In this document: positions 1 through 42,706 of the stretch, piece after piece
How the letters are laid out: the number at the start of each line of letters is the position of its first letter
How positions within the stretch are numbered: the first letter of the stretch is position 1
Source of the DNA: a virus
Length of the DNA stretch: 42,706 nt
IMG/VR virus record: IMGVR_UViG_3300050821_004130
Span: 1 to 42,706 of that record
Direction: 5' to 3' (one strand)
Translations under genes and position numbers: made by a program
The notes under the pieces: model-generated
What the model saw: only the letters and a program-made list of their open reading frames with translations
Told to the model about the DNA's origin: nothing
The model's database searches: none

Positions 1-97
1 AATAACGAACGTTTTGTGAGGCAATATCTATCTCACATCAGGTGGTTGCCTGGCTCTACCTCGGGGCCGGCGGATTGGCGCGCGGGCGCCCGCAAAA
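1..97. repeat. 97-bp direct repeat at the window ends (copy 1)
   Basis: Bases 1-97 are identical to 42610-42706. This means either a circular molecule cut with an assembly overlap, or a short direct terminal repeat. Genes and control signals make sense when the ends are joined, which fits a circular or circularly permuted genome of 42,609 bp. The repeat stops just after a 12-bp palindrome (82-93, GCGGGCGCCCGC). Confidence 0.95.
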
Positions 98-319
98 CTC
101 GATGGGTCTTGAGCGTTAGAATCGAGGCGCCCCCCACCTCCTACGCCCCCGGAAAAAAATCTGGCCTGTCGATTGTTGAGTTGGGTTGTCGGCTGTTGGG
201 TTTTTGGTGGATGGTGTGTGCGGTAGGGAGGCGGATGCGCGGGTATTTGGCGTGTTTGCGGGGTGATTGGAGCGGCGTGGATTTTGTTAAAAACCAGTTG
301 ACGGCGGCGGCGAGTTCTG
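98..319. other. Non-coding, strand-skewed region; candidate origin or packaging region
   Basis: No convincing gene lies here; the open frame from 16 to 336 gives a low-complexity, unconvincing protein. A C-rich tract (129-150) is followed by an A-run, then a G/T-rich tract: counting by eye, 181-300 has 54 G and 12 C. The C-tract (137-144, CCTCCTAC) can pair with 223-231 (GTAGGGAGG) with one bulge, so a large folded structure is possible. The inverted-repeat arms flank the region. Origin, packaging site or a non-coding RNA are all possible; this is inference. Confidence 0.4.
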
Positions 320-337
320 AAAACGTTCGTTATTGAT
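320..337. repeat. 18-bp inverted repeat, right arm
   Basis: This arm reads aaaacgttcgttattgat and is the exact reverse complement of 42607-42624 (atcaataacgaacgtttt). Fifteen of the 18 bases of the partner are also present as bases 1-15. On the circular map the two arms bracket about 300 bp of unusual non-coding DNA. Each arm contains the AACGTT palindrome. Possible roles are protein-binding sites at an origin, a resolvase site or operators; none can be chosen from sequence. Confidence 0.8.
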
Positions 338-352
338 TTTGGGGAGTTTTCA

Positions 353-598
353 ATGCTAGGTAATTGTCGCTGCCCAAAGGATACGGATTGTGTTCAACGT
401 GGCGAATCTTCCTCTTCCACGTCTACTTGCCGTCTGAGAGTGATGTGGGGCGATAGCCCCATTGTCGACGATAGTGGAACTAGAGATCATCGCGGCCGGA
501 GATACCCAATAACCGGATGTCCGTGTCTCCCATGTTATTGCACATGGTTATCTCTTGGGCTGACCGCAAAAATTTTAGGGGAAGGACCGGGGCGATGA
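353..598 (+). CDS. Possible small Cys-containing protein (doubtful)
   Basis: An 81-codon frame with a good Shine-Dalgarno sequence (GGGGAG, six bases before the ATG). Its TGA overlaps the ATG of the next gene in an ATGA junction, as at many real junctions in this genome. The product has eight Cys residues, including C-R-C-P and C-P-C-L-P-C-Y-C groups, but no recognisable domain and a rather random composition. It is kept because of the start and stop context. It could instead be an untranslated leader of the 595-900 gene. Confidence 0.4.
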   Translation: MLGNCRCPKDTDCVQRGESSSSTSTCRLRVMWGDSPIVDDSGTRDHRGRRYPITGCPCLPCYCTWLSLGLTAKILGEGPGR

Positions 599-900
599 TC
601 TTGATCGAATGCCCGTGCTGTCGTGGCTCCGGCGAGGTTCAGAGTTTGACCGGGGTGTCGCTGAGCATGCTGGAGAGGCGGATTTACGAGATCGTACAGA
701 GTTGTGGCGGTGAGGGGATCGACATGCACCGGTTGTCGGAGCGGGTTTATGCTGACCGTCGGGATGGTGGTCCGGAATATGCTGCTGATTCTATCAGGGC
801 GACGATTTGTCGGATGAACAAGCGGCTGGCGGCGAGCGGTCGCCAGGTGAAGGCCTCGACGTTGGGGCGTGGCGCCGGCTACCGGGTGGTGCCGCTATGA
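595..900 (+). CDS. Small winged-helix DNA-binding protein with N-terminal Cys motif
   Basis: This 101-residue protein starts with a C-P-C-C-R-G-S-G-E zinc-knuckle-like motif (residues 6-14). The rest resembles the winged-helix output domain of OmpR-type regulators: a helix with Ala-Asp-Ser-Ile-Arg-Ala-Thr-Ile, then Met-Asn-Lys-Arg-Leu, and a closing wing G-R-G-A-G-Y-R-V-V. The ATG at 595 is chosen because AGGGGAAGG lies just upstream; an in-frame start at 517 would overlap the upstream frame and lacks such a site. As a small DNA-binding protein two genes upstream of the terminase, it could be a regulator or the missing small terminase subunit. The fold call is fairly safe, the role is not. 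Confidence 0.75.
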   Translation: MILIECPCCRGSGEVQSLTGVSLSMLERRIYEIVQSCGGEGIDMHRLSERVYADRRDGGPEYAADSIRATICRMNKRLAASGRQVKASTLGRGAGYRVVPL

Positions 901-1085
901 CCGCGACGATCATCATCCTTGAGCACTATCGCGAGGCGCCAAATCCAGGCAATGGCGGCCGCGAGGCATTGCAGCAGACGCTGGATCTGACATTTCCGTT
1001 TTCCGGCGGGGCGATGGTGGATGACGTGCTGGCGCAGCTGTGTCTGCTCGGGTTCAGGATTGTACCGGTTGGAGACGAGGAATGA
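897..1085 (+). CDS. Small hypothetical protein
   Basis: A 62-residue acidic protein of unknown function. It starts in an ATGA overlap with the stop of the winged-helix gene and ends in an ATGA overlap with the recombinase gene, so the three are almost certainly translated together. A central helix-rich part (Met-Val-Asp-Asp-Val-Leu-Ala-Gln-Leu) suggests a small folded helper protein. No domain is recognised. Confidence 0.7.
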   Translation: MTATIIILEHYREAPNPGNGGREALQQTLDLTFPFSGGAMVDDVLAQLCLLGFRIVPVGDEE

Positions 1086-1555
1086 CAATTGTCGCCTATT
1101 GCCGGATCTCGACCATCGATCAGAACCCGGAGTTGCAGTATGACGCGCTCAAGGCGGCCGGCTGCCAGAAGATGTTCCTCGAGCAGGCCAGCGGGGCAGA
1201 TCGCGATCGACCTGAACTTGCTGCTTGCCTTGACTTCCTTAGACGCGGTGACGTGTTGCTGTTCTGGAAACTCGATCGCCTGGCGCGCTCCACGGTTCAC
1301 CTCGGCCAGATCGCGGAAACCTGCCGTGCCAAGGGCGTCGACCTCAAGTGCCTCACGCAGCCGATCGACACCACGACGCCGACGGGAAAGCTGATGTTCT
1401 CGATCCTGGCCTGCTTTGCCGAGTTCGAGCGCGATATCATCGTCGAGCGCACCATGGCCGGGCTTGCCGCCGCGCGCGCTCGAGGACGGATCGGAGGCTA
1501 TCCGAAGGGGCGCAAGCGCAAGCAGGTACTGGTTCCGGCGGGTCCTGATGTATGA
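1082..1555 (+). CDS. Serine recombinase (resolvase) catalytic domain, without C-terminal HTH
   Basis: The 157-residue protein is a resolvase/invertase-type serine recombinase. The signature Y-C-R-I-S-T-x-x-Q places Arg8 and the nucleophile Ser10; the second active-site segment is W-K-L-D-R-L-A-R-S (Asp65, Arg66, Arg69), and Arg123 lies at the start of the long E-helix. Family members such as gamma-delta resolvase have about 185 residues and end in a helix-turn-helix. Here the protein stops about 20 residues after the G-R-I-G-G segment with a basic tail (K-G-R-K-R-K), so the DNA-binding domain is missing. It is coupled by ATGA overlaps on both sides, downstream to the large terminase. It may resolve genome multimers, or act in packaging with a partner that binds DNA. 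Confidence 0.9.
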   Translation: MTIVAYCRISTIDQNPELQYDALKAAGCQKMFLEQASGADRDRPELAACLDFLRRGDVLLFWKLDRLARSTVHLGQIAETCRAKGVDLKCLTQPIDTTTPTGKLMFSILACFAEFERDIIVERTMAGLAAARARGRIGGYPKGRKRKQVLVPAGPDV

Positions 1556-3405
1556 GCGATGAACTTGATATTGTGGAAACCGACAATGCGTTCGAACTGA
1601 CCTATCAGGGCGTCGCGCCGTTTCCGACCGAGAGATTTCTGAAGTTTCTTGCCAATCTCAAGGTGCAGAGCAAGGATTACGGTCTGGTGCCGTTCAAACT
1701 GCTTGGCTCGCAGCGCTACATCCTGAGTGAAATCGAGGAAGGGCTGGCGAGAGGGATCACCACTTTCGTAATTCTGAAAGCGCGGCAGCTTGGCGCCTCC
1801 ACCTTCTTCCTTGCGCTCGACATGTTCTGGGCCTTTGCCCACAAGGGTCTGCTTGGGGTGTTCATTACTCACAAGGAGGAAATGCGCGATGACTTCCGAG
1901 CCACAGTTGAAGTTTTTTTCGCGGAAACCCCGCCGAAATACCGGATCAACTACGTTCGGCATAACCGAAACCTTCTCATTCTCAAGAACGCCAGCAAATT
2001 CCGATATCTCATCGCCGGAACTAGCGAAGTTAGAAAAGGCGGTCTGGGTCGTGGTGGTGCAGCAAATTTTGTCCATGCCACAGAATGCGCATTTTACGGT
2101 AACGGTGACGACCTTGCGGAATTCCGCTCGCAAACATCATCGCTCTATCCGCATCGATTGCAGATCTACGAGACCACCGCGAACGGCTTCAACCACTTCT
2201 TCGACCTCTGGGAGCAGGCGCAAGCCGACCCGACCAAGAAAACCATCTTCGTCGGATGGTGGCGAGACGAGCGCAACCAGCTGCCGGTAAGCCATCCGTT
2301 CTTCAACAACTACATGCCGGACGGCATCAAGACCTCGCTGACGCCACTGGAGAAGAAGCGCATCAGGGAGGTACGCGAACTCTACGCGTTCGAAATTTCT
2401 CTGCAACAGATCGCCTGGTATCGCTGGCACCTGTCGGCGGAAAAGGATTCTGATCAATCGATGATGGATCAGGAATATCCGTGGACGGAAAGCGACGCTT
2501 TTGTCGCGACGGGATCGAAGTTCTTCACCACCGATGCCATGACCGAATGCATGCGGACTGCAAAAAAATCTCCGTTCCAGACATTCCGGTATAAGCTCGG
2601 GATGAAGTTCGAAGAAACCGAACTGAGGCAGGTAAAAGATGTGCGAGCTGAACTGCGTATTTTTGAGGATGCCTCCCGATTCGGATACTATGCGCTGGGG
2701 TGCGATCCGGCTTACGGAAGCTCAGACGAAGCTGATCGAAGCGTCATTAGCATCTGGCGTTGTTACGCAGACGCTCTGGTTCAGGTCGCTGAATATTGTT
2801 CGCCCCAGCCTTCCACCTATCAATGTGCATGGGTACTTGCACATCTGGCCGGCTACTATGGCATCACCTTCCTGATGCCGATCCTGGAAATGAACGGGCC
2901 CGGCCAAGCCGTGTTCGATGAACTGGAGAAAGTGAGAAAGTTTGCTTCCGAAATTCGTCCGCACGACGAAAACTATCACATCCGCAACATCCTCTCCAAC
3001 ATGCGGCACTATTTCTACAAGCGCATGGACAATCCCGGCGGCGGCGAGTTGTTGTATCAATGGAAGACGACGGAAGATCTCAAGCGACGCGCCATGAACC
3101 AGTTCAAGAACGCGATCGAACTGCATCGCATGATACCGCGCTCCGTGCCGCTGCTCGAGGAAATGCGCCGCATCGTCAATGACGGCGGCCATATCGGCGC
3201 CGAGGGCCGTGCCAAGGATGACCGTGTGATGGCCGCGGCGATGGCCTACCAGGCCTATAACACCTGGGTCCATCCCAAGGTGAAGGCGCTGGGCCTCACA
3301 CTGGAACGATCGGCCGATATCGAGGCCAAGGGCGGCACGCCGCCGCTCGATCGCGTCGTGATGAGCTACCTGAAGCGGGCCAACATCGGTCTTCCGACCG
3401 GATAG
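1552..3405 (+). CDS. terL: Terminase large subunit
   Basis: The 617-residue DNA-packaging motor: an N-terminal ATPase pumps DNA through the portal and a C-terminal RNase H-fold nuclease cuts it. The Walker A-like segment is K-A-R-Q-L-G-A-S-T (residues 76-84). A Walker B-like site is in V-H-A-T-E-C-A-F-Y. Nuclease acidic residues are Asp385 (in G-C-D-P-A-Y-G), probably Glu446 (I-L-E-M-N-G-P-G) and Asp556/Asp557 near the end. The length is normal for large terminases with both domains. It begins in an ATGA overlap with the recombinase gene and is followed by a zinc-ribbon gene and the portal. No separate, recognisable small terminase gene was found. Confidence 0.92.
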   Translation: MSDELDIVETDNAFELTYQGVAPFPTERFLKFLANLKVQSKDYGLVPFKLLGSQRYILSEIEEGLARGITTFVILKARQLGASTFFLALDMFWAFAHKGLLGVFITHKEEMRDDFRATVEVFFAETPPKYRINYVRHNRNLLILKNASKFRYLIAGTSEVRKGGLGRGGAANFVHATECAFYGNGDDLAEFRSQTSSLYPHRLQIYETTANGFNHFFDLWEQAQADPTKKTIFVGWWRDERNQLPVSHPFFNNYMPDGIKTSLTPLEKKRIREVRELYAFEISLQQIAWYRWHLSAEKDSDQSMMDQEYPWTESDAFVATGSKFFTTDAMTECMRTAKKSPFQTFRYKLGMKFEETELRQVKDVRAELRIFEDASRFGYYALGCDPAYGSSDEADRSVISIWRCYADALVQVAEYCSPQPSTYQCAWVLAHLAGYYGITFLMPILEMNGPGQAVFDELEKVRKFASEIRPHDENYHIRNILSNMRHYFYKRMDNPGGGELLYQWKTTEDLKRRAMNQFKNAIELHRMIPRSVPLLEEMRRIVNDGGHIGAEGRAKDDRVMAAAMAYQAYNTWVHPKVKALGLTLERSADIEAKGGTPPLDRVVMSYLKRANIGLPTG

Positions 3406-3438
3406 ACAAAGCTTTATCCAACCCCTATCTTGCCCGCC

Positions 3439-3900
3439 ATGTCGATTGGAGTGCTGCGTTCATGGATTTGCGAGAACTCGCGCTGCGGCGCGGGGTTTGA
3501 CGCCTGGGAAGCCAACCCTGAATGCCCGAAATGCCGCTGCGTGCGGGTGTCCTGGCGGCCGGCCGGGGGCCATATCGGCAACGGAGCCAAATCGGCAGAC
3601 AACGAATTGCGGATTCTGGCCGACGTGTTCCGGATGAACGACATGAATTCGGCGGATCGCGGGCGGGGCGCGAAGAAGGTCAACCTTCCCCCCGCCCCGG
3701 CTCCGTCCGGCGGCAACGTCCACACCTTTCAGGGTGGCTTCACCGCAGCGATCGATCCGGCCCGCGGCGCGCAATGCGTGCCAACCGCCAACAAAATCGA
3801 CTATAAGATCAAGGCCGGCACCGACAACCGCCTGGCTCCGAACAAGGCCTATCCCGGATTGAACGCCAACACCGTGGTCGAAGCCACGCATAAGCAATGA
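3439..3900 (+). CDS. Zinc-ribbon protein between terminase and portal
   Basis: A 153-residue protein with an N-terminal zinc ribbon (Cys-x4-Cys near residues 10-15 and C-P-K-C about 14 residues later). The remaining part is Pro/Gly/Asn-rich and looks extended. It ends in an ATGA overlap with the portal gene, so it is probably translated with it. Its place between terminase and portal suggests a role in packaging or head assembly, but no family is recognised. The ATG at 3439 is preferred; a TTG at 3430 is possible. No good Shine-Dalgarno sequence is seen for either. Confidence 0.75.
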   Translation: MSIGVLRSWICENSRCGAGFDAWEANPECPKCRCVRVSWRPAGGHIGNGAKSADNELRILADVFRMNDMNSADRGRGAKKVNLPPAPAPSGGNVHTFQGGFTAAIDPARGAQCVPTANKIDYKIKAGTDNRLAPNKAYPGLNANTVVEATHKQ

Positions 3901-5660
3901 TCATCCCAGACGAGCCCAAAAAGCAGTCGCAGTATATCCAGTGGGTGATCGATGTCTGCATGAACTCCAAGAAAGACCGCAAGGATCTCTACGACAAGCG
4001 CCGGCAATATTTTCTCTATGGCGGCACCGATTCGGACGATGTGATCTACAACAGGATCGAATCACATATCGATCTCGTCGCTTCCTTCCTGTACTCGCCG
4101 GATCACGCCGCGTTCTCGCTCTCCGCGCCGCTCAACTCGGAAGATGTGATCGTCAAGCAGTACATGGCAGCGCAGGACACGTTCAACAATGATTTCCGCG
4201 ACGCCGGCATGTTCGATTTTTTCGCCGACGGCATCATTGGCGCGTTGACCTATGACAGCATGATCCTGAAATCTGGCTGGTCGGACATCAACAACGACCC
4301 GACCTGCAAGCTGATCATGCCGTGGCAATTCGGCGTGTTCTCCGAGGAAATCACCGAGCTGGAAAGCCAGCCGGCCATGGTGCACGAATACTTCATCGAT
4401 TATGACAACGCGTGTGCGCGGCTGGCGCGAGCCGGCATGAGCCACATGATTCCGAAGTTGACCGTCGTCAACACGCCGTTCGAATCGCCCTATCCGGAAT
4501 TGATCACGCGCATGATCATCTCGGCGACCGGCGGCGAAAATCTCACCGGCAATGTCACCGGATCGGTCAACCCGACCTATTCCGGCCGGGCCACCTATCA
4601 CGCCAAAGTCGATCGCCCGCTGGTTGGCTTCCACGAAGTCACGATCTGGGATGACGAGTGCAGCGATTATCGCGTGTTCTTCATGATTGCACCGGGCATC
4701 GTCATCTCGGATTCCAAGAAGACCATCGACATCCTCAAGAAAACCGGAGAGTTCGCAGCGCAGCGAAAACAGCAAGAACAGTTCTACAACACCGACTGCA
4801 ATCCGTTTTTTCCGCGCGAGCATCCCTATACGCTGATCCGCCCCTATAACACCTACGAATATTTCTGGGGCAAGGCGCATATCGAATCGCTGATCCCGCT
4901 GCAAACCTGGTCGAATGAACGGCTGGAGCAAATCCACGATATCCTCGAACGGCAGGCCTATCCGCCGCGCGTCGGAAGTGGTTTCATGGGGCTGTCGGAT
5001 GAGAAGATGGATGCATTCGGCGGGGCCGATACCTGGGTGCTGGATCAGCTGCCGCAGGCTTCGATCAAGGAGTTATATCCGCAAATGCCGCCCGACATCT
5101 TCGCCGACTACATGTCGATTGGGCAATTGTTCATCGAGGCCTCCGGACTGACGGAAGTGCTGCAGGGGAAGGGAACCGCCGGCGTGCGCTCAAAGGATCA
5201 TGCCAAGCAGCTGTCGACCACCGGCTCAGGGCGAATCAAGAAGGCCGCCATCCGCCTTGAGGCGCCGCTGGTGCGGCTTGGCGATCTCACTTTCAAGCTC
5301 AATCAAAGAAACAACGACGAGGAAATCAAACCGGACCCCAAGGAAGACGGAAAGCCTGGAGATCCGTTCTACTATGCCAACATGGGCGGGGAGTATTCTC
5401 TACGGGTCGCTGGCCACTCGCATTCGCCGCTGTTCGCCGACGACACCAAGGAATTGGCGGCCGGCCTGTTCAAGGCGCAGGCGATCGACGCCGAGGGCCT
5501 GCTGCGGCTCATGAACCCGCCCGATCGCGACAACCTTATCCACGCGCTGCGCGCCCGTCAGAAAAAGGCCGCGGCCGCCCAGCTCAAGCGAATGCAGATG
5601 GGATTGCCCGAGCCCGGCGCCAAGACGAACGGCAAGGGACACGGCGCGGCGCACGCTTAA
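3897..5660 (+). CDS. Portal protein
   Basis: The 587-residue protein is read as the dodecameric portal at the head vertex through which DNA enters and leaves. Evidence is its position directly after terminase and before scaffold and capsid, its size, and portal-like sequence: N-terminal K-K-D-R-K-D-L-Y-D-K-R-R-Q-Y-F, a central W-x-N-E-R-L-E-Q-I-H-D segment, and an Ala-rich, basic C-terminal helix that is typical of portal barrels. It starts in an ATGA overlap with the zinc-ribbon gene. The HNH endonuclease gene on the other strand overlaps its last four bases. Confidence 0.85.
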   Translation: MIIPDEPKKQSQYIQWVIDVCMNSKKDRKDLYDKRRQYFLYGGTDSDDVIYNRIESHIDLVASFLYSPDHAAFSLSAPLNSEDVIVKQYMAAQDTFNNDFRDAGMFDFFADGIIGALTYDSMILKSGWSDINNDPTCKLIMPWQFGVFSEEITELESQPAMVHEYFIDYDNACARLARAGMSHMIPKLTVVNTPFESPYPELITRMIISATGGENLTGNVTGSVNPTYSGRATYHAKVDRPLVGFHEVTIWDDECSDYRVFFMIAPGIVISDSKKTIDILKKTGEFAAQRKQQEQFYNTDCNPFFPREHPYTLIRPYNTYEYFWGKAHIESLIPLQTWSNERLEQIHDILERQAYPPRVGSGFMGLSDEKMDAFGGADTWVLDQLPQASIKELYPQMPPDIFADYMSIGQLFIEASGLTEVLQGKGTAGVRSKDHAKQLSTTGSGRIKKAAIRLEAPLVRLGDLTFKLNQRNNDEEIKPDPKEDGKPGDPFYYANMGGEYSLRVAGHSHSPLFADDTKELAAGLFKAQAIDAEGLLRLMNPPDRDNLIHALRARQKKAAAAQLKRMQMGLPEPGAKTNGKGHGAAHA

Positions 5661-6166
5661 GGAAAATTGAGTCTGGCATATGGGCCAAAATATTTTACGG
5701 CTGCTTCGTCGTATTTTTTAGCCGCAAAAATTTCGTCGCGGAATCTTCCCAGCACAGTGTGCTTTCCATCGATCCTAATGTACGCCATCCAAACTTGTTC
5801 GCTCGTTACCCAACAAACTCCTTTATATTTACTAGTGCCGCCGGTTCGAGCGCGGGCGTTCTGACCATTTTGGCGGTTTGTAGCGGGTCTTAAGTTTTCC
5901 CTCCGGTTATCTAGTCCAACTCCGTTTTCATGGTCTACGCGGCCGTCAATCTGCAAAATCCTACGATGAAGTTTCATTTTATCGGCGACAGCATAAACAG
6001 ATTTTTTCTTTTTATTTTCATCGGCACTCCAAGCTCGCTCGCGGAGAAAGTGCGCGTCTTCTATCGATACGACAGTGATGTAGTTTTTTGTAAGAAGCGT
6101 CCATGCGGTCAAACCGCAGTTGCAAACGTGGACGGGGCGGGGTAGGTTCGTATTGGGCATAGTCAT
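5657..6166 (-). CDS. HNH homing endonuclease with AP2 DNA-binding domain
   Basis: The 169-residue protein has an HNH nuclease core in the middle (L-H-R-R-I-L, then V-D-H-E-N-G-V-G-L-D-N-R-R-E-N-L) followed by an AP2-like domain (Y-K-G-V-C-W, then L-G-R-F-x-x-E-x-x-A-A-x-x-Y-D-E-A-A). This domain order is classical for free-standing phage homing endonucleases, which cut homologous genomes lacking the gene so that it spreads. It is the only leftward gene in this part of the late region and overlaps the portal stop by four bases, as expected for an insertion. The first part (about residues 1-60) is not assigned. Confidence 0.9.
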   Translation of the reverse strand: MTMPNTNLPRPVHVCNCGLTAWTLLTKNYITVVSIEDAHFLRERAWSADENKKKKSVYAVADKMKLHRRILQIDGRVDHENGVGLDNRRENLRPATNRQNGQNARARTGGTSKYKGVCWVTSEQVWMAYIRIDGKHTVLGRFRDEIFAAKKYDEAAVKYFGPYARLNFP

Positions 6167-6195
6167 CCTCCAATGATGATTTGCTCACGGGCGTG

Positions 6196-6216
6196 TCAGA
6201 GTGGTGGTCACTCTGA
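6196..6216. promoter_or_regulatory. 8-bp perfect stem-loop upstream of the micropeptide
   Basis: TCAGAGTG and CACTCTGA form a perfect 8-bp stem around a five-base loop. There is no T-run after it in either direction, so it is not a standard terminator. It lies between the divergent HNH gene and the micropeptide gene and may be an operator, an mRNA processing site or a stabilising 5' structure. Confidence 0.5.
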
Positions 6217-6251
6217 TTCCGACCGGACTATCCTATCACAGGAGAAGTCAG

Positions 6252-6299
6252 TTGAAACGCAAACACAAAAGGGGTGGACGCAAGCATAGGCGCAAGTAA
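6252..6299 (+). CDS. Candidate 15-residue, extremely basic micropeptide
   Basis: The frame TTG-to-TAA encodes MKRKHKRGGRKHRRK: 12 of 15 residues are Lys, Arg or His. It has a strong Shine-Dalgarno sequence, AGGAG at 6239-6243, eight bases before the TTG, and an intrinsic terminator follows 28 bases after the stop. A random stretch is unlikely to give only basic codons between such signals. It sits between the portal and the small head genes, so a nucleic-acid-binding or head-interior role is a reasonable guess. No family is known to me. Evidence is from sequence only; translation is unproven. Confidence 0.5.
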   Translation: MKRKHKRGGRKHRRK

Positions 6300-6326
6300 G
6301 CCAATGCCGTCTACCTAATACAGCAG

Positions 6327-6360
6327 CACCCCGTCCCCTCCCGGCGGGGTGTTTGTTTTT
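6327..6360 (+). terminator. Intrinsic terminator after portal/micropeptide
   Basis: CACCCCG (6327-6333) pairs with CGGGGTG (6345-6351), followed by TTTGTTTTT. This is a good Rho-independent terminator for rightward transcription. It lies inside the head operon and would reduce read-through from terminase-portal into the scaffold-capsid genes, implying a promoter downstream or partial termination. Confidence 0.8.
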
Positions 6361-6405
6361 CAACGGCTTGACGAGGGAACTGAAAGCGGCGTACTAATCG
6401 CGGCC

Positions 6406-6834
6406 ATGGATCAGCCATCGTCACCGCTTGCACCGCCGCCCGAGCCTCCGGGAGGCGCGACAGCGTTGCCGAAGTCGCCGGCCGGGGGGCCGGCGGGTCC
6501 CGGCAGCTCGCCGATGATGTCGCCGGGCGCCGGCGCCGGCAACAAGGCCGCCGCAGTCCAGACCGTGAAGGCGATCATGCCCGCAATCCTCAAGGCCGCC
6601 ATGGCGTTCGAGGGCGGTTCGAAAGAGCAGCAAGCGCTGCTGCGTGCGATGTCGTCGCTCAATCCAATTTTCGGGAAGGCAGAAGGCGCCAACATGGTCC
6701 CGGCGGGCCTTCAACAGTTGGCTATGGCCAACAAAGCGGGGTCGATGTCCTCGGCCCCGCCGCCCGGCCTCGTCTCGAACAATGCCCCGCCGCCCGGCAT
6801 GGGCGCGCCAGAACCGCAAGGAGAAGCTGCATGA
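6406..6834 (+). CDS. Pro/Gly/Ala-rich small head-region protein
   Basis: The 142-residue protein begins with a Pro/Gly/Ala-rich, probably unfolded stretch (to about residue 50). A short helical domain follows (residues 50-105, Val-Lys-Ala-Ile-Met-Pro-Ala-Ile-Leu-Lys-Ala), then another Pro-rich tail. The ATG at 6406 is used because earlier in-frame codons overlap the terminator; no clear Shine-Dalgarno is seen, which leaves the start uncertain. It ends in an ATGA overlap with the next gene. Similar low-complexity proteins sit between portal and scaffold in many short-tailed phages; function unknown. Confidence 0.7.
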   Translation: MDQPSSPLAPPPEPPGGATALPKSPAGGPAGPGSSPMMSPGAGAGNKAAAVQTVKAIMPAILKAAMAFEGGSKEQQALLRAMSSLNPIFGKAEGANMVPAGLQQLAMANKAGSMSSAPPPGLVSNNAPPPGMGAPEPQGEAA

Positions 6835-7043
6835 CCGAATATCTTCGCCCGAAAGTGAAGGTCGGCAATCTCGGCCGCCGCACCATGCAGGACGGCATCT
6901 TCCGCAATCCGCCGACCTATACCCAGCTTGGCGGCTTCACCTCGGAGACCAAGCTGACCTCGCCGTCCGGCCGGCGCTATGAGACCGGTGCGCCGACGCT
7001 GGAGCGTGGCGGCCCGACCGCTCAGAAGAACAAACCGATCTGA
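6831..7043 (+). CDS. Small hypothetical head-region protein
   Basis: A 70-residue basic protein of unknown function, Gly/Thr/Pro-rich, with no domain seen. It begins in an ATGA overlap with the preceding gene and ends 10 bases before the scaffold gene. Location implies expression with the capsid genes. A minor head protein is possible. A second protein of exactly 70 residues with similar basic, Pro/Gly-rich composition lies at 10623-10835. Confidence 0.7.
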   Translation: MTEYLRPKVKVGNLGRRTMQDGIFRNPPTYTQLGGFTSETKLTSPSGRRYETGAPTLERGGPTAQKNKPI

Positions 7044-7053
7044 GAGCTGAACC

Positions 7054-7593
7054 ATGGCCGATCCGCAATTCGATCCCGCCGTCGCCAACGATCTGACCGC
7101 GCTGTTCCTCAAGCTCAGTCACGATCCGAAAACACGCAAGATCATTGCGAAAGCGGTCAAGGAAGGCGCGCCGGACTCGCGGCACGCTCAGGCGTTCGCC
7201 GACGTTGATGTCGACGACAAGTTCGAGAACTTCCGCAAAGAGCAGGAAGAACGCGAACTGAAGCGTGCGCAGGACGAAATGCTGCGCCAGATGAATGCCA
7301 AGCGCAACTCGCTCTTGGTCGGCGGTCCCGATGGCGAAGGCCGAAAATATTCCGAAGACGACATCAAGAAGATCGAAGACCTGATGTCGAAAAAGGGCAT
7401 CGTCGATTACGATGACGGCGCGACGCTCTACGCCGCCACCCTGCCGCCGGTCGATCCGGCCTCCAGCTATGAGCCGCCGTCGCACGGCGCCACCTGGGAA
7501 ATTCCCGAGTTCGCCAAGTTCGGCACCGATCCGGTCAAGGCGTCGCGCGATACCGCGCACGCGGTCATTTCAGAATTCATGAGGAAGCGTTGA
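7054..7593 (+). CDS. Probable scaffolding protein
   Basis: The 179-residue protein is highly charged and mostly helical, with a predicted coiled coil in the middle (about residues 50-85, rich in Glu, Lys, Arg: K-E-Q-E-E-R-E-L-K-R). It lies after the portal and before the major capsid gene, the usual place of the scaffold that shapes the procapsid and then leaves. Family identity is not recognised by motif, so the call rests on position and composition. Its TGA overlaps the ATG of an inserted HNH endonuclease gene, which separates it from the capsid gene. Confidence 0.65.
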   Translation: MADPQFDPAVANDLTALFLKLSHDPKTRKIIAKAVKEGAPDSRHAQAFADVDVDDKFENFRKEQEERELKRAQDEMLRQMNAKRNSLLVGGPDGEGRKYSEDDIKKIEDLMSKKGIVDYDDGATLYAATLPPVDPASSYEPPSHGATWEIPEFAKFGTDPVKASRDTAHAVISEFMRKR

Positions 7594-8060
7594 TGGCGCC
7601 TCCGCGCAAATTTCCGGTGATGCTACGTGATTGCGAGTTCTGCGGGACTCCAATCGATAGCGCTTATATCACCAAGCGCGGATACAAGAGGGGACGCCAC
7701 GGCGGAATTCGCTATTGTTCTCGCGTATGCGCAAACCGAGGCCGAGAGAAAAAGGTAAAGATTGATCGTCACGGATATGTCTACACGTATCCCGAAGGAT
7801 GCACCCGGAAAGACCAGCGGCAGATTTATGAGCATCGTCTGGTGATGGAAAAAATTATTGGTAGATCACTGACCAAGAATGAAACCGTTCACCACAAGAA
7901 CGGCATCCGGCACGACAACCGCCCGGAAAATCTTGAATTGTGGTCTACCCGCCACGGCAAAGGTCAGCGAACGAGTGATTTAACCCCGGCATGGAAACTT
8001 GGCGCCGCCTATCTGGCAGGAGTTTTGGCTGGAAAACAGGGAGCATCCCTCGGGGTGTGA
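7593..8060 (+). CDS. HNH endonuclease with N-terminal zinc finger
   Basis: The protein has about 155 residues. It starts with a zinc-finger-like region (C-E-F-C-G, then Y-C-S-R-V-C), followed by an HNH core: Y-E-H-R-L-V-M-E, then E-T-V-H-H-K-N-G-I-R-H-D-N-R-P-E-N-L-E-L-W. Such genes spread by cutting unoccupied sites. The ATG at 7593 overlaps the scaffold stop (TGATG) and GAGGAA lies upstream; a TTG at 7590 is an alternative. It sits between scaffold and major capsid genes without breaking either, so it may be co-transcribed with them. Confidence 0.88.
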   Translation: MAPPRKFPVMLRDCEFCGTPIDSAYITKRGYKRGRHGGIRYCSRVCANRGREKKVKIDRHGYVYTYPEGCTRKDQRQIYEHRLVMEKIIGRSLTKNETVHHKNGIRHDNRPENLELWSTRHGKGQRTSDLTPAWKLGAAYLAGVLAGKQGASLGV

Positions 8061-8065
8061 TATAA

Positions 8066-9076
8066 ATGCCACAGTTGGGCAGCGGAATTATTCCGGCCAA
8101 CGGCGCCATCGCCGCAGAATTATCCTCCGTCGTGCGCCGCGCCTTCATGCCGCGGGTCTATGTCCAGCTCTGGAAGTCGGCGCCGCTGATGGCCGCACTA
8201 TTGTCCTCGGCTCAGGTCGCGACCGGCGGTCTGTCGCCGATCACCGCGCCCCTGCAGGGCGCACCGATGGTGTCAGGGCAGTGGGTGGATTATTCCGGCT
8301 CGTTCCAGCAGCCCGGAGTCCAGCCCGGCATCCAGAACGCCGAGTTCAACCTCAAGGCTTTCGTCTCGACGATCCCGTTCCTCGGGATGGAAGGTCTGGT
8401 GCAGCTGGACTATTCCGTGGTGCCGCTGATCGAAGCGCGCATGAATGATTCCACCAATGTCACTATCGACACCTTCGCAACCTCGCTGTTCAACAACGTT
8501 TCCAACAGCCAGCAGCTGATCGGTCTTCCGGCCGCGATCGACGACGGCACGTTCGCCGCGACCTATGGTGGCGTATCGCGCACCACCAACACGTTCTGGA
8601 AATCGACCTACGTCCATAACGGCGGCACCACGACGCCGACCCGCAACCTGATGCTGCAATACATCAGCCAGGTCTCCAAAACGACCGGCGAAATGCCGAC
8701 CATCGGCATCATGGGGTTCGGCACCTGGACCCTGCTGGCGCAGGATTTCACCAGCCAAGAGCGCTACAACATCACCCCCGGCAGCGCGTTCGGTGCCGAC
8801 AACAAGGCGCAGTCTCTGTTCCGCGCGCTGGATGTGGCCGGCGTACCGTTCTACGCCGATCCGTACTGCCCAGAGGGCACGCTCTACTTGATCAACACAA
8901 ACTATTTGAGCCTGTTTCTGCATGAACGGGCCGCATTCTCCTTCACCGGGTTCGAATCGACCCTGCCGAACAACCAGCTCGGCTATATCGGCGCGATCCT
9001 ATCCCTGCTAGAGCTTGTCGACGTGAAATGCAAGGCGCACGGCAAGTTCGACGGTCTCGCGTTCCTGAACATCTGA
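8066..9076 (+). CDS. Major capsid protein (probable HK97 fold)
   Basis: The 336-residue protein follows the scaffold gene and an inserted endonuclease, the expected place for the main shell protein. An N-terminal helical stretch with V-Y-V-Q-L-W-K-S-A-P-L-M, a central domain with an N-T-F-W-K-S segment, and a C-terminal receptor of E-L-V-D-V-K-C-K fit capsid proteins of the HK97 type. No protease gene was seen, so maturation by cleavage is not implied. Confidence comes from size and order; the fold is inferred. Confidence 0.82.
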   Translation: MPQLGSGIIPANGAIAAELSSVVRRAFMPRVYVQLWKSAPLMAALLSSAQVATGGLSPITAPLQGAPMVSGQWVDYSGSFQQPGVQPGIQNAEFNLKAFVSTIPFLGMEGLVQLDYSVVPLIEARMNDSTNVTIDTFATSLFNNVSNSQQLIGLPAAIDDGTFAATYGGVSRTTNTFWKSTYVHNGGTTTPTRNLMLQYISQVSKTTGEMPTIGIMGFGTWTLLAQDFTSQERYNITPGSAFGADNKAQSLFRALDVAGVPFYADPYCPEGTLYLINTNYLSLFLHERAAFSFTGFESTLPNNQLGYIGAILSLLELVDVKCKAHGKFDGLAFLNI

Positions 9077-9085
9077 GGTTGGATC

Positions 9086-10000
9086 ATGGCTCGTTTAGGC
9101 GGTGCATTTCCCTTCCCGCTCGCCCAGGTCGGCGAGGGCACGGCGAGAATCTCGCTCGGCTCGGGCGGCGTCTGGTATCCGCCGGCCGGCGAGTACATCA
9201 TTACGCTGGACGCCAATACCCAGCTGGAACGCTGGGATCCGACCGAACAGGTCTGGGCGGTGTTCGATGCCGCGACCGCCAACAATGGCGATTACATCAA
9301 CTGCGACGGCTATAACGTCCGTGCTCACAACATTACCGGCGTGGTATCGGGCAATACCCTGACCGCCGGATCCGGCATGACCAACGGCATCGGGGCCACG
9401 GCCACCGGCGTCTCGGTCGCGTTCGGCGCGTCTTCGACCACCGGTTATCCGACCGCGACCGGCTATGTCGTGATTGGCGGCTCGGTGGCCGCTCCCACCG
9501 TCACCCAGGCAGGAAGCGGCTTCCTGGTGCCTCCGGTCATCGTCATCGATCCGCCGCCGCCCGGCGGCGTGCAGGCGTCCGCCATTGCGGTGATGACCGC
9601 GGCCGGCTCGTCCGGCGTGGCGTCCATCACCATGGTCAACGCGGGGGCGGGTTACGCCACATCGCCAAACTTCTACGTCATTCCGCAGCCCGCGCTCTAT
9701 CAGGGCGCTCCGTCCGGATCGTTCGCGGCCGGTGGTATTCCCTCGCCGGGACTCGTTTACCCGTCCAACGCGGTGCCTGGCAACCAGAACACGTCATCGA
9801 CAGGCTGTCAGCTCACCTCGGCCGCGCTGACCGGCTCCGGCACGCTGCTCGCCATCCACATGGCCAATTCCGGCGGCGGCTACACCTCGGCCCCGACCGT
9901 GACCTTCACCGGCGGTGCCGGCGGCGTTGCCTCAACGGCCCTGGTTGCCGTTACCTCGCTCGCCAACTCGTCCATTCTTGTGCAACCGAGAGTGCAGTGA
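9086..10000 (+). CDS. Virion surface or decoration-like protein with Gly-x-Gly-Tyr repeats
   Basis: The 304-residue protein follows the capsid gene. The first 80 residues look folded (W-Y-P-P-A-G-E-Y, W-D-P-T-E-Q-V-W-A-V-F-D). After that come beta-type repeats near residues 138, 180 and 256, best seen as N-S-G-G-G-Y-T-S-A-P-T-V-T. The same repeat is found in the tail adaptor (12145) and nozzle (13413) of this genome. A capsid decoration or head fibre role is likely; an adhesive surface function is possible. There is no signal peptide. Confidence 0.7.
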   Translation: MARLGGAFPFPLAQVGEGTARISLGSGGVWYPPAGEYIITLDANTQLERWDPTEQVWAVFDAATANNGDYINCDGYNVRAHNITGVVSGNTLTAGSGMTNGIGATATGVSVAFGASSTTGYPTATGYVVIGGSVAAPTVTQAGSGFLVPPVIVIDPPPPGGVQASAIAVMTAAGSSGVASITMVNAGAGYATSPNFYVIPQPALYQGAPSGSFAAGGIPSPGLVYPSNAVPGNQNTSSTGCQLTSAALTGSGTLLAIHMANSGGGYTSAPTVTFTGGAGGVASTALVAVTSLANSSILVQPRVQ

Positions 10001-10221
10001 TGTCTGAAGAAAAAGGCGAATTCGATCATATTGTTGCGGCCGGCCATCATGCCCGCGCGCTGCATGTCAACGCAGACGGATCACCGCTGACCGAACATCA
10101 GCATGCGGCGATTCTGCATGCGATGGTGAAAGCCATCATCGACGGCAAGTTCGAACCACCGGTGCCGCCCGAGCCCGCCCCAGTCCAGGAACCAGCGCCA
10201 GCCCCGGAGGCCGCGTCGTGA
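10000..10221 (+). CDS. Small protein with Pro/Ala-rich tail
   Basis: The 73-residue protein has a His-rich helical N-terminal part (A-A-G-H-H-A-R-A-L-H, then H-Q-H-A-A-I-L-H-A-M) and an extended Pro/Ala/Glu tail. The ATG at 10000 overlaps the previous stop (TGATG); a GTG at 9997 is possible. It ends in a GTGA overlap with the next gene. No family recognised; a small head protein is likely from position. Confidence 0.7.
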   Translation: MSEEKGEFDHIVAAGHHARALHVNADGSPLTEHQHAAILHAMVKAIIDGKFEPPVPPEPAPVQEPAPAPEAAS

Positions 10222-10613
10222 CCAAGCGAATTATCCTTCTTGTCACCGCGGCCAGCCTGATCGGCTATATCGGATCGGCCGTGGCCCAGCAGACCGCGCT
10301 CGGTCCCAGTATGACCACCGTCACGGGGGGCGCGACCGCCACTATGGCGGCACTCGCCGCCAATCCTGGCCGCAAGGGCGTCACAATCTGCAACGAGCAC
10401 GCCACCAATACCGTGACCTTCACACTTGGCACCACGCCCACGCCGGTCTCGCTGACGACCGGCCGGGTGCTCGCCGCCGGCAACCTGGTCACCTCGTGCT
10501 GGACGATCGGATCGACGACGGGGGTTGCCAACGCCGGTAACAACGTCGGGGCCCAGATCAATGTGATCGCATCCAGCATTTCGACGCCGATCACCTTCAT
10601 CGAATATTATTGA
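10218..10613 (+). CDS. Exported small beta-rich protein in the head cluster
   Basis: The 131-residue protein has a clear Sec signal peptide: M-T-K-R, a hydrophobic core and cleavage after A-V-A-Q (about residues 1-24). The mature part is Thr/Val-rich, beta-type, with two Cys in a possible disulphide. Its pattern (R-K-G-V-T-I-C-N-E, later G-R-V-L-A-A-G-N-L) resembles the 20921-21229 product. It uses GTG in a GTGA overlap. A signal peptide is unexpected for an internal head gene. It may be a fibre piece taken up from the periplasm or a moron protein. Function unknown. Confidence 0.75.
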   Translation: MTKRIILLVTAASLIGYIGSAVAQQTALGPSMTTVTGGATATMAALAANPGRKGVTICNEHATNTVTFTLGTTPTPVSLTTGRVLAAGNLVTSCWTIGSTTGVANAGNNVGAQINVIASSISTPITFIEYY

Positions 10614-10622
10614 GGTGGGGCA

Positions 10623-10835
10623 ATGGCCTATCGCTACACCACGGAGGAACGGGTGTTCGGCGGGTCGATGTCGCCTCGCCTCAATCCGAAGATCGCCGAC
10701 ACGCAGCTGAACGCCAAGATCGGCGGTAAATTCCCCTCGCCCGTGGCGCGAGCGACCGATACCGGCATGGTGCCGGCACACGACAGCGGCCGCAAAGCCC
10801 GCATCAACATGCCAGATCGGTTCAAGAAGTACTGA
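10623..10835 (+). CDS. Small basic hypothetical protein
   Basis: A 70-residue Arg/Lys-rich protein without recognisable domain. GAGGTGGGG lies just before the ATG, a good ribosome site. It lies between the exported head-cluster protein and the 10838 gene. Probably a virion component because of its position and co-orientation. A relation to the 70-residue 6831 product is only a resemblance in composition. Confidence 0.68.
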   Translation: MAYRYTTEERVFGGSMSPRLNPKIADTQLNAKIGGKFPSPVARATDTGMVPAHDSGRKARINMPDRFKKY

Positions 10836-10837
10836 CC

Positions 10838-11284
10838 ATGGAAAAACCTGACCTCGGCGCCCCGGATATCCGCATCCACTACATCCGGATCACCAACAAC
10901 GCGGACACTCCATTTACCGACCGCTATGACGGCGTGCCGATCTGCATCGAGCCCGGCAGAACGGAGAACCTGCCGCTCGACATGGCCGCGCACATGTTCG
11001 GCTATGTCTATGGCGTGACCGAAGAAGCCATGTTCAAGCACACCTCAAAGCGGCAGGGCTGGAATACGCCGGCACATCTCAAGGTTGGCGACGACGGCAA
11101 GACACTGGCTCAGCAGCTGTTCGGCAAACTCGCCATCAAGCCCGTGATCTACAAGATGGTTGAGGAAAAGACCGACATCGATTCGCCGATCCCGGCCGAT
11201 CCCGATCCGGACGCCCATGTAGTGTTAGCCGCGAACGTGGACATCCCCGCGCTGCCGACCCGGCGCAAGGCGGGAGCCTCGTAA
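10838..11284 (+). CDS. Hypothetical head-region protein
   Basis: A 148-residue protein with an N-terminal beta-like part (I-H-Y-I-R-I-T-N-N, I-C-I-E-P-G-R-T-E-N-L-P) and a C-terminal acidic, Pro-rich tail. The stop is two bases before the following GTG. The N-terminal pattern recalls small head-closure or decoration domains, but no family is recognised. Functional assignment is open. Confidence 0.7.
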   Translation: MEKPDLGAPDIRIHYIRITNNADTPFTDRYDGVPICIEPGRTENLPLDMAAHMFGYVYGVTEEAMFKHTSKRQGWNTPAHLKVGDDGKTLAQQLFGKLAIKPVIYKMVEEKTDIDSPIPADPDPDAHVVLAANVDIPALPTRRKAGAS

Positions 11285-11285
11285 T

Positions 11286-12158
11286 GTGTTCTGGCTCGGC
11301 GCATCCCTGCCTGTCCTGAACTGGTTGAGTTTCAGCCTCATTGCGTATTTTCATATAACCGCGCGGGCCCTCACCGGCCCATGGTTCTTCCTGCTACTAG
11401 CGCTCGCGTTCTGGCTCGGGTCCGTCATCACGCTGCGGCCAGTCTTTCGCGGCCTTGCGATCGGGCTGTCGGTTTCGTCCGTCGTCGCGATCGGGCAATG
11501 GTTTGACTGGATCGCTCCTGGAAGCGCCAATCCGCCCGGCGGGCTACTGTATAATTCCGGCGTGCATGCCATCGCCATCGCGATCGTCATTTTGGGGCTG
11601 CTTGCAAACAGGGACTGGCGTTTCATCCCGGCCATGATGCCGGGCCTTCTGCTGTCCCAGTCTCGCGGCGGGTATCTGGTGCTGGCAGTCGGGATCGCCG
11701 CGCGCGCCCTCGGCTGGCCCGCCGTCGTTCTCATGGTGGGGATGGCGGCGGCGGTTTCATTCGCGGTGATGGGGACAACCGATGCCCACCGCCTGCTGAT
11801 CTGGAGCGCGACATGGAACGACCTCGAATGGCTCGGGCACGGCGCCGGCTCGTTCGCCAATGTGCTGTTCTGGCATGGCGATGACCTGCATTATCCCGGT
11901 CACGTCCATAACGACTATCTGCAGCTCGCCTATGAACTCGGCATCTGGGCGGCTCCCGTCTATCTGGTCTATGCTGCGGCGCTGATCCGGATACGCTCGC
12001 CCTATTGGCCGGCCTTCGCGGGATTTGCCGTGGCCGGTCTGTTTTTCTTTCCGCTCTATGCGCCGGTGACGGCCTTCATCGGTGCCGTGCTTGCCGGACA
12101 TATCGCCTGCGATCATGATCGTGTCAAATTCTGGAAAACCGTAAATGCTACTGTCTGA
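11286..12158 (+). CDS. O-antigen ligase/polymerase-like (Wzy_C-type) membrane protein
   Basis: The 290-residue protein is largely hydrophobic, with about eight likely membrane segments. Motifs of the Wzy/WaaL superfamily are present: S-Q-S-R-G-G-Y-L (124-131), R-L-L-I-W (159-163), G-H-G-A-G-S-F (174-180) and the periplasmic-loop H-V-H-N-D-Y-L-Q-L-A-Y-E-L-G (196-209). Bacterial members have about 400 residues, so N-terminal helices are missing. They join sugar repeat units to lipid A core or lengthen O-chains. It uses GTG, has AAGGCGGGAG upstream, and overlaps the tail adaptor by 14 bases. Embedded among virion genes, it may change the host surface to block superinfection or help release. Confidence 0.85.
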   Translation: MFWLGASLPVLNWLSFSLIAYFHITARALTGPWFFLLLALAFWLGSVITLRPVFRGLAIGLSVSSVVAIGQWFDWIAPGSANPPGGLLYNSGVHAIAIAIVILGLLANRDWRFIPAMMPGLLLSQSRGGYLVLAVGIAARALGWPAVVLMVGMAAAVSFAVMGTTDAHRLLIWSATWNDLEWLGHGAGSFANVLFWHGDDLHYPGHVHNDYLQLAYELGIWAAPVYLVYAAALIRIRSPYWPAFAGFAVAGLFFFPLYAPVTAFIGAVLAGHIACDHDRVKFWKTVNATV

Positions 12159-13119
12159 TTATATCTCGCAGGTTCAGTTCCTGATCCACGACGCGACGAA
12201 TGCGGATTTTTCCGCAGCTGAACTGACGACCGCAATCAACAACGCGCGCACCGTGGTTGCGGAAGATTTCCAGTGCTGCCGCACCACTTATCTAGCCGCG
12301 CCGAATAACGCGCCGAATGTCGCGGCCTATAATCCGGTTTCGGTGATCCAGAATCAGGAGCTATACCCGCTCTCCGGCGTCAACGGCCAGAACGGCATCA
12401 TCGTCGGCGCCAACGTGCTGACCGGCGGAACCGGCTATTCGTCCGCCACGACCGTAACCTTTGCCGCAGGGCCGTCCGGGTCAGTGCAGGCCGTGGGTGT
12501 CCCCGTGATCTCAAACGGCGTCATCACCGGCATCAATATGACGACCTGGGGCACCGGTTATGCGCCGTGCCTTCCGGTCTCGAGCCCGAACGGCGCCACG
12601 CCGCCAACCGTGACGATCGCGGACACCGGCGGCGGCACCGGTGCCACTGCGACCGCAACTATGTTCAACAACGTCATGAACGTGATCCAGATTTCGTATC
12701 TGTGGGGAAACCAGCGCTATTCGCTGTTGTGGCGCGGATCGCTGATGTTCCAGGCCTATATGCGCAGCCAGTTGTTTTTCACCCAGCGCGGCATGGTGTG
12801 GACGATTAACAATCAGGCCGGTTATGTCCAGATCCAGCCGCCGCCGGATCAATCCTACGTCACCGAATGGGACACGATCGGTCTCCCTATCCCGCTGGTG
12901 TTGACGACGGACCCCGAGATGCAGCTGCGGGCGCAATACGCCGAGCCCGTGCAGTACTACGCGGCCTATCTCTGCCTGCTCAACCTACAGAATTTCGAGC
13001 AGGCCGAATACATGCTGAAGCTCTATAGCGCCCGCGTGCCGAAAACGATCATTTCGACCGGCGGCGTTCGTATTCCAAATCCGTATAATAAATCTTTTCA
13101 GCGTCGCGCCGCGAGATGA
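12145..13119 (+). CDS. Head-to-tail adaptor protein with inserted beta repeats
   Basis: The 324-residue protein starts like phage adaptor (head-tail connector) proteins: L-L-S-D-Y-I-S-Q-V-Q-F-L-I-H-D, then a helix A-A-E-L-T-T-A-I-N-N-A-R. Between this and the C-terminal helical part is an insertion carrying G-G-T-G-Y-S-S-A-T-T-V-T (near residue 90) and a second, weaker copy near 130. The C-terminal part (Y-A-A-Y-L-C-L-L-N-L-Q-N-F-E-Q-A-E) is helical and adaptor-like. The overlap with the upstream membrane gene and the place before the nozzle fit a ring below the portal. Confidence 0.75.
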   Translation: MLLSDYISQVQFLIHDATNADFSAAELTTAINNARTVVAEDFQCCRTTYLAAPNNAPNVAAYNPVSVIQNQELYPLSGVNGQNGIIVGANVLTGGTGYSSATTVTFAAGPSGSVQAVGVPVISNGVITGINMTTWGTGYAPCLPVSSPNGATPPTVTIADTGGGTGATATATMFNNVMNVIQISYLWGNQRYSLLWRGSLMFQAYMRSQLFFTQRGMVWTINNQAGYVQIQPPPDQSYVTEWDTIGLPIPLVLTTDPEMQLRAQYAEPVQYYAAYLCLLNLQNFEQAEYMLKLYSARVPKTIISTGGVRIPNPYNKSFQRRAAR

Positions 13120-13409
13120 CACAAATGGACTTGAGTACGTTCCTTCAGATTTCTCAGGTCGTCGCGTACATCGTCGGCGCCGTGGTGTTCATTCTGATGA
13201 TGCGGGCGGACATCCGGGTTTTGAGGCACGACATGGCTTCGATGAAGATTCGTCAGGATGCACTCAACGATGCGTTTTCCCAGCTCACCACTATTCTCAC
13301 CAAGGTTGCGGTTCAGGACACCCGCATCAACGCGATCGAGGAAGACGTGCGAGAACTGCGCCACGGCGATGGGTATATCGTCAAAAGAGAAAATCTGAAA
13401 AAGGTGTGA
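13116..13409 (+). CDS. Membrane-anchored coiled-coil protein
   Basis: The 97-residue protein has one membrane segment (about residues 12-30, V-V-A-Y-I-V-G-A-V-V-F-I-L) followed by a charged helix with heptad pattern (about 31-90). It starts in an ATGA overlap with the adaptor gene. An inner-membrane spanin-like role in lysis, or a membrane-contact role during DNA entry, are both possible. No family motif decides between them. Confidence 0.7.
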   Translation: MTQMDLSTFLQISQVVAYIVGAVVFILMMRADIRVLRHDMASMKIRQDALNDAFSQLTTILTKVAVQDTRINAIEEDVRELRHGDGYIVKRENLKKV

Positions 13410-13412
13410 GCA

Positions 13413-15620
13413 TTGCCGCCGCCAGGACAAGCCCAGCGCGCCGCCTCCCAATACATCGTCTTCGAAAATTTCGAGAAGATGAATACGCAGAGCGTGCGTC
13501 AGGCTTTGAGCGAAAAGGAACTGGCGTGGCTTGAAAATTTGCAACCGATCGCGCCGAATAACCTGACTACCGTTCCCGGTGTTGCGGCGTCTCTAACCAC
13601 GATCTCCGCGACTATTACGACGCAGTATTTTGCCAACATAAATAACATCGATTACATCATTTCATTTGGGTCAAACGGCAGCGGTTGGGCAACCAATATC
13701 TCTACCGCAGCATCGATAAACTTTGCGCCCTCCGGGACCTTCAGCAATCCTGACGCCACAACATGGGAATCCGAAACACTCCTGATCAATGATCCGACCG
13801 CCGGATATAGCGCGTGGAACGGATCTATATTTGTCCAACAGGGGGGCGTCTCTCCTGTCCTGACGATCACGGCAGCAGGTACGGGCTATACATCTGTGCC
13901 GACCGTCACAATTTCAGGTGGATCAGGTCATGGCGCAACCGCGGTCGCGACGATAGAAACGCCCTCCGTCGATGCCGTGAACGTTATCAAAGGCGGAACG
14001 GGCTATTCGGCAACAGCGCCGAGCGTGGTGTTTGCAGGAGGAGGCGGAACGGGCGCAGCAGCAACAGCCATCGTTGATCCCCAAGGCTTGACATCAACAA
14101 CGGTGACCGCCAACGGCGAAATTGTTACGGGATCCGGAAACCCAGCACCGACCGTCACCGCGTCTCTTTCAGGAGGTGGAGGTTCAGGTGCTTCCGTCAC
14201 GGCTTCGATCTATCTTCAATTCAATACCGGATCCAGTTCAGGATACGGGGTATCTACCGTTAATATCGTCACGGCCGGCACCGGATACACCTCAGCGCCG
14301 ACCATATCATTCACGATATCAGGCGGCGTTGTTGTTCATACCCCAACCGCAACCTGCACCGTTGGCAACGGCGCGGTTTTATCTATCACCGTCACGAGCG
14401 GAGGCGGCGGTTACACATCAGCGCCAACGGTAACATTGAGCGGAGGCAGCGGCAGCGGGGCAACGGCAGCGGCTGTGATTGGTGGATCAGGCGTGGCGAC
14501 GTTGACGTTAACCAGTCCGGGAAGCGGCTATCTTGCTAGCGACACGCTGACGGTCGGGTTTTCCGGAGGTGGCGGCACCGGGGCTACGGCATCGGCGCAT
14601 GTGTGGCCGTTCGTCACGGCGGGAACGACACTCGCAGTATTTCAGGGACGAGTGTGGCTAGGTGGCGCTCGGCTGCTGCAATGGACGGGAACGGGAGGCT
14701 TTGATGATTTCTCGGCCGCAGATGCATCTGGCGCGACCACAATAGGTGATGCCGATCTAACTCACGCCATCACCGCGTTGCGGAATTATAACAACTATCT
14801 ATTCATCATGGGCGACCAGTCGGTGAAGCAGATCGGTAATATCTCGCTCAACGCGGCAGGAAATGAAACCCTGTTCACTATCCTCACGCTATCATCTGAC
14901 CAAGGTACGATCTATCCGCGGTCCTGCGGCTCGTTTAATCGCGTCTTTATGTTTGCCAACACAAACGGAATATATGCCGTTTTTGGTTCAAGCGTGCAGA
15001 AGATCAGTGATGATCTGGACGGCATCTTCAAGCTGATCGACTTCACGCAGCCGCCGCAATTTGCCATTGCAGACTTCAACAACATTCACAACGCAATATG
15101 GCTTGTCAGATATAAAGACCCTCTGGCGTCGGAACGATCGATCCTGATCACGTTTAACGGCAAGAAGTGGTTTGTCACAAGTCAAGGTAATAATCTGGTT
15201 GCGGTCACGACAGCCTCGACTCTGGCAAGCGGCATGAACCTGACCTTCTCGTCATCGGGTTCTGATATTACACAGATCCTGAGCAATCCGTCAGTCCCGG
15301 TAGCGTTCACCGCTCGAACTGCGCTTAGCCATCACGGCAATGCTGTTCAGCGCAAGAAAACCATACGAGGCGGCTGGGCAATCACCGGCGGCGCTTCAAG
15401 TTCAAGCACCATCACGGTAGAACTTGATAGCGACGAGGCGACACAATCGGCATCGCAAAGCATCATCGCAACGTTTCTAGCTTACCTATTTGGCAATAAC
15501 CCCGGCAACGTGTCGGGCCGTTATCTCGGAGCAACTGTCAGCGGAACGCAACCGGCGGGATTCACGCTGACCAACATAGTGATCGAATTTCAGGAAACAA
15601 ACGTCGGAAACAAATCCTAA
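13413..15620 (+). CDS. Tail nozzle/stabilisation-type protein with Gly-x-Gly-Tyr repeats
   Basis: The 735-residue protein begins with N-T-Q-S-V-R-Q-A-L-S-E-K-E-L-A-W-L-E-N-L (from residue 24) and a beta-propeller-like region, as in proteins that form the short-tail nozzle. A central block (about residues 149-395) holds five beta repeats, e.g. A-G-T-G-Y-T-S-V-P-T-V-T and G-G-G-G-Y-T-S-A-P-T-V-T, followed by G-G-x-G-x-G-A. After the block the propeller-like sequence resumes. The TTG start at 13413 has AAGGTGTG upstream; ATG at 13479 is an alternative. The repeat block is probably a surface-exposed insertion. Confidence 0.75.
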   Translation: MPPPGQAQRAASQYIVFENFEKMNTQSVRQALSEKELAWLENLQPIAPNNLTTVPGVAASLTTISATITTQYFANINNIDYIISFGSNGSGWATNISTAASINFAPSGTFSNPDATTWESETLLINDPTAGYSAWNGSIFVQQGGVSPVLTITAAGTGYTSVPTVTISGGSGHGATAVATIETPSVDAVNVIKGGTGYSATAPSVVFAGGGGTGAAATAIVDPQGLTSTTVTANGEIVTGSGNPAPTVTASLSGGGGSGASVTASIYLQFNTGSSSGYGVSTVNIVTAGTGYTSAPTISFTISGGVVVHTPTATCTVGNGAVLSITVTSGGGGYTSAPTVTLSGGSGSGATAAAVIGGSGVATLTLTSPGSGYLASDTLTVGFSGGGGTGATASAHVWPFVTAGTTLAVFQGRVWLGGARLLQWTGTGGFDDFSAADASGATTIGDADLTHAITALRNYNNYLFIMGDQSVKQIGNISLNAAGNETLFTILTLSSDQGTIYPRSCGSFNRVFMFANTNGIYAVFGSSVQKISDDLDGIFKLIDFTQPPQFAIADFNNIHNAIWLVRYKDPLASERSILITFNGKKWFVTSQGNNLVAVTTASTLASGMNLTFSSSGSDITQILSNPSVPVAFTARTALSHHGNAVQRKKTIRGGWAITGGASSSSTITVELDSDEATQSASQSIIATFLAYLFGNNPGNVSGRYLGATVSGTQPAGFTLTNIVIEFQETNVGNKS

Positions 15621-15970
15621 TGCCGCAGTTTTCGCCAGATCAGTGCACGTTTCAGGATGCGGCGGGATATGGCGCTTGGGATATCGCACATGCGCGCGAG
15701 CATCTTCAATTCGTGCAAGTGCTATCGCAGCAAACGCCGGCCGTTCTTATCCCGGACTATGATTTTCTGGCGCTTTTGACTTCTGGCCCGTCGCTTAAAT
15801 CGATCGTTGAATCTCATGCCGAGGCGCATAATCAGCTGCGAACTGCGCTCAATATCTCAGGCATTGACCTATCTGAAGTAGACCTAACCAAGTCGGATGA
15901 TTTTTATAACTGGCTGGGATACCATGCTACCGAGCATGCGGCGATGCGGCAGGTGCTCGGGATCATCTAG
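15620..15970 (+). CDS. Helical protein with three H-A-x-x-H motifs; possible metal binder
   Basis: The 116-residue protein is predicted all-helical. Three helices each carry a His pair spaced i, i+4: H-A-R-E-H (near residue 25), H-A-E-A-H (near 66) and H-A-T-E-H (near 103). This recalls hemerythrin-like four-helix bundles, where His and Glu bind two metal ions, but the order of ligands does not match the textbook pattern and no family is assigned. The gene overlaps the nozzle stop (TAATG). Role in the virion or in the infected cell is unknown. Confidence 0.75.
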   Translation: MPQFSPDQCTFQDAAGYGAWDIAHAREHLQFVQVLSQQTPAVLIPDYDFLALLTSGPSLKSIVESHAEAHNQLRTALNISGIDLSEVDLTKSDDFYNWLGYHATEHAAMRQVLGII

Positions 15971-15979
15971 GAGGCTGAA

Positions 15980-16315
15980 TTGTTCGGTTCAAATTTTGAC
16001 GCCAACTTCGGCATTCCGCAACAGCCGCAATTTCCGTTTCAGGGGGTTGATCCGCAAGGAGGCCTGTTCGGGCAGAACTCGCCCCCCTTGGGAGGCGAGC
16101 AGATGGGAGGTGGGCCAGCTGCGCCGGCGCAAGCCGCGGCTCCTCCCGCGCCTCCCGGCACTCCGCAACCGCCACAGGAAATCCTTCATCCCTTGAACTC
16201 GGCAAGCCCTCTGGGTAGCCCCTTATCGCCCCCATCTGTGCCGTCTAACCAGACACCCTCGCCATCGGCACCCGCCGCTGGTATTAATTCCCCACTCGGT
16301 GGAGGTAAATCATGA
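15980..16315 (+). CDS. Pro/Gly/Gln-rich, probably disordered protein
   Basis: A 111-residue protein made largely of Pro, Gly, Ser and Gln, so probably unfolded. It starts with TTG after a perfect Shine-Dalgarno (TAGGAGG, six bases before) and ends in an ATGA overlap with the next gene. Low-complexity linkers of this kind occur near ejection-protein genes. No function can be given. Confidence 0.68.
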   Translation: MFGSNFDANFGIPQQPQFPFQGVDPQGGLFGQNSPPLGGEQMGGGPAAPAQAAAPPAPPGTPQPPQEILHPLNSASPLGSPLSPPSVPSNQTPSPSAPAAGINSPLGGGKS

Positions 16316-16965
16316 GTCTCGCCCCATCATCCGGTGCTGCGGGCGCTAGTTCGCTGTTTTCCAGCCCGCTAGGGATAGGCGCAGGGATCGGCGCGCTCGG
16401 TGTCGGGGCGCTGCTTGCCGAAGGGCCGGGCTCTCTACCGTCGCAGTACGGCCAATTGACCAATAATGTGCCCTTTCTTCAAAACACTGGCGCGACCGAC
16501 GTAGGGGCGGGTCAAACGCTCGTTAATCAGGGCACCAGCGCGCTTAACATGGCGGCGCAGGGACAGTTGACCGCACCGCAACAGGCCCAACTTGGTCAAT
16601 ATGAATCAGGCCTCACCAATCAATCCCGCCAGATGTATTATTCGATGGGGTTAGATCCCGATAAGAGCACCGGTTTTGTCACCCAGACCGCCAACGTCGA
16701 TGCCCAGGTCAACGCCATGGCGCAGCAGGATATTCAGAGCACGATCCAGTTAGGCTTAGGCGAGGTGTCAGGCGGAAATTCGCTGGAGAGCACTGGCTTG
16801 GGTTTCGAGAATGCTGCCAACCAGGCGCTGATCGCAGCCGGCCAGGCGCAATTGCAGCTTGATACCTCCTATACACAATCCTTGACCTCTGCGTTTGGCG
16901 CGATCGGTCAGATGTTCGGAGCGGCCGCCAAGGTTGCGCCGGCAGCTGCGGCAATCGCGCCATGA
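16312..16965 (+). CDS. Probable small ejection (internal virion) protein
   Basis: The 217-residue protein has a Gly/Ala-rich hydrophobic segment (about residues 17-40: I-G-A-G-I-G-A-L-G-V-G-A-L-L-A) and long amphipathic helices rich in Ala and Gln. Size, composition and place before two larger helical proteins match the smallest internal virion protein of short-tailed phages (T7 gp14-like), which forms a pore in the outer membrane. This is inferred from organisation, not from a motif. It overlaps the next gene by ATGA. Confidence 0.65.
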   Translation: MSLAPSSGAAGASSLFSSPLGIGAGIGALGVGALLAEGPGSLPSQYGQLTNNVPFLQNTGATDVGAGQTLVNQGTSALNMAAQGQLTAPQQAQLGQYESGLTNQSRQMYYSMGLDPDKSTGFVTQTANVDAQVNAMAQQDIQSTIQLGLGEVSGGNSLESTGLGFENAANQALIAAGQAQLQLDTSYTQSLTSAFGAIGQMFGAAAKVAPAAAAIAP

Positions 16966-18443
16966 GCGATACCTCTGCGGCCAGCACCCCGCCTCCTGTT
17001 TTCTCGCCTAGCGGGCAGCTACAGGGCAATCTCACTGGCAACCAGGGACAGCCGCCCGCCCCGGCCGGAGCTTCCCCGCTTGCGCAGCCATCGCCTCTAG
17101 CCGAGCTCGGGGCGCCGCCTCAGCCTACGCCACCACCTCAGTTGCCGAAGGTGAATTATCCTCCGATGCCCCAGCAACCACAGTTTCAGCAAAACAAGGA
17201 TCCTCCCCCAGACGCCAAGGACTATCAAAAGGGAGCAATGGATTTTGCCGGTGCCATGGCGGTGCTTGGGGCTGTTGCAGGCCGCTTTACACGCGCGCCA
17301 GGCGGCGCTGGCCTCGCCGCTTTCGGTGCAGCATTGAAGGGTTGGCAGACCGGCAATTTGCAAGCCTATGAGAACGCCGCGAAGGAGTGGGAGCAACACA
17401 CCAAGCAGGCACTTGATAATAACAAGATGCTGATGGAAAAATATAAGCTCGCTCTTGAAGACCGCAAGATGAACATAGACGAGCAGATGAGCAAGATACA
17501 GGAGATTGCGACGCAATATCATCACCAGATGATGTACGACGCCGCGGCGGCCAAGAACTATACGATGGTGGCGCAGATCTACGAAAAGAATGTGCAGTAC
17601 ACCGAAAAGGCGAAAGAGGCCGCGGCCAAACTTCAGGAAAAGCGCGAATCCGATACGGCTAAGGCCGAGCAGAGCGGGGCATACTGGATGTCTCCGCAGG
17701 GGACATATCGGTTAGAGCAACCGTCGCGAGACCCATCTATACCATATCAGCAAAATGGACCGCTTACGGACGCTGAAAAGCTGAAAGTTAAGGGGTTGAT
17801 TGAACTCTACGGCCAGAAGCAGGTCGGAAAGTCGGCGATCGCGAACGACCGCAAACAATTTATTGATGAATTTACCTCCGAAAATGGCCGCCCCCCTACA
17901 AATAAGGAGATAACTGCTTGGGAAGGCGAACGCTCCGGGACTATCGCGGAGGGTGGAGCAATAGGACGCCGCGCTGGCAATATCTCTATAGCGGTGCAAG
18001 AAGCTCACGACACCGTTCCGAATGTCATGGCAGCAGCTGAAAAGAGCGCCGGGCGCGGCACGGCAACTTGGAATAAGATCGAAAACAAGTGGAATGTTGA
18101 AAAGGGAGACGAAAACTTCGCGTACTATGTGCAGCAGTTGAATTCTCTCATCAATGTCTACGGGCGCGTGATCTCGGGCGGAGGCAAAGGCACGGTTTCC
18201 GATTTGGAGCACGCTCGCGAGATGCTTAATCCGAATATGCCTCTCTCTGCCGTCAAAGGCTCGCTTAGAGGTTTCACGACAGAAATTGATATTGCTGAAA
18301 AAGCTCCGGAAAAAGTACGCGCCAGAATTCGTGGAGGTCAGCAAACGGAAGGTGGATCACCCACTGCCGCCGAACCGCCTGCGAACAGTGCCGAGCCTTC
18401 TAAAATGTCTGACGAGGATCTCAAGAAAAAATTGGGTCTTTGA
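16962..18443 (+). CDS. Probable middle ejection protein
   Basis: The 493-residue protein has a Pro-rich unfolded N-terminus (to about residue 90), a hydrophobic Gly/Ala-rich part near residues 90-130, a long coiled-coil region (about 135-240, rich in Lys, Glu, Ala) and a C-terminal helical domain. This matches internal proteins that form a channel across the envelope. No lysozyme-type catalytic motif was seen. It is coupled by ATGA upstream and TGATG downstream. Confidence 0.65.
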   Translation: MSDTSAASTPPPVFSPSGQLQGNLTGNQGQPPAPAGASPLAQPSPLAELGAPPQPTPPPQLPKVNYPPMPQQPQFQQNKDPPPDAKDYQKGAMDFAGAMAVLGAVAGRFTRAPGGAGLAAFGAALKGWQTGNLQAYENAAKEWEQHTKQALDNNKMLMEKYKLALEDRKMNIDEQMSKIQEIATQYHHQMMYDAAAAKNYTMVAQIYEKNVQYTEKAKEAAAKLQEKRESDTAKAEQSGAYWMSPQGTYRLEQPSRDPSIPYQQNGPLTDAEKLKVKGLIELYGQKQVGKSAIANDRKQFIDEFTSENGRPPTNKEITAWEGERSGTIAEGGAIGRRAGNISIAVQEAHDTVPNVMAAAEKSAGRGTATWNKIENKWNVEKGDENFAYYVQQLNSLINVYGRVISGGGKGTVSDLEHAREMLNPNMPLSAVKGSLRGFTTEIDIAEKAPEKVRARIRGGQQTEGGSPTAAEPPANSAEPSKMSDEDLKKKLGL

Positions 18444-20464
18444 TGGCCGAAGATCGTGCCGCCTTACTCGATGAAGCCAATCGCCGGGGTCTGTTGCCGC
18501 CCGACATGGCGTCTGCCTATGCGGAGGCCAAAAAAAGGGATTTGATAAAGCCGGGCGGCGTGATGGAGCGTCTCGGCACAGGGTTCATGGATCCGGTGTA
18601 CGGTGCCGCACAGATCGGCGCACGGATGACGGAGGAAGGATTTTCAGCCGACCCTGAGGCGTCAGAAGCCCAGCGTCAGGAGCGCATACAGACCGTCGAT
18701 ACGGCGGTCAAGGAGCGCGAAAAGTCGATCGAAAGCAAGCGGCCGGAATCGCAACGCGGCAGTACGGATTGGCTGCGCGCCGCCGGCAGCGCTCCGTCGA
18801 CCATCGCACTTACGGCACCGCTATCGGTTTTCGGTGGAATTCCCGGTGCAGTCGCGGCCGGCGCGGCCGGCGCGGCGATCCAGCCAACCACCGATACCGA
18901 GCATTTTGGGTCAGAAAAAGCTAAAGCGAGCGTGGTAGGTGGTGTTTTTGGTGGGGCGATCGGGGCCGGGGCAAAGGCCGCTGGCGCCGGTGTACGCGCG
19001 CTCGGCGATTGGCTGGCCCGCGAGTATCCCGAAAACGTCATGACACAGGCGGTTAAGAAGATCCTGAAACGGATGGGGCAGGATCAGGCCGCGGGCGGGC
19101 CTACGGCAACACAGGCAATCGATCTCATCAACGAAGCCAATCAGATCGGCCCCGGTGCGAGCCATAAGCCGGTCACGCTGACTGATGTCGGCGGGGAGAA
19201 TGTCAAAGCCTTGGCTGGCAACGTCGCGCGACAATCCGGCGAAAGCCGGAATATCACCCGATCGTTTTTGGAGGAAAGAGACCAGGGCGCAGCGCCCCGC
19301 ATCCAGGCTGACATCGATCAATACATCCACGGCGGCCCGAGCATGCACCAGACTACGCAGGCCCTTATCGAGGCCCGCAGCGCGGAGGCGAGACCACTCT
19401 GGAACGAAGTGCGCCAGATGCAGGGCGTGTGGAGCCCACGCCTTCAGCAGTTTGTGGAAGACCCCTCGATCCGGGCAGGAATGGCGCGCGGTTACGAGAT
19501 CGAGCGGCTGGAGTCACTTGCCGAGAACCGCCCTTTTGACCCGACTCAGATGGGTGTTGATCTCGACAACGAGGGCAACATTCGGATGATCCAGTCTCCA
19601 AATATGCGCGTCCTGCACATGGGGAAAATGGGCTTGGATGCGATGATAGCCGACGAGCGCAACGAGATCACGGGGCGCCTGTCACAGCGCGGTGTGGCGC
19701 TGGATCGGGTGCGCCGGGCCTATCTCAACGAAATCGACAGTCTTGATCGAACGGGCATATATCGGCAGGCGCGTCAAGCGTGGGAGGGACCATCGGCTAG
19801 TATGGATGCAGTGCGCGCTGGCCGTGCCGCGTTCACGTCCTCTCCGGAAGAAATAGCAGAGGAATTCAATGGGCTGTCTCCGGCGAATCAGGAGTTCTAT
19901 CGGATCGGTGTTGCCGATAACATCAGGGAGCGCCTGATGAAAACCGGCGTATCCGGCGATGAGGCGAAGGCAATCATTAAAAATCCGTGGATGCGCGATC
20001 AGATGCGGCCGATCTTCCGCAGCGAAGCTGATTTCAACGGGTTTGTGGATGCCGTGACCCACGAGGGAAACATGTTTCGAACCAACACCGAAACGCTCGG
20101 AGGGCCCGCTACCGCGCGCAGAATAGCAGAGGACACTTCCGCAGAAAATGCTATGGCAGGCCACGGCATGCATCTCGCCGAGCAAACCGCGACAGGATCT
20201 TGGATTGGCGCCGCCAAGACTGCTATCCGCATGTGGCGCGACCGTCAGGATGCCAAGGGAAATCCTCGCCTCAACGAGCAGATATCCAGAATCCTATTTC
20301 AGACGCCGATTGATCCGGCGAGCGAACTCGGTCAGCGACTGACCGGCCAGTTCACCGGGCCGGCAGGTGTCAATCGCCTCGGAACAGCGGCGGATGTCGT
20401 CGGACAAAGCCCGCTTGTGTTGGCACCTGGCGCGGGGTCTGCCCTAGCGCAGCCGACACAATAA
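18443..20464 (+). CDS. Large ejection/internal virion protein
   Basis: The 673-residue protein opens with L-L-D-E-A-N-R-R-G-L-L-P-P-D-M-A, a domain found at the N-terminus of several internal virion proteins as I read it. Two Gly/Ala-rich hydrophobic segments follow (about residues 110-185), typical of membrane-entering ejection proteins. The rest is long, charged and helical. It is the last of three consecutive ejection genes. The ATG at 18443 overlaps the previous TGA. No enzyme domain is recognised. Confidence 0.65.
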   Translation: MAEDRAALLDEANRRGLLPPDMASAYAEAKKRDLIKPGGVMERLGTGFMDPVYGAAQIGARMTEEGFSADPEASEAQRQERIQTVDTAVKEREKSIESKRPESQRGSTDWLRAAGSAPSTIALTAPLSVFGGIPGAVAAGAAGAAIQPTTDTEHFGSEKAKASVVGGVFGGAIGAGAKAAGAGVRALGDWLAREYPENVMTQAVKKILKRMGQDQAAGGPTATQAIDLINEANQIGPGASHKPVTLTDVGGENVKALAGNVARQSGESRNITRSFLEERDQGAAPRIQADIDQYIHGGPSMHQTTQALIEARSAEARPLWNEVRQMQGVWSPRLQQFVEDPSIRAGMARGYEIERLESLAENRPFDPTQMGVDLDNEGNIRMIQSPNMRVLHMGKMGLDAMIADERNEITGRLSQRGVALDRVRRAYLNEIDSLDRTGIYRQARQAWEGPSASMDAVRAGRAAFTSSPEEIAEEFNGLSPANQEFYRIGVADNIRERLMKTGVSGDEAKAIIKNPWMRDQMRPIFRSEADFNGFVDAVTHEGNMFRTNTETLGGPATARRIAEDTSAENAMAGHGMHLAEQTATGSWIGAAKTAIRMWRDRQDAKGNPRLNEQISRILFQTPIDPASELGQRLTGQFTGPAGVNRLGTAADVVGQSPLVLAPGAGSALAQPTQ

Positions 20465-20475
20465 AGGTAGGTTCC

Positions 20476-20658
20476 ATGGGTGATCCGGCTGACGATAACT
20501 TCCTGAAGGATCTTGAGAATAGCGTGCGCGCTATCATCAAGAACAAGAAATCGACCAAGGCCGATAAGCTGTCTGCGATCAATGCGGGAATCAAGATCGC
20601 CGCCATAAAACATAAGATTTTGGGCGGGGATAGCGAGAAAGGGTTTTTCGATAAATGA
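20476..20658 (+). CDS. Small helical protein
   Basis: A 60-residue charged, helical protein (F-L-K-D-L-E-N-S-V-R-A-I-I-K-N-K-K) with a C-terminal acidic/aromatic end. It is coupled by ATGA to the following two-helix membrane protein. Such pairs often sit before lysis genes. No function assigned. Confidence 0.68.
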   Translation: MGDPADDNFLKDLENSVRAIIKNKKSTKADKLSAINAGIKIAAIKHKILGGDSEKGFFDK

Positions 20659-20918
20659 CCGATCCAACACCGCTATTCGCAGAACGTCAGCCCGGTCCCG
20701 CAGCAGAGCAGGACGTTGGGCCGTCCTTCATCGAAATGGCCCGCGCCGTCGCGTCGATCGCGGCCACGCGCATGCTGCTGCTTATCACTGTTATGACAGG
20801 TGCGGCGATCTGGATTTTCACTTGCTACGATCCTACGCGCGATCGTCTCTACGCTGCGATTTCGTTCTCAATCGTGTTCGTGGTCCCGCAAGTCTCGCTC
20901 TATTGGCGGAAGGGTTAG
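20655..20918 (+). CDS. Two-helix membrane protein, holin-like
   Basis: The 87-residue protein has two membrane segments (about residues 40-58, starting at M-L-L-L-I-T-V-M, and 65-84) with a short loop and a basic C-terminus. Size and topology fit a small holin. Since a second candidate (23172) lies right after the endolysin, one may be a holin and the other an antiholin or a different membrane protein. Confidence 0.65.
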   Translation: MTDPTPLFAERQPGPAAEQDVGPSFIEMARAVASIAATRMLLLITVMTGAAIWIFTCYDPTRDRLYAAISFSIVFVVPQVSLYWRKG

Positions 20919-20920
20919 AC

Positions 20921-21229
20921 ATGGCATCAACCTATCCGAGCCCAACCGCCATTGCCACACCCACTGTGACCAACGCGAGCATCCAAGTCGCGCCCGTCAA
21001 TCTATCGCGTGCCGCACTCTACGTCTTCAATCCGTCTGCAACCATTACGCTTTGGGTAACCGCTACTGGCACTGCGGCCGCGGTCAACGGCGCGGGCTGC
21101 GTCGCCGTGCAGCCTGAGCAGGGGATTTATTTCGGGCCACCTACCATGGGTCAGTGGACGAACGGCATGAACGCAATCGCCTCGTCGGCAGGAAGCAATG
21201 TGATATGCGTACTCGAGTTTTATCAGTAG
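20921..21229 (+). CDS. Small beta-rich virion or fibre-like protein
   Basis: A 102-residue Thr/Ala/Val-rich protein with the pattern R-A-A-L-Y-V-F-N-P-S-A-T followed later by G-I-Y-F-G-P-P. It resembles the 10218 product in layout (R-x-x-V-x-I-x-N, a beta hairpin, then a Gly-rich turn). No signal peptide is present here. The ATG at 20921 comes two bases after the previous stop. Its end overlaps the start of the Gly-rich adhesin by 25 bases. It may be a small tail or head-fibre subunit. Confidence 0.68.
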   Translation: MASTYPSPTAIATPTVTNASIQVAPVNLSRAALYVFNPSATITLWVTATGTAAAVNGAGCVAVQPEQGIYFGPPTMGQWTNGMNAIASSAGSNVICVLEFYQ

Positions 21230-22473
21230 CGGCAGCATTATTTTTCTGGATTAGCGCGGCGGTTGCTCAGCCGGTTACTGTGATTGGGCCAATTACTGCT
21301 GGTGATTGTCCCCAATTTTCTTCCAATACCGTCATCAAGGATAGTGGATTTAACTGTAATGGCACGCCGGCCGTGTCGTTTGCAAATCCGACAGCAACGG
21401 CAGGCCCGACAGCAAATAATGGCTCGGCCACTACGGCTATGCGCTCAGATGCTTCGCCAGCGGTACAGAAAGGTACGAATTCTCAGTTTGGTTTGGTGCA
21501 GGGAGATGGCACAACGATTTCATGTTCTACGACGCCGGGTATTTGCGTCGCTCTGATCAATGGCATTTTTCCTACGCCGACACGCTCCGGTGATGTGGCA
21601 GTCTGGAACGGATCTCAGTGGACTACGCTGGCAGGCAATAACTCAGGAACGCAGGTTTTTAGCGAAAACGCTTCTGGCGTTCCGTCTTGGGGGTCAGTTG
21701 GACTTGGAAGTGTTACCGAACAGAAGAATACGGCAAGCGGTGGTCTCGTCACCTCCGGCAATTGCGATAACACCACGACTAATGCGTCTAGCCCGTGCAA
21801 CTATGCGCTGACAACGGCGCGGCAGACGCTGCCGACCAAGCAGGTCTTCACGTCAAGCTCCGGCACCTACACGACGCCTGCCAATGTGTTGTGGATCGAA
21901 ATTGATTTTGTCGGCGGTGGCGCGGGCGGTGGCGGCGGCAATTCGGCAAGCGGATCGACAGCTGGCGGAGGCACATGCTGGAATACGACGGGCGCAGCGT
22001 GTACGTCCCCGGTCTATGAAGCGGGTGGCGGCGGTGCGGCGGCGAATTCAGCCGGTGGGACTGGCGGAACTATATCGGGCAGTAGTGCCTGCGACTGGTC
22101 GGTTCCTGGCGGCATAGGATCGTCCGGCTCAAGCTCGGTGGCGTCCACAGTTGCCGGACTTGGCGGTGCAGGCGGGTCAAGTTCACTCGGCGGCCAGGGC
22201 GGCGCTGTATTCGGTAGCGCAACAGGCAGCGCAGCAGCGACCAACAGCGGCAGCGGTGGCGGCGGGGGTGGTCAGAGTTCATCAACGTCTGGGGAGGCCG
22301 GCGCTGGCGGCGGGGCCGGCGCGACCTGCCATGTCGTGATCGGAAATCCGGCGGCGTCTTACACTTATGTCGTTGGATCTGGCGGGGCTGGTGCCGCGGG
22401 CGGATCGAACGGGGGAACCGGTGGCGCCGGCGCGGCTGGTCACATCGTTGTCTATGAACATTATGGAAGCTGA
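21205..22473 (+). CDS. Exported glycine-rich fibre/adhesin
   Basis: The 422-residue protein has a Sec signal peptide ending A-A-V-A-Q (about residue 22). A segment like those in tail fibres follows (N-G-S-A-T-T-A-M-R-S-D-A-S-P-A-V-Q-K). From about residue 215 to the end is a glycine-rich domain, introduced by G-T-Y-T-T-P and closing with G-G-A-G-A-A-G-H-I-V-V-Y. Gly-rich domains of this kind form stacked polyglycine helices in some phage receptor-binding tips. The ATG at 21205 has AGGAAG upstream; the longer frame from 21154 has no such site and lacks the signal. The signal peptide is unusual for a fibre. Confidence 0.75.
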   Translation: MRTRVLSVAAALFFWISAAVAQPVTVIGPITAGDCPQFSSNTVIKDSGFNCNGTPAVSFANPTATAGPTANNGSATTAMRSDASPAVQKGTNSQFGLVQGDGTTISCSTTPGICVALINGIFPTPTRSGDVAVWNGSQWTTLAGNNSGTQVFSENASGVPSWGSVGLGSVTEQKNTASGGLVTSGNCDNTTTNASSPCNYALTTARQTLPTKQVFTSSSGTYTTPANVLWIEIDFVGGGAGGGGGNSASGSTAGGGTCWNTTGAACTSPVYEAGGGGAAANSAGGTGGTISGSSACDWSVPGGIGSSGSSSVASTVAGLGGAGGSSSLGGQGGAVFGSATGSAAATNSGSGGGGGGQSSSTSGEAGAGGGAGATCHVVIGNPAASYTYVVGSGGAGAAGGSNGGTGGAGAAGHIVVYEHYGS

Positions 22474-22474
22474 T

Positions 22475-23170
22475 ATGATCATTCCCACCTCACATGACAC
22501 GACGTTCATCCCGTACATCGTCGGGACCGATCCGGAATTCGACCAGATCCTTCCGCTCACTGAAATCCAGGAAGGTCCGGTGCCGTGGATATCGGGACCG
22601 GCACCAGCGAAAGACTTTTCGAACGACGAACACGACCCCGGCGGCGCGACGGAAGAAGGCGTCATCCAGAACGAATATATCCGCAAGCGAAGACAGTGGG
22701 GGTTGCCGATCCAGTCCGACAAGCTGATGACGAAGGACGAGGAGCGGACGATCTATTTCACCGACTACTGGATGCCGCATTGTCCGCATCTGCCGCCTGG
22801 TCTCAATCTTGAATTCTTCGATCTTGATGTCAACGGCGGCGAGACTCGCGCCGTTAAGACACTGCAACGTGTCCTCGGCGTCACGCAGGACGGCTTGTGG
22901 GGCAACCAGACACAGGCTGCGCTCGACGCCGAAGTCGTCAAGGGAAAATCCACGATCGAGGCTATGATCGTCGCGTACCGCGATGACCGAGAGGCATTCT
23001 ATCAATCGCTGCCGACCTATCGTTACTTCGGCGGTGACTGGTCGCGGCGAACATCGCAGATCGGCGACGAGGCGGAAGCGATGGAGGAACGATCAGAATC
23101 GCCGGGACTGAAAGCCGCGCTGGACGATTTCACCAATAATCCACCAAAACCGATAATGAAGGAGACTTGA
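22475..23170 (+). CDS. Endolysin, GH108 N-acetylmuramidase
   Basis: The 231-residue protein matches the glycosyl hydrolase 108 family: the catalytic-Glu motif I-Q-E-G (Glu33) and D-P-G-G-A-T (residues 54-59) lie in the N-terminal part. The C-terminal peptidoglycan-binding domain contains F-F-D-L-D-V-N-G-G, L-Q-R-V-L-G-V and D-G-L-W-G-N-Q-T (about 114-149). The family cuts the glycan strand of the cell wall at the end of infection. No signal peptide is present, so a holin is needed. The ATG at 22475 has GGAAG upstream; 22454 and 22463 are alternatives that overlap the previous gene. Confidence 0.88.
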   Translation: MIIPTSHDTTFIPYIVGTDPEFDQILPLTEIQEGPVPWISGPAPAKDFSNDEHDPGGATEEGVIQNEYIRKRRQWGLPIQSDKLMTKDEERTIYFTDYWMPHCPHLPPGLNLEFFDLDVNGGETRAVKTLQRVLGVTQDGLWGNQTQAALDAEVVKGKSTIEAMIVAYRDDREAFYQSLPTYRYFGGDWSRRTSQIGDEAEAMEERSESPGLKAALDDFTNNPPKPIMKET

Positions 23171-23171
23171 T

Positions 23172-23522
23172 GTGTTTAAGAATATTACGCAGACGCAGTG
23201 GGTCGCCTTCATCATCGGAGCGGCAAGCTTCATCGGCGGGTCAACTGCTCAACTCACGACGTTGGTAGGACCTAATGGTGCAGCCTACGCGGCCTCGGCG
23301 TGCGCGCTTATCTCCGGCCTTGCCGGCGTGTTCCTCATGGCAACGACCGGACAGAGTTCGATGGTGCAGCAAGTCGCGGCTTTGCCGGGCGTCTCGCGGG
23401 TGGCTATCAATGAGAACGCTAGCAAGGATGTTGCCTCTGTCGCGACCGACCCGGCGCAGCCAAAAGTCGGGCCAGTGACTCCTGAGATTCGTGCAGTATT
23501 GGTTGCAAAAGCCGCGTCATAG
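23172..23522 (+). CDS. Holin candidate
   Basis: The 116-residue protein has two membrane segments (about residues 10-31 and 36-58) and a soluble, charged C-terminal tail. It follows the endolysin directly, separated by one base, starting with GTG. Size, topology and place fit a holin that opens the inner membrane for the endolysin. The family is not recognised from motif alone. Confidence 0.72.
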   Translation: MFKNITQTQWVAFIIGAASFIGGSTAQLTTLVGPNGAAYAASACALISGLAGVFLMATTGQSSMVQQVAALPGVSRVAINENASKDVASVATDPAQPKVGPVTPEIRAVLVAKAAS

Positions 23523-23597
23523 TTGCTTTTGGGTGACAGTTTTGAGGGTGATTCAGGCTTAACTTGCAGCCGTTTCAAACCTCAAAGGAGTAGGATA

Positions 23598-24290
23598 ATG
23601 AAAGCGAAATTTCTGATCTTGGCGGCGATGATTTTCGGTTCTCCGACATTCGCCGCTGATCTTCCTACGAAGGCCCTCACCGCTCTAACTTCTGGGTATC
23701 CAACCAAGTGCGGCGCTTACTATGGTATCGGCACCGGCGGTAATGCTGGCGCGGTGACGGGAGCCAATGTCGGCACTCAGATCGTGCAGGGCGATATCGA
23801 CGCGCTGATCGGCTATACCTGTCCGTTCGCCGGTAATGCCTTCTGGTTTGCCGAAGTGCAGGGCGGCTTCTCAAATCTCAACGGCAACACGAACGGCCTT
23901 TCGCTTTCCGGTCCCGGTGTGTTCATCGAACGCGCGGGTGTCGGCTCTCCGATCCAGCAGTATCTTTCCGGAATCCTTCCCAATCTGAATCTTCCGGCGC
24001 TTCCCTCGCTGCCGTCGACTCCGGGTGCAACGCCGAACCCGTCACCCGCGCAGTACGCGTTTGCCGGCATCGTCGAGCAGGATTTCGGCGCACAGGTTGG
24101 CAGCGGTGCAGGGCACAATTGGGTGGTAGCACCAATCATCGGTCTCGGTCTTCTGACGCGCTACTCGAACAACATGGTGATCGACACCTGGGCCGGTTGG
24201 CAGATGAACGCCACGAACGCGATCTGCATTGGCACAAACTGTGTGAAGCCGGGTAATATGGCCCGCGTAGGATTATCTTTGAAATACTGA
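23598..24290 (+). CDS. Exported protein with outer-membrane beta-barrel features
   Basis: The 230-residue protein has a strong Shine-Dalgarno (AAAGGAG), a Sec signal peptide (cleaved after about residue 20, P-T-F-A-A) and a mature part with alternating polar and aromatic residues. The chain ends A-R-V-G-L-S-L-K-Y; an aromatic last residue is a classical outer-membrane protein targeting signal. Four Cys residues could form two disulphides. A Pro-rich insert lies in the middle. It looks like a bacterial surface protein picked up by the phage and may alter the host surface. The barrel call is inferred. Confidence 0.7.
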   Translation: MKAKFLILAAMIFGSPTFAADLPTKALTALTSGYPTKCGAYYGIGTGGNAGAVTGANVGTQIVQGDIDALIGYTCPFAGNAFWFAEVQGGFSNLNGNTNGLSLSGPGVFIERAGVGSPIQQYLSGILPNLNLPALPSLPSTPGATPNPSPAQYAFAGIVEQDFGAQVGSGAGHNWVVAPIIGLGLLTRYSNNMVIDTWAGWQMNATNAICIGTNCVKPGNMARVGLSLKY

Positions 24291-24297
24291 ACGCACC

Positions 24298-24323
24298 GCG
24301 GCCCGACCTCAAAATCGGGCCGC
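24298..24323. other. 9-bp stem-loop after the outer-membrane-like gene
   Basis: GCGGCCCGA and TCGGGCCGC form a perfect 9-bp stem around an 8-base loop. No T-run follows, so efficient intrinsic termination is doubtful; an RNA-stabilising or attenuator role is possible. Confidence 0.6.
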
Positions 24324-24343
24324 CCAACTCATAGAGGGCGAGC

Positions 24344-24748
24344 ATGAAGCGATTATCTGTCATTCTGTTTCTGCTTTTGGCCACGCCCTGCGCTGCGCAG
24401 CAGTCACAGCCCTTTCATCTGATTTCGGCGGCGTCTACCAACTGCACGAACATCAAGCCTGCGGCGGGCCAGCTCGTCACCGTGTTCGCGGCTAACACTA
24501 CCGCCACGATCTACTATCTCAAATTCTACGATAGCGCGTTGTCACCTCCGGTCGCTGGCACCACGACGGTATCGCTCACACTTCCGATCCCGGTTGGCAC
24601 ATCCTCAACTGGAGGCGGGTTCATCTTGCCCCTTCCACAGGCGGCTCAATATCTCAACGGCATCGGCATGTGTATCACAGGCGGGATTGCGGACAGCGAC
24701 ACGTCAAATGCCGCAACTGGAATCGCGGTCGACGTGTTTTTTAAGTGA
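24344..24748 (+). CDS. Exported beta-rich small protein
   Basis: The 134-residue protein has a Sec signal peptide (M-K-R, a hydrophobic core and A-A-Q near residue 19). The mature part is beta-rich with two Cys, ending in a Val-Asp-Val-Phe-Phe-Lys strand. It follows a ribosome site GAGGGCGAG. Layout resembles the 10218 product (R-x-V-x-V-F, G-T-T-T-V-S-L). It is part of a run of exported small proteins. Function unknown. Confidence 0.72.
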   Translation: MKRLSVILFLLLATPCAAQQSQPFHLISAASTNCTNIKPAAGQLVTVFAANTTATIYYLKFYDSALSPPVAGTTTVSLTLPIPVGTSSTGGGFILPLPQAAQYLNGIGMCITGGIADSDTSNAATGIAVDVFFK

Positions 24749-24755
24749 GGCATCT

Positions 24756-24926
24756 ATGCCTATCCTAAAATGGCTGATTCCGTTTTTGCTTCTAGCCAGC
24801 GCCGCATCCGCACAATTGATGATGACTGGATATGGCCCATCTGGAGCTGGAGGAGGAGCAGGCGGCTGCTCAGGGACAATCGATCTTTCTAAGGGGTGTG
24901 CTTTACCCATGCTCGGAGGATTATAA
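24756..24926 (+). CDS. Exported 56-residue Gly-rich peptide
   Basis: A 56-codon gene with a ribosome site (GTGAGG) and a textbook signal peptide (M-P-I-L-K-W-L, hydrophobic core, A-S-A-Q near residue 20). The mature part has only about 36 residues with a G-A-G-G-G-A-G-G stretch and two Cys. It is followed without gap by the 24927 gene. A small secreted peptide or fibre add-on is possible. Confidence 0.68.
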   Translation: MPILKWLIPFLLLASAASAQLMMTGYGPSGAGGGAGGCSGTIDLSKGCALPMLGGL

Positions 24927-25667
24927 ATGCGTAAGATACTTGCAATCCTGGTGCTTGCGCTGTTTGTCGCTCCAGCATCAGCTCAGAACTATAACGCTAC
25001 GGCGGGCTCTGGTCTAACGTTCGGTGCTAAATCGGTTTCGTCAGTCCTTTATCCGCAATGGGTTCTATGCGATCCGACGACGCCGGCAAACTGCGGGAAG
25101 GTACAGGCTGGCAATGCTGCAGGCATTACTGACCTGGCGCTTACCGTCGCCGACCCCAACGTCCTGTCTGCGCTGAACACTCTGAATACGACGGCTCAGG
25201 TGCCAATCCCGGTCATCGCCGGAACGCTGCCCTCGACCCAGACTCCGGTCACAACCGGGTCTACGACCAAGGCCCAAACCGACCTCAACGGTAACCTCTA
25301 TGCCAACCCGGTTTCGCAGTATCCGGCCGGTTCAACGCCTATCACAGCCTCCGCTACGGGCACCACGGCTGCAACCACAGCCACTCTGACCGGAACTTCA
25401 ACAACGACAGTCTATCTTTGCTCTTACTCAATCCGTGCCAACGCTACCGCAGCCACGACGGTATCCAATACGATCACGGGCGTCATCACGGGCACGCTCA
25501 CGCACACCATGTGGGTTGCTCCACTGGCTTCCGGGCTCGGCATCGATGAGCAATTATTCGTTCCGTGCGTGCCTGCAAGCGGAACAAATCAGGCTATTGC
25601 GGCGGTCTCAGGCGCTCCAGGAAGTGGCGGTACGGTTTCTGTGACAGCGACGGGCTACTACAAATGA
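24927..25667 (+). CDS. Exported tail/fibre-like protein
   Basis: The 246-residue protein has a Sec signal peptide (cleavage after A-P-A-S-A-Q, about residue 20). Its middle contains K-A-Q-T-D-L-N-G-N-L-Y-A-N-P, and the C-terminal part is a Thr/Ala/Gly-rich beta domain with Y-L-C-S-Y-S and L-F-V-P-C-V-P-A-S. I recognise these patterns as common in tail-region proteins of alphaproteobacterial phages. It starts directly after the preceding stop and overlaps the next gene by ATGA. Confidence 0.72.
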   Translation: MRKILAILVLALFVAPASAQNYNATAGSGLTFGAKSVSSVLYPQWVLCDPTTPANCGKVQAGNAAGITDLALTVADPNVLSALNTLNTTAQVPIPVIAGTLPSTQTPVTTGSTTKAQTDLNGNLYANPVSQYPAGSTPITASATGTTAATTATLTGTSTTTVYLCSYSIRANATAATTVSNTITGVITGTLTHTMWVAPLASGLGIDEQLFVPCVPASGTNQAIAAVSGAPGSGGTVSVTATGYYK

Positions 25668-26587
25668 AGCGCTGGTTGATCGCCCTCACGGTCTCTCTGG
25701 GTCTGCTCGCGCCTGCGGCTGCGTTATGGCAGAGCAGGGATAGTAATTATAATGTGGCGATCTCTAGTGGCGGCGGTTCTTGCACGGGCGGGACTCGCAC
25801 CACCTCAAGCGGCAATACCATCATCACGTTCACGGCGAGCGGCACATTAACCTGTACAGCTCCATTTACCGCAAACGCCTTGCTAGTTATAGGCGGTGGT
25901 GGCGGTGGAGGCGGTGCCACTGGTGGTGGTGGTGGTGGTGCTGGCGGCTATTGCGCGGTTGGATCATCTCCGACATGCGGACTTGGCTCAACATTTTCTG
26001 TGTCATCTGGATCGACAACTGTAACAGTTGGTGCAGGTGGTTCTGGCGCATCGACTACTGGAGTGGGGGCAACTGGATCAAATTCGGTTTTCTCGACAAT
26101 TACCGCGAACGGCGGTGGTGGTGCTGGAGCGCAGAATACGACGACAGCTCCCAACGGGGGCTCTGGCGGCGGTTGCGGAGCTACAAGTACCAGTAGTTGC
26201 ACGGGCGGGACTGGAAGTCAGGGCCATAACGGTGGCAATGTCACCAACACGACGACCCCATTTGCTGCTGGCGGTGGGGGCGGTGCCGGTGCTGTCGGAG
26301 GAACTGCAAGTACCACTGGCGTTGCGGGCGCGGGGGGCACTGGAGTTTCCAATTCCATTTCTGGTTCTTCAGTAACATATGCTGGCGGTGGCGGTGCGAC
26401 ATGCTTCTCCATCAGTGGGTGCACAGCTGGGACGGGTGGCAGTGGAGGTGGCGGCGCAGGAAGTCTGGGTTCTGCAAACAGCGGAACAGCAAACACTGGT
26501 GGTGGTGGCGGTGGCGCTGGAAGCGGAGCTGGTGGCACCGGAGGCTCTGGCATTGTTATTATCAGCTGCGTAACTGGAAACTGCTGA
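25664..26587 (+). CDS. Second exported glycine-rich fibre/adhesin
   Basis: The 307-residue protein has an N-terminal Sec signal (M-K-R-W-L-I-A-L, then A-P-A-A-A). After about residue 55 it resembles the 21205 adhesin: a beta strand into A-L-L-V-I-G-G-G-G-G-G-G, then long Gly/Ser/Thr-rich repeats, ending G-G-S-G-I-V-I-I-S. The two are probably paralogous Gly-rich tips. The DNA of this part is strongly repetitive, so local assembly errors are possible. The start at 25664 overlaps the previous stop and is supported by the signal peptide. Confidence 0.75.
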   Translation: MKRWLIALTVSLGLLAPAAALWQSRDSNYNVAISSGGGSCTGGTRTTSSGNTIITFTASGTLTCTAPFTANALLVIGGGGGGGGATGGGGGGAGGYCAVGSSPTCGLGSTFSVSSGSTTVTVGAGGSGASTTGVGATGSNSVFSTITANGGGGAGAQNTTTAPNGGSGGGCGATSTSSCTGGTGSQGHNGGNVTNTTTPFAAGGGGGAGAVGGTASTTGVAGAGGTGVSNSISGSSVTYAGGGGATCFSISGCTAGTGGSGGGGAGSLGSANSGTANTGGGGGGAGSGAGGTGGSGIVIISCVTGNC

Positions 26588-29500
26588 TGCTGCATTTTAA
26601 AATCAGTAGTTTCTTGCCACGAGTGATTCGATTCGCTGGAAAAGAGATATCTGAAAAATCAAAAAATCGATTTTCGTTTCATGCCATCTCCAAAGTTATC
26701 GTTTTCGCAAGTCTCTTGCTCCCAGCGTCGTCAGATGCGTGGTTTCCGCACGGCTATGTCGCTCCTTCAGGGGCTAGTAAAGCCCGCCTTGTTCAAAATA
26801 TAAATTCATACGGCGGCGACGTGTGGATGAACATGGCGCCGAATTTTCCGGTGCGCTTTGGTGGATCGCTTACGCCCGCAAATCTAAGTTCTCTTGGGTT
26901 GCCGTCTGGAACATTGCCCAATCAGTCAACTTTTAATAGCGCCTCGGTTTCCCCGAATTACTATGGTCACTACACAGTCAAATCGACTGACATTTCAGGT
27001 TTTGAGTTAAACGGCTATTCGACCATTATCTATAGCGGGGGGCAGCAAGTCTACCCGAGTCTAAGTGCCGGATACGGAACGTCACCGGGATCGACGACCT
27101 TCCTCAACAATGGCGCGTGGAACATTGAGTTCGCCTTTGGCGAAACACTCACTACTGTTCAGAATAGTGCTACTACACCTGGTCTTGTCGAGCTGATCGC
27201 GACGGATTCAAATGGCTTCAGTCCGCTCAGCACAGGTTCTCAAGTCCAAATTCACAACGTCTCTAATCTCAGTTCAACAACGATTTGGACTGTCACCAAG
27301 ATCAGCAACTCTACGATCGACCTTCAGGGCTCGGTGTGGAGTTCCTCGATGGTGCCGGCGACGGGCGTGCCTGGCGTTGCCGCAGAAGCAATCTTTAGCA
27401 CGTCATCTGTTTCTTACGCGTGGTTGGCCTCCATTCCGACCTTCGGCACTGTCAACCATACGATCAGCAGTTTTGTGTTCTCCCGCACGTCTGACGTTGC
27501 CGCCATTACGGCCAGTAAATACGCGACACCTGAAATCGTGTCGTCGCTGACGACGCTCGGGCCGCCGAAATATCTGCGAATGATGGATATCCAAGCCATC
27601 CAATTCGTGCCCCTCAATGGGCTTTTTTCAAATCGTATAACCCCGTCAAATTACGCGTTCTATGAAGTCGGCGGAAACAACGGAGCGTGGCTGCCTCAGC
27701 TTTATGGCGGCACTTCATCTCATGCGACCAGCGGCGCCGTCACCACCTATACCATCAGTAATGGTTCGGGATCGCCAAGCGGCGCTTTTCAGGATAGCGA
27801 AACCATCCAATTTGAAACCGACGCCGCAGCGTCGGGTCAGCTCGCACTAGCTGTCACGGGGAGAAACGGCGGCGTTTCGGCGCCGGTCATCACCAACAGC
27901 TATATGGAGCCGCTTAATATCACGCTAGGCGGGTCGATCACCAATGGTGATGTGATCAGCGTCACCTTTATCAACGCCAAGCTGCCAACGGGATCATACA
28001 CATTCAACTATTACGTCAATACGGCGGCGGCAGCATTCAGCGGAACGACATCAAGCAACGTCTTGACGGTTACCGGAACCTGCACGGGAACGATCACGCC
28101 AGGTCAAGTCATCACGGGCACAAGCCTAAGCAATGCCCCCTATATTCTGCCCTACGGCACGAACGGTTCGACGGGGGCCGGCTGCGCCGGAACCTATGTG
28201 CTCAATATCGCGCCGATCGGGACAACCACCATCACAGGGTCAACCGGGCAGGCCGGCGGCTCGGGCGGAAGCAAGGGCCCCGACACGTCGTTCGGGAGTC
28301 TTGACTCGAACTTTTCTACCAGCCTAAGCGAAGACGTTGTTCTAGGAGCGGCCGGGTTTCAATTCGGCAATAACTCGGGCGCAAGCGTCTTCTATTCGCC
28401 CGCGTACCTTGGTCCTCTCACAGTCTCCGCATCTGTCAGCGGTTCTGCGACCGAAACGGTCGCGCCGACAACGGGAGCACTATCCGCTAATACCTTTTAC
28501 AGTGCGCAATACGTCGCCCTCTTAAACGCGTGGGTGGTTACTAGCTCCGGCCTGGTGAGCGGGGCGCCATTTGAATTGATGGTTGATCTGTGCAAACAGG
28601 TCGATTCGGGCCTCTATATCCAAATTCCGCTTAACTATACGCAGGCGTCAGCGGTGGATCTCGGTCAATGGTTGGCCACAAATGCCTCAGGAATTCAAAT
28701 CGCTGTGGGCGCCGGCAACGAAATTTGGAACACTGGGGAAAGCCAAAACCATACCGCAGCAGCTCTTGGCGTCGCGATCGGAACGACAGCGGTTGGCGAT
28801 GGTCTTTTCTATCGGTCACCCCTTAGCTATCAGGGTTGGTTAGAGGCAAATATTGTCAACACCGTTGTGAGTAGTTATGTCTCAAACGGCGGTTCTCGTT
28901 CCAACATCATCTTGGTGCAAGAGAATAGTGCAGCGGACGGACAAGGCGGCGTTGGCGGTTGCGGACAGACCAACTGTTCAATGGTGCTATCACACTGGAA
29001 CGGGCAAACTCTGACGCCAACGGGCGGCACCTTTACCGGCACCATCACATCAAATCCGAACGGTCTTGGAGCACTGCTGACGGTCAGTAGCTTAAGCGCC
29101 AATGGCGCAATCTATCCCGGCATGACCATTACGGGATCTGGCGTCACGGCCGGCACGCACATTTCCAGTTGCATGCCGGCGTTGTCCTACTGTACCGGAA
29201 ATGGGACCTATCAGCTAGACACGGCATATGGATCGACCGTCGGTCCGATCTCTATGACGGCCAACAATGTGATCTATGCTGCGGTCGGAGGTCCTGGAGC
29301 GACTTCGACGAGCACTAGCTACAACGCCTTCCCGACACGCCCCGTTGATCTCGCCGACGCGGAGAGCTACGCAACCTACTTCACTGGTCAAAGGATAGGT
29401 GAGGGCTCGGGCTCGATCACTGGTACGCAATCCAACTTTAACACGCTGTTCACCGCCAGCCAAAATTACGCACAGGGCGTAGCAACCAGCAACGCCTCAT

Positions 29501-30432
29501 TGATCACCAGTGCATTGACGGCATGGAGCGCTGACGTAAATATCAACGGACAGATTTGCAGTTTCTTACTGAAGAGCCCGAATTACACCAGTATTTGCGG
29601 CAACACCGGAAGTTCTGCGTATGGCGTCGTCGATGGGTTTCATGCTGACGTTGCCGCCTATGATGGTGCAGGCAGGCCGACCGGCAAAGCCAATCTAGGC
29701 ATCATTCAATATGAAGGTGGCTTGCAAGAAAGTTTCGGACCGGGAATTCCAACCATCAACGGGACATTTCTTTCGACGAGCTACACGGACGGCGGAAGCC
29801 AGAACGCTCTCAATAATCAGTTCGTCAGCAATGGATGGGTGAATCTCGACGCCAGCTTTGGCTACCCAGGTATAGGCACGAGTTCGACATTCACTGGAAC
29901 TTCGTCAGGTGCCGTGCTTACGGTGACGGGTCCAACTGGACAGATTATTCCCGGACAGACCTTGCAAGGCAGCGGCCTTACAAATTCGCCCTATATTTTG
30001 GCATATGGCACGCTTGGTACCACCGGAACCGGCGGCGTGGGTACCTACCAATTAAACACAACGCCGACCGGGACAACGACCTTCACGGGATCATCTGGGG
30101 GCAGCTATCTTACCGCAGTCAACATGGTGACGCTGTTTCTGGCCTATTTGAACAGCAGCTATTACTACAACGATGTTCTGTTCCTGCATCAGCAATCGGA
30201 AATCATGAATGCTGACCGCCCATTCTTTTATATGTCTCAGTATGGACTTGAGGGCGAGTTTGCGACGCCGAACGCCGCGCCGCTGTGGGGTTATTACCCA
30301 GGATTTTTAGCTTCGACTCCGCTTCAGAACTACAATGCATTCAAATTTCTTAATACCAATTGGCTTCTCAAGCGCGATCTTGATCCAGCGTCAAACGACA
30401 ACGATCCGATGTGGCTGGAGAAGGCTGCGTAG
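26587..30432 (+). CDS. Large tailspike-like glycosidase with inserted beta repeats
   Basis: The 1281-residue protein begins with a long basic region then a hydrophobic signal-like segment (about residues 36-55, V-I-V-F-A-S-L-L-L-P-A-S-S). A glycosidase-like core is suggested by G-N-E-I-W-N (Glu712), as in retaining TIM-barrel glycosidases, and Y-E-G-G-L (Glu1043), a likely second acid. Three related inserts of about 65-80 residues occur near 483-555, 813-890 and 1101-1170. Each has L-T-V-T or L-T-V-S, then P-G-x-x-x-x-G and a late G-T-Y-x-L. Likely a polysaccharide-degrading adsorption protein; the substrate is unknown. Confidence 0.72.
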   Translation: MLHFKISSFLPRVIRFAGKEISEKSKNRFSFHAISKVIVFASLLLPASSDAWFPHGYVAPSGASKARLVQNINSYGGDVWMNMAPNFPVRFGGSLTPANLSSLGLPSGTLPNQSTFNSASVSPNYYGHYTVKSTDISGFELNGYSTIIYSGGQQVYPSLSAGYGTSPGSTTFLNNGAWNIEFAFGETLTTVQNSATTPGLVELIATDSNGFSPLSTGSQVQIHNVSNLSSTTIWTVTKISNSTIDLQGSVWSSSMVPATGVPGVAAEAIFSTSSVSYAWLASIPTFGTVNHTISSFVFSRTSDVAAITASKYATPEIVSSLTTLGPPKYLRMMDIQAIQFVPLNGLFSNRITPSNYAFYEVGGNNGAWLPQLYGGTSSHATSGAVTTYTISNGSGSPSGAFQDSETIQFETDAAASGQLALAVTGRNGGVSAPVITNSYMEPLNITLGGSITNGDVISVTFINAKLPTGSYTFNYYVNTAAAAFSGTTSSNVLTVTGTCTGTITPGQVITGTSLSNAPYILPYGTNGSTGAGCAGTYVLNIAPIGTTTITGSTGQAGGSGGSKGPDTSFGSLDSNFSTSLSEDVVLGAAGFQFGNNSGASVFYSPAYLGPLTVSASVSGSATETVAPTTGALSANTFYSAQYVALLNAWVVTSSGLVSGAPFELMVDLCKQVDSGLYIQIPLNYTQASAVDLGQWLATNASGIQIAVGAGNEIWNTGESQNHTAAALGVAIGTTAVGDGLFYRSPLSYQGWLEANIVNTVVSSYVSNGGSRSNIILVQENSAADGQGGVGGCGQTNCSMVLSHWNGQTLTPTGGTFTGTITSNPNGLGALLTVSSLSANGAIYPGMTITGSGVTAGTHISSCMPALSYCTGNGTYQLDTAYGSTVGPISMTANNVIYAAVGGPGATSTSTSYNAFPTRPVDLADAESYATYFTGQRIGEGSGSITGTQSNFNTLFTASQNYAQGVATSNASLITSALTAWSADVNINGQICSFLLKSPNYTSICGNTGSSAYGVVDGFHADVAAYDGAGRPTGKANLGIIQYEGGLQESFGPGIPTINGTFLSTSYTDGGSQNALNNQFVSNGWVNLDASFGYPGIGTSSTFTGTSSGAVLTVTGPTGQIIPGQTLQGSGLTNSPYILAYGTLGTTGTGGVGTYQLNTTPTGTTTFTGSSGGSYLTAVNMVTLFLAYLNSSYYYNDVLFLHQQSEIMNADRPFFYMSQYGLEGEFATPNAAPLWGYYPGFLASTPLQNYNAFKFLNTNWLLKRDLDPASNDNDPMWLEKAA

Positions 30433-30900
30433 TCATTGGCCAGGACCGAGTGTCGAATCGCAGAGCCTTGGCTCCCAAATAACCTGATCGTAGAGGATGG
30501 GCCTGCGCTTTAGCTCGCGCCGATGTGTCTTCCAGCTTGCGAAAAGATCATAGCCCTTGACGGACGGCTTCACTCGAAGCCGCTCCCGCAGCAAAAATCC
30601 TTCCCTGACCAGCGCGCCCAGCGCATTGCCAAATTCAGGCACGCCATGTAGGGGTTTGACTTTCAGCCATGCCCGATATGGATAGGGACTATTGGGCTTG
30701 CAGCCCCTCGCGACGGCCACCAGGACCTGTACATGATAGCCGTCAAGATTGATCGGCTTTGCGATCGTATCCAGTGCACGGGCCGCCGTAGCCCGCCTAG
30801 AGTATTCTCCGGGCGGCTTAGCATTGCGAAGAACCGCCATCGTCACCTCATAGGGCGGCGGCTTGATCCTCGCTCGTGCATTCTGCATATGACGCGGCAT
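30433..30900 (-). CDS. Hypothetical protein, last gene of the leftward operon
   Basis: The 155-residue basic protein has a helical region like a small DNA-binding domain (V-P-E-F-G-N-A-L-G-A-L-V-R-E-G-F-L-L-R-E-R) in its second half. The gene ends directly against the tailspike stop on the other strand (30432/30433), so transcripts converge here. The ATG at 30900 is used; ATG at 30888 is possible. A winged-helix DNA-binding role is a weak guess. Confidence 0.65.
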   Translation of the reverse strand: MPRHMQNARARIKPPPYEVTMAVLRNAKPPGEYSRRATAARALDTIAKPINLDGYHVQVLVAVARGCKPNSPYPYRAWLKVKPLHGVPEFGNALGALVREGFLLRERLRVKPSVKGYDLFASWKTHRRELKRRPILYDQVIWEPRLCDSTLGPGQ

Positions 30901-30909
30901 GTTCTTCGC

Positions 30910-31083
30910 TTATGACTCGACGTCCCAACTATCGAAGTGAATCTTCGAAAATAACATCATCGGCTGCCCGTCATCGTTAACGGCATAGCGCGGTTCGCCG
31001 CACCTGTTGCATCCGACAATCGGTGTTGTCGGTAGGATTGGTTCCTTGATCTTGCAACGCTTGCAAACTAGCCAAGTTGTCAT
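30910..31083 (-). CDS. Small zinc-ribbon protein
   Basis: A 57-residue protein with two Cys pairs (C-K-R-C and C-N-R-C, about 16 residues apart), a rubredoxin-type zinc ribbon. The remaining C-terminal part is acidic. The ATG at 31083 is chosen because it begins at the folded part; a longer frame from 31149 overlaps the next gene. A small zinc-stabilised protein of unknown role. Confidence 0.68.
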   Translation of the reverse strand: MTTWLVCKRCKIKEPILPTTPIVGCNRCGEPRYAVNDDGQPMMLFSKIHFDSWDVES

Positions 31084-31096
31084 GTCGTGTGCCTGT

Positions 31097-31285
31097 TTAT
31101 GACGAGGCCTCGTCACGGGCCTGCGACTCAACTGTCGGAATTGGACCAACGCTGAACCAATGGCTGGTCATCCCTGGGCCCATCGGCGTACCCCGCTGAG
31201 AGGCGTTAGCAATGACGCTCAGCTTCATATCGATACTGGCGAGCTGCTGGCTGATGTCTTTAAGAAGTTCCTTTAGTTCGTCCAT
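31097..31285 (-). CDS. Small coiled-coil protein
   Basis: The 62-residue protein begins with a helical heptad-type stretch (L-K-E-L-L-K-D-I-S-Q-Q-L-A-S-I-D-M-K-L) and ends in an extended tail. The ATG at 31285 has GGAGAG upstream; the longer frame from 31342 would overlap the next gene. Unknown function. Confidence 0.65.
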   Translation of the reverse strand: MDELKELLKDISQQLASIDMKLSVIANASQRGTPMGPGMTSHWFSVGPIPTVESQARDEASS

Positions 31286-31307
31286 CTTTTCTCTCCGTAT
31301 TGTCTGC

Positions 31308-31670
31308 TCAAGAACGGGCTTGGTAAATTGCCGCTTCTTCATATCCCAGACCGTTTTCCGCGATCAGCGTCTTAGCTGGCTTTACCGGCTGGTTATGGCC
31401 TGCGGCTCGCAATTCCTCGCGAGCTAGGTGCCGAGCCTCGTCCTGCTTGATGCCATTGCCGCCCGGCGTCCAAGCCGGTTTATTGCCGGGTCCATCGTAA
31501 ACGAAAGTGTCATAGATTTCCTTGGCGCGCGTCTCGACAGGCTCATAGCTGCGGTTCCAGTTCGCATCCCACGCGGGGCGACGATCAACCTCTTCGAACT
31601 GACAATCCCGCAGAAACTCGGCTGCATTATTGTAGCCATCCGGAACGTAAATCGTCACAGTTTCCCGCAT
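31308..31670 (-). CDS. Hypothetical protein
   Basis: A 120-residue acidic protein with no recognised domain. AGGAGA lies seven bases before the ATG, a strong site. It contains D-E-A-R-H-L-A-R-E-E-L as a helix near the C-terminus. It lies in the leftward operon between the coiled-coil and MazG-like genes. Confidence 0.7.
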   Translation of the reverse strand: MRETVTIYVPDGYNNAAEFLRDCQFEEVDRRPAWDANWNRSYEPVETRAKEIYDTFVYDGPGNKPAWTPGGNGIKQDEARHLAREELRAAGHNQPVKPAKTLIAENGLGYEEAAIYQARS

Positions 31671-31711
31671 CGGGTTTCTCCTGTTAAGTCGTGTCTTCGG
31701 TCAAGAACGGG

Positions 31712-32065
31712 CTAAGTAGCAATTCCCACGGCGACCTTGGCTTGATGGCGGCGCGTCCATACCTCTTGCGGGATTTCGCGTACCCGCACCCATTCGCGCT
31801 CGGCCTCGGCTTCGCTGGAAAGGCCGATATTTTCGGCGAACGTTTCCAAGCATGCTTGAGTTTGGCCGATCTCTTTGCCGACATTGCCGGGTGGTCGAGA
31901 GTATACGCGATCAGCAATTCGGTTAAAAACGTCTCTCTCCATGCCTTCGGCGTGCGCGAGTTCGATAGCCTCTTCGACAAAGCGCAACAGGCGCTCACTG
32001 CGGAGAAGGGCAACCGGGCCAAACGTGGCTCTTGCCCAAGCGAGGAATTCCTTTGGTCGGCTCAT
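31712..32065 (-). CDS. MazG-like nucleotide pyrophosphohydrolase-type protein
   Basis: The 117-residue protein has the helix S-E-R-L-L-R-F-V-E-E-A-I-E-L-A (about residues 23-37) with the E-E-x-x-E metal-binding motif (Glu31, Glu32, Glu35) of MazG-type enzymes. The second conserved site, normally E-x-x-D, reads K-E-I-G-Q (Glu65, Gln68), so the Asp is replaced. Active members split nucleoside triphosphates to monophosphates and pyrophosphate, and phage versions can adjust ppGpp or nucleotide pools. With the change at position 68, activity needs caution. TAGGAG precedes the start. Confidence 0.7.
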   Translation of the reverse strand: MSRPKEFLAWARATFGPVALLRSERLLRFVEEAIELAHAEGMERDVFNRIADRVYSRPPGNVGKEIGQTQACLETFAENIGLSSEAEAEREWVRVREIPQEVWTRRHQAKVAVGIAT

Positions 32066-32074
32066 GTTCTTCTC

Positions 32075-32260
32075 CTAGGTCTGTTGACCATTCGTGACCG
32101 CGTGGGTGAGTATGCCGACGATCGCCGGCCAAACATCCGACATCACTTTCGCGGGGTCTGATCCGCTAAGAACCAGCCCCTTTAACTGCGGCGACCAAAT
32201 CCGAATACCGCCATCGGGACGAGGCTCAATGCGGATCGAAATGTTTTTATTTAAGATCAC
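32075..32260 (-). CDS. Small HicB-like or similar beta-alpha protein
   Basis: The 61-residue protein (GTG start) shows a beta hairpin pattern I-S-I-R-I-E-P-R-P-D-G-G-I-R-I-W-S-P, then G-L-V-L-S-G and a helix. This resembles the partial RNase H-like fold of HicB antitoxins, but no toxin gene (HicA) was found next to it. Family call is tentative. Confidence 0.55.
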   Translation of the reverse strand: MILNKNISIRIEPRPDGGIRIWSPQLKGLVLSGSDPAKVMSDVWPAIVGILTHAVTNGQQT

Positions 32261-32286
32261 GTCTGCTCATCTACTGAAGTACGGAC

Positions 32287-32511
32287 CTAGTGAAGCTCAA
32301 CGGCTTCGCGAATCCGAGCGTCGATCTCAGCTACCAGCCGCTTAGGATCGTATTGCGGACTTCCCTTGGCCGATTGAACCAGCACCGAAAATAACTCGCC
32401 CATGGCCTGCCCCGTGGTCAGGCGATTATGTTCGGAGAACTCGTTTATCGCGTCTAGCAGAGCTGCTGATAGCCTTACGATGGTCGGATCGGTATCATCT
32501 TCATCTGTCAT
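32287..32511 (-). CDS. Small acidic helical protein
   Basis: A 74-residue protein with an acidic N-terminus and a helical core (L-S-A-A-L-L-D-A-I-N-E-F). Its start overlaps the stop of the 32508 gene in an ATGA junction, so it is translated with that gene. No function recognised. Confidence 0.7.
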   Translation of the reverse strand: MTDEDDTDPTIVRLSAALLDAINEFSEHNRLTTGQAMGELFSVLVQSAKGSPQYDPKRLVAEIDARIREAVELH

Positions 32512-32654
32512 TTTGTCACCCTGTCCTCTGTATTGACCAAATCTCGGTGCATCTGACGGAGATAAAACGCCAATGATTCTTTCCGAGATCCGGTAGCCTT
32601 TTCGTAATGTGCCAACAGAACCTTAGCGCGTTTGATTAATTCTTCTTTTGTCAT
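32508..32654 (-). CDS. Short 48-residue helical protein
   Basis: The gene encodes a 48-residue basic helical protein beginning M-T-K-E-E-L-I-K-R-A-K-V-L-L-A-H-Y. It has CAGGA upstream. Both ends are ATGA overlaps, to 32511 downstream and to 32651 upstream, so it fits the coupled operon exactly; this is the strongest evidence that it is real. No domain recognised. Confidence 0.7.
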   Translation of the reverse strand: MTKEELIKRAKVLLAHYEKATGSRKESLAFYLRQMHRDLVNTEDRVTK

Positions 32655-32854
32655 GGCTTTTCCTGGTTAGCCGGAGAGACTGCGTATGGCTTCGGTATCT
32701 CGGTTGCCGTAGTCGCAAGTCTGAATTTCGAGCATTGTGCTGGCGTGCATAGACTGCCGAGACGGCAACGTCCGGCGCCATCAACATGTTGATGGCGATA
32801 ATCGCCGCACTGGCAACCGTCAAAGTCTTCCATTTTCCACGGTCCCTTGATCAT
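32651..32854 (-). CDS. Small Cys-rich protein
   Basis: The 67-residue protein has Cys residues in C-Q-C-G-D, C-R-L-G-S-L-C and a fifth Cys nearby, so a zinc site is likely. It starts at 32854 in an ATGA overlap with the upstream gene and ends in one with the 32508 gene. A longer frame to 32920 would overlap the upstream gene and is not used. Function unknown. Confidence 0.68.
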   Translation of the reverse strand: MIKGPWKMEDFDGCQCGDYRHQHVDGAGRCRLGSLCTPAQCSKFRLATTATEIPKPYAVSPANQEKP

Positions 32855-33144
32855 GGCGATGGCGCCGCCGTGCGGCAGTAGTCGCATCGCACGGCCATGT
32901 CTGCGCCGCAGCTCGCACACTTTTCAAAGGACCGTTCCAGAAGGGCCTTTTGCAGCCTCTCGATCTCGGCGGCGGCTTCATGCTGGATCGGAGGCGCTTG
33001 AAATTGGCGCCAACCGAACTCTGGATTTCCATTTGGAAGGTGAGGCCCAGACGCATACCGGCCGCGAAGCCTATCAACAAGGCGATCACTGACTTGGACA
33101 TCTTTTCCCAGAAAAGGATCGCGAACTGTCCGCGTTTCACTCAT
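32851..33144 (-). CDS. Small zinc-ribbon protein
   Basis: The 97-residue protein ends in a zinc-ribbon motif: C-A-S-C-G-A and, 10 residues on, C-D-Y-C. The N-terminal half is basic and proline-rich. It overlaps the 33137 gene by eight bases and the 32651 gene by ATGA. A small nucleic-acid-associated role is possible but not shown. Confidence 0.7.
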   Translation of the reverse strand: MSETRTVRDPFLGKDVQVSDRLVDRLRGRYASGPHLPNGNPEFGWRQFQAPPIQHEAAAEIERLQKALLERSFEKCASCGADMAVRCDYCRTAAPSP

Positions 33145-33340
33145 GGCCCGGTCTTCCCACAACACGCGGTCTAGCCGCGTCGGCGCGTCGCGCGGCAATA
33201 TCAGCGACGACTTCCCAGATGATCACACGAAATTCTGCTGGCCATTGCTTCGTGCTCAATTCGAGTCCAGCCAAGGCATGCTCGGCCATGGCTACAACCT
33301 TATCGGCAAGGCTAACCGCCCTTTGCGTGTGTTCGTTCAT
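33137..33340 (-). CDS. Small helical protein
   Basis: A 67-residue protein with amphipathic helices (D-K-V-V-A-M-A-E-H-A-L-A-G-L-E-L) and an Arg-rich C-terminus. It overlaps neighbours at both ends (8 bases downstream, ATGA upstream). Function unknown. Confidence 0.65.
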   Translation of the reverse strand: MNEHTQRAVSLADKVVAMAEHALAGLELSTKQWPAEFRVIIWEVVADIAARRADAARPRVVGRPGHE

Positions 33341-33525
33341 GCTCGTGGATCTGGGTTATCACGCAATGCAAATCGCAAGGCATTATGACAAGGCTCCTCG
33401 GCAACAAGTTTGCCGTCCATCCGCATTACTTCGGCATAGCAATAGAAGCCCCACGCTTCCCAATTGTCAGCGTCTTCCGGCGTATGCCGTTGTAATCCAG
33501 CGCCACATGCTGGGCAGGATTTCAT
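33337..33525 (-). CDS. Small zinc-finger protein
   Basis: The 62-residue protein begins M-K-S-C-P-A-C-G-A-G-L, a zinc-ribbon half, with further Cys at C-Y-A and E-P-C-H. The G-F-Y-C-Y-A context resembles phage Lar-type zinc ribbons. Coupled at both ends by ATGA. Function unknown. Confidence 0.68.
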   Translation of the reverse strand: MKSCPACGAGLQRHTPEDADNWEAWGFYCYAEVMRMDGKLVAEEPCHNALRFALRDNPDPRA

Positions 33526-33743
33526 GACCCGTTTTCCTGTGGACACTGCGGGTGTGAACCGTCGTCGTTGCACATCGGGCACGAAACGATCGGACCGTTA
33601 TTGTCCTGCTGCATCCAGCCGCCGCCCTCGAAACCAGGGAAGCGGCGGTCGTATTCGCAGTGTGGACATTCGGATGGCTTGTAGCGCGGGGGGAACATCG
33701 TGCGCAGATCAACGCCAGATCGTCTTGATCTATAAGTCGGCAT
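33522..33743 (-). CDS. Small zinc-ribbon protein
   Basis: The 73-residue protein has C-P-H-C near residue 26 and C-P-M-C near 55, a two-knuckle zinc ribbon, plus a late Cys. GGAGGG precedes the ATG by four bases. The start directly follows the stop of the 33744 gene. Unknown function. Confidence 0.7.
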   Translation of the reverse strand: MPTYRSRRSGVDLRTMFPPRYKPSECPHCEYDRRFPGFEGGGWMQQDNNGPIVSCPMCNDDGSHPQCPQENGS

Positions 33744-34493
33744 TCAGCCCTCCAACGTTTTGTTTTGCGAAGACACCGAGCCGGGAAATTGGCGCACCAT
33801 TAGATCGTCCGGTATCGGTTTCTTGCCGGTCATCTGCTTCATGAAGAAAGCGCGATTGAACCTCCGCGCGCCGTCGCGCAAGTCGCGCGCCCATTGCGGA
33901 TTCATCTCGCGGGCGCCGCGTCCGCTTTCTCCTCCGCAAATGATCCAGTCGGGAGCGTTCTTATCAAGGATCACCGGGCCGAGCATGGGCTCGATACTGG
34001 CGAACGTGAATACCGGTTGAAATTCTCGCTTCACATCAGCGAGCTTAATCCGGTCTCGGTCATATTCTTCTTGGTTGGGAAGGGTCGCGCCGATGGCGAC
34101 GTTGCGCGGCATGACGTCCACCATCTTGCGAACGTTTCCTATGCGCTTTGTCAGAAGTAGCCAGGTGAGGTGACTTGTCGCGCGGATCAAGCCGAACAGG
34201 TCGGACCGCCATTGAGGATCAACCTCGTTATCGAAAACGTCGGCAAGAGATGCGCAAAAGACAAAAGTACTGTTGCCGGATGCCCAAGCCTCGTGGTCCC
34301 ATTTCAGCGGAATCCGCCAGTTCGCTGCGGCGGTTCGCTGTCGCTTCTCGCCAGATCCCCACTTAACGCGGCCGTAGCGCGTGTCCATCATGGCTTCCGC
34401 ATAGCAATGATCACATGCCGGCGATACCTTCGTGCATCCAATCCAAGGATTGAAGGTGTGCGTGGTCCATTCGATTTTGCTGTTTTCAGCCAT
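33744..34493 (-). CDS. Phage Gp37/Gp68-type radical-SAM-like protein (DUF5131)
   Basis: The 249-residue protein contains the segment F-N-P-W-I-G-C-T-K-V-S-P-A-C-D-H-C-Y-A-E (residues about 14-33). The Cys-x6-Cys-x2-Cys triad is a radical-SAM-type iron-sulphur binding site. The layout and I-E-P-M-L-G-P, W-I-I-C-G-G-E-S-G segments match the phage Gp37/Gp68 family. The substrate of the family is not established. The ATG at 34493 is chosen; a longer frame to 34610 would overlap the upstream gene. It may modify a nucleoside or protein. Confidence 0.85.
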   Translation of the reverse strand: MAENSKIEWTTHTFNPWIGCTKVSPACDHCYAEAMMDTRYGRVKWGSGEKRQRTAAANWRIPLKWDHEAWASGNSTFVFCASLADVFDNEVDPQWRSDLFGLIRATSHLTWLLLTKRIGNVRKMVDVMPRNVAIGATLPNQEEYDRDRIKLADVKREFQPVFTFASIEPMLGPVILDKNAPDWIICGGESGRGAREMNPQWARDLRDGARRFNRAFFMKQMTGKKPIPDDLMVRQFPGSVSSQNKTLEG

Positions 34494-34692
34494 TGGAGAC
34501 CTCGTTTGGGCGCGATACCGAGGCGGCGCCATCTTCGTAAGCTTTGCGGATTTCATCGATGATAAATTGCCGCTCAAGATCGCCCCAGCATTCGACGCTG
34601 TCCCGTTCACCAGCCAACATTTGACGGCACTGGCGTTGACCGATCATGCGAGCTTTCTGGCGAGCCTGCCGATATCGAAATTCTGGCGTCAT
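34486..34692 (-). CDS. Small basic helical protein
   Basis: A 68-residue protein with an Arg/Gln-rich helix (R-Y-R-Q-A-R-Q-K-A-R-M-I-G-Q-R-Q) and an acidic second half. It overlaps the radical-SAM-like gene by eight bases and the upstream gene by ATGA. Function unknown. Confidence 0.65.
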   Translation of the reverse strand: MTPEFRYRQARQKARMIGQRQCRQMLAGERDSVECWGDLERQFIIDEIRKAYEDGAASVSRPNEVSNG

Positions 34693-34907
34693 TTCTCGGC
34701 CCGGTTGTTAGAGGACAATACGCGCTCAAGTTCGGCGCGGGTAATGCGCACTGATCGCATTCTCGTTGCCCTCTTATCTGGGAGGAAGATTTCCAGAACC
34801 TCCGGCTTTGCCTTTGTGCAAAGCATGGCAAATACCTTTTCGGCTTTCTTTGTGCGGCGGCCATGGTCATCGTATTCGTGGATGAAAGCCCGAAGGATGG
34901 TGCTCAC
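34689..34907 (-). CDS. Small hypothetical protein
   Basis: A 72-residue Lys/Arg-rich protein with a C-terminal helix (R-A-E-L-E-R-V-L-S-S-N-N). No domain is visible. ATGA overlaps on both sides place it firmly in the operon. Confidence 0.65.
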   Translation of the reverse strand: MSTILRAFIHEYDDHGRRTKKAEKVFAMLCTKAKPEVLEIFLPDKRATRMRSVRITRAELERVLSSNNRAEK

Positions 34908-35290
34908 GGCTTCGTCCCTTCTGTCGATGTCACCGGGGCATGGCTGAGTGCGTAGGCTTCGTAAGTTGCGGCTGGTTGCGGCCCATCAGCCAAGACTGCA
35001 TTGCACGTCGCACAGGTGCGCGCCTCACTCGCATTGCCGGAGGGCTGGCCGATCAGGGCGCGGATGGCTTTGGCTTTCGTGAGTGCAACTTCCTGCGCTT
35101 CGCGTTCGTTTGCTCTAAGCGCATCCCGCTCGTCGGCTTCATCATCCTCGTGGACGAAAATTGAACAGCACTCGATTGCCCAATAACCGCAATCGTCGCT
35201 TTCGCCAGCGCTTTGCCAGTATGATTGCGGTTGCTTACCGCAAAACGGGCACGGCAGCGGCGTCTCTTTCACCTGCATTGCGTCTGTCAT
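34904..35290 (-). CDS. Lar-like zinc-ribbon protein
   Basis: The 128-residue protein begins with L-P-C-P-F-C-G-K-Q-P (residues about 12-21), the signature of phage restriction-alleviation (Lar-type) zinc ribbons. A Cys pair follows at E-C-C, and a second ribbon-like pair C-A-T-C-N lies near residue 93. Such proteins are linked to relief of type I restriction in a few phages, but most members are untested. Anti-restriction function is therefore tentative. Confidence 0.68.
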   Translation of the reverse strand: MTDAMQVKETPLPCPFCGKQPQSYWQSAGESDDCGYWAIECCSIFVHEDDEADERDALRANEREAQEVALTKAKAIRALIGQPSGNASEARTCATCNAVLADGPQPAATYEAYALSHAPVTSTEGTKP

Positions 35291-35571
35291 GGGCGAGCCT
35301 CGGTTGCGCGTGAAATCTCAGCTAGTTTCGTGGGCCACTTCCAAAATGGCCGATGACGGAAATTGTCGGGCTCGCCGTTCCAATAGGTGACTTCTTCGAC
35401 GCGGTAATGCAGAGAGCACACAGAGCGGCCATCACGGCCTTGTTTTGCTCGCCTTACGCAACGATGTGCCTCTCGTCGCCAATCTTGGTACGTGTCGGTT
35501 GGCTTAGTCATAGCCTCGCACCGTTGATCGCTTGGCGGCACAATGCAATCTGGCATGTGTCGAAAGCTCAT
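35287..35571 (-). CDS. Small Cys/His-containing protein
   Basis: The 94-residue protein has Cys residues at C-I-V, R-C-E, R-C-V-R and V-C-S-L-H, likely a zinc site, with a Lys/Arg-rich middle (A-K-Q-G-R-D-G-R). The ATG at 35571 overlaps the upstream stop by ATGA, which decides the start; the longer frame to 35676 is not needed. Function unknown. Confidence 0.65.
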   Translation of the reverse strand: MSFRHMPDCIVPPSDQRCEAMTKPTDTYQDWRREAHRCVRRAKQGRDGRSVCSLHYRVEEVTYWNGEPDNFRHRPFWKWPTKLAEISRATEARP

Positions 35572-36065
35572 TCCCCGCCTCCCTGAGTCGCGGGAAGCGG
35601 GACGGAGTAGAGTGCGGCAACGGCTTTTGCTCTGATCGTGTAGGCTTCCTCTTGCAACGGCGTCCGATCTTCCCAAAATCCGTTGCCATCAACAGCGAAA
35701 AGCTGTCGTGCGATGTCTTCCGAAGTGACCGCCTCCACCGCGCCAGCATTGCCGGGCGTTAGGGCGGCTTCAACCGTGGTGTAGAGGTCTGTATAATCAT
35801 CCGTCCACAAATCGGCATCGCCCGACGCAACATCTTGGTGCATGAAATCGTAAACCGCCTGAAGCGCCGAGCGCAGGCCCATTGTTTGGGCAGCACCAGA
35901 CTTCGGCTGATCTAGGATGCCTTGCAAATAGGACACGACAGCCACGTCACGAATCCAGTTTGGCGCATCTTCCCAACGCGGGACCTCAGGGTCCAAGCCT
36001 GGGATCAGGCCACCTCGAAAAGCTTCGTAAGCAATTCTCGCGCGCTTGGTGGTGTCGTCGGTCAT
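35568..36065 (-). CDS. Hypothetical acidic protein
   Basis: A 165-residue, largely helical acidic protein (Y-E-A-F-R-G-G, L-R-S-A-L-Q-A-V-Y-D-F-M). No known domain is recognised. ATGA overlaps with both neighbours show that it belongs to the operon. It is one of the larger proteins of unknown role in this block. Confidence 0.68.
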   Translation of the reverse strand: MTDDTTKRARIAYEAFRGGLIPGLDPEVPRWEDAPNWIRDVAVVSYLQGILDQPKSGAAQTMGLRSALQAVYDFMHQDVASGDADLWTDDYTDLYTTVEAALTPGNAGAVEAVTSEDIARQLFAVDGNGFWEDRTPLQEEAYTIRAKAVAALYSVPLPATQGGGE

Positions 36066-36244
36066 GCCTCATCCCTCATTTTATCGTATTCGTAGTCAGG
36101 ATCGCGCCAAGCCTTTTTGCATTCCCCGGTGCAGGAGCTTGGCTGCCAGCCGCCGCGACATTCCCATGGAGCGACACCACAGAACTCGCAACGGTCATCG
36201 TCGGGGTTGTGCGTTTTCCAGTCATCGTATGCAGGAAGGCTCAT
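36062..36244 (-). CDS. Small Cys-rich zinc protein
   Basis: The 60-residue protein has C-E-F-C-G, then E-C-R, S-C-T and E-C-K. Four to five Cys residues fit a zinc finger. The C-terminus is acidic and aromatic. Coupled by ATGA on both sides. Function unknown. Confidence 0.68.
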   Translation of the reverse strand: MSLPAYDDWKTHNPDDDRCEFCGVAPWECRGGWQPSSCTGECKKAWRDPDYEYDKMRDEA

Positions 36245-36459
36245 GACTTTAGCTCCATCACCGAGCCATCGTTTAGCCGAACGCCGAAAACAACATCGGA
36301 CAATTCATAGGCGTTGTTATTTCCGCTCACGACGGGGTATCGACGACTGAGCCGTACTGCGAACCAGTTCCCCTCCGGGGCCTGATATGCGTACTTGCTG
36401 GTCCGCTTGATGCGGGCGACGAGTTGTTGAGGCTTGGTGTCAGGGGATGAATCAGTCAC
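36241..36459 (-). CDS. Small hypothetical protein
   Basis: A 72-residue protein with a beta-type pattern (W-F-A-V-R-L-S-R-R-Y, V-F-G-V-R-L-N-D-G). It starts and ends in ATGA overlaps. No family recognised. Confidence 0.65.
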   Translation of the reverse strand: MTDSSPDTKPQQLVARIKRTSKYAYQAPEGNWFAVRLSRRYPVVSGNNNAYELSDVVFGVRLNDGSVMELKS

Positions 36460-36689
36460 GAAGTCACCTCAGGGATAAACGCGCAGTAGAAATTCCCGCG
36501 GCCGCCCCCAGCGACGCATATATGGCACTTTCCATCGGGGCTTTTATTCAGGTGCCAAGGCGTTTTGCCGTTCCAGGTTCCGCCGGGGCCGAGTTCTTCG
36601 CAGGGAATCTTGATGCAGTCATTGCCGTTGCAGCATTCCCTTGGATACCAATCATGGGCGAGAAAGATAGCGAGGAGTAAGATTTTCAT
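36456..36689 (-). CDS. Exported-looking Cys-rich HDWYP-type protein
   Basis: The 77-residue protein starts with a short hydrophobic stretch (M-K-I-L-L-L-A-I-F-L-A) then H-D-W-Y-P-R-E-C-C-N-G-N-D-C, a motif I recognise from small secreted proteins of Rhizobiales and their phages. Six Cys may form disulphides if exported. GGAGAG precedes the start. It overlaps the next gene by ATGA. Function unknown. Confidence 0.7.
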   Translation of the reverse strand: MKILLLAIFLAHDWYPRECCNGNDCIKIPCEELGPGGTWNGKTPWHLNKSPDGKCHICVAGGGRGNFYCAFIPEVTS

Positions 36690-36691
36690 TT

Positions 36692-37567
36692 TTACTCTCC
36701 GACCGAATCAGCTTGTTTTGCTGCTGGCAAATGCCTGGCGTTTAAGGCCACATCCAGATCAGGCCGCATCGTCTTCGGTATTTTGGCGTAGGCAACGCGC
36801 AGTTGAGCGGTGCCGAGTTTTGCCGCGTCCGCCAGTTTCAGATCCCACTCGGCTGCGGTTAGTTCTTCGCCGCGCGCCCATGAGGCAAGTGCTTCGCCAG
36901 TCTGCAACGTAATTGGCTGATCGTCGGGTATAACATTGGCCAATTCAGGCAGCGTGTATTTGGTAACGTGCAGTTTGTGATCCTGGCTTATCCATCCGTG
37001 AATCATCATTTCGAACAGAATGTCGTCAGCCTGCTTTGGCTCGAGAACGGTTGATCTCGCCCATTCGCCCTTGACCTGCTGCATGGGATATTTCGCGCGC
37101 ATGCAAACGATCACCAGCGGGATCGGAGTCTGCATCAAGCGCAACATGAAATTGCGCTGGTGCTCGATCTTGGGCTGTTGCCAGACCAGCACGCCCTTGG
37201 TGCCTTTGGCCTGGTTCTCGGCGGCCATGGATAGAACGCCGCCTGCCCCGTCCCATTCGTGACTCGCACTGTCGACAATCAGCACGTCCAATTTTTCGTT
37301 CTCTGCGGCCGTAATAGCTTCCCCGTAGGCTGCCGGCGAAAAACTTTGGCGGATAGGGCATACGAGATAATCCCCTACGGGGTCTCGGCCAACGTAAGCT
37401 TCGCCGCGGCCACCTTCGGTCTCAATCATTCCAATGCGTCCGCTAGGACCTGAAAATCCTCGTGCGAGCAAAAGCGCGGACCAAGTTTTTCCACACCCCG
37501 ACTCCGCGTATAGCCCGATTAGCGGCTTCGCCTCACTTCTCTGCGCAGCCCTAAAGCGATAGCTCAT
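36692..37567 (-). CDS. RecA-fold ATPase, Sak4/AAA_24-like
   Basis: The 291-residue protein has a Walker A motif A-E-S-G-C-G-K-T (residues 21-28) and a Walker B-type L-D-V-L-I-V-D-S-A-S (about 93-102), with Q-Q-P-K-I-E-H further on. The family includes phage RecA-like ATPases that work with single-strand annealing or replication. With the RecE-like exonuclease two genes upstream it may form a recombination pair. An HNH gene separates them, overlapping this gene's start by 17 bases. Confidence 0.82.
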   Translation of the reverse strand: MSYRFRAAQRSEAKPLIGLYAESGCGKTWSALLLARGFSGPSGRIGMIETEGGRGEAYVGRDPVGDYLVCPIRQSFSPAAYGEAITAAENEKLDVLIVDSASHEWDGAGGVLSMAAENQAKGTKGVLVWQQPKIEHQRNFMLRLMQTPIPLVIVCMRAKYPMQQVKGEWARSTVLEPKQADDILFEMMIHGWISQDHKLHVTKYTLPELANVIPDDQPITLQTGEALASWARGEELTAAEWDLKLADAAKLGTAQLRVAYAKIPKTMRPDLDVALNARHLPAAKQADSVGE

Positions 37568-37952
37568 TTCGTCTTGCCTTTGCTACTTTGGACATTCCGT
37601 TCCGATCGCCTCGGTTCGACCGTCCGTGACGGATCTTGTCGTGCTCGTTTTCTATTTTGGTCTTCCACATCACATTGTCTTTGTGATTGTGAGTTTTATT
37701 ACCGTCGTCGTGGCACGCGTGGTGTTTCGGCGAAGGACGCGGGCCTCTGAAGGTAACCGCAACAATCTGGTGTACGAACCAAGACTTTCCCTTTCCGTCT
37801 TCCCAAAGTGACACAGCGAGGTATCCGCTATTATTGCGGATCGCTGGCTTTAGTTTTTTCATCGTCTCCAAGCGATAAACGTCGCCGTCAGCGGTGACGC
37901 CATAGGAAGGCGACAAAGGAAACGTGTAGACGGTAAAAGCCAATTCCCACAT
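37551..37952 (-). CDS. HNH/NUMOD4-type homing endonuclease
   Basis: The 133-residue protein has a NUMOD4-like N-terminus (Y-G-V-T-A-D-G-D-V-Y-R-L-E, then N-N-S-G-Y-L-A-V-S-L-W) and an HNH core (F-V-H-Q-I-V-A-V-T-F, then H-H-A-C-H-D-D-G-N-K-T-H-N-H-K-D-N-V-M-W). It lies between the exonuclease and RecA-fold genes and overlaps the latter by 17 bases. It is the third HNH gene in the genome and probably mobile. Starts directly after the exonuclease stop. Confidence 0.88.
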   Translation of the reverse strand: MWELAFTVYTFPLSPSYGVTADGDVYRLETMKKLKPAIRNNSGYLAVSLWEDGKGKSWFVHQIVAVTFRGPRPSPKHHACHDDGNKTHNHKDNVMWKTKIENEHDKIRHGRSNRGDRNGMSKVAKARRNELSL

Positions 37953-38849
37953 TTACCCGGCCATGATCAGGTTCGTGTCGAACTCGCCGGACATTTCGCG
38001 GTCGAGCCACTGCGCTTCCTTATAGCCTGGGAATACCGGTACGATTGATCGCGCGGTGTAGCTTGGCCATTTTCCGGTTTGCATGCAGCGCTTCCAGATC
38101 GCGACCGCAGTATCGACCTGCTTGCGGCCCATCGTCATCCAGGTTTCGTCCATGTGCATGACGGTGAGAGCGTGCGGCTGGAACGCCTCCTGCGCAATGA
38201 ATCGGAACTTGCGCCGGCCGATGTTATCAGGATCGAGCACGTCCAGGCCGCGCTCGATGAAGGCCGCTTGGATGTGCCACCCGGCGCGCTCGGCCCGGAC
38301 GCCGAGAACATGCGGCGCCATCGACATATCAGATGACTTGTAGTCGTCGACCGTGCGCAGATCGTGGTGTAACCAGTCGACCAGCGATCGGAACCAGATG
38401 CCGTCTTCTTCCCAGCTGATCATGACCTCGGCATCGCCTTCGGCGAATGCATCGTGGTCCTCGTGGTTGATCAGTTGCCACCCGGCGCGGTCCGCCATGT
38501 CCGCGGCGCGGTCGAACTGCTTCTGGAGAATGCCGATCTTGCCGGCGGCGGCCGCCTGTTTGCGCGCCTCTCTGGCGTCGCCCTTGCGCCAGTCGTCGAA
38601 CGGCAGAACTTCGAAGTCCTTGCCGCGGCCGAGAATGATACGGTGCGCGGCGTTGCCGACATCGAACTTCGGGTCGTCGTCTTCCTCTCTGGCCGGATTA
38701 AGGCGAGGATGGGCCGTGGAGGCGTGGCCGGCCGAATGCTCCAGGATGATCTTGCACAGCGACTGCGAGATCGATGGTGCGGGCGCCGGGTCGGCGTGAT
38801 AGTCGACACTCGACACACCATGATAAATTCCGGGCTTATTGATGCGCAT
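37953..38849 (-). CDS. RecE-like PD-(D/E)XK exonuclease
   Basis: The 298-residue protein begins G-I-Y-H-G-V-S-S-V-D-Y-H, a motif at the start of exonuclease VIII-type proteins, and shows S-I-S-Q-S-L. Catalytic-site candidates are His69, Glu141, Asp158 (R-S-L-V-D-W) and D-D-Y-K (Asp169, Lys171). Such enzymes resect double-stranded DNA for single-strand annealing. The ATG at 38849 is chosen because upstream residues of the longer frame are unlike the family. It overlaps the upstream 57-residue gene by 14 bases. Confidence 0.82.
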   Translation of the reverse strand: MRINKPGIYHGVSSVDYHADPAPAPSISQSLCKIILEHSAGHASTAHPRLNPAREEDDDPKFDVGNAAHRIILGRGKDFEVLPFDDWRKGDAREARKQAAAAGKIGILQKQFDRAADMADRAGWQLINHEDHDAFAEGDAEVMISWEEDGIWFRSLVDWLHHDLRTVDDYKSSDMSMAPHVLGVRAERAGWHIQAAFIERGLDVLDPDNIGRRKFRFIAQEAFQPHALTVMHMDETWMTMGRKQVDTAVAIWKRCMQTGKWPSYTARSIVPVFPGYKEAQWLDREMSGEFDTNLIMAG

Positions 38850-39009
38850 CGGTATCTCCCAATCGTTCGGCTGGCGGCAATTTGCGGCGTGACTGCCAGA
38901 AGGCGAGCATGATGTCGGCATGCTGCTGCGGCGTGAACTCGGGCCGCTCCTGCCAGTTCTTGCGTTCGTCGCGCGCGTGGTCGAAGTCTTCGGCGGTTCG
39001 CGTGCGCAT
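38836..39009 (-). CDS. Small Asp/Arg-rich protein
   Basis: A 57-residue charged protein (A-E-D-F-D-H-A-R-D-E-R-K-N-W, then Q-Q-H-A-D-I-M-L-A-F-W). It overlaps the exonuclease gene by 14 bases and starts in a TGATG overlap with the membrane peptide gene, which fixes the start at 39009. Function unknown. Confidence 0.65.
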   Translation of the reverse strand: MRTRTAEDFDHARDERKNWQERPEFTPQQHADIMLAFWQSRRKLPPAERLGDTDAHQ

Positions 39010-39107
39010 CAGAACGCCACCACGACCGCCGTGAGAACGATGGCGAGTGAAAGGCACATCGCCAGCAGCCCGCCCAGCTTCCACAGGTTGATTTGATATT
39101 CCGGCAT
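39009..39107 (-). CDS. 32-residue single-span membrane peptide, first gene of the leftward operon
   Basis: The gene encodes M-P-E-Y-Q-I-N-L-W-K-L-G-G-L-L-A-M-C-L-S and a further 12 hydrophobic residues, i.e. one membrane span after a short N-terminus. GGGAG is five bases upstream and the TGA overlaps the next ATG, so a real gene is likely. It is the first gene after the leftward promoter at 39132-39161. Early membrane micropeptides may act in superinfection exclusion or signalling; no role shown. Confidence 0.65.
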   Translation of the reverse strand: MPEYQINLWKLGGLLAMCLSLAIVLTAVVVAF

Positions 39108-39131
39108 GCAAGTCTCCCATTTGTCTTTGGG

Positions 39132-39161
39132 AAGATAGTTCTCACTCAATCCAGAAGTCAA
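39132..39161 (-). promoter_or_regulatory. Leftward early promoter
   Basis: Read on the minus strand: -35 TTGACT (39161-39156) and -10 TATCTT (39137-39132), spaced by 18 bases. It would start RNA a few bases downstream, about 25 bases before the first leftward gene. Its -35 lies over the 39159-39175 palindrome. Confidence 0.6.
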
Positions 39162-39175
39162 GAAGAAAGTTCTTG
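39159..39175. promoter_or_regulatory. Operator-like palindrome at the divergent promoters
   Basis: CAAGAA-gaaag-TTCTTG is a perfect 6-bp inverted repeat. It covers the -35 regions of both the leftward promoter and the rightward promoter (TTGCAG at 39173-39178). A weaker TTCT/AGAA pair lies to the left (39139-39156). This is a likely binding site for the HTH protein at 39208, which would then control both directions. Confidence 0.55.
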
Positions 39176-39201
39176 CAGACAAAAATTATTTGCGGTATCC
39201 C
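39173..39201 (+). promoter_or_regulatory. Rightward repressor promoter, probably leaderless
   Basis: TTGCAG (39173-39178) and TATCCC (39196-39201) are spaced by 17 bases. The ATG of the HTH gene follows only seven bases later, and no Shine-Dalgarno is present, so the mRNA may start at or near the ATG, as in the leaderless lambda cI transcript. Confidence 0.45.
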
Positions 39202-39207
39202 TCGCAC

Positions 39208-39432
39208 ATGAAGCAACAGCGTCGGACTGTCAGACAGCTTATCGAGGCGGCCGGAGGGGTTGAGCGGATCTCTGCGGCGCTTGGTCAAAAGCCCTCGGTG
39301 TATGCGATCCTCAAATGGCGCTACAACGGCATTCCAGACCGATATTGGCCCACGATTCTGACCATGGCAAACGCTACGGCCGACGAGATGCTGGCCGCAA
39401 ACATTTCAGCACGAACAGGAGTTGACGCATGA
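39208..39432 (+). CDS. Cro/CI-like HTH regulator
   Basis: The 74-residue protein has a helix-turn-helix: V-R-Q-L-I-E-A-A-G-G-V-E-R-I-S-A-A-L, then K-P-S-V-Y-A-I-L-K-W-R, followed by I-P-D-R-Y-W-P-T-I-L, as in small Cro-like regulators. It lies divergently from the leftward operon with an operator-like palindrome between. It likely controls early genes. It ends in an ATGA overlap with the next gene. The ATG at 39208 begins the folded part; a TTG at 39190 is less likely. Confidence 0.82.
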   Translation: MKQQRRTVRQLIEAAGGVERISAALGQKPSVYAILKWRYNGIPDRYWPTILTMANATADEMLAANISARTGVDA

Positions 39433-39785
39433 CCACAATGCTTCCGTCACCGTTCCTTACCGATTCACCCGCTCCCGTCGAAACCGTGTCCAGCGTACCG
39501 ACGGTGGTTGAAGCCTCCGCGCCAGTCTCAGTCCCCACTGCTGGCGTGGAGGCCGAGACCGGCGTGGATGTCTCGCATGTACACGAGATTTTCCATTTCA
39601 GCCGAAAGTTGGTGGATGAAGCGGCTCGCAATCAAAGCCTGCTCGCCGAGGTCACGCGTGAGTGGTCTCGCGCTCGTAGCCGTCAAAATTACATTGATGT
39701 CATTGGATTAGCCGCGGTCGCCGCCGAGATCGAGGCCTGGCAAGCCGACGCTGATCCTCTCCCGCTGTTCCTGCGGGGGGCCTGA
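39429..39785 (+). CDS. Hypothetical protein downstream of the regulator
   Basis: The 118-residue protein has a Val/Pro/Ala-rich extended N-terminal half and a helical C-terminal half (R-K-L-V-D-E-A-A-R-N-Q, I-D-V-I-G-L-A-A-V-A-A-E-I-E). No domain is recognised. Overlaps the regulator by ATGA and precedes the GcrA-like gene by three bases. Confidence 0.65.
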   Translation: MTTMLPSPFLTDSPAPVETVSSVPTVVEASAPVSVPTAGVEAETGVDVSHVHEIFHFSRKLVDEAARNQSLLAEVTREWSRARSRQNYIDVIGLAAVAAEIEAWQADADPLPLFLRGA

Positions 39786-39788
39786 GCC

Positions 39789-40274
39789 GTGGCTGGCCTC
39801 AACGTGCTGTGGCCTGAGCCGCATTTTGCCATGCTTGAGACTCTGGCGGGCAGAGGGATCAATGCCGGCCGGATAGCGGCGGAGCTGAACGAAGAATTCC
39901 TGACGAGCTACACGCGCCATGCTGTGATCGGCAAAATCCACAGGTCCGGTGTGATATGGAACACAACCTATAGATTCCGAGGGCTGACTTCCGAAAAGCG
40001 AGTGACCAAGATGCAAAAACCCTGGAAAGTTCCGGCGGTCAAGCCGCCGAGGCCGGTTACCGAGGCCGCCTGTGCTGGTATCGTTCCCAAGGCGGTCCGG
40101 TGCGTCGACCTCGAGCCGGCGCACTGCCGGTGGCCCTATGGGGATGGAACAGCGGCTCATCCGTTCCTATTTTGTGGGCATGGGCGATTACCGGACCATC
40201 CGTATTGCCTCGATCACTGGCATCTCTCGCGCGGCGAGGGAACGCGCTCCGAGCGTGAGGCTAACCGTGTCTGA
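39789..40274 (+). CDS. gcrA: GcrA-like cell-cycle regulator homologue
   Basis: The 161-residue protein (GTG start) follows the GcrA layout. An N-terminal HTH region (about 12-56) contains R-I-A-A-E-L-N and R-H-A-V-I-G-K-I-H-R-S-G. A Pro/Lys linker follows, then a C-terminal domain with C-R-W-P (113-116), F-C-G (128-130) and P-Y-C-L-D-H (138-143), possibly a zinc site (Cys113, Cys129, Cys140, His143). GcrA is an alphaproteobacterial sigma-70 partner that acts at adenine-methylated GANTC promoters. A phage copy may redirect host or phage transcription. It overlaps the nuclease gene by eight bases. Confidence 0.88.
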   Translation: MAGLNVLWPEPHFAMLETLAGRGINAGRIAAELNEEFLTSYTRHAVIGKIHRSGVIWNTTYRFRGLTSEKRVTKMQKPWKVPAVKPPRPVTEAACAGIVPKAVRCVDLEPAHCRWPYGDGTAAHPFLFCGHGRLPDHPYCLDHWHLSRGEGTRSEREANRV

Positions 40275-40653
40275 CGTGCAGGAGGGCACCTACTTCGCCG
40301 AGCGGGTGATCACCGCGGCGCGGATGTCGGAACTGACCGAATCTCCGATCGAAACCATGTTCGGCATGTCTATGATGGATTTGATAGAAGATTCATGGGC
40401 TTTGCTTCCTCAGTTCAAGTGGCGTGGCTATCGCGTCGACTGGGCATTAGAGCGTCCAGAGAAGTCTTTGATTTTCATCGAGTGCGACGGTTCGGAGTTT
40501 CACACAAGGCCAGATCAGATTGCTAAGGATAAGGTTCGGGACATTCACATAAGGCGTGCCGGCATCAAGCTTTTCAGGTTTACCGGCAGCGAGATCTACC
40601 GCAATGCCGAGGGCTGCGCGCTGCGTGTCTATCTTGAGGCTCGCAAGACTTGA
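40267..40653 (+). CDS. PD-(D/E)XK nuclease, DUF559/Vsr-like
   Basis: The 128-residue protein has E-S-P-I-E (Glu25, Glu29), Y-R-V-D-W-A (Asp58), F-I-E-C-D-G (Glu72, Asp74), then R-D-I-H-I-R-R-A-G-I-K-L-F-R-F-T-G-S-E-I, a layout typical of the DUF559/very-short-patch-repair-like nucleases. The GTG at 40267 gives an overlap with the GcrA-like gene; a frame extending further back into that gene is not used. It may process DNA in replication, recombination or host takeover. Confidence 0.78.
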   Translation: MSDVQEGTYFAERVITAARMSELTESPIETMFGMSMMDLIEDSWALLPQFKWRGYRVDWALERPEKSLIFIECDGSEFHTRPDQIAKDKVRDIHIRRAGIKLFRFTGSEIYRNAEGCALRVYLEARKT

Positions 40654-40688
40654 CAGCGGCGTGACGGCGCGCGTACCTTGCAAGAAAT

Positions 40689-40717
40689 GGCCCGGCAGCT
40701 CGCAAAAGCCCCGGGCC
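40689..40717. other. GC-rich stem-loop downstream of the nuclease gene
   Basis: GGCCCGG and CCGGGCC form a 7-bp stem around a 15-base loop. No T-run follows; possible weak or Rho-assisted transcription stop. Lies in the 176-base gap before the DUF1376 gene. Confidence 0.5.
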
Positions 40718-40732
40718 TGATCCGATCGGTGA

Positions 40733-40749
40733 GTTTCTAGGGTAGAAAC
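40733..40749. promoter_or_regulatory. Short hairpin or operator before the DUF1376 gene
   Basis: GTTTCTA-ggg-TAGAAAC is a perfect 7-bp inverted repeat; CCGAT and ATCGG lie outside it, so a longer bulged hairpin is possible. It may be an operator, an RNA structure, or part of an origin near the replication gene. Confidence 0.5.
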
Positions 40750-40829
40750 ATCGGACCGAGGCCAAACCCATAATATGGCCTGTCGTTCCGGTCAAGCGTC
40801 GGCGGATCAAAACCTTGAAAGAGGGGACG

Positions 40830-41399
40830 ATGAGCCGCGCCTGGATCAACTTCTACATGGGGGACTATCAGAAAAAGACCAATCATCTCACATTGGTAGA
40901 GCATGGAGCTTACTTTTTGCTTTTGCAGGAGTGCTGGGCCAATGGGAGGATCCCGCTAGAGCCAGTCCGACGCGCGGCGATTTGCAAGATCACGCTGAAG
41001 GAGTGGAACAAGTTGGCGCCGGTTATCAACCCATTTTTCCGAGAGGACGGCACAAACAAGCGGGCTGTTGAGGAAATCAACAAGGTCGACGACGCTCGCG
41101 TGCGGCGCAGTATCTCTGCCCAGAAGGCAGGCCGAGCCTCCCAAATCTCCCAATCTATCGCTCGCGCACGTACAGCGTCAATTGAACGTGACGTTGAACG
41201 AACGTTGAGCAATCGTCCAGCGTATGTTGAGCGTATGATGAACGCTGAACAACCTAATCTAGATAAGAATATAACTACTACTTCCTCTGAAGCCGCGCGC
41301 GAGGTCTTTGACGAGCAAACTCGACTGGAACAAAAGAAAGCGGCTTTGCAGGCTTCCCCCGAACTTATCGCTATTTTGAATGGGAAAACAAGGAGATGA
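40830..41399 (+). CDS. DUF1376-type replication protein
   Basis: The 189-residue protein has an N-terminal DUF1376 region: W-I-N-F-Y-M-G-D-Y-Q-K-K-T-N-H-L, E-H-G-A-Y-F-L-L-L-Q-E-C-W, and later F-F-R-E-D-G. These domains occur at the start of phage replication-initiation proteins (YdaU-type). The C-terminal part is Arg/Ala/Glu-rich and extended. GAGGGGACG lies before the ATG. A full helicase-loader domain is not visible. As the only replication-type gene here, it may recruit host machinery. It overlaps the next gene by ATGA. Confidence 0.8.
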   Translation: MSRAWINFYMGDYQKKTNHLTLVEHGAYFLLLQECWANGRIPLEPVRRAAICKITLKEWNKLAPVINPFFREDGTNKRAVEEINKVDDARVRRSISAQKAGRASQISQSIARARTASIERDVERTLSNRPAYVERMMNAEQPNLDKNITTTSSEAAREVFDEQTRLEQKKAALQASPELIAILNGKTRR

Positions 41400-41542
41400 G
41401 CGCAATGAAGCAAGCTGGAAAAGCGCTGATAATCTCGGCTGCAATCGCTGTTTTGGCGTGCGCCATCGCGCTGGATACGGCCACCTATCGCCCCTGCATC
41501 CGGATCGCCGACACCATGCCGATTGCGGGGAATTGCCGATGA
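41396..41542 (+). CDS. Short 48-residue single-span membrane protein
   Basis: The gene encodes 48 residues with a hydrophobic segment (A-L-I-I-S-A-A-I-A-V-L-A-C-A-I-A-L) and a C-terminal part with two Cys. It starts in an ATGA overlap with the DUF1376 gene, with AGGAG just upstream, and ends in an ATGA overlap with the next gene. It may be membrane-anchored or carry a signal sequence. Function unknown. Confidence 0.7.
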   Translation: MSAMKQAGKALIISAAIAVLACAIALDTATYRPCIRIADTMPIAGNCR

Positions 41543-41733
41543 AACTCACCGACATGCTTGCGTTCTACCGCGGCAAAGCACTCGCTCCGATGCAGGACAT
41601 CGCGGCCGAGTTCAAGGCCCTATCGCCGGCAGACCAGCGCGAATTGCTGTTCTGGATGATCATCGACACCAACTCCAACCAGCAGGCAAACCAGCATGTC
41701 AGACCAGGATCAACAGTCGCCGGCACCGCTTAA
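41539..41733 (+). CDS. Small hypothetical protein
   Basis: A 64-residue protein with a helix-rich N-terminal half (A-F-Y-R-G-K-A-L-A-P-M-Q-D-I-A-A-E-F) and an open C-terminal tail. It overlaps the membrane-protein gene by ATGA and the following gene by 38 bases. Function unknown. Confidence 0.62.
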   Translation: MKLTDMLAFYRGKALAPMQDIAAEFKALSPADQRELLFWMIIDTNSNQQANQHVRPGSTVAGTA

Positions 41734-41938
41734 CGCCGCCCAGCTCGACGCGATCCAGAAGCGCATGATCGCCGAGTTCCAGAAGGCCGTCGATGATGTC
41801 GAGATGCGCAAGATCGCGCTTGAGCAGGCCGTCAAGGTCGCCTGCGCCAATCCCGGCGTCGAAGCCATGCAGCTCGCACGCCAAGCCTACGCCTTCATGC
41901 TTGAGCCAGCGGCCGAGATCGTGGTGAAGGTGTCGTAA
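41696..41938 (+). CDS. Small helical hypothetical protein
   Basis: The 80-residue protein is nearly all helix (L-D-A-I-Q-K-R-M-I-A-E-F-Q-K-A-V-D-D-V-E) with Ala-rich second half. It overlaps the previous gene by 38 bases and ends three bases before the convergent zinc-ribbon gene. No family recognised. Confidence 0.65.
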   Translation: MSDQDQQSPAPLNAAQLDAIQKRMIAEFQKAVDDVEMRKIALEQAVKVACANPGVEAMQLARQAYAFMLEPAAEIVVKVS

Positions 41939-41941
41939 TGA

Positions 41942-42145
41942 TCAAGCACGCCAAAGATAACTGCCGCATGCGCTGCATTTGAGGTTTGAGGCCTTCAGCC
42001 GCTTCAAAGGCATCTTGATGTCGCCTTGGTGACCACAACTCGGACATTTCAGCTTCCAGGTCCGAACCTCGTTCCACTTGCGCCAGCGGTCCCGTTGCTC
42101 CCGCTCATCGAAAGTCGCTCGCGAATCATTTCGATGCATACGCAT
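41942..42145 (-). CDS. Small zinc-ribbon protein, convergent
   Basis: A 67-residue basic protein with C-P-S-C-G near residue 34 and C-S-A-C-G about 20 residues later: a zinc ribbon. The N-terminal half is Arg-rich. ATG at 42145 or 42139. It faces away from the HTH gene at 42301, with palindromes between. A nucleic-acid-binding role is possible. Confidence 0.7.
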   Translation of the reverse strand: MRMHRNDSRATFDEREQRDRWRKWNEVRTWKLKCPSCGHQGDIKMPLKRLKASNLKCSACGSYLWRA

Positions 42146-42163
42146 GAAAACGAAACCTCAAAA

Positions 42164-42178
42164 CGTAATAATATTACG
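42164..42178. promoter_or_regulatory. 15-bp palindrome (operator candidate)
   Basis: CGTAATAATATTACG is a perfect palindrome (7-bp arms, one central base) in the divergent gap between the zinc-ribbon and HTH genes. It is a likely operator, perhaps for the HTH protein at 42301. Confidence 0.6.
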
Positions 42179-42188
42179 CAGTATGCGT
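42176..42188. promoter_or_regulatory. Second, overlapping palindrome
   Basis: ACGCA-gta-TGCGT is a 5-bp inverted repeat that overlaps the 42164-42178 palindrome by three bases. Adjacent sites of this kind often bind cooperating repressor dimers. Confidence 0.5.
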
Positions 42189-42233
42189 TCTATCTCGAAT
42201 CTTAGCCTACTGCCGCAACGATAACAAAAACCC

Positions 42234-42263
42234 TTGACACGCGATACGGAACCATCGCTCTAT
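42234..42263 (+). promoter_or_regulatory. Rightward promoter before the HTH gene
   Basis: TTGACA (42234-42239) is a perfect -35 box; a weaker -10, CTCTAT (42258-42263), follows at 18 bases. It would drive the HTH gene at 42301. GAATC (GANTC class) lies at 42197-42201, of interest because the genome encodes a GcrA-like protein, but this short site may be chance. Confidence 0.55.
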
Positions 42264-42300
42264 CGCGCGCATCCACCTCTTTCTTCGTTGCAACGCAATG

Positions 42301-42510
42301 ATGAGCGACGCAGAGATCCTCCGACGCCTCCGGGCCATCCGGTTTTCGCCAAGCCGCCTCCGCTACGCCCGCAAGGCGCCCTCAATGAATGGCCTCGCAG
42401 TCAAGGCCGGCCTGACGAGGGAATGGCTGTTTCATCTCACCCGCGGTGTTCCTATGGGCCCTCAGACACGTTCTAGATTGTCTGCAGCATTAAGTAGTGA
42501 ACGCGACTAG
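42301..42510 (+). CDS. HTH regulator
   Basis: The 69-residue basic protein ends in a helix-turn-helix: S-M-N-G-L-A-V-K-A-G-L-T-R-E-W-L-F-H-L-T-R-G, followed by R-S-R-L-S-A-A-L. This resembles small XRE/Cro-type regulators. ATG 42298 or 42301. It lies last on the linear map, upstream (on the circular map) of the inverted-repeat region and the packaging genes, with a strong promoter. It may control late transcription or its own promoter. Confidence 0.75.
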   Translation: MSDAEILRRLRAIRFSPSRLRYARKAPSMNGLAVKAGLTREWLFHLTRGVPMGPQTRSRLSAALSSERD

Positions 42511-42606
42511 CGGAAAAGAAGCGCCGTGCTCTATCCCACAGAGCGAGCGTTTGAGGGCGATTTCGACAGATTCCAGGCCGTTTTCGACCCACTAGCCCTT
42601 GTGTCT
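42511..42606. other. Short non-coding gap before the inverted repeat
   Basis: No gene or clear signal is visible; GCTC/GAGC may pair weakly (42530-42546). It continues across the junction into the skewed region at 98-319. Confidence 0.4.
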
Positions 42607-42624
42607 ATCAATAACGAACGTTTT
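42607..42624. repeat. 18-bp inverted repeat, left arm
   Basis: Partner of 320-337. It spans the junction of the circular map, so its last 15 bases are the first 15 bases of the window. Confidence 0.8.
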
Positions 42625-42706
42625 GTGAGGCAATATCTATCTCACATCAGGTGGTTGCCTGGCTCTACCTCGGGGCCGGCGGATTGGCGCGCGGGCGCCC
42701 GCAAAA
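42610..42706. repeat. 97-bp direct repeat at the window ends (copy 2)
   Basis: Exact copy of bases 1-97; see that entry. It should be counted once when the circular genome is considered. Confidence 0.95.

Follow-up and report, generated by a model that had tools for sequence, protein, structure and literature searches.

The window analyzed here, a virus record from IMG/VR with a length of 42,706 bases, encodes a micropeptide, MKRKHKRGGRKHRRK, 3' of a portal gene of the T7-type head-tail connector family (Table 1). Twelve of its 15 residues are Lys, Arg or His, and the gene consists of the codons TTG AAA CGC AAA CAC AAA AGG GGT GGA CGC AAG CAT AGG CGC AAG TAA, with 7 nt separating the Shine-Dalgarno sequence AGGAG from the TTG. 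An earlier note on this DNA had pointed to a TTG frame with a strong Shine-Dalgarno and 12 basic residues, a perfect hairpin upstream and an intrinsic terminator behind it. All these features were recovered, the hairpin (TCAGAGTG-GTGGT-CACTCTGA, 6196-6216) being the inner part of a larger conserved element. The same note placed the peptide between portal and scaffold, which holds for the position 3' of the portal but not for the direct neighbors: an antisense endonuclease gene intervenes on the portal side, and the next gene encodes a Pro/Gly-rich protein. A tRNA scan found none.

Table 1. Features of the micropeptide locus and of the surrounding genes in the window.
Feature	Position	Strand	Basis and remarks
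TerL	1552-3405		phrog_2
Portal (T7-type head-tail connector family)	3897-5660	+	phrog_332, E=3.5e-4; "portal protein" in related GenBank records
Free-standing HNH_3 + AP2-like endonuclease gene	5657-6166	-	between portal and micropeptide
Promoter-like site TTGCAA-N17-TAGGTT, micropeptide transcript	6120-6148	+	comparative scan; overlaps 5' end of HNH gene
Leader RNA element GGGCG-(2 nt)-variable helix-(3 nt)-CG[A/C]CC	6189-6224	+	covariation; covariance-model match; RNA fold
Shine-Dalgarno AGGAG	6240-6244	+	sequence; SD-like purine stretch 5' of ORF in nearly all relatives
Micropeptide gene	6252-6299	+	TTG start to TAA stop; reading frame, relatives, selection
Intrinsic terminator, micropeptide transcript	6325-6361	+	terminator search
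Promoter of next gene, TTGACG-N18-TACTAA	6368-6398	+	8-9 nt before ATG; layout common to 19 of 61 loci
Pro/Gly-rich protein, next gene	6406-6834	+	no PHROG match
Scaffold-like protein	7054-7593		
MCP	8066-9076		phrog_9953

Shine-Dalgarno-preceded ORFs of 11-21 aa with at least 60% Lys, Arg and His occur once in the 42.7 kb of the window. In 605 kb of related loci, searched on both strands, such ORFs are confined to the micropeptide site, except for two hits that are tandem partner peptides; the filter was chosen after the family had been seen, but the background count is independent of that choice. Among 145 codon differences in 22 disjoint pairs of relatives (pairs rather than a full phylogeny), 100 (69%) are synonymous, 24 are basic-for-basic exchanges (Lys/Arg/His) and 21 are other, whereas placing as many changes at random gives an expectation of 20% synonymous and a maximum of 29% in 1000 simulations. 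Substitutions at the three codon positions number 52, 37 and 124, and the five codons after the start codon that differ between the window and its nearest relative, L022, differ synonymously in every case. At the level of sequence, these comparisons demonstrate protein-level selection on the micropeptide, and the window copy is a genuine gene, far from chance. Across the 62 aligned members, Lys, Arg and His make up on average 82% of the residues excluding Met, and 60 members contain no D, E, F, W, Y, I, L or V after Met, which makes a folded globule or a membrane peptide appear very unlikely for the clade 1 short forms.

Portal relatives taken from IMG/VR, 46-83% identical to the window portal (clade 1), carry a Lys/Arg/His-rich peptide of 11-30 residues, usually 13-16, at the same site; of the loci with sufficient flanking sequence, only L001 and L084 yielded none. 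In L001, a reading frame resembling the protein encoded at window positions 11286-12158 directly follows the portal. The short form lies 3' of the portal, preceded by a Shine-Dalgarno, in 58 clade 1 loci (for example, MKRKHKRGHRRSRRK, MAKRRHRRGGRKHRRK, MARRKGRRGRKHRRK and MARRGRRHRRGRRR); seven further loci encode longer forms with a variable N-terminus and a basic C-terminus of the same kind, up to the 30-aa MTSAEIKATIAARENAQHGRKRRGRRHRRK of L096, and L092 adds one that starts with ATA. The stops, frameshifts and ribosome-site losses that the earlier note had named as grounds for dismissing the gene were sought in these relatives, and nearly all retain both frame and Shine-Dalgarno, with the basic codons conserved through synonymous change. 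Nearly all the sequences are metagenomic, and several loci are near-identical (60 distinct ORFs among 62). Because of synonymous divergence, the initial 33 nt of the window ORF had no exact DNA match in IMG/VR; a degenerate MKRKHKRG pattern identified nine stretches, all on contigs already obtained through their portals. In L067, another basic micropeptide, MTKFRRRRGRRMSRRY (~1940-1995), comes after the first, and the two look like a tandem pair within clade 1.

Nearest in GenBank are MW202825 and MW202753, whose portals are 31% identical to that of the window and which encode two micropeptides in tandem between the portal and the next head gene (MYKKHKRSRKTRR and MARKARKTRKGRK in MW202825). 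None of these peptides is annotated, as the earlier note had expected of annotation pipelines, and the MW202825 annotation places an antisense hypothetical CDS across both. Any gene caller with a larger minimum ORF size would likewise miss such a core phage gene of ~15 codons. A search with an alignment of the distant portals added 80 IMG/VR loci (clade 2, with portals ~30% identical to that of the window). Both tandem peptides are present in 66 of the 75 clade 2 loci examined, the two GenBank records included, a typical pair being MYKKMKRGRKTRR followed by MRKARKGRKSRK or MARKARKGRKARK. One more micropeptide, MARGRKHKRGAKR, is encoded in L098, a contig that carries the label of an Actinomycetes MAG and whose portal shares 28% identity with that of the window. 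By these comparisons, the micropeptide spans two deep lineages of uncultured short-tailed phages and, because it is found 3' of the portal across clade 1, clade 2 and L098, is a near-universal core gene, alongside TerL, portal and MCP, of a large uncultured podovirus group. No such peptide was found in GenBank phages with a distantly related MCP, namely Mx8, Mx9, BUCT555, ppBjS10J-1, Mwe-JY13, a TM7 phage, two other Manatee Spring genomes and an unannotated faecal clone; the peptide is therefore not a general need of dsDNA heads.

The leader of the clade 1 gene is a conserved RNA element. The 20 aligned leaders have one order in common: an invariant GGGCG, 2 nt, an inner helix free in both sequence and length, 3 nt, and CGACC or CGCCC (the pairing in L004 was assigned by eye). 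Of the cells counted for this structure, 93.5% are paired, and both sides have changed in 34 cells, compared to a mean of 10.4 in shuffled alignments, none of 500 of which reached this value; the covariation score is 0.508, and sliding the partner yields no more than 0.09. In the outer stem, nine sequences have G-C as the middle pair and 11 have G.A. Thus, the hairpin is conserved by compensatory changes. The covariance model matches the window at 6186-6232 with E=1.9e-7, the window being among the sequences from which the model was built, and the fold of 6155-6361 has z=-5.4. In 482 kb, consisting mostly of partial genomes, matches to the model at E<0.05 lie solely upstream of the peptide gene.

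A different element occupies the spacer between the tandem peptides of clade 2 (L099-L178; L025, 7852-7928; L026, 4800-4877; aquatic lineage). It can be read as an H-type pseudoknot, in which a first stem of GGG/CCC type (AGGG/CCCT, CGGG/CCCG, GAGG/CCTC or TGGG/CCCA) is interleaved with a second helix (for example, GGCUGACUU/AAGUUGGCC, GGCUGCUU/AAGUGGCC and GGCUGGCUC/GAGUUGGCC). The mean length of the second helix is 6.75, compared to 4.45 with partners swapped. This assignment is less secure than the clade 1 hairpin because the script found merely five second-helix pairs in about one third of the sequences and none in four. Rfam yielded no gathering-level match in the window, where matches at 6120-6420 were at chance level only, and none at E<=1 in seven relatives. 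Both leader RNAs are new structured elements with no Rfam match.

Promoter-like sites are located 45-200 nt 5' of the ORF in 34 of 61 loci, compared to 2.8 expected by shuffling; the site in L022, TTGCAT-N17-TACCCT, was identified by eye. A strict consensus promoter scan found nothing in the window, the TTGCAA/TAGGTT site being missed by the strict score and recovered at a looser comparative threshold. Strict terminators follow within 130 nt 3' of the stop in 32 of 60 relatives, compared to 0.1 in shuffles. Hence, in the window and in many relatives, the micropeptide forms an autonomous unit that consists of a promoter-like site, structured leader, ribosome site, peptide and terminator. The next gene, that of the Pro/Gly-rich protein, has its own promoter and shows the micropeptide to lie outside the scaffold/capsid operon. 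In 18 relatives and in the window (6368-6406), a promoter of the form TTGAC-N17/18-TATCAA/TACTAA extends to within ~6-10 nt of the Pro/Gly-rich gene's ATG, without a Shine-Dalgarno; the mRNA of that gene is probably leaderless, a trait conserved across the lineage.

Portal and micropeptide are jointly inverted relative to TerL, and directed away from the scaffold, in L002, L005, L008, L012, L013, L014 and L021; the capsid-side genes also run opposite to the inverted cassette in the five loci with MCP in view and in L002, where the view is partial. In L051, L054, L055, L067 and L081, portal stop and peptide gene overlap by 14-29 nt, which leaves no room for a leader. The joint inversion and the overlapping loci therefore indicate that the peptide goes with the portal, needs no leader and is not a scaffold-operon attenuator. 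The linkage to the portal could also be mere adjacency.

The neighboring endonuclease gene matches Pfam HNH_3 with 25 bits, above the cut-off, and AP2 with 19.9 bits, below it. This gene is not present at this site in most relatives, and its HNH domain together with sporadic presence at one site fits a free-standing homing endonuclease. It resembles the T4 seg/mob HNH homing endonucleases in being an intergenic endonuclease gene beside a conserved gene; the comparison concerns this neighbor, whose cleavage activity is putative, and not the micropeptide. Of the 62 aligned members, 58 start with ATG, so that the TTG of the window is unusual. Where an HNH_3/AP2 gene lies within ~115 nt, the micropeptide starts with TTG (window, 6252), ATC (L022, 8363), ATA (L092, 4588), GTG (L094, 6834) or ATG (L034, 7360), that is, four of five starts are non-ATG, compared to one of 58 elsewhere (L037, GTG). 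The Fisher test, run with 57 and uncorrected for relatedness, gives p=4e-5 for a correlation that was found after looking, in metagenomic assemblies. The start-codon changes look independent because the carriers show different non-ATG codons. Intronless homing involves cleavage away from the site of insertion (PMC2988022). We hypothesize that the endonuclease targets the conserved start region of its neighbor and that carriers escape by altering the start. If so, this would be a testable case of a mobile endonuclease shaping the translation initiation of a neighboring gene. Given the TTG, ATC and ATA starts, expression of the micropeptide may be weak in the window, its nearest relative and L092.

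What the peptide does can be approached through two known proteins. Like the micropeptide, J of phiX174 (Microviridae) is a small, highly basic phage protein; it is longer, and its C-terminus binds the capsid. About 120 copies of J coat the replicative form, and J guides the genome inside the capsid (PMC13386984). It belongs to a T=1 ssDNA virus with no gene context in common, whereas the peptides described here, of 11-30 aa, are encoded by tailed dsDNA phages; instead of the microvirus gene context expected under descent from J, the window genome has TerL, a T7-type portal and a tailed-phage MCP. The adenovirus core peptide X/mu, with 19 residues, is arginine-rich, is present in ~100-300 copies per virion and helps condense dsDNA (PMC7998265). 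In this unrelated virus, protease cleavage of a ~79-aa precursor releases mu, whereas the micropeptide gene encodes the basic peptide alone. The peptide is short, highly basic and virus-encoded, as well as a core gene of the head/packaging module, all features of a J- or mu-type condensing peptide. We infer that it works like phiX174 J or adenovirus mu, being a member of neither family.

We consider it about an even chance that the micropeptide, made abundantly and in a controlled dose, binds nucleic acid in head assembly or DNA packaging in a way similar to J or mu. This functional reading is drawn from composition, neighborhood and core-gene status; a role in packaging or head filling appears most likely because of the core-gene status in the head module and the link to the portal. 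The peptide would be made in quantity during head morphogenesis, late in infection, and would bind nucleic acid without sequence specificity, the most likely target being the phage DNA as it enters or fills the procapsid through the portal. Its effect would be charge neutralisation or tethering, as with J and mu. Located ~12 nt before the ribosome site, the leader hairpin or the clade 2 pseudoknot-like element most likely sets the amount of peptide, which it would do by acting on mRNA stability or on translation, or through feedback from the peptide itself.

The RNA elements make an RNA target worth considering: the peptide might be an arginine-rich RNA-binding peptide acting mainly on its own leader hairpin (autoregulation) or on nascent transcripts, as an N/boxB-like antiterminator. 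Lambdoid N is a longer early antiterminator. The likeness to N-peptide/boxB lies in the pairing of a short, arginine-rich peptide with a nearby RNA hairpin (PMC11480772). The micropeptide differs in being a head-module gene with the hairpin seen, in the mostly partial genomes searched, in its own leader only, and in surviving without it. An RNA target would fit the covarying hairpin directly 5' of the ribosome site, with its internal loop and conserved GGGCG/CG[A/C]CC stem, its occurrence nowhere else in 482 kb among the matches at E<0.05, and the pseudoknot-like element before the second peptide in the second lineage. However, the peptide is kept without any leader in the five loci where it overlaps the portal, similar peptides occur in both lineages despite the different RNA topologies, and the terminator of the unit leads into nothing where the next gene is convergent; we consider this reading, although it is the main rival, unlikely. 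Leader binding, in particular, seems unlikely as the core role because the peptide persists where the leader is absent. That the transcript is mainly a structured non-coding RNA, such as a packaging RNA, with an incidental ORF, would agree with its short autonomous form, the strong fold and the covarying leader, but the codon-position pattern and synonymous excess indicate that the peptide is selected, and several members keep the ORF without the RNA part, which leaves this possibility only a slim chance.

Polycations can compact the nucleoid, hit the ribosome or the membrane, and act as antimicrobials, and a host-directed peptide with any of these effects is thus conceivable. It is nevertheless quite improbable for a core head-module gene of two deep lineages, which differs in this respect from accessory takeover genes, and for short forms that, in clade 1, almost all lack hydrophobic residues. 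The intrinsic terminator close behind the basic codons could suggest an attenuator leader peptide, in which stalling at Arg/Lys codons would control the terminator and hence the scaffold/capsid operon. We rejected this explanation as highly improbable: the next gene has a separate promoter 3' of the terminator, a convergent TerL is the next mapped gene in seven loci, the unit lies on the opposite strand in L061, and the frame is selected as a protein. Finally, an untranslated chance intergenic ORF, compatible with a TTG start and only 15 codons, is contradicted by the conservation, the background count and the synonymous excess, and was rejected as having negligible probability.

The first reading, a "tiny nucleic-acid-binding or head-filling peptide", is still the best and is supported, the molecular function being inferred. 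Beyond it, the comparison adds the covarying leader, its pseudoknot-like counterpart, the tandem duplicate, the co-inversion with the portal and the HNH/start-codon link. More tentatively, and on balance doubtfully, these deeply conserved, very short genes, mostly of 11-16 codons, might encode free-standing protamine-like peptides that are obligatory for head filling in a large and widely sampled group of dsDNA tailed phages, with the dose set by the leader and a homing endonuclease parasitising the gene start. Tailed phages are the textbook cases of naked-DNA packaging by motor force; if the peptide is in the virion, this would be a tailed-phage lineage using protamine-like peptides.

Several further observations concern the surrounding genes. 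The MCP is ~80-95% identical where the portal is merely 50-70% identical, an unusual contrast within one head module. The product of window positions 11286-12158, in the virion gene region, shows a weak match to O-antigen ligase (Wzy_C), below the Pfam cut-off. A second HNH_3 gene recurs just 5' of the MCP gene, in the window (7590-8060) and in L008, L048, L055, L059, L066, L067, L092, L093 and L094.

Follow-up and report, generated by a model that had tools for sequence, protein, structure and literature searches.

Cleavable export signals at the tail-fibre position of a tailed-phage genome suggest that fibres mature across the host membrane before joining the virus

The fibres of tailed phages are assumed to fold in the cytoplasm and to be attached there, and the locus described here raises the question of why a run of genes at a tail-fibre position should begin with signal peptides. 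The stretch of DNA analysed (the window), 42,706 bases long, is a complete IMG/VR virus record and encodes, from left to right, a serine recombinase, large terminase, portal-like protein, major capsid protein, virion structural proteins and ejection-like proteins, followed by the exported cassette. The serine recombinase (1040-1555, + strand; Resolvase, E 1.8e-44) lies directly 5′ of the terminase, and given its presence the phage may be temperate. The closest named capsid relatives were two Manatee Spring phages (55-57% identity), and the one host clue for the lineage was a distant prophage in Azospirillum soli. Direct searches of GenBank phages with the 12 kb cassette DNA, 23598, 24927 or 25664 (genes are named by their start positions) returned no match. 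Located among the structural genes was a multi-helix membrane protein (11286-12158, +) with weak similarity to O-antigen ligase (Wzy_C, E 1e-3), the homologue of which in a related viral locus (L002:8901-9926; Wzy_C, E 5.6e-6) sits within the exported-gene run of that locus; from these similarities, a function in surface-polysaccharide modification is possible.

The cassette occupies a fibre-type gene position, after the tail hub and ejection genes and within the late operon. The ejection (internal virion)-like protein (18440-20464, +; phrog_5880, PHROGs E 9.7e-40) served as the marker for finding relatives, with 6 and then 32 viral loci fetched, which were mostly uncultured contigs with approximate gene calls. 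It is followed by a small two-helix membrane protein that is a possible second holin (20655-20918, +; from sequence, with no significant family) and by a 102-aa small virion-like domain (20921-21229, +; phrog_22789, E 5.8e-7). The latter had no signal peptide, nor did its 74% identical homologue, L027:14042. With the exception of this 102-aa product, all candidate fibre genes 3′ of the ejection genes in the window are predicted to be exported. These comprise a fibre-like protein with 10 Cys and a variable Gly-rich C-terminus (21205-22473, +); a 118-aa mature domain containing NTTATIYYLKFYDSA (24344-24748, +), homologues of which lack a signal peptide in cultured phages (PBR31_00029, KSC gp046, S2B gp004c, and DB2_15); a short peptide of 37 aa when mature, with 2 Cys and the motif QLMMTGYGPSGAGGG (24756-24926, +), which resembles the post-signal motif of the Tat-type L004:11601; a fibre-like protein with 4 Cys (24927-25667, +), the C-terminus of which is 64% identical to the end of L002:10320-12260; and a Gly-rich protein with 10 Cys (25664-26587, +; Gly_rich_2, PF21722, E 1.5e-18; phrog_2295, E 2e-45) that is related to the phage tail family phrog_863 (E 3.9e-6). 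A 1281-aa protein (26587-30432, +) closes the run. As a first-pass annotation had claimed, the lysis genes lie among the exported ones, namely a GH108 endolysin with PG_binding_3 (22454-23170, +; PF05838, E 1.9e-12; PF09374, E 3.5e-6; phrog_315, E 8.7e-26) and a holin-like two-helix membrane protein (23172-23522, +), recognised by sequence and by homologues that adjoin a barrel gene in loci L005 and L013.

That annotation had also proposed at least six genes with Sec signal peptides, and signal-peptide prediction, which could have contradicted it by finding none, gave six passing genes, at each of the proposed starts (21205, 23598, 24344, 24756, 24927, and 25664). A home-made rule on n-, h- and c-regions served to call the signal peptides, and 6 of 407 residue-shuffled proteins pass it (1.5%). 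All six had a short basic n-region, a hydrophobic core and an A-x-A-like site, with Q as the next residue in four, and the predicted cleavage sites were AVA/Q (21205), TFA/AD (23598), CAA/QQ (24344), ASA/Q (24756), ASA/Q (24927), and AAA/LW (25664). Among the 31 forward genes between 517 and 30432, the only other gene to pass at its called start was the holin-like 23172, because of its first transmembrane helix. For 26587, in which a signal-like segment had been noted, we found the hydrophobic stretch and a cleavage-like site (VIVFASLLLPASSDA/WF), preceded by a 37-residue basic n-region; it fails the rule because this n-region is too long, and a signal is therefore plausible but uncertain. No start codon with a Shine-Dalgarno sequence was found at the cleavage sites, which therefore give no sign of a cytoplasmic isoform, and dual targeting via an internal start at the cleavage site was rejected on this basis.

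The export trait extended across the lineage. In the nine closest relatives, the rule was passed by 22 of the 71 forward genes that lie downstream of the ejection marker, versus 3 of 71 upstream, one of the latter being a false positive because it is a capsid protein, while 0 of 61 opposite-strand genes passed. Chance hydrophobic N-termini were accordingly rejected by the shuffles, the opposite strand and the upstream genes, and the cassette proteins are very probably exported, as judged from sequence. The exported sets differ among relatives, with up to seven members in L024 and five in L027. In 21205 the segment right after the signal peptide (TVIGPITAGDCPQFSSNTVIKDSGFNC) recurs in L027 as TVIGPITPGDCPFFNSTTVIKDSGIPC, with looser versions in L025, L024, L029, and L030; relative to L025 and L027 the N-terminus is conserved and the C-terminus variable, whereas the resemblance to L024, L029, and L030 is at the motif level only. 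A conserved post-signal segment with a differing remainder is the usual pattern of a putative fibre anchor with an exchangeable tip. The same cassettes also contained small exported coiled-coil-like proteins (QQPPSQVDPVLMQQAIAALQAQ) that lack Cys (L024:12355-12681 and L027:16017-16349). In related phages, Tat-type (twin-arginine) signals were observed on fibre- or enzyme-like proteins (L008:3717-7217, L008:1616-2587, L004:11601-12362, and L011:8684-9550).

If these proteins do reach the periplasm, their composition might be expected to reflect it. Mature exported proteins contained 15.9 Cys per 1000 aa versus 4.4 in the conserved proteins that these phages do not export, and among proteins with at least two Cys the number was even in 34 of 37 exported proteins versus 17 of 30 others. 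A first parity count, of proteins with any Cys, gave 34 of 41 (binomial p 1.3e-5), although homologous members were included, so that independence is overstated. Such Cys richness and even parity are as would be expected for disulfide-bonded periplasmic proteins, and disulfide formation in the exported proteins is likely on this evidence. The hydrophobic N-termini could be imagined to be retained, as virion anchors or membrane-active peptides, with no export at all, given that the same fibre families occur without a signal and that cleavage here is a prediction; however, the canonical A-x-A sites, the even Cys counts and the Tat-type signals in equivalent genes (RRDF in L008:3717, RRRF in L004:11601) make this very improbable, and anchors would lie buried behind a hydrophobic segment.

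Export in this operon need not mean incorporation into the virion, because one of its products is not a fibre. The first-pass annotation had treated the interval as a run of exported fibre- and adhesin-like proteins, which holds for the six signal peptides but not for 20921, lacking one, or for 23598 (23598-24290, +), predicted to be an exported OmpA/Ail-type eight-stranded outer-membrane beta-barrel and not an adhesin fibre. The AF2 model of 23598 had eight strands at modest confidence (pLDDT 65), and its best Foldseek matches were OmpA, Ail, OprF, NspA, and OmpX (E <= 6e-4 for OmpA, Ail, OmpX, and NspA). Relatives were found in ten viral contigs (51-76% identity), with more distant ones in L024 and L027; 23598 and most homologues have a signal peptide, and the C-terminal residue was Y or F in all ten aligned sequences of the family (in 23598, RVGLSLKY). 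Comparison with the Lom/Ail sequence families gave no Pfam or PHROG match. A recently acquired host outer-membrane protein gene was rejected as the source: a search of 385 genomes from the class that includes Azospirillum gave no hit to 23598 at E <= 1e-10, a weak result since the search had no positive control, and a search of genome contigs gave no confirmed relative. The spot directly 3′ of a holin is often that of spanins. The barrel gene occupies it in the window, L005, and L013, and no spanin was found in the late region of the window, nor were lipoprotein signals of the spanin type (o-spanin lipobox) found there or in the cassette. With no such lipobox, 23598 may carry out the outer-membrane step of lysis in a different way; receptor masking is another possible role.

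The barrel also bears on the main rival to virion attachment, which is export without attachment, whereby the proteins would decorate or leave the infected cell (as receptor-masking proteins, a capsule-degrading enzyme, and the barrel) and serve to shield progeny from re-adsorption or to open the surrounding polysaccharide before lysis. We consider this a real but rather unlikely possibility. It is favoured by the fold of 23598, which fits an earlier suggestion that the infected cell is coated, at least for this protein, and by the fact that phage-encoded barrels are common in BFVD. It is also favoured by glycosidase-like motifs in the large 26587 protein, in which GNEIWN (710) and QYEGG (1042) suggest a retaining clan-A glycoside hydrolase; the motif pair has similar spacing in L008:3717-7217, the Tat-type protein with RRDF, and no Pfam or PDB sequence match was found for 26587. 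These motifs aside, the proposal that the exported set modifies the community around the host gained no specific support. In L015 and L016 the last 24 residues of 26587 (30358-30432, ending LLKRDLDPASNDNDPMWLEKAA) recur at 96% identity; these two loci agree exactly with each other over this end and have unrelated upstream sequences, a pattern that likely marks a recombination seam closing the fibre module on its 3′ side. Also in favour of this rival are Pantoea WceF, a tailspike-fold enzyme able to act on biofilm glycan (PMC7949094), and PBR31 gp40, an exported SGNH esterase and possible lysis aid that carries the sole signal peptide mentioned in the PBR31 paper (PMC10975493).

With regard to timing, the exported genes, the GH108 endolysin and the holin-like gene are all on the + strand, with junctions of 75 nt or less and several overlaps, and are therefore late-operon genes. 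Barrels such as Lom are classic lysogenic conversion genes. With a serine recombinase present and the phage possibly temperate, the cassette could be seen as host-surface genes expressed from a prophage, but the genes overlap and pack tightly in the late operon, and promoter-like and terminator-like sites across the cassette were no commoner than in shuffles. This layout therefore indicates a single late block and not scattered conversion genes, and we regard lysogenic conversion as improbable.

Searches of Pfam and PHROGs found no known virion-anchor domain at the N-terminus of the exported proteins of the window, and the connection to virions was instead drawn from other, mostly distant phages (L048, L040, L076, and L079). 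In L048:11632 a signal peptide precedes the tailspike anchor ATLLPPGEQVFLDNNGQPL (ATLLPPGEQVFLDNNGQPLSGG), the same anchor that starts at the initiator Met in Pam1, PBR31, X14, P26218, BA3, and other podoviruses. In 9 of 80 viral loci a signal peptide runs up to the anchor or stops just short of it, and all nine signal peptides have different sequences; the strict rule calls six of them, and the other three, scoring 3.9 to 4.1, were recognised by inspection. This fraction is not a prevalence, since the 80 loci were the top matches to L048 and the nine include the contig of L048 itself. Most phages with this anchor domain carry no signal peptide, and the anchor proteins with one had a higher Cys content than the rest (p = 0.005). 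Two of the nine, L076 and L079, combine signal peptide and anchor with Phage Tail Collar domains that score over the Pfam cut-off, L040:13501 has a signal peptide joined to a pectate-lyase-like helix, and L009:15352-19179 (- strand) encodes 1275 aa with a Sec signal peptide and a C-terminal Peptidase_S74 tail-spike chaperone domain. Among cultured phages, BcepC6B gp19 ('tail fiber') and PBR31_00035 have a common signal peptide and N-terminus (55% identity), and the C-terminal domain that they share is also found at the end of tail fibres without a signal in Pectobacterium and Enterobacter phages; 21205 matched these two at 36-43% identity over 30-39 residues (E about 0.02-0.04), at which level homology is unproven. 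Export without attachment leaves the signal peptides before intact virion-anchor and Tail Collar domains in these phages unexplained and gives no place for the window's own receptor-binding protein.

Taken together, cleavable export signals at a tail-fibre gene position suggest that fibres are moved across the host membrane, mature there and only then join the virus. The best explanation, to which we give an even chance, is that fibres are exported, become oxidised in the periplasm and meet the virions at lysis. The cassette would then supply receptor-binding fibres or spikes, an envelope enzyme and the outer-membrane barrel, made late together with the lysis proteins. On the basis of sequence features, each protein would pass through the host Sec translocon and lose its signal peptide; Cys number and parity suggest folding and disulfide formation in the oxidising periplasm, and the fold of the barrel suggests its insertion into the outer membrane. 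Virions would be assembled and filled in the cytoplasm, and fibres would dock once holin and endolysin had opened the inner membrane and wall, such that the receptor-binding parts reach the virion at the moment of lysis. That at least some exported fibres attach to virions, probably at lysis, seems to us about as probable as the reverse, as extended to the window's proteins from other phages. The full two-compartment scheme, in which DNA-filled particles without fibres wait in the cytoplasm while fibres are exported, disulfide-bonded and attached only at lysis, is more tentative and falls somewhat short of even. The first-pass idea that fibres gain something in the periplasm was thus strengthened indirectly, by lineage-wide signal peptides, high and even Cys counts and signal peptides fused to tailspike anchor and Tail Collar domains elsewhere.

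If this is true, the fibres need host Sec, SPase I and disulfide enzymes to mature, particles still inside the cell are unable to bind receptors, and lysis and fibre attachment are coupled. Moreover, some of the 'secreted' proteins of prophages and viral contigs would be virion parts, mistaken for host adhesins in current annotation. No description of exported tail fibres in tailed phages was found in open-access full text, the closest being the signal peptide of PBR31 gp40, and the description of the cassette as an undescribed system is fair within that text for the fibres but not for the outer-membrane barrel.

Indeed, 23598 resembles the phage-encoded Lom/Ail-type barrels of many uncultured Caudovirales in having a Sec signal, eight strands and an aromatic C-terminus, and differs from them in its lack of a Pfam or PHROG match and its location directly after the holin. 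With the anchor tailspikes of podoviruses (Pseudanabaena Pam1, Xanthomonas PBR31, Shewanella X14, and Rhodoferax P26218; anchor 'ASLLPNGKQQFxDxNGxPLxGG'), the system shares its place in the genome, behind the ejection proteins and close to the lysis genes, and, in the relatives, the build of an anchor with variable receptor-binding or enzymatic domains behind it. However, those tailspikes start at Met with no signal, whereas the variants start with a signal peptide, and the proteins of the window lack this particular anchor. Burkholderia BcepC6B gp19 and Xanthomonas PBR31_00035 (a putative structural protein) likewise have a signal peptide on a fibre-like protein, located between tailspike and holin in cultured podoviruses, but as a single gene versus the run in the window; as cultured phages that may show the trait, they make the exported-fibre idea directly testable. 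Finally, the coat proteins pIII and pVIII of filamentous phages are made with signal peptides, and these virions assemble at the membrane. The proposed reading would place the exported fibres alongside them as virion proteins with signal peptides, in a phage whose capsid and DNA packaging are, unlike those of filamentous phages, of the tailed-phage type.
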